Source: Methanobacteriota archaeon
GTDB taxonomy: Archaea; Hydrothermarchaeota; Hydrothermarchaeia; Hydrothermarchaeales; JAADFM01
Length of the DNA stretch: 9,730 bases
NCBI GenBank assembly: GCA_013152845.1
Contig: JAADFM010000004.1
Location: forward strand, 1 to 9,730
Direction: 5' to 3'
The position numbers and the translations under genes were made by a program. The notes below the pieces were generated by a model. That model searched no databases. It was not told the DNA's origin and saw only the letters and a list, made by a program, of their open reading frames with translations. Below are positions 1-9,730 of this stretch, in pieces; within the stretch, counting starts at the first letter, position 1; every line of letters begins with the position of its first letter.

Positions 1-326
1 TGCGCCTCAAGGACAAGCGCATAAGGAGGCTGCCCCTGCCCGAAGAGGCCCGGGAGGTGGAGGCCATGGAGGCCAGGGCAAGCCCCGAGCACGCCATGGA
101 CAGGAAGGGGTATTTCAAGATTTATGTTGCTGACAGGATATACTGCGTCCATTACAGGAAGGGCCGTCCCGGACACCTTGTCACCGGTACCGATGCCAAG
201 GCCATCTGCGATACCCTATTCGAGCTCGGCCTACTGGGCGACTACAGTCATGCCCTCTACATGGGCAGGGAGCTCCAGAAGGCCGAATGGGCCCTGAAAA
301 ACGGGACGAGTTATATACAGGAATGA
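1..326 (+). CDS. C-terminal part of a DUF4346-domain protein (dihydropteroate synthase-related or MtrA-like), truncated by window edge
   Basis: The reading frame is open from base 3 to the TGA at 324-326, so the gene starts before the window. The GTG at 57 is probably internal. The visible ~107 residues start with a basic linker (RLKDKRIRRLP). A compact domain follows: GYFKIYVADRIYCVHYRKG, then a segment with TGTDAKAI, then HALYMGRELQKAEWALKNG and a final SYIQE. From memory this pattern (GYFKI..., G.DAK.I, HA.Y.GREL.KAE.ALK, Y.Q[DE] end) matches DUF4346. That domain closes archaeal dihydropteroate synthase-related proteins of the MJ0107 type and some MtrA-like proteins. The linker favours the former, but the upstream domain is outside the window. 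Either parent would fit a neighbourhood of H4MPT-linked genes. It converges with the next gene, with six bases between stop codons. A profile search of the full gene would settle the parent family. Confidence 0.6.
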   Translation, partial: RLKDKRIRRLPLPEEAREVEAMEARASPEHAMDRKGYFKIYVADRIYCVHYRKGRPGHLVTGTDAKAICDTLFELGLLGDYSHALYMGRELQKAEWALKNGTSYIQE

Positions 327-332
327 GGGGGT

Positions 333-782
333 TCAGTATACGCCGTGGTCGAACCTGGGCGGGACGAGATACTCCCACTCCTCGCCCTTGCTGTATTTTT
401 CAGCGATTTCAAGGGCCTTGACGGCATACTCAAAGGCGTACGGAATCCCCTTCCCCTCAGGGACGAAACCGGCAGCGATGACCCCGATGGTCACGGCCTC
501 GAATATCTCCTCGGTGGTGGCCCCATCTTTGAGGGCGGGGATCACATGGATGAGGCAGCGGGGCGACATGACCGCAACACCGATGGCGGTGAAGATGAGC
601 TCCTTCTGTTTCTTGGAGAGAGCCCCGTCCTTCCACAGGCTGTTGTAAAAGTCCGCAAAGGTCTTGCCGGCTTCCGGGTTCACGGTATTGATTACCTTGA
701 ACATCCTGGGGGTAAAGCCCATCAGGTCTTCCATATACTTGTTTGCTTCTTCTGCTGTCATATTACTGGCATCATCTGCCAA
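333..782 (-). CDS. Carboxymuconolactone decarboxylase / AhpD-fold family protein
   Basis: The protein is about 149 residues from the preferred TTG at 782. The frame can extend to a GTG at 836 (167 residues) or start at an ATG at 761. TTG is preferred because AAGGAGGTG sits six bases before it, and the 18 upstream codons are AT-rich and unlike the body of the gene. The core matches the CMD/AhpD helical fold: GFTPRMFKVINTVNPEAG, a helix with FADFYNSLW, LSKKQKELIFTAIGVAV, then RCLIHVIPALKDGATTEEI and an EAV.IGVIAAG helix. AhpD-like members carry CxxC before the HxxxAL segment. Here the only nearby cysteine lies three residues before the histidine and the pair is absent, so AhpD-type disulfide chemistry is unlikely. 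No transmembrane segment or signal peptide is seen. It is transcribed alone, divergently from the UroD-CobW pair. The substrate is unknown. The family call is firm and the function is open. Confidence 0.8.
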   Translation of the reverse strand: MADDASNMTAEEANKYMEDLMGFTPRMFKVINTVNPEAGKTFADFYNSLWKDGALSKKQKELIFTAIGVAVMSPRCLIHVIPALKDGATTEEIFEAVTIGVIAAGFVPEGKGIPYAFEYAVKALEIAEKYSKGEEWEYLVPPRFDHGVY

Positions 783-788
783 ATCTCG

Positions 789-797
789 CACCTCCTT
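789..797 (-). promoter_or_regulatory. Strong Shine-Dalgarno site that decides a TTG start
   Basis: On the minus strand AAGGAGGTG is followed by six bases and then TTG at 782-780. This is the only good ribosome site near the three candidate starts (GTG 836, TTG 782, ATG 761). It therefore selects TTG and implies a leader of about 60 bases from the TATA box upstream. Confidence 0.6.
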
Positions 798-863
798 TTT
801 CTTCAAAAATCTGTCTAATAGACCCACTGGATCCACCGAACCTTACATTATTACTGTCTTTCA

Positions 864-873
864 TATATTTAAA
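864..873 (-). promoter_or_regulatory. Archaeal TATA box for the CMD-family gene
   Basis: The minus strand reads TTTAAATATA in an AT-rich gap. Transcription would start about 25 bases downstream, near 843. That gives a leader of about 60 bases before the TTG at 782, consistent with the Shine-Dalgarno site there. The call is by motif and spacing only. Confidence 0.55.
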
Positions 874-904
874 AGTTGTGTTATTACATGCAAAACTAGT
901 AAAG

Positions 905-912
905 TTTAAATA
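905..912 (+). promoter_or_regulatory. Archaeal TATA box for the UroD-CobW operon, probably leaderless
   Basis: TTTAAATA lies 23-30 bases before the ATG at 935, preceded by a purine-rich AGTAAAG that could be the BRE (TFB site). The usual ~25-base spacing puts the transcription start at or next to the ATG. No Shine-Dalgarno sequence is seen, so a leaderless mRNA is likely. A short inverted repeat, AAACT (893-897) and AGTTT (903-907), overlaps the BRE and the edge of the TATA box and could be an operator, but the arms are only five bases. The gap 783-934 holds this promoter and the divergent one, and no other gene that I can see. Confidence 0.65.
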
Positions 913-934
913 AATTGGCATCCGAGATGTATCC

Positions 935-1960
935 ATGAAACCTAAGGAAATCGTGCTGGAGGCCTTCCGGCTGGGGGAGCCCGAGAGGGTTCCGGTGGCC
1001 CTCTTCGGGGGAGGGGCGTGGACCATCTTCAATTCCGGGAACACCTTCCTGACCATGGCCGAGAGTGCCGGGAAGATGGCGAACATCATAATCGAGACCA
1101 GCGCCAAGCTGAGAAGCGACATAGTCTACTGCGGCTCTGGCTACAACAATTTCCATGCAGCGGCCCTGGGGGGAGAGATGAAGTTCAGGGAGGTGGGCCC
1201 CCCTGACCTGGAAGCGCCCCTCATCAACGAGGAAAGCGACCTGGACAGACTGAACGCCGAGGACCTGCGGGACGACAAGATCCTCCGGACCATCTGGGAA
1301 GCTACCAGGATGGTGGTAGACGCAATCGGTGATGATTACCTTGTCACCGCCACCTGCTGGGGTCCATTTACCCTGGGCGCCCAGCTGCGGGGTGTGGAGG
1401 CTCTCATGAGGGATATCTTCAAGAACCCCGAGTTCGCCAAGGCCGTGGTGAAGTTCGCAGCCGAACTCAACCTCGAGTTCTACCGGCCCCTCATCGAGGA
1501 GGGCCTGATAGAGATAGTGAGCATCGCCGACCCCACGGCCTCCGGGGACCTGATATCCAAGAAGCATTTCGAGGAGTTTGCCCTGCCGGACCTCCGCAGG
1601 GTCAACCGGGAGTTCAGGAAGGAGGGCGTCGGCAGCCTGGTCCACATCTGCGGGGATACCACCGACAAGCTGGATGCCATCGCCGAGTGCGAGGCCTCCT
1701 GTATCAGCCTGGACTACAAGGTGGCCCTGGGGACCGCCAAAGAGGTCTTCGGAGGCAGGATGTGTGTGGCCGGCAACGTGGACCCCGTGGGGACCATGAG
1801 CGAGGGCAACCCCGAGAAGACCAGGGCAGCGTCTGTGGAGTGCATGGACAAGGCCGCCGGGGGCGGCGGGTTCGTGCTGATGCCGGGCTGCGACATACCG
1901 CCTTCGGTCCCCCTGGAGAACATCCAGGCCTTTGTCCAGGCAGCCCACGATTATAAATGA
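935..1960 (+). CDS. UroD-family Zn-dependent corrinoid methyltransferase (MtaA/MtbA/CmuA-like), copy 1
   Basis: The 341 residues form one full-length UroD-fold (TIM barrel) protein, typical for the family. It begins MKPKEIVLEAFRLGEPERVPVALFG, the usual opening. Zn-ligand motifs of methyltransferase members are present: HIC (His237, Cys239) and MPGCDIPP (Cys319), the H-x-C-x(n)-C set that activates a thiol or other methyl acceptor or donor. TCWGPFTLGAQL (140-151) and AGNVDP (279-284) match the methyltransferase branch rather than haem-biosynthetic uroporphyrinogen decarboxylase. Family members move methyl groups between a corrinoid protein and coenzyme M, or take them from methylated substrates. 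No corrinoid gene is adjacent on this strand, so it may share the one encoded at 7759-8445. The ATG at 935 fits the TATA spacing. Its stop overlaps the CobW start (ATGA). The family is certain; substrate and direction of transfer are not. Confidence 0.85.
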   Translation: MKPKEIVLEAFRLGEPERVPVALFGGGAWTIFNSGNTFLTMAESAGKMANIIIETSAKLRSDIVYCGSGYNNFHAAALGGEMKFREVGPPDLEAPLINEESDLDRLNAEDLRDDKILRTIWEATRMVVDAIGDDYLVTATCWGPFTLGAQLRGVEALMRDIFKNPEFAKAVVKFAAELNLEFYRPLIEEGLIEIVSIADPTASGDLISKKHFEEFALPDLRRVNREFRKEGVGSLVHICGDTTDKLDAIAECEASCISLDYKVALGTAKEVFGGRMCVAGNVDPVGTMSEGNPEKTRAASVECMDKAAGGGGFVLMPGCDIPPSVPLENIQAFVQAAHDYK

Positions 1961-2847
1961 GGGTCAAGCTCGTCTGCGGTTTCCTGGGCTCGGGCAAGAC
2001 CACCCTGCTCAGGCACATCCTGGAGGACGGGGGGGAAGATTCTACCGCGGTCCTCATCAATGAGGCAGGGGATGTGGCCATCGACGGGGCGGTCCTTTCA
2101 AGGCGGGGGGGTCTGAAGATTGTGGAACTTCCCAGCGGCTGCCTCTGCTGTGTCCTGCGGGCAGACCTGGTCTCCACCGTCCGGGAGATATACGAGGAGT
2201 TCCGCCCGGCCAGGCTCCTCATCGAACCCTCGGGCATAGCATCGCCGTCCAACATCCTGGAGGCCCTGGAGACCCCGGACCTGCAGGAAGTCGTGGAGGT
2301 GGAGGCCGTGGTGGGCATCATCGATGCCACCAGTTTCCTGGACTTCTATGACTCCGGGGAGATGGGCGGGTTCTTCCTGGACCAGGTGAGAAACTCCGAC
2401 GTCCTCTTCGTGAACAAAGTGGACCTGGTCCCCGCTGAGACGGTGGAGAGGATCGAAGACATCCTCGGGGAGCTCAACGAAACGGCCGTGGTCTTCCGGA
2501 CGTTCTACTGCAGGGCACCGGTGCCGGAGGGCAGGCGCTCCCGGGAGACGGTCTCCTTCGGGTCCCATATGCACCTGGATACCCTGTCTCTCAAGGTGGA
2601 GGGCAGCTTCGACAGGGACGGCCTCCGGGGGGTCCTGTCCGGCCTGGCCTCAGGGGAATACGGCAGGGTCCTCAGGGCCAAGGGCATATTCTGCACCCCC
2701 GTGGGCCGGGTGGGGTTCAACTATGCCGGCGGCCCCTTGGAATTCGAGGGACTGGAGGGCGGCAGCGGCTCCAGGTTCGTGGCCCTGGGCAGGGATTTGA
2801 ACAGGGAGCTCCTCATGGAGCGGCTCCTATCCGCCAGGCTTGACTGA
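1957..2847 (+). CDS. CobW/COG0523-family GTPase, putative metal chaperone
   Basis: The 296-residue G3E-family GTPase shows Walker A GFLGSGKT (8-15), the metal-binding CxCC motif GCLCC (61-65), LIEPSG (88-93) and the guanine-specificity motif NKVD (153-156). A shorter CobW-type C-terminal domain follows (from about 195, SHMHLDTLSLKVEG). There is no His-rich tail such as many zinc chaperones carry. The family couples GTP hydrolysis to delivery of Zn, Co or other metals to target proteins. The start ATG overlaps the stop of the upstream UroD gene (ATGA) and has no Shine-Dalgarno site, so translation is probably coupled. The most economical reading is that it loads zinc into the UroD enzyme or cobalt into the corrinoid pathway; this is inference. 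It ends four bases from the convergent Fe-S gene. Confidence 0.87.
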   Translation: MRVKLVCGFLGSGKTTLLRHILEDGGEDSTAVLINEAGDVAIDGAVLSRRGGLKIVELPSGCLCCVLRADLVSTVREIYEEFRPARLLIEPSGIASPSNILEALETPDLQEVVEVEAVVGIIDATSFLDFYDSGEMGGFFLDQVRNSDVLFVNKVDLVPAETVERIEDILGELNETAVVFRTFYCRAPVPEGRRSRETVSFGSHMHLDTLSLKVEGSFDRDGLRGVLSGLASGEYGRVLRAKGIFCTPVGRVGFNYAGGPLEFEGLEGGSGSRFVALGRDLNRELLMERLLSARLD

Positions 2848-2851
2848 GGCC

Positions 2852-4054
2852 TCACAGCTGGGCGGCGGCGAACTCCAGGATGTCCATGACCTTGAGTTTC
2901 GGCCGGTATATCCCCTCGCTGACGGTCATCTTGAACCGCTCGTAGACCGCCGGGCAGGCCGTCAGCAGCACCTCTGCCCCGGTCTCCTCGGCCTCTTTGA
3001 GCACCGGCACCGACATATCGTGGGAGAGCTCCAGGTTGGTCCTCCTGAGGCCGCCCCCTGCCCCCGGGCACAGGGAGAGTTTCCGGTTGTGTTCCATCTC
3101 CACCAGCTCCACCCCCGGGATGCTCCTTATGATCTCCCTGGGCTCCCGGGTCAGCTCCTCTCCGTCCCCCCAGCCCCTGGAGAGGTAGCAGGGGTCGTGG
3201 TAGGTGACCCTGGCTTCGAAGGGTTTTGTGAAGGCGAGCCTCCCCTCCCTGACCGCATCGGAGAGTACCTCCAGGAGGTGCACGACCTGGAATGGTACAT
3301 CCACCACCTCGGGCCAGCCCCGCCGCATGACCGCCAGGCAGCAGGGGCAGTAGGGCGCCACCTTCTTGACCCCCTTGGCTTTTAGCCCCTCCACGTTCTT
3401 CTCCACCTCGCCCCGGAAGACCCTCCCCCGTTCTCCCAGGACATAGGGCGGGAAACCGCAGCACCACTCCTCCTCCAGGAGGGTATAGGGGATGCCGGAT
3501 GCCTCCAGGAGCCTCACCGCCCCCAGGGGCATCTCCTTGGCCTTGTAGGCCAGTTCGCAGCCCACGAAGAAGGCCAGTTCCGCCTCCTCGGCTATCTCGA
3601 GACCCTCGGGTATCCAGCGGTTCCGCTCTTCCATGGGCAGGTCGAAAGGGTTGTGGACCTCCTCCAGGATATCCCGGGCGGCGTCGATTTTCTCCTGGGG
3701 TCCATACCCCTGGCGGCGCATGATGGCCCGCACGTCCACCCAGAGTTCCTGGCAGTGAATCCCCACCGGGCAGACCGCACCGCACCTGCCGCAGGTGGTG
3801 CACTCGTAGAGCTCCTGGGCGAACTTCTCGAGTTTCTCCTCATCCACTCTGGGCCCGAAGAGCCTTGCCCTCAGGCCGTGGGCGTCCTGGACCATCTCCC
3901 TGTACTTCCGGAGCTTTTCCATGGGCGTGTTGCCCTGGTCCTCCCTTGCCGTCACCACCGGGCACCACTGGACGCAGTTGCCGCACCTGGTGCAGGCGTC
4001 CAGTTCCACCAGTTCCCGTTTGCTCAGGCCGGAAAGGAGGTCAATCTTCTTCAT
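2852..4054 (-). CDS. HdrD/DsrK/GlpC-like Fe-S oxidoreductase with two [4Fe-4S] motifs and two CCG domains, the second degenerate
   Basis: This 400-residue protein is the last gene of the operon. Two ferredoxin-type motifs, CTRCGNCVQWCP (21-32) and CTTCGRCGAVCP (85-96), should bind [4Fe-4S] clusters. The first CCG domain is complete: Cys166, then CC at 198-199, then CPCC at 236-239. Its spacing is C-x31-CC-x36-CxxC, the known consensus for noncubane [4Fe-4S] clusters of heterodisulfide reductase. The second domain keeps the spacing (Cys289, x39, 329-330, x36, 367-370) but reads CP instead of CC and CPAV instead of CxxC, so two ligands are missing. Relatives pass electrons between a membrane cytochrome and a disulfide, thiol or other acceptor in the cytoplasm. 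The gene overlaps the upstream membrane gene by 14 bases. GGAGG lies eight bases before its ATG. The pair resembles HdrDE or DsrMK. Its substrate is unknown, and true CoM-S-S-CoB reductase is uncertain given the lost ligands. Confidence 0.85.
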   Translation of the reverse strand: MKKIDLLSGLSKRELVELDACTRCGNCVQWCPVVTAREDQGNTPMEKLRKYREMVQDAHGLRARLFGPRVDEEKLEKFAQELYECTTCGRCGAVCPVGIHCQELWVDVRAIMRRQGYGPQEKIDAARDILEEVHNPFDLPMEERNRWIPEGLEIAEEAELAFFVGCELAYKAKEMPLGAVRLLEASGIPYTLLEEEWCCGFPPYVLGERGRVFRGEVEKNVEGLKAKGVKKVAPYCPCCLAVMRRGWPEVVDVPFQVVHLLEVLSDAVREGRLAFTKPFEARVTYHDPCYLSRGWGDGEELTREPREIIRSIPGVELVEMEHNRKLSLCPGAGGGLRRTNLELSHDMSVPVLKEAEETGAEVLLTACPAVYERFKMTVSEGIYRPKLKVMDILEFAAAQL

Positions 4055-4835
4055 ATCCGGGTCCTCCGTATCGGGTGGCCGAAAGGGCGGTGGTTATCGG
4101 GGAGGCACAGAGGTGGAACAGGTTGGAGAAGGGCAGGTAGGTGATGAGGACCATGGTCAGCACCAGGTGGGATGCCATGACCGCCCGGCCCGTCCCATCC
4201 GGCATCCCCTCCATCAGGTAGCCGAAGGCCGAGCCCACCGGGGCCACCTCCCAGGATGAACCCAGCTCCCCCCAGGCCGCCATCCTGTTGCCCTCGGCCG
4301 CAAAACCCGATATAACGATGAGGAGCAGTAGCAGGAGGACCGCCAGGTCATCCCTGCCGCTGGCGGCCCTCTCCCCTGCCGGGATGGTCCTCCTCAAGAG
4401 CCGGTAGACCAGGGTTACCAGGAGGAGGGCGCCCAGGAGGTCGAAGAGCAGGGAGTAGTAGGGGAAGGCGTCCCCGGTCACGGTCAGCAGCTTAAGGCCG
4501 AAGACGTAATCCACGGTGACGACGACAGTGGCCACGGCGGTTATGATAACGCCCCACACCAGGGCCAGGAGGCTCCATGCCCTCACCCTGCTGATGGGGA
4601 ACATCCTCGCACCCAGGAGGCAGTCCCTGGAAAATGCCCGGCTCAGCCCGAAGGTTGCAATACCCAGGGTCCCCCGGCCTGCCAGGGCGTCCTCCTCGTC
4701 CCTGCCCCTTGCCCAGATGGAGATCCGAGCCAGAGCTCCGGCGAGGGAGACCCCGATGGAGGCCAGGAAGGCCAGGTAGAGAAGGTTCCTCACCCCAGGG
4801 GAGAACATGCCGAAGGCCAGCCCGAGGGGTTCCAT
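4041..4835 (-). CDS. NarI/HdrE/DsrM-like membrane subunit (atypical b-type cytochrome)
   Basis: The 264 residues contain about five hydrophobic helices (near 17-40, 88-113, 127-147, 163-181 and 220-240), the NarI-type layout. The segment FSRDCLLGARMFPISRVRAW before helix 2 and HLVLTMVLITYLPFSNLFH in helix 5 resemble membrane domains that partner HdrD-like proteins. The protein has only two histidines, His223 and His241. Their 18-residue spacing equals that of the helix-5 haem ligands of NarI (187 and 205 in E. coli numbering, from memory). The partner histidines expected in helix 2 are absent. It may bind fewer haems, use other ligands, or act as a haem-poor quinone/methanophenazine-facing anchor. 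It follows the MtrH-like gene by 13 bases and overlaps the Fe-S gene by 14 bases, so the two products almost certainly form a complex. The exact electron carrier is unknown. Confidence 0.75.
   Translation of the reverse strand: MEPLGLAFGMFSPGVRNLLYLAFLASIGVSLAGALARISIWARGRDEEDALAGRGTLGIATFGLSRAFSRDCLLGARMFPISRVRAWSLLALVWGVIITAVATVVVTVDYVFGLKLLTVTGDAFPYYSLLFDLLGALLLVTLVYRLLRRTIPAGERAASGRDDLAVLLLLLLIVISGFAAEGNRMAAWGELGSSWEVAPVGSAFGYLMEGMPDGTGRAVMASHLVLTMVLITYLPFSNLFHLCASPITTALSATRYGGPGYEED
4063..4067 (-). promoter_or_regulatory. Shine-Dalgarno site for the HdrD-like gene, inside the membrane-protein gene
   Basis: GGAGG on the minus strand is eight bases before the ATG at 4054 and lies within the last codons of the upstream gene. 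It supports that start and coupled translation of the two redox subunits. Confidence 0.55.
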
Positions 4836-4848
4836 GGAGTTACCCTCT

Positions 4849-5802
4849 CTATCTGCCCGTGCCTTTCAGGGCGTCCACGAAGTCGGAATAGAGCTTGTTG
4901 AGGGGGTGCCCCGGTTCCTCAGGGAGGTATCCTGTCTCGTCGTAGACGAAGGTGGAAAGCATGGACTCTGCTGTGGCCATGGCAGGGAATATCCAGGGTG
5001 CGCTTTCGATGGGCCCGTACATGAGGAAGTCGTTCCAGAAGACGGCCCCGATTGCGTGGGCCGCCGCATCCAGGCCCGCAAAGCCCAGCTTGCCCCACAT
5101 GCCCTCCTGGACCTTCTTCACCATGTCGGTGCCGTTGGAGGGGGCACATCCCACCGGTATCCCCAGGATTTCCTTGACCTTCCGGCTCCCTATGAGGGAG
5201 AAGGGTGTTGAGGGGATGCTCATGACAGAGGTGTCGGCGACCACGTTCTCGAATCCCGCCTCCACTGCCCAGGGCAGGAGCTTCTCCTGGATGAGGGATA
5301 TCCTGCCGTCCGGGGTGGGGTCTTCCTGGTTGAAGGCCACCAAGAGGGCGTTCTTGAGGCCGATCTCCTTGAGGGCGGCCACCTCACCCTCGGGGTCGGT
5401 GCTCCAGGGGGCGATGCTGTTGTAGAGGTGCCTGTCCTGGAGGCCCATCTCGGCCACATACCTGGCCGCACCCAGTTTGGGCTCAACGGTCCAGATATCG
5501 GTGGAGAAGGGCATGTCGGTTACATCGGTCACAAAGTCGATGTAGCCCCTGATCTCCTCGGCAGAGTTGGCCACCAAATCCAGCATGCCCGGCATCCCAG
5601 TCTGGTCTGATAGGACCTCCTGTCTGTTGATGAGCTCTTCGGCCCGCTTCTTGTCAAATCGGCCTTCCCTCCGGCTCTCCAGGATCTTGTGGCCGTTGTA
5701 GAACATGGTGCCGATGAGGACCGTGGGGTTCTCCCCTGGCTGGCCTCCGAAGGTCACTCCCCCTATATCGAATTTCTTCTGCTCCTTTTCAAATCTGAAC
5801 AT
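4849..5802 (-). CDS. mtrH: MtrH-family methyl-H4MPT:corrinoid methyltransferase
   Basis: The 317 residues match MtrH closely in length and pattern: GGVTFGGQPGENPTVLIGT, then MFYNGHKI (33-40), FDKKRAEELINRQEVLSDQTG, DLVANSAEEIRGYIDFV, LYNSI (126-130), ALKEIGLKNALLVAFN, GRISLIQEKLLP, VVADTSV and VGCAPSN (217-223). MtrH is the peripheral subunit of the methanogen Mtr complex that exchanges methyl between H4MPT and a corrinoid. Stand-alone homologues act as methyltransferase II in methyl-uptake systems such as archaeal MtoA and bacterial relatives. No mtrA-G genes sit in this operon, so the stand-alone role is favoured: it would take the methyl from the corrinoid protein at 7759-8445 and make methyl-H4MPT (or a methyl-folate). 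It is soluble, with no membrane segment. The ATG follows the activator stop by six bases. Family call is strong; the symbol names the family, not proven membership of an Mtr complex. Confidence 0.88.
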   Translation of the reverse strand: MFRFEKEQKKFDIGGVTFGGQPGENPTVLIGTMFYNGHKILESRREGRFDKKRAEELINRQEVLSDQTGMPGMLDLVANSAEEIRGYIDFVTDVTDMPFSTDIWTVEPKLGAARYVAEMGLQDRHLYNSIAPWSTDPEGEVAALKEIGLKNALLVAFNQEDPTPDGRISLIQEKLLPWAVEAGFENVVADTSVMSIPSTPFSLIGSRKVKEILGIPVGCAPSNGTDMVKKVQEGMWGKLGFAGLDAAAHAIGAVFWNDFLMYGPIESAPWIFPAMATAESMLSTFVYDETGYLPEEPGHPLNKLYSDFVDALKGTGR

Positions 5803-5808
5803 CTTACA

Positions 5809-7755
5809 TCACTCCGGTATCTTGTCGAGGATATCCTGGACATGGGGGAACTGGTCCTTCATGTGGGGGAAGTGCATGGCGTACATGAACTCGGTCTGGA
5901 ACTCGGGGTCCACGGTGAGCTCGATGTACTTTATCTTCCTGGCGGTGACGTTGGCCTCCTCCCTCTTCTCGGTGTTGAGGAGGGCGATTCTGGCCCCGTC
6001 CCCGGCCGCGTTCCCGATGGCTCTGACCTTCTCCAGGTCGCAGTCAGGGAACATCCCTATCACCAGGCTGGCCTCCTTGTCGATGTAGCTGCCGAAGGCC
6101 CCTGCCAGGATGACGTGGTCCACCTCCTCCACACCATAGCGTTTCATGAGGATCTTGCACCCGGTGTAGAGGGCACCCTTGGCCAGCTGCATGGCCCGGA
6201 TATCCTTGAGGGTCACGGTGATGTCCCTTCCGATGGAGGTCTCGTTCTTCCAGGCCAGGACGAACTCCGGGGTCCCGTCTTCCCCCTTCCTGAGCCTGTC
6301 GGTGTCCAGTTCCATGTTGAAGGCACCGTTTTTCTTGATGATGCCTGCCTTGAACATCTCGGCCACGGCCTCGATGATGCCTGAGCCGCATATCCCCCTG
6401 GCATTCACCTCCTGGAGGTGGGTGTGCCAGTCGGTCTTGCCTATGACCTTGTACTTCACCTCCAGGGTCTTGGGGTCTATGCTGACCCGCTCGATGGCCC
6501 CGGGGGCAGCCCTCATGCCGTGTTTTATCTGGGCGCCCTCGAAGGCAGGCCCGGTGGCGCAGGAGGTGGAGAGGAGCCTGTCCTTGTTGCCCAGGACTAT
6601 CTCGCCGTTGGTCCCGATGTCGATGATGAGGTACACCTCATCCTTCTTCTCGGGTTCCACCGCCACCACGACACCCATGTTGTCGGCCCCCACGAAACCC
6701 GCCTCATTGGGCAGGACATGGACATATGCCCCGGGGGCCGCCTTCAGCCCCAGGTCCCTGGCCTTGACGTCAACTGACCGGTGCACCGCTGGCGGGAAGG
6801 GCGAGAGGCCCACGGCTTCTGGGTTGATGTTCAGGAAGATGTGGTGCATGCAGGTGTTGCCCACCACCACCATCTCCAGGATGTCCTCTGGGGTGATGCC
6901 GGCTTCCTCGGTCACGTTCCCGATGATTCGGTTCAGGCCGTCTATGATGGCGTCGTGCATCTTCTTGAGGCCCCCCTCCTGGGTCTGGGCATAGGTAATC
7001 CTGGCCATGACGTCCTCTCCGTAGGGCACCTGGGGGTTCATCATGGAGTCCACGGCAATGACCTTGCCGGTCTCCAGGTCCGTCAGATAGCCCACCACGG
7101 TGGTGGTTCCGATGTCAATGGCAAGGCCCACCCGCCTTTCATGGAACCCGGGCAGGGCCCTGATGATCTCCCTGCCCTGCCAGACCGAGACCGTGGCCTT
7201 CCAGTCTTCCTGCCTCAGGATGTCGGGGAGGCCCCTTAAGACCATGTAGTCCACCCCGAGCCCCTCCAGGTTGTGCTGTTCATTCAGCCCGGCAAGGAGG
7301 CGCTCCAGGTCGCCCTCGGGGTCGTCCAGGGTGGGTTTTGGCATCTCCACATAGTAATTCCTGATGGAGGGCACTATCTTGATGTCCAGGTCTGCGGCGG
7401 CCTTGCGGACTATCTGGCCCCCGCCCCGGGACTCCTCGGGCACGAAGACCAGGAGGTCCCCGTGGACCTCGGAGACACAGGCGAGCCGGTAGCCCTCCTC
7501 AATCTCCCCTTTCTTCAGGTGCTTCATCTCGTCCTCGGTTAGGGGGTTGAGGTGCTCCATGGAAGATTCAATGCCGTATTTCTCGAAGAATCCCTGGTGG
7601 ATCTGGACCTTGCACTTGCCGCAGGTCAGCTTGCCGCCGCAGATGGACTCGATGTCCACCCCCAGCTCCTGAGCGGCCTCCCTGAGGGTCTTGCCGTCCT
7701 GGATTTCACCCCTGCTCCCTGAAGGCTGGAAGATGACCCTGTGGGTCCCGGCCAT
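5809..7755 (-). CDS. RACo-type reductive activator of corrinoid proteins ([2Fe-2S] ferredoxin plus ASKHA ATPase)
   Basis: The 648 residues fit the RACo family (DUF4445, about 600-650). An N-terminal [2Fe-2S] domain has Cys39, Cys45, Cys48 and Cys93 (C-x5-C-x2-C-x44-C). A linker to about 205 leads to the actin-like ATPase: DIGTTT (214-219) and DIGTNGE (379-385) are phosphate motifs, and AGAFGSYIDKEAS near 570 is typical of the family. RACo uses ATP to reduce inactive Co(II) corrinoid to Co(I), restoring methyl-accepting activity after accidental oxidation. The design is the bacterial/Mto type with an N-terminal plant-type ferredoxin. It differs from methanogen RamA, which carries C-terminal [4Fe-4S] motifs. 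The gene starts three bases after the stop of the corrinoid-protein gene and precedes mtrH by six bases, so its client is clear from position. The ATG has AGGAGAGGT shortly upstream. Confidence 0.9.
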   Translation of the reverse strand: MAGTHRVIFQPSGSRGEIQDGKTLREAAQELGVDIESICGGKLTCGKCKVQIHQGFFEKYGIESSMEHLNPLTEDEMKHLKKGEIEEGYRLACVSEVHGDLLVFVPEESRGGGQIVRKAAADLDIKIVPSIRNYYVEMPKPTLDDPEGDLERLLAGLNEQHNLEGLGVDYMVLRGLPDILRQEDWKATVSVWQGREIIRALPGFHERRVGLAIDIGTTTVVGYLTDLETGKVIAVDSMMNPQVPYGEDVMARITYAQTQEGGLKKMHDAIIDGLNRIIGNVTEEAGITPEDILEMVVVGNTCMHHIFLNINPEAVGLSPFPPAVHRSVDVKARDLGLKAAPGAYVHVLPNEAGFVGADNMGVVVAVEPEKKDEVYLIIDIGTNGEIVLGNKDRLLSTSCATGPAFEGAQIKHGMRAAPGAIERVSIDPKTLEVKYKVIGKTDWHTHLQEVNARGICGSGIIEAVAEMFKAGIIKKNGAFNMELDTDRLRKGEDGTPEFVLAWKNETSIGRDITVTLKDIRAMQLAKGALYTGCKILMKRYGVEEVDHVILAGAFGSYIDKEASLVIGMFPDCDLEKVRAIGNAAGDGARIALLNTEKREEANVTARKIKYIELTVDPEFQTEFMYAMHFPHMKDQFPHVQDILDKIPE

Positions 7756-7758
7756 CTA

Positions 7759-8445
7759 TTATACCTCTCCTTTCTGCTTCATCTCCCTCAGGGCAGAGAC
7801 CATCCTGATGGCCTCGGTGAGGGCGTTGGAGGCGTCCTCGCCGTAGCCGTCGGCACCCCACTTGTCGGCGATGTCCTTGGAGACCGGCGCACCCCCGATG
7901 AGAATCTTGACATTGGGGTTTTTGGCCTTGATCTTTTCGATGACCTTCTTCATCCCCACCATGGTGGTGGTCATCATGGCAGAGAGGCAGACCAAGTCTG
8001 AATCGGTCTTCATCTGTTCCTCCACGAACCTGTCCAGGGGCACGTCCTTGCCCAGGTCGTGGACGGTGAAGCCCGCCACATCGAACATGAGCTTCACGAT
8101 GTTCTTGCCGATGTCGTGGACGTCCCCCTCCACGGTCCCGATGACCACCTCTCCCTTGACTTTCTGGTCCCTGTCCTTGGTCTTCACATGGGGTTTGAGG
8201 ATGTCCAGACCGGCATAGAGGGCATCGGCTGACATGAGCACTTCGGGCACGAAATACTCGCTCTTGGCAAAGAGGTCGCCCACCACCTCCATGCCTGCGG
8301 CGAGGCCGTCGAAGATGCCTTCGTTGGCATCGAAGCCTTCGTCGAGGTATTTCTGGGCAGTCTCCTTTACCAGATCCTCGTCATATTCGATGACCCCTTT
8401 TTTCAGGGTCTCGATGAGCTCCTTTTTCCTTCCATCGTCCGCCAT
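7759..8445 (-). CDS. MtbC/MtaC/MtvC-like corrinoid (methylcobamide) carrier protein
   Basis: The 228-residue protein has the two standard parts. An N-terminal helical cap domain (about 1-90) contains FDGLAAGMEVVGDLFAKSEYFVPEVLMSAD split over two helices. A B12-binding Rossmann domain (about 98-220) follows. The lower-axial-ligand motif DxHxxG is present as DVHDIG (108-113, His110), followed by CLSAMMTTTM (153-162) and GGAPVS (184-189), then GADGYGEDAS. It carries the methyl group on cobalt between the UroD enzyme and the MtrH-like enzyme. It lies 12 bases after the UroD gene, with AAGGAGG seven bases before its ATG, and is followed at once by its activator. Its stop is TAA followed directly by TAG. 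The likely partners are both UroD proteins of this window, as no second corrinoid gene is seen. Confidence 0.93.
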   Translation of the reverse strand: MADDGRKKELIETLKKGVIEYDEDLVKETAQKYLDEGFDANEGIFDGLAAGMEVVGDLFAKSEYFVPEVLMSADALYAGLDILKPHVKTKDRDQKVKGEVVIGTVEGDVHDIGKNIVKLMFDVAGFTVHDLGKDVPLDRFVEEQMKTDSDLVCLSAMMTTTMVGMKKVIEKIKAKNPNVKILIGGAPVSKDIADKWGADGYGEDASNALTEAIRMVSALREMKQKGEV

Positions 8446-8452
8446 TATCCGT

Positions 8453-8459
8453 CCTCCTT
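8453..8459 (-). promoter_or_regulatory. Shine-Dalgarno site for the corrinoid protein gene
   Basis: AAGGAGG on the minus strand overlaps the TAA of the upstream UroD gene and lies seven bases before the ATG at 8445. It is a clear internal ribosome site of the operon. The leading gene of the same operon lacks one. Confidence 0.65.
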
Positions 8460-9480
8460 ATGATGTGTTACCATACCTCTTAGTCGCCTCCACCAGGGCC
8501 TGCATGTTCTCGGCGGGCACGTCAGGCCAGATGTCGCAGCCCGGCATTACACCATCCACTCCCTTCTCGATGGCCGTCTTTACCGCGGCCTCCACATCTT
8601 CCTTTGTTCCCTGGACCAGGACGTTGTATGGGTCGATGTTGCCCAGGATTACCGCATCCTCCCCGAGCTTCTTCCTGGTCTCGGCCACATCGTTCTTCTG
8701 TTCCACCGCCAGGGCGTCGGCCCCGCATTCGGCCATGAGCTCCACGATGGGGTTGGTGTTGCCGCAGATGTGGAGAATCTTGGGGGAGTCGATCCTGGAG
8801 ATAGCCTCGGTCAGGGGCGGCTGGACCAGGGACTTGAACATCCTGGGACTTATGACGTCTGCCGGGGCACCCATCTCCCTGATGGTGATGTAGTCCGCCC
8901 CCGCATCTTTGAGGGCCTTGGCCACCCTGGCGATGACCTCGGCCAGGTCAGTCAGTATCCTGTTGATATCCTCGGGTCTCTTGAAGGATATCTTGAGGAG
9001 TTCGTTTAGGTCCATGATCTGGCCGGCCAGGGTGAAGGGGCCCAGGACGTAGGAACCGATGGCCACCTGGTCCCCCACGTCGTCCTTGAGGTGGCCTATG
9101 ACCTCCTGGAGCATGGGAATCCTGCCCCGTTTTTCCAGGTCTTCGGGGATCTCAATGTCCTCTCCTGCCTTGACCAGCTTGGTCTTGATGGTGGGATAGA
9201 GGATGTTGTCCTCTACGTGCTCGTAGTAGTTTATCTCTGAACCCAGGGCCTCGGCTTCGATGCAAAGATCGAAGGGGGCTACGGCACACTCGTATCCGAA
9301 GAGCTTGTAGGTGGAGGCTGCCAGGGTCGCCATGTCCCGGGCGTTACCATGGACCTCGGCGAACCGGATGTTGTGTTTCTTCATCCCCTCTACTGTGACA
9401 TTGCCCATGCCGCTGAAGCAGGGGACCCTGTCCACTTCCTCCCCTTTTAGGACCTCCATAACACGTTTTTTGGGTGTCAT
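8458..9480 (-). CDS. UroD-family Zn-dependent corrinoid methyltransferase (MtaA/MtbA/CmuA-like), copy 2
   Basis: This 340-residue full-length UroD-fold protein is the first gene of the long operon. It opens MTPKKRVMEVLKGEEVDRVPCFSG, as in MtaA/CmuA proteins. The zinc set is complete: HICG (His237, Cys239) and MPGCDIWP (Cys315). YVLGPFTLAGQI (144-155) and LGNIDP (279-284) match the methyltransferase branch. In methanogens such enzymes move methyl from a corrinoid to coenzyme M. In O-demethylase and halomethane systems they load the corrinoid. Here the MtrH-like enzyme already supplies the pterin-side step, so this protein is more likely the substrate-side methyltransferase I, but a coenzyme M role cannot be excluded. 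It is clearly diverged from the copy at 935-1960. The ATG at 9480 is about 26 bases from a TATA box, implying a leaderless message. Confidence 0.87.
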   Translation of the reverse strand: MTPKKRVMEVLKGEEVDRVPCFSGMGNVTVEGMKKHNIRFAEVHGNARDMATLAASTYKLFGYECAVAPFDLCIEAEALGSEINYYEHVEDNILYPTIKTKLVKAGEDIEIPEDLEKRGRIPMLQEVIGHLKDDVGDQVAIGSYVLGPFTLAGQIMDLNELLKISFKRPEDINRILTDLAEVIARVAKALKDAGADYITIREMGAPADVISPRMFKSLVQPPLTEAISRIDSPKILHICGNTNPIVELMAECGADALAVEQKNDVAETRKKLGEDAVILGNIDPYNVLVQGTKEDVEAAVKTAIEKGVDGVMPGCDIWPDVPAENMQALVEATKRYGNTS

Positions 9481-9493
9481 GCTTAATCTTTAG

Positions 9494-9503
9494 TTGTGCA
9501 CAA
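9494..9503. promoter_or_regulatory. Palindrome between TATA box and start of the six-gene operon, candidate operator
   Basis: TTGTGCACAA is a perfect 10-base palindrome. It lies between the TATA box and the start codon and overlaps the edge of the TATA box. A wider inverted repeat, TAGTT (9491-9495) and AACTA (9509-9513), frames the TATA box. A second palindrome with the same half-sites, GTGCGCAC, is at 9534-9541. A regulator bound here could block TBP or polymerase. No such regulator gene is visible in the window. Confidence 0.35.
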
Positions 9504-9510
9504 TAAATAA
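9501..9510 (-). promoter_or_regulatory. Archaeal TATA box for the six-gene methyltransferase/redox operon, probably leaderless
   Basis: The minus strand reads TTATTTATTG centred about 26 bases before the ATG at 9480, so transcription should start at or beside the start codon. No Shine-Dalgarno sequence is seen. The arrangement matches the promoter before the other UroD gene (935). The 107-base gap 9481-9587 contains this promoter and palindromes and no gene that I can support. Confidence 0.55.
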
Positions 9511-9587
9511 CTATCGTGGCAAGTAGTGTCATGGTGCGCACACCCTGGTAAAACAGGACGGGCCGGGCAGAGCGCATGGGCAGGGAT

Positions 9588-9730
9588 TTACCCGATTTCC
9601 CAGACGCCCTGCCTGATGTTGTAGTAGGCGTAGACGATTATATACACGATGCCCATGAAGCCGGCGAGGTAGGCCAGGAGGTATCGCGGGTCCATGAGGG
9701 TCCTGTTGTTGTCGTAATAGACTATCATGA
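9588..9730 (-). CDS. Small or truncated membrane protein, function unknown
   Basis: The minus strand reads MIVYYDNNRTLMDPRYLLAY followed by a hydrophobic stretch and ends NIRQGVWEIG, with TAA at 9590-9588. An ATG at 9728 gives 46 residues. The frame is still open at the window edge, so this is either the C-terminus of a longer membrane protein or a complete small one. A single membrane helix covers about residues 16-38 (LLAY through VYAYYNI), rich in Tyr and Ile, followed by a short polar tail. It runs in the same direction as the six-gene operon, 107 bases upstream, but that operon has its own promoter. I do not recognise the family. GC-rich codon use and a clean stop favour real coding sequence. 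Confidence 0.55.
   Translation of the reverse strand, partial: MIVYYDNNRTLMDPRYLLAYLAGFMGIVYIIVYAYYNIRQGVWEIG

Follow-up and report, generated by a model that had tools for sequence, protein, structure and literature searches.

Corrinoid methyl-transfer genes in one operon with a NarI-HdrD-like membrane pair: a possible Mcr-independent coenzyme M link in archaea and Nitrospirota

Why would B12-dependent methyl-transfer enzymes be joined in one operon to a membrane electron-transfer pair? The question is raised by six adjacent minus-strand genes of an uncultured archaeon, which encode MtaA1, CorP, RACo, an MtrH-like methyltransferase, and NarI-like and HdrD-like proteins (Table 1; the window is the whole 9,730-nucleotide stretch analysed). 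All six open reading frames were found where an initial annotation had put them (2852..9480), with gaps of 12, 3, 6 and 13 bases from MtaA1 on and a 14-base overlap of the NarI-like and HdrD-like genes. Of its interpretation, the layout, the absence of the pair from the Mto cluster and the importance of the link stood; the reading of the first four genes as O-demethylase/Mto-type parts is not favoured, and the supply of RACo by the pair looks unlikely.

Table 1. Features of the window; coordinates of the operon genes include the stop codons.
Feature	Position	Strand	Description	Profile matches
MtaA1	8458..9480	-	UroD-family corrinoid methyltransferase, His-Cys-Cys zinc motif; first operon gene	PF01208, 256 bits
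CorP	7759..8445	-	methyltransferase cognate corrinoid protein, DxHxxG cobalamin motif	TIGR02370, PF02310, PF02607
RACo	5809..7755	-	ATP-dependent reductive activator of corrinoid protein (by family), N-terminal 2Fe-2S	PF14574, 342 bits
MtrH-like	4849..5802	-	methyl-corrinoid:tetrahydropterin methyltransferase, not Mtr-complex MtrH	MtrH Pfam, 231 bits; NF002142
NarI-like	4041..4835	-	NarI/HdrE-like membrane cytochrome b subunit (predicted)	PF02665, 19.8 bits; relatives' profile
HdrD-like	2852..4054	-	4Fe-4S motifs and two CCG domains	PF02754, 88 bits
MtaA2	935..1960	+	second UroD-family methyltransferase, His-Cys-Cys zinc motif; divergent unit	PF01208, 211 bits
CobW	1957..2847	+	CobW/ZigA-type GTPase, 4-base overlap with MtaA2	PF02492, 150 bits
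CMD	333..836	-	carboxymuconolactone decarboxylase/AhpD-fold protein, S-x-R-C-x-x-H	PF02627, 41 bits

Pfam cut-offs were passed for the URO-D, B12-binding (97 bits), RACo_C_ter, MtrH, CCG and 4Fe-4S domains, the NarI-like protein being the only one of the six operon proteins to fall below its cut-off. MtaA1 exceeded the cut-offs of the methylcobalamin:CoM methyltransferase subfamily NF004889 (284 against 244) and of the MtaA/CmuA family TIGR01463 (265 against 235) and stayed below that of the MtaA equivalog NF040654 (283 against 400). In the PDB it matched 4ay7, a methylcobalamin:CoM methyltransferase (E = 9e-53), which MtaA2 matched with E = 1.9e-26. H238, C240 and C316 of MtaA1 (numbered on the extracted open-frame segment, i.e. 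protein number plus one) and H237, C239 and C319 of MtaA2, with their HxC and PGC motifs, are conserved in at least 97% of 35 and 29 alignment rows, respectively. According to the available text of PMC10418091, His-Cys-Cys is the zinc sphere of S/Se-methyltransferases, and O-methyltransferases replace one or both cysteines.

CorP passed TIGR02370 (217.2 against 215.3), and its cobalamin motif, GDVHDIG, is conserved in the alignment. RACo also carries PF17651, PF17650 and PF00111, and its cysteines C39, C45, C48 and C93 are invariant in an alignment with three Pyrohabitans-genus rows. The MtrH-like protein scored 368 against the NF002142 cut-off of 287 and matched PDB entries 8z9u (8e-64) and 6sj8 (6e-56). 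MtaA2 and CobW (935-2847), together with CMD, lie outside the stretch described initially but are members of the gene set that recurs with the operon. CobW, which scored 114 bits against the ZigA profile NF038288 (cut-off 600), is also found near several related clusters and could be a zinc chaperone for MtaA2; the S-x-R-C-x-x-H residues of CMD are conserved in 32 rows. At 3-323 lies a DHPS-like fragment with a weak MtrA match.

The NarI-like protein fell just short of the PF02665 cut-off of 22.9 bits, which three of the four relatives scanned passed (33.7, 28.0 and 25.1) and one failed (20.9). Against the PDB, a profile of 11 relatives matched gamma chains of respiratory nitrate reductase (NarI, 1y5i, E = 5e-5). 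H223 and H241, 18 residues apart and invariant in the 11 rows, are the only two invariant histidines of the window type, making heme binding uncertain; the other Nitrospirota NarI type has four invariant histidines. The AF2 model (pLDDT 74.4) consists mostly of long helices. In the HdrD-like protein PF02754 matched over two stretches, of which the N-terminal CCG motif is complete and the C-terminal one degenerate (CPG/CPAVY), with two cysteines missing, so that the protein is not expected to hold the two non-cubane clusters of HdrB together. In the same alignment (A2) the C-terminal motif was degenerate in G006 and in one of two copies of archaeal genome G004 (G004a, L016), and complete in the other (G004b, L017), in G013 (L130) and in six Nitrospirota/Thermoleophilia rows. 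The top NCBIfam profile was TfrB, a subunit of CoM/CoB-type fumarate reductase (174 bits, below the cut-off of 385), and the PDB profile matches included EtfD (9ojn, E = 4e-44) and HdrB (1.5e-12). Foldseek with the AF2 model (pLDDT 85.9) ranked EtfD first, followed by LutA and HdrB. NarI and HdrD are separate genes in the window and one fused 689-aa ORF in a Bacillota locus (L071).

The pair is not adjacent to such genes in this genome alone: the Pyrohabitans genus, G004 and Nitrospirota carry related sets. RACo-MtrH-NarI was present in five of the five Pyrohabitans-genus genomes examined; HdrD lies ~11 kb from NarI on the opposite strand in G013 and G014, the two in which that stretch was read. 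G004 has two NarI-HdrD pairs, both away from MtrH. One is followed on the same strand by two small ORFs and then cysteate synthase and ComDE, and the other by a CMD 83% identical to that of the window, DsrE and a protein judged TusA-like by eye. In G006 and G007 the pair sits at the end of a contig, with its upstream neighbours beyond it. Parts of the order, RACo-MtrH-NarI and NarI-HdrD, recur, but the exact six-gene order appeared in no other archaeal genome examined. Because these two neighbourhoods recur in other genomes, the operon arrangement is more than chance. Orthologues of window-type NarI (9 carriers) and MtaA1 (8 carriers) share 8 of 23 Hydrothermarchaea genomes (p = 1.8e-5), and in the RACo tree the association with the NarI-HdrD pair is found at three separate positions, needing 4 label changes where shuffled labels gave 27.8.

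Cysteate synthase and sulfopyruvate decarboxylase are genes of the coenzyme M (CoM) pathway. Both were found in 18 of 20 Nitrospirota regions, sampled from 59 cysteate synthase carriers, together with MtaA2, CMD, MtrH, MtaA1, CorP, an Fe-S protein, RACo, DUF6951, NarI and HdrD. In these clusters CorP is ~71-74% identical to that of the window, and MtaA2 adjoins CMD. At the Nitrospirota locus L046 cysteate synthase (TIGR03844, 479 bits, cut-off 325) directly follows NarI-HdrD and is itself followed by sulfopyruvate decarboxylase alpha (TIGR03845, 184, cut-off 148); the beta subunit scored just below its cut-off (TIGR03846, 220.0 against 221.5). The cysteate synthase of the gene set marks 59 of the 395 Nitrospirota genomes sampled and MtrH 63, with 55 carrying both (Fisher p = 1.6e-53); in 42 of these 55 the two share a contig, always 7.5-10.7 kb apart. 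The initial annotation, made from sequence alone, could not see this link to CoM. In the class Hydrothermarchaea, cysteate synthase was above cut-off in 8 of 23 genomes, and the window's own genome (G000, 62.7% complete) had none above cut-off. MMP16/ComF, known to catalyse the final step of CoM synthesis, was above cut-off in none of 17 genomes (10 were from bacteria that carry the cluster), and the end product may therefore not be CoM. As for the host's MCR and Mtr complex, which the initial annotation had regarded as telling, MCR alpha was detected in none of 54 genomes (the window's 62.7% complete genome included) and was positive in two control methanogens; thus the methane-forming enzyme was not found in organisms with the pair. 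The operon MtrH scored below the mtrH equivalog cut-off (TIGR01114, 221 against 271), and the operon holds none of the MtrA-G genes.

Since CoM pathway genes lie directly beside the related bacterial gene sets, it is likely that the pair hands electrons of a CoM-like thiol to the membrane. We tentatively propose, giving it somewhat less than an even chance, an Mcr-independent module for CoM-type thiol methyl transfer, whose HdrDE-like pair connects to menaquinone. In such a module the substrates of MtaA1 and MtaA2 would be methyl-CoM or methylated sulfur compounds, the thiol being CoM or a sulfonated thiol much like it. CorP, together with RACo and MtrH, would pass the methyl group to H4MPT (tetrahydrofolate in bacteria), on which the Wood-Ljungdahl methyl branch would oxidise it. 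The thiol set free would be oxidised by NarI-HdrD, which would deliver the electrons to menaquinone, with the complete N-terminal CCG site of HdrD as the putative place of thiol/disulfide chemistry and the NarI-like subunit as the quinone side. More tentative still is a wider proposal of Mcr-independent CoM respiration common to archaea and bacteria. Here MtaA1, CorP, RACo and MtrH, as soluble proteins standing in for the Mtr reaction, would feed the methyl of methylated thiols into the same branch, and an HdrDE-like enzyme devoted to this task would oxidise the CoM thiol with menaquinone as acceptor. Behind these proposals stand the observed genes and their repeated occurrence in archaea and Nitrospirota, the CoM-gene linkage in Nitrospirota, the S-type zinc motifs and the undetected MCR. 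The module is further supported by the CoM genes behind a pair of G004, the NF004889 and TfrB profile scores, the RACo tree, the shared carriers of window-type NarI and MtaA1, and the NarI-HdrD fusion in L071. Against it count the missing MMP16/ComF, the lack of cysteate synthase above cut-off in the window's own genome, the degenerate C-terminal CCG motif, the two-histidine NarI and the 69 of 80 RACo loci, some cut by contig ends, that have no strong HdrD match.

The strongest competing reading, though on balance unlikely, makes NarI-HdrD a wire of the EtfD/FadF/DgcB kind, which would bring electrons of methyl oxidation from a soluble carrier (F420H2 via an FrhB-type protein, ETF or ferredoxin) to menaquinone with no thiol in that step. 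Entry of methyl-oxidation electrons into the pair, the first coupling suggested initially, is possible. EtfD, described in the available text of PMC13083937 as a wire that carries electrons of ETF over Fe-S clusters and a single heme b to menaquinone, is the best match of the HdrD model (M. smegmatis EtfD, E = 1.8e-18, TMq 0.79) and the best, weak match of the NarI model (E = 1.5e-3); this likeness to an electron wire, not a thiol enzyme, counts against the thiol reading. So does the FrhB-type (F420 family) protein that stands first in the operon of three Pyrohabitans-genus genomes and fits F420H2 as electron source. FolD, present in 4 of 18 full Nitrospirota clusters and in L040, L046 and L066, and the menaquinone genes reported in Hydrothermarchaeota by Carr et al. 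(PMC6775978) also favour the wire. In EtfD, however, the complete CCG motif is the C-terminal one and the N-terminal one is reduced (PMC13083937, available text), opposite to the window HdrD; no ETF gene is among the window proteins, and cysteate synthase and ComDE after HdrD are left unexplained.

That the cluster is a type 1 mlp-like system is improbable. Two His-Cys-Cys UroD enzymes, a corrinoid protein and RACo are what PMC10418091 describes in its available text, and both the CMD, DsrE and TusA-like genes behind one pair of G004 and the presence of dsrA in 55 of the 59 Nitrospirota cysteate synthase carriers (175 of 395 overall) agree with it. Type 1 clusters are, however, described there as having no tetrahydrofolate methyltransferase, whereas MtrH is present in the window and in 18 of 18 full Nitrospirota clusters, and the main text of that preprint, as far as available, does not mention Nitrospir-, MtrH, Hdr or cysteate. 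Still less credence goes to the first four genes being an Mto-type O-demethylase for methoxylated aromatics, with the redox pair a downstream addition disposing of electrons: the four families match MtoB, MtoC, MtoD and MtoA in the available descriptions (PMC8359953, PMC8630106), but the O-type zinc sphere is absent in both MtaA1 and MtaA2. The gene order also differs, no MFS transporter is among the ten window proteins scanned (the window reaches the contig end), and the genes linked in bacteria belong to the CoM pathway. Least probable is that the pair feeds electrons to RACo for reactivation of Co(II) to Co(I), for although the two share an operon and the RACo 2Fe-2S domain needs a donor, quinol is, by its potential, too weak a reductant for RACo, a strong HdrD match is missing at 69 of 80 RACo loci (some cut by contig ends, many long), and no analysis gave positive support.

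CoM is used in propylene metabolism. If CoM is made and used in these organisms, it would no longer be tied to that pathway or to methane/alkane chemistry, and dsr-bearing Nitrospirota would gain a predicted route to use methylated sulfur compounds. CoM respiration, if true, would give CoM a catabolic role in Nitrospirota. In Hydrothermarchaeota, which have MtrH and lack MCR, it would be the alternate fate of methyl-CoM suspected by Carr et al. (PMC6775978, available text). S-type methyltransferases, an Hdr-like pair and CoM pathway genes make that fate testable with few purified proteins.

Among known systems, the type 1 mlp clusters of anaerobes, mostly non-methanogens (Kountz and Balskus, preprint PMC10418091, available text), likewise combine several His-Cys-Cys UroD enzymes with a single corrinoid protein and a RACE/RACo activator. 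Candidate counterparts here of their defining Mlp2, Mlp3, corrinoid protein and RACE are two such UroD enzymes, CorP and RACo; MtrH, NarI-HdrD, CMD and DUF6951 are added here, and the Nitrospirota sets further add cysteate synthase and ComDE. MtoABCD of Methermicoccus and Archaeoglobus fulgidus shares the UroD methyltransferase, corrinoid protein, RACo-type activator and MtrH-type second methyltransferase; in the available text of PMC8359953 AF_0006-13 comprises MtoABCD and MFS transporters, without the pair, whereas here the zinc motif is S-type, the order differs, the window has no MFS transporters and the membrane pair is added. HdrDE and TfrAB resemble the pair in joining a CCG protein to a cytochrome b-like anchor, with profiles near TfrB and HdrB. 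Unlike in HdrDE, two complete CCG motifs are lacking in HdrD of the window, G004a and G006, and MCR, which makes CoM-S-S-CoB, was not found in the 54 genomes; window-type NarI has two invariant histidines, against four in the other Nitrospirota type. The NarI-HdrD quinone reductases EtfD, FadF and DgcB are the best PDB match and agree with both subunits in fold and in the order of domains; here the subunits are two genes, joined in one chain as in EtfD in L071, the opposite CCG domain is degenerate and the window has no ETF genes. Finally, unlike the Mtr complex of methanogens, the locus has soluble UroD and MtaC-type proteins in place of MtrA-G and an MtrH below the equivalog cut-off; MtrH, corrinoid protein and CoM-type methyltransferase could nevertheless perform the same net transfer.

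The genome that holds the window (1.17 Mb in 177 contigs, 62.7% complete) contributes one full contig of 9,730 bases. Its minus strand carries six genes, encoding a UroD-family methyltransferase (MtaA1), a corrinoid protein (CorP), the reductive activator of CorP (RACo), a methyl-corrinoid:tetrahydropterin methyltransferase (MtrH), a NarI-like cytochrome b-like membrane subunit and an HdrD-like Fe-S subunit, at spacings of 12, 3, 6 and 13 bases and finally with a 14-base overlap. The initial annotation had read this layout and proposed that it links methyl transfer to redox chemistry; both stand, and the link proved real and wide, recurring in archaea and bacteria. On the plus strand a second UroD enzyme (MtaA2) and a CobW-type GTPase overlap by four bases and converge with HdrD, and a gene for a carboxymuconolactone decarboxylase-fold protein (CMD) is divergent from MtaA2. 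MtaA1 scored above the cut-offs of the methylcobalamin:coenzyme M (CoM) methyltransferase subfamily and of the MtaA/CmuA family and below that of the MtaA equivalog; its closest solved structure is 4ay7, a methylcobalamin:CoM methyltransferase. CorP passed the TIGR02370 cut-off by a small margin. MtrH passed the cut-off of the broad MtrH family and fell under that of the Mtr-complex equivalog, and was therefore rejected as a member of the Mtr complex. HdrD has 4Fe-4S motifs and two CCG domains, and the NarI-like protein, a weak profile match singly, is a clear match as a family (mean pLDDT of the predicted models 85.9 and 74.4, respectively). At the contig edge, a dihydropteroate-synthase-like fragment contains a DUF4346 (PterinBD) domain and matches MtrA weakly.

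Coordinates of the features discussed, in the window and in fetched loci (L)
Feature	Sequence	Positions
Contig-edge fragment, dihydropteroate-synthase-like	window	3-326
HdrD, C-terminal CCG domain with degenerate motif	window	2939-3208
NarI-HdrD pair followed by CMD	L016 (G004)	10333-13561
Third UroD paralogue	L018	1862-2869
Fused NarI and HdrD	L071 (Bacillota)	14902-16971
Cysteate synthase, matched in two frames	L066 (Thermodesulfovibrio)	8970-9821 and downstream
DUF6951 protein	L046 (Nitrospirota)	11997-12308
Protein with aliphatic sulfonate binding top profile	L040	1255-2163
ORF behind ComDE	L017	2316-3236

Used as a protein query, the NarI-like subunit matched itself and one 47% relative, so we took its distribution from whole genomes. 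Among the window genome and 60 relatives, NarI matched at E <= 1e-3 in 13 of 61 and at E < 1e-15 in nine. Since NarI neighbourhoods recur elsewhere, a redox pair local to the window genome was rejected. The six-gene order of the initial annotation is conserved among archaea in part: RACo-MtrH-NarI is kept in all five Pyrohabitans-genus genomes examined, whereas HdrD is absent behind NarI in four of them (the contig of G016 stops at that point). In G013 and G014 of this genus HdrD is encoded on the opposite strand, roughly 11 kb away from NarI, where it adjoins CMD and MtaA2; in these two and in G016 the operon is headed by a FrhB-type protein. The order-level relative G004 has two NarI-HdrD pairs, both apart from MtrH. 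One is followed by two small ORFs and then by cysteate synthase and sulfopyruvate decarboxylase (ComDE), the other by CMD (83% identical to that of the window), DsrE and, by eye, a TusA-like gene, a run that hints at sulfur trafficking. In G006 and G007 the pair sits at a contig end, with a 107-aa ORF between HdrD and NarI in G007.

MtaA1 orthologues of at least 60% identity over the full span occur in eight of 23 genomes of the class (G005 carries a fragment besides) and window-type NarI in nine, with eight in common (p = 1.8e-5). Cysteate synthase passed its cut-off in eight of the 23, six of them shared with MtaA1 (p = 0.006); it was not found over cut-off in the window genome, at 62.7% completeness. 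In the class of Geoglobus (59 genomes), ten have MtaA1 at 50% identity or more (one partial) and ten a cysteate-synthase-like match at E <= 1e-60 (three over cut-off), with six in common (p = 0.0007). A third UroD paralogue, about 32-38% identical to MtaA1, lies divergent to the operon on the opposite strand in loci of the Pyrohabitans genus, of G004 and of Archaeoglobi type (L018, L030, L033, L068, L079 and L091), and in L018 adjoins an Lrp/AsnC-type regulator.

A search of named genomes with the RACo alignment yielded 136 confirmed stretches. Strong HdrD matches (over 400 bits with a purpose-built profile) were present in 11 of the best 80 of these 136 loci: two in the Pyrohabitans genus, seven in Nitrospirota and one each in Thermoleophilia and Bacillota; those of the Geoglobus locus L079 were weaker than this threshold. 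The Nitrospirota and Thermoleophilia clusters run MtaA2-CMD-MtrH-MtaA1-CorP-(Fe-S protein)-RACo-DUF6951-(FolD)-NarI-HdrD, the Fe-S protein after CorP not being detected in L059, and, where the contig continues, HdrD is followed by cysteate synthase and sulfopyruvate decarboxylase. Because these clusters hold the same families, the window genes of both strands, the terminal fragment excepted, form one recurring set. Among the matches listed in open-licence literature, judged on titles, abstract openings and passages, we found no description of the cluster, which does not imply its absence in print.

In a tree of 99 RACo sequences the label "linked" required four changes, compared with 27.8 in shuffles, a contrast to be read with the quick method, the midpoint root and the nearest-kin copies that inflate label clustering. 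Scored as linked were three Pyrohabitans-genus sequences with adjacent NarI (G013 and G014, whose HdrD is some 11 kb away, and G018) and the contig-cut L036 and L043; L079, with weak NarI2/HdrD matches upstream, was scored as not linked. Linked sequences fall in three places: in Hydrothermarchaeota, mixed with unlinked kin; in a pure clade of 28 from Nitrospirota and Thermoleophilia; and at one Bacillota locus within an unlinked clade. In Bacillota L071, NarI and HdrD are fused in one 689-aa ORF. The repeated association and this fusion point to function rather than accident in the link of NarI-HdrD to RACo genes. ORFs of 624-626 aa in G037 (L026) and G058 (L025) also match both NarI and HdrD.

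The association with CoM pathway genes was counted in 395 genomes drawn evenly from Nitrospirota, the phylum of the L055 genome. Cysteate synthase passed its cut-off in 59 and MtrH (E <= 1e-40) in 63; 55 have both, four only the first and eight only the second (p = 1.6e-53). In 42 of the 55 the two share a contig, always 7.5-10.7 kb apart. One genome counted as MtrH-only, G069, has cysteate synthase beside the cluster (L066), and was so counted because the gene matched in two frames. Twenty regions fetched from the 59 carriers included 18 complete sets, 17 in the same order; HdrD and NarI are swapped in L167, L185 and L186 have an additional NarI-HdrD stretch, L174 ends at a contig end, and L175 holds cysteate synthase and ComDE alone. 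The carriers are mostly CODH/ACS- and dsr-bearing: of the 59, 51 have CdhC and 55 have dsrA, against 177 and 175 of all 395 genomes.

Cysteate synthase and ComDE, with an aminotransferase between them, lead to sulfoacetaldehyde, a CoM precursor (PMC12068725). MMP16, the known last enzyme of CoM synthesis, was over cut-off in none of 17 genomes, so the product is possibly another sulfonated thiol, or the last CoM step is unaccounted for. Weak MMP16 matches occurred in all 17, mostly to ferredoxin-like stretches; those in G071, G070 and the window genome span the first 278-289 positions and may be COG1900 relatives. Each of the 18 full Nitrospirota clusters encodes DUF6951, a family of about 104 aa whose gene also stands next to CobW in G013 and G017. 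Three Cys, a single His and two Glu are conserved in 97% or more of 30 sequences (L046 and 29 further). The pattern suggests an unstudied metal or Fe-S protein, and the family is a candidate for a missing step. Between CorP and RACo, Nitrospirota clusters such as L039, L040 and L046, and all 18 full clusters too, encode a 4Fe-4S protein weakly like QueG and reductive dehalogenases. Near the L040 cluster lies a protein whose top NCBIfam profile, under cut-off, is an aliphatic sulfonate binding family; the start of the ORF behind ComDE in L017 resembles it. Related UroD/CorP/RACo/MtrH loci in L037 (a proteobacterium) and L042 (Thermodesulfobacteriota) encode a number of small proteins that carry CGGM or CGGI close to the N terminus.

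All of 11 aligned HdrD sequences have an intact N-terminal CCG motif, and eight (Nitrospirota, Thermoleophilia, the second G004 copy and G013) also an intact C-terminal one; the latter is degenerate in the window, the L016 copy of G004 and G006. NarI and HdrE keep four His. Window-type NarI, including that of Nitrospirota L046, has two invariant His 18 residues apart, and the other Nitrospirota NarI type keeps four (24 sequences). The potential of menaquinone is near -75 mV. For the CoM/CoB disulfide PMC8630106 gives -143 mV, and electrons from a CoM-like thiol would thus run downhill to menaquinone, provided that the thiol behaves alike. Thiol oxidation by NarI-HdrD is therefore favoured over disulfide reduction. 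According to Carr et al. (PMC6775978), Hydrothermarchaeota carry dsrAB and genes for menaquinone and lack mcr, and their methyl-CoM may meet a different fate. Tentatively, we regard a module for methyl transfer to or from a CoM-type thiol, with an HdrDE-like menaquinone enzyme, as the best explanation. The chief rival, an EtfD-like wire for electrons from methyl oxidation, appears somewhat less likely: EtfD is the closest structural match to HdrD, yet its CCG pattern is the mirror image of that in the window protein.

The O-demethylase/Mto reading of the initial annotation is not favoured. At least 97% of 35 MtaA1 and 29 MtaA2 sequences retain a His-Cys-Cys zinc motif; this motif marks S- or Se-methyltransferases, its Cys being replaced in O-methyltransferases (PMC10418091), and with the different gene order it led us to reject a standard Mto operon. 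The operon of a methanogen was rejected since MCR alpha was found in none of 54 genomes tested from cluster-bearing groups. CdmB, a chloromethane enzyme, showed no zinc (PMC13222342); the zinc motif places the present system nearer to thiols and further from methoxyarenes.
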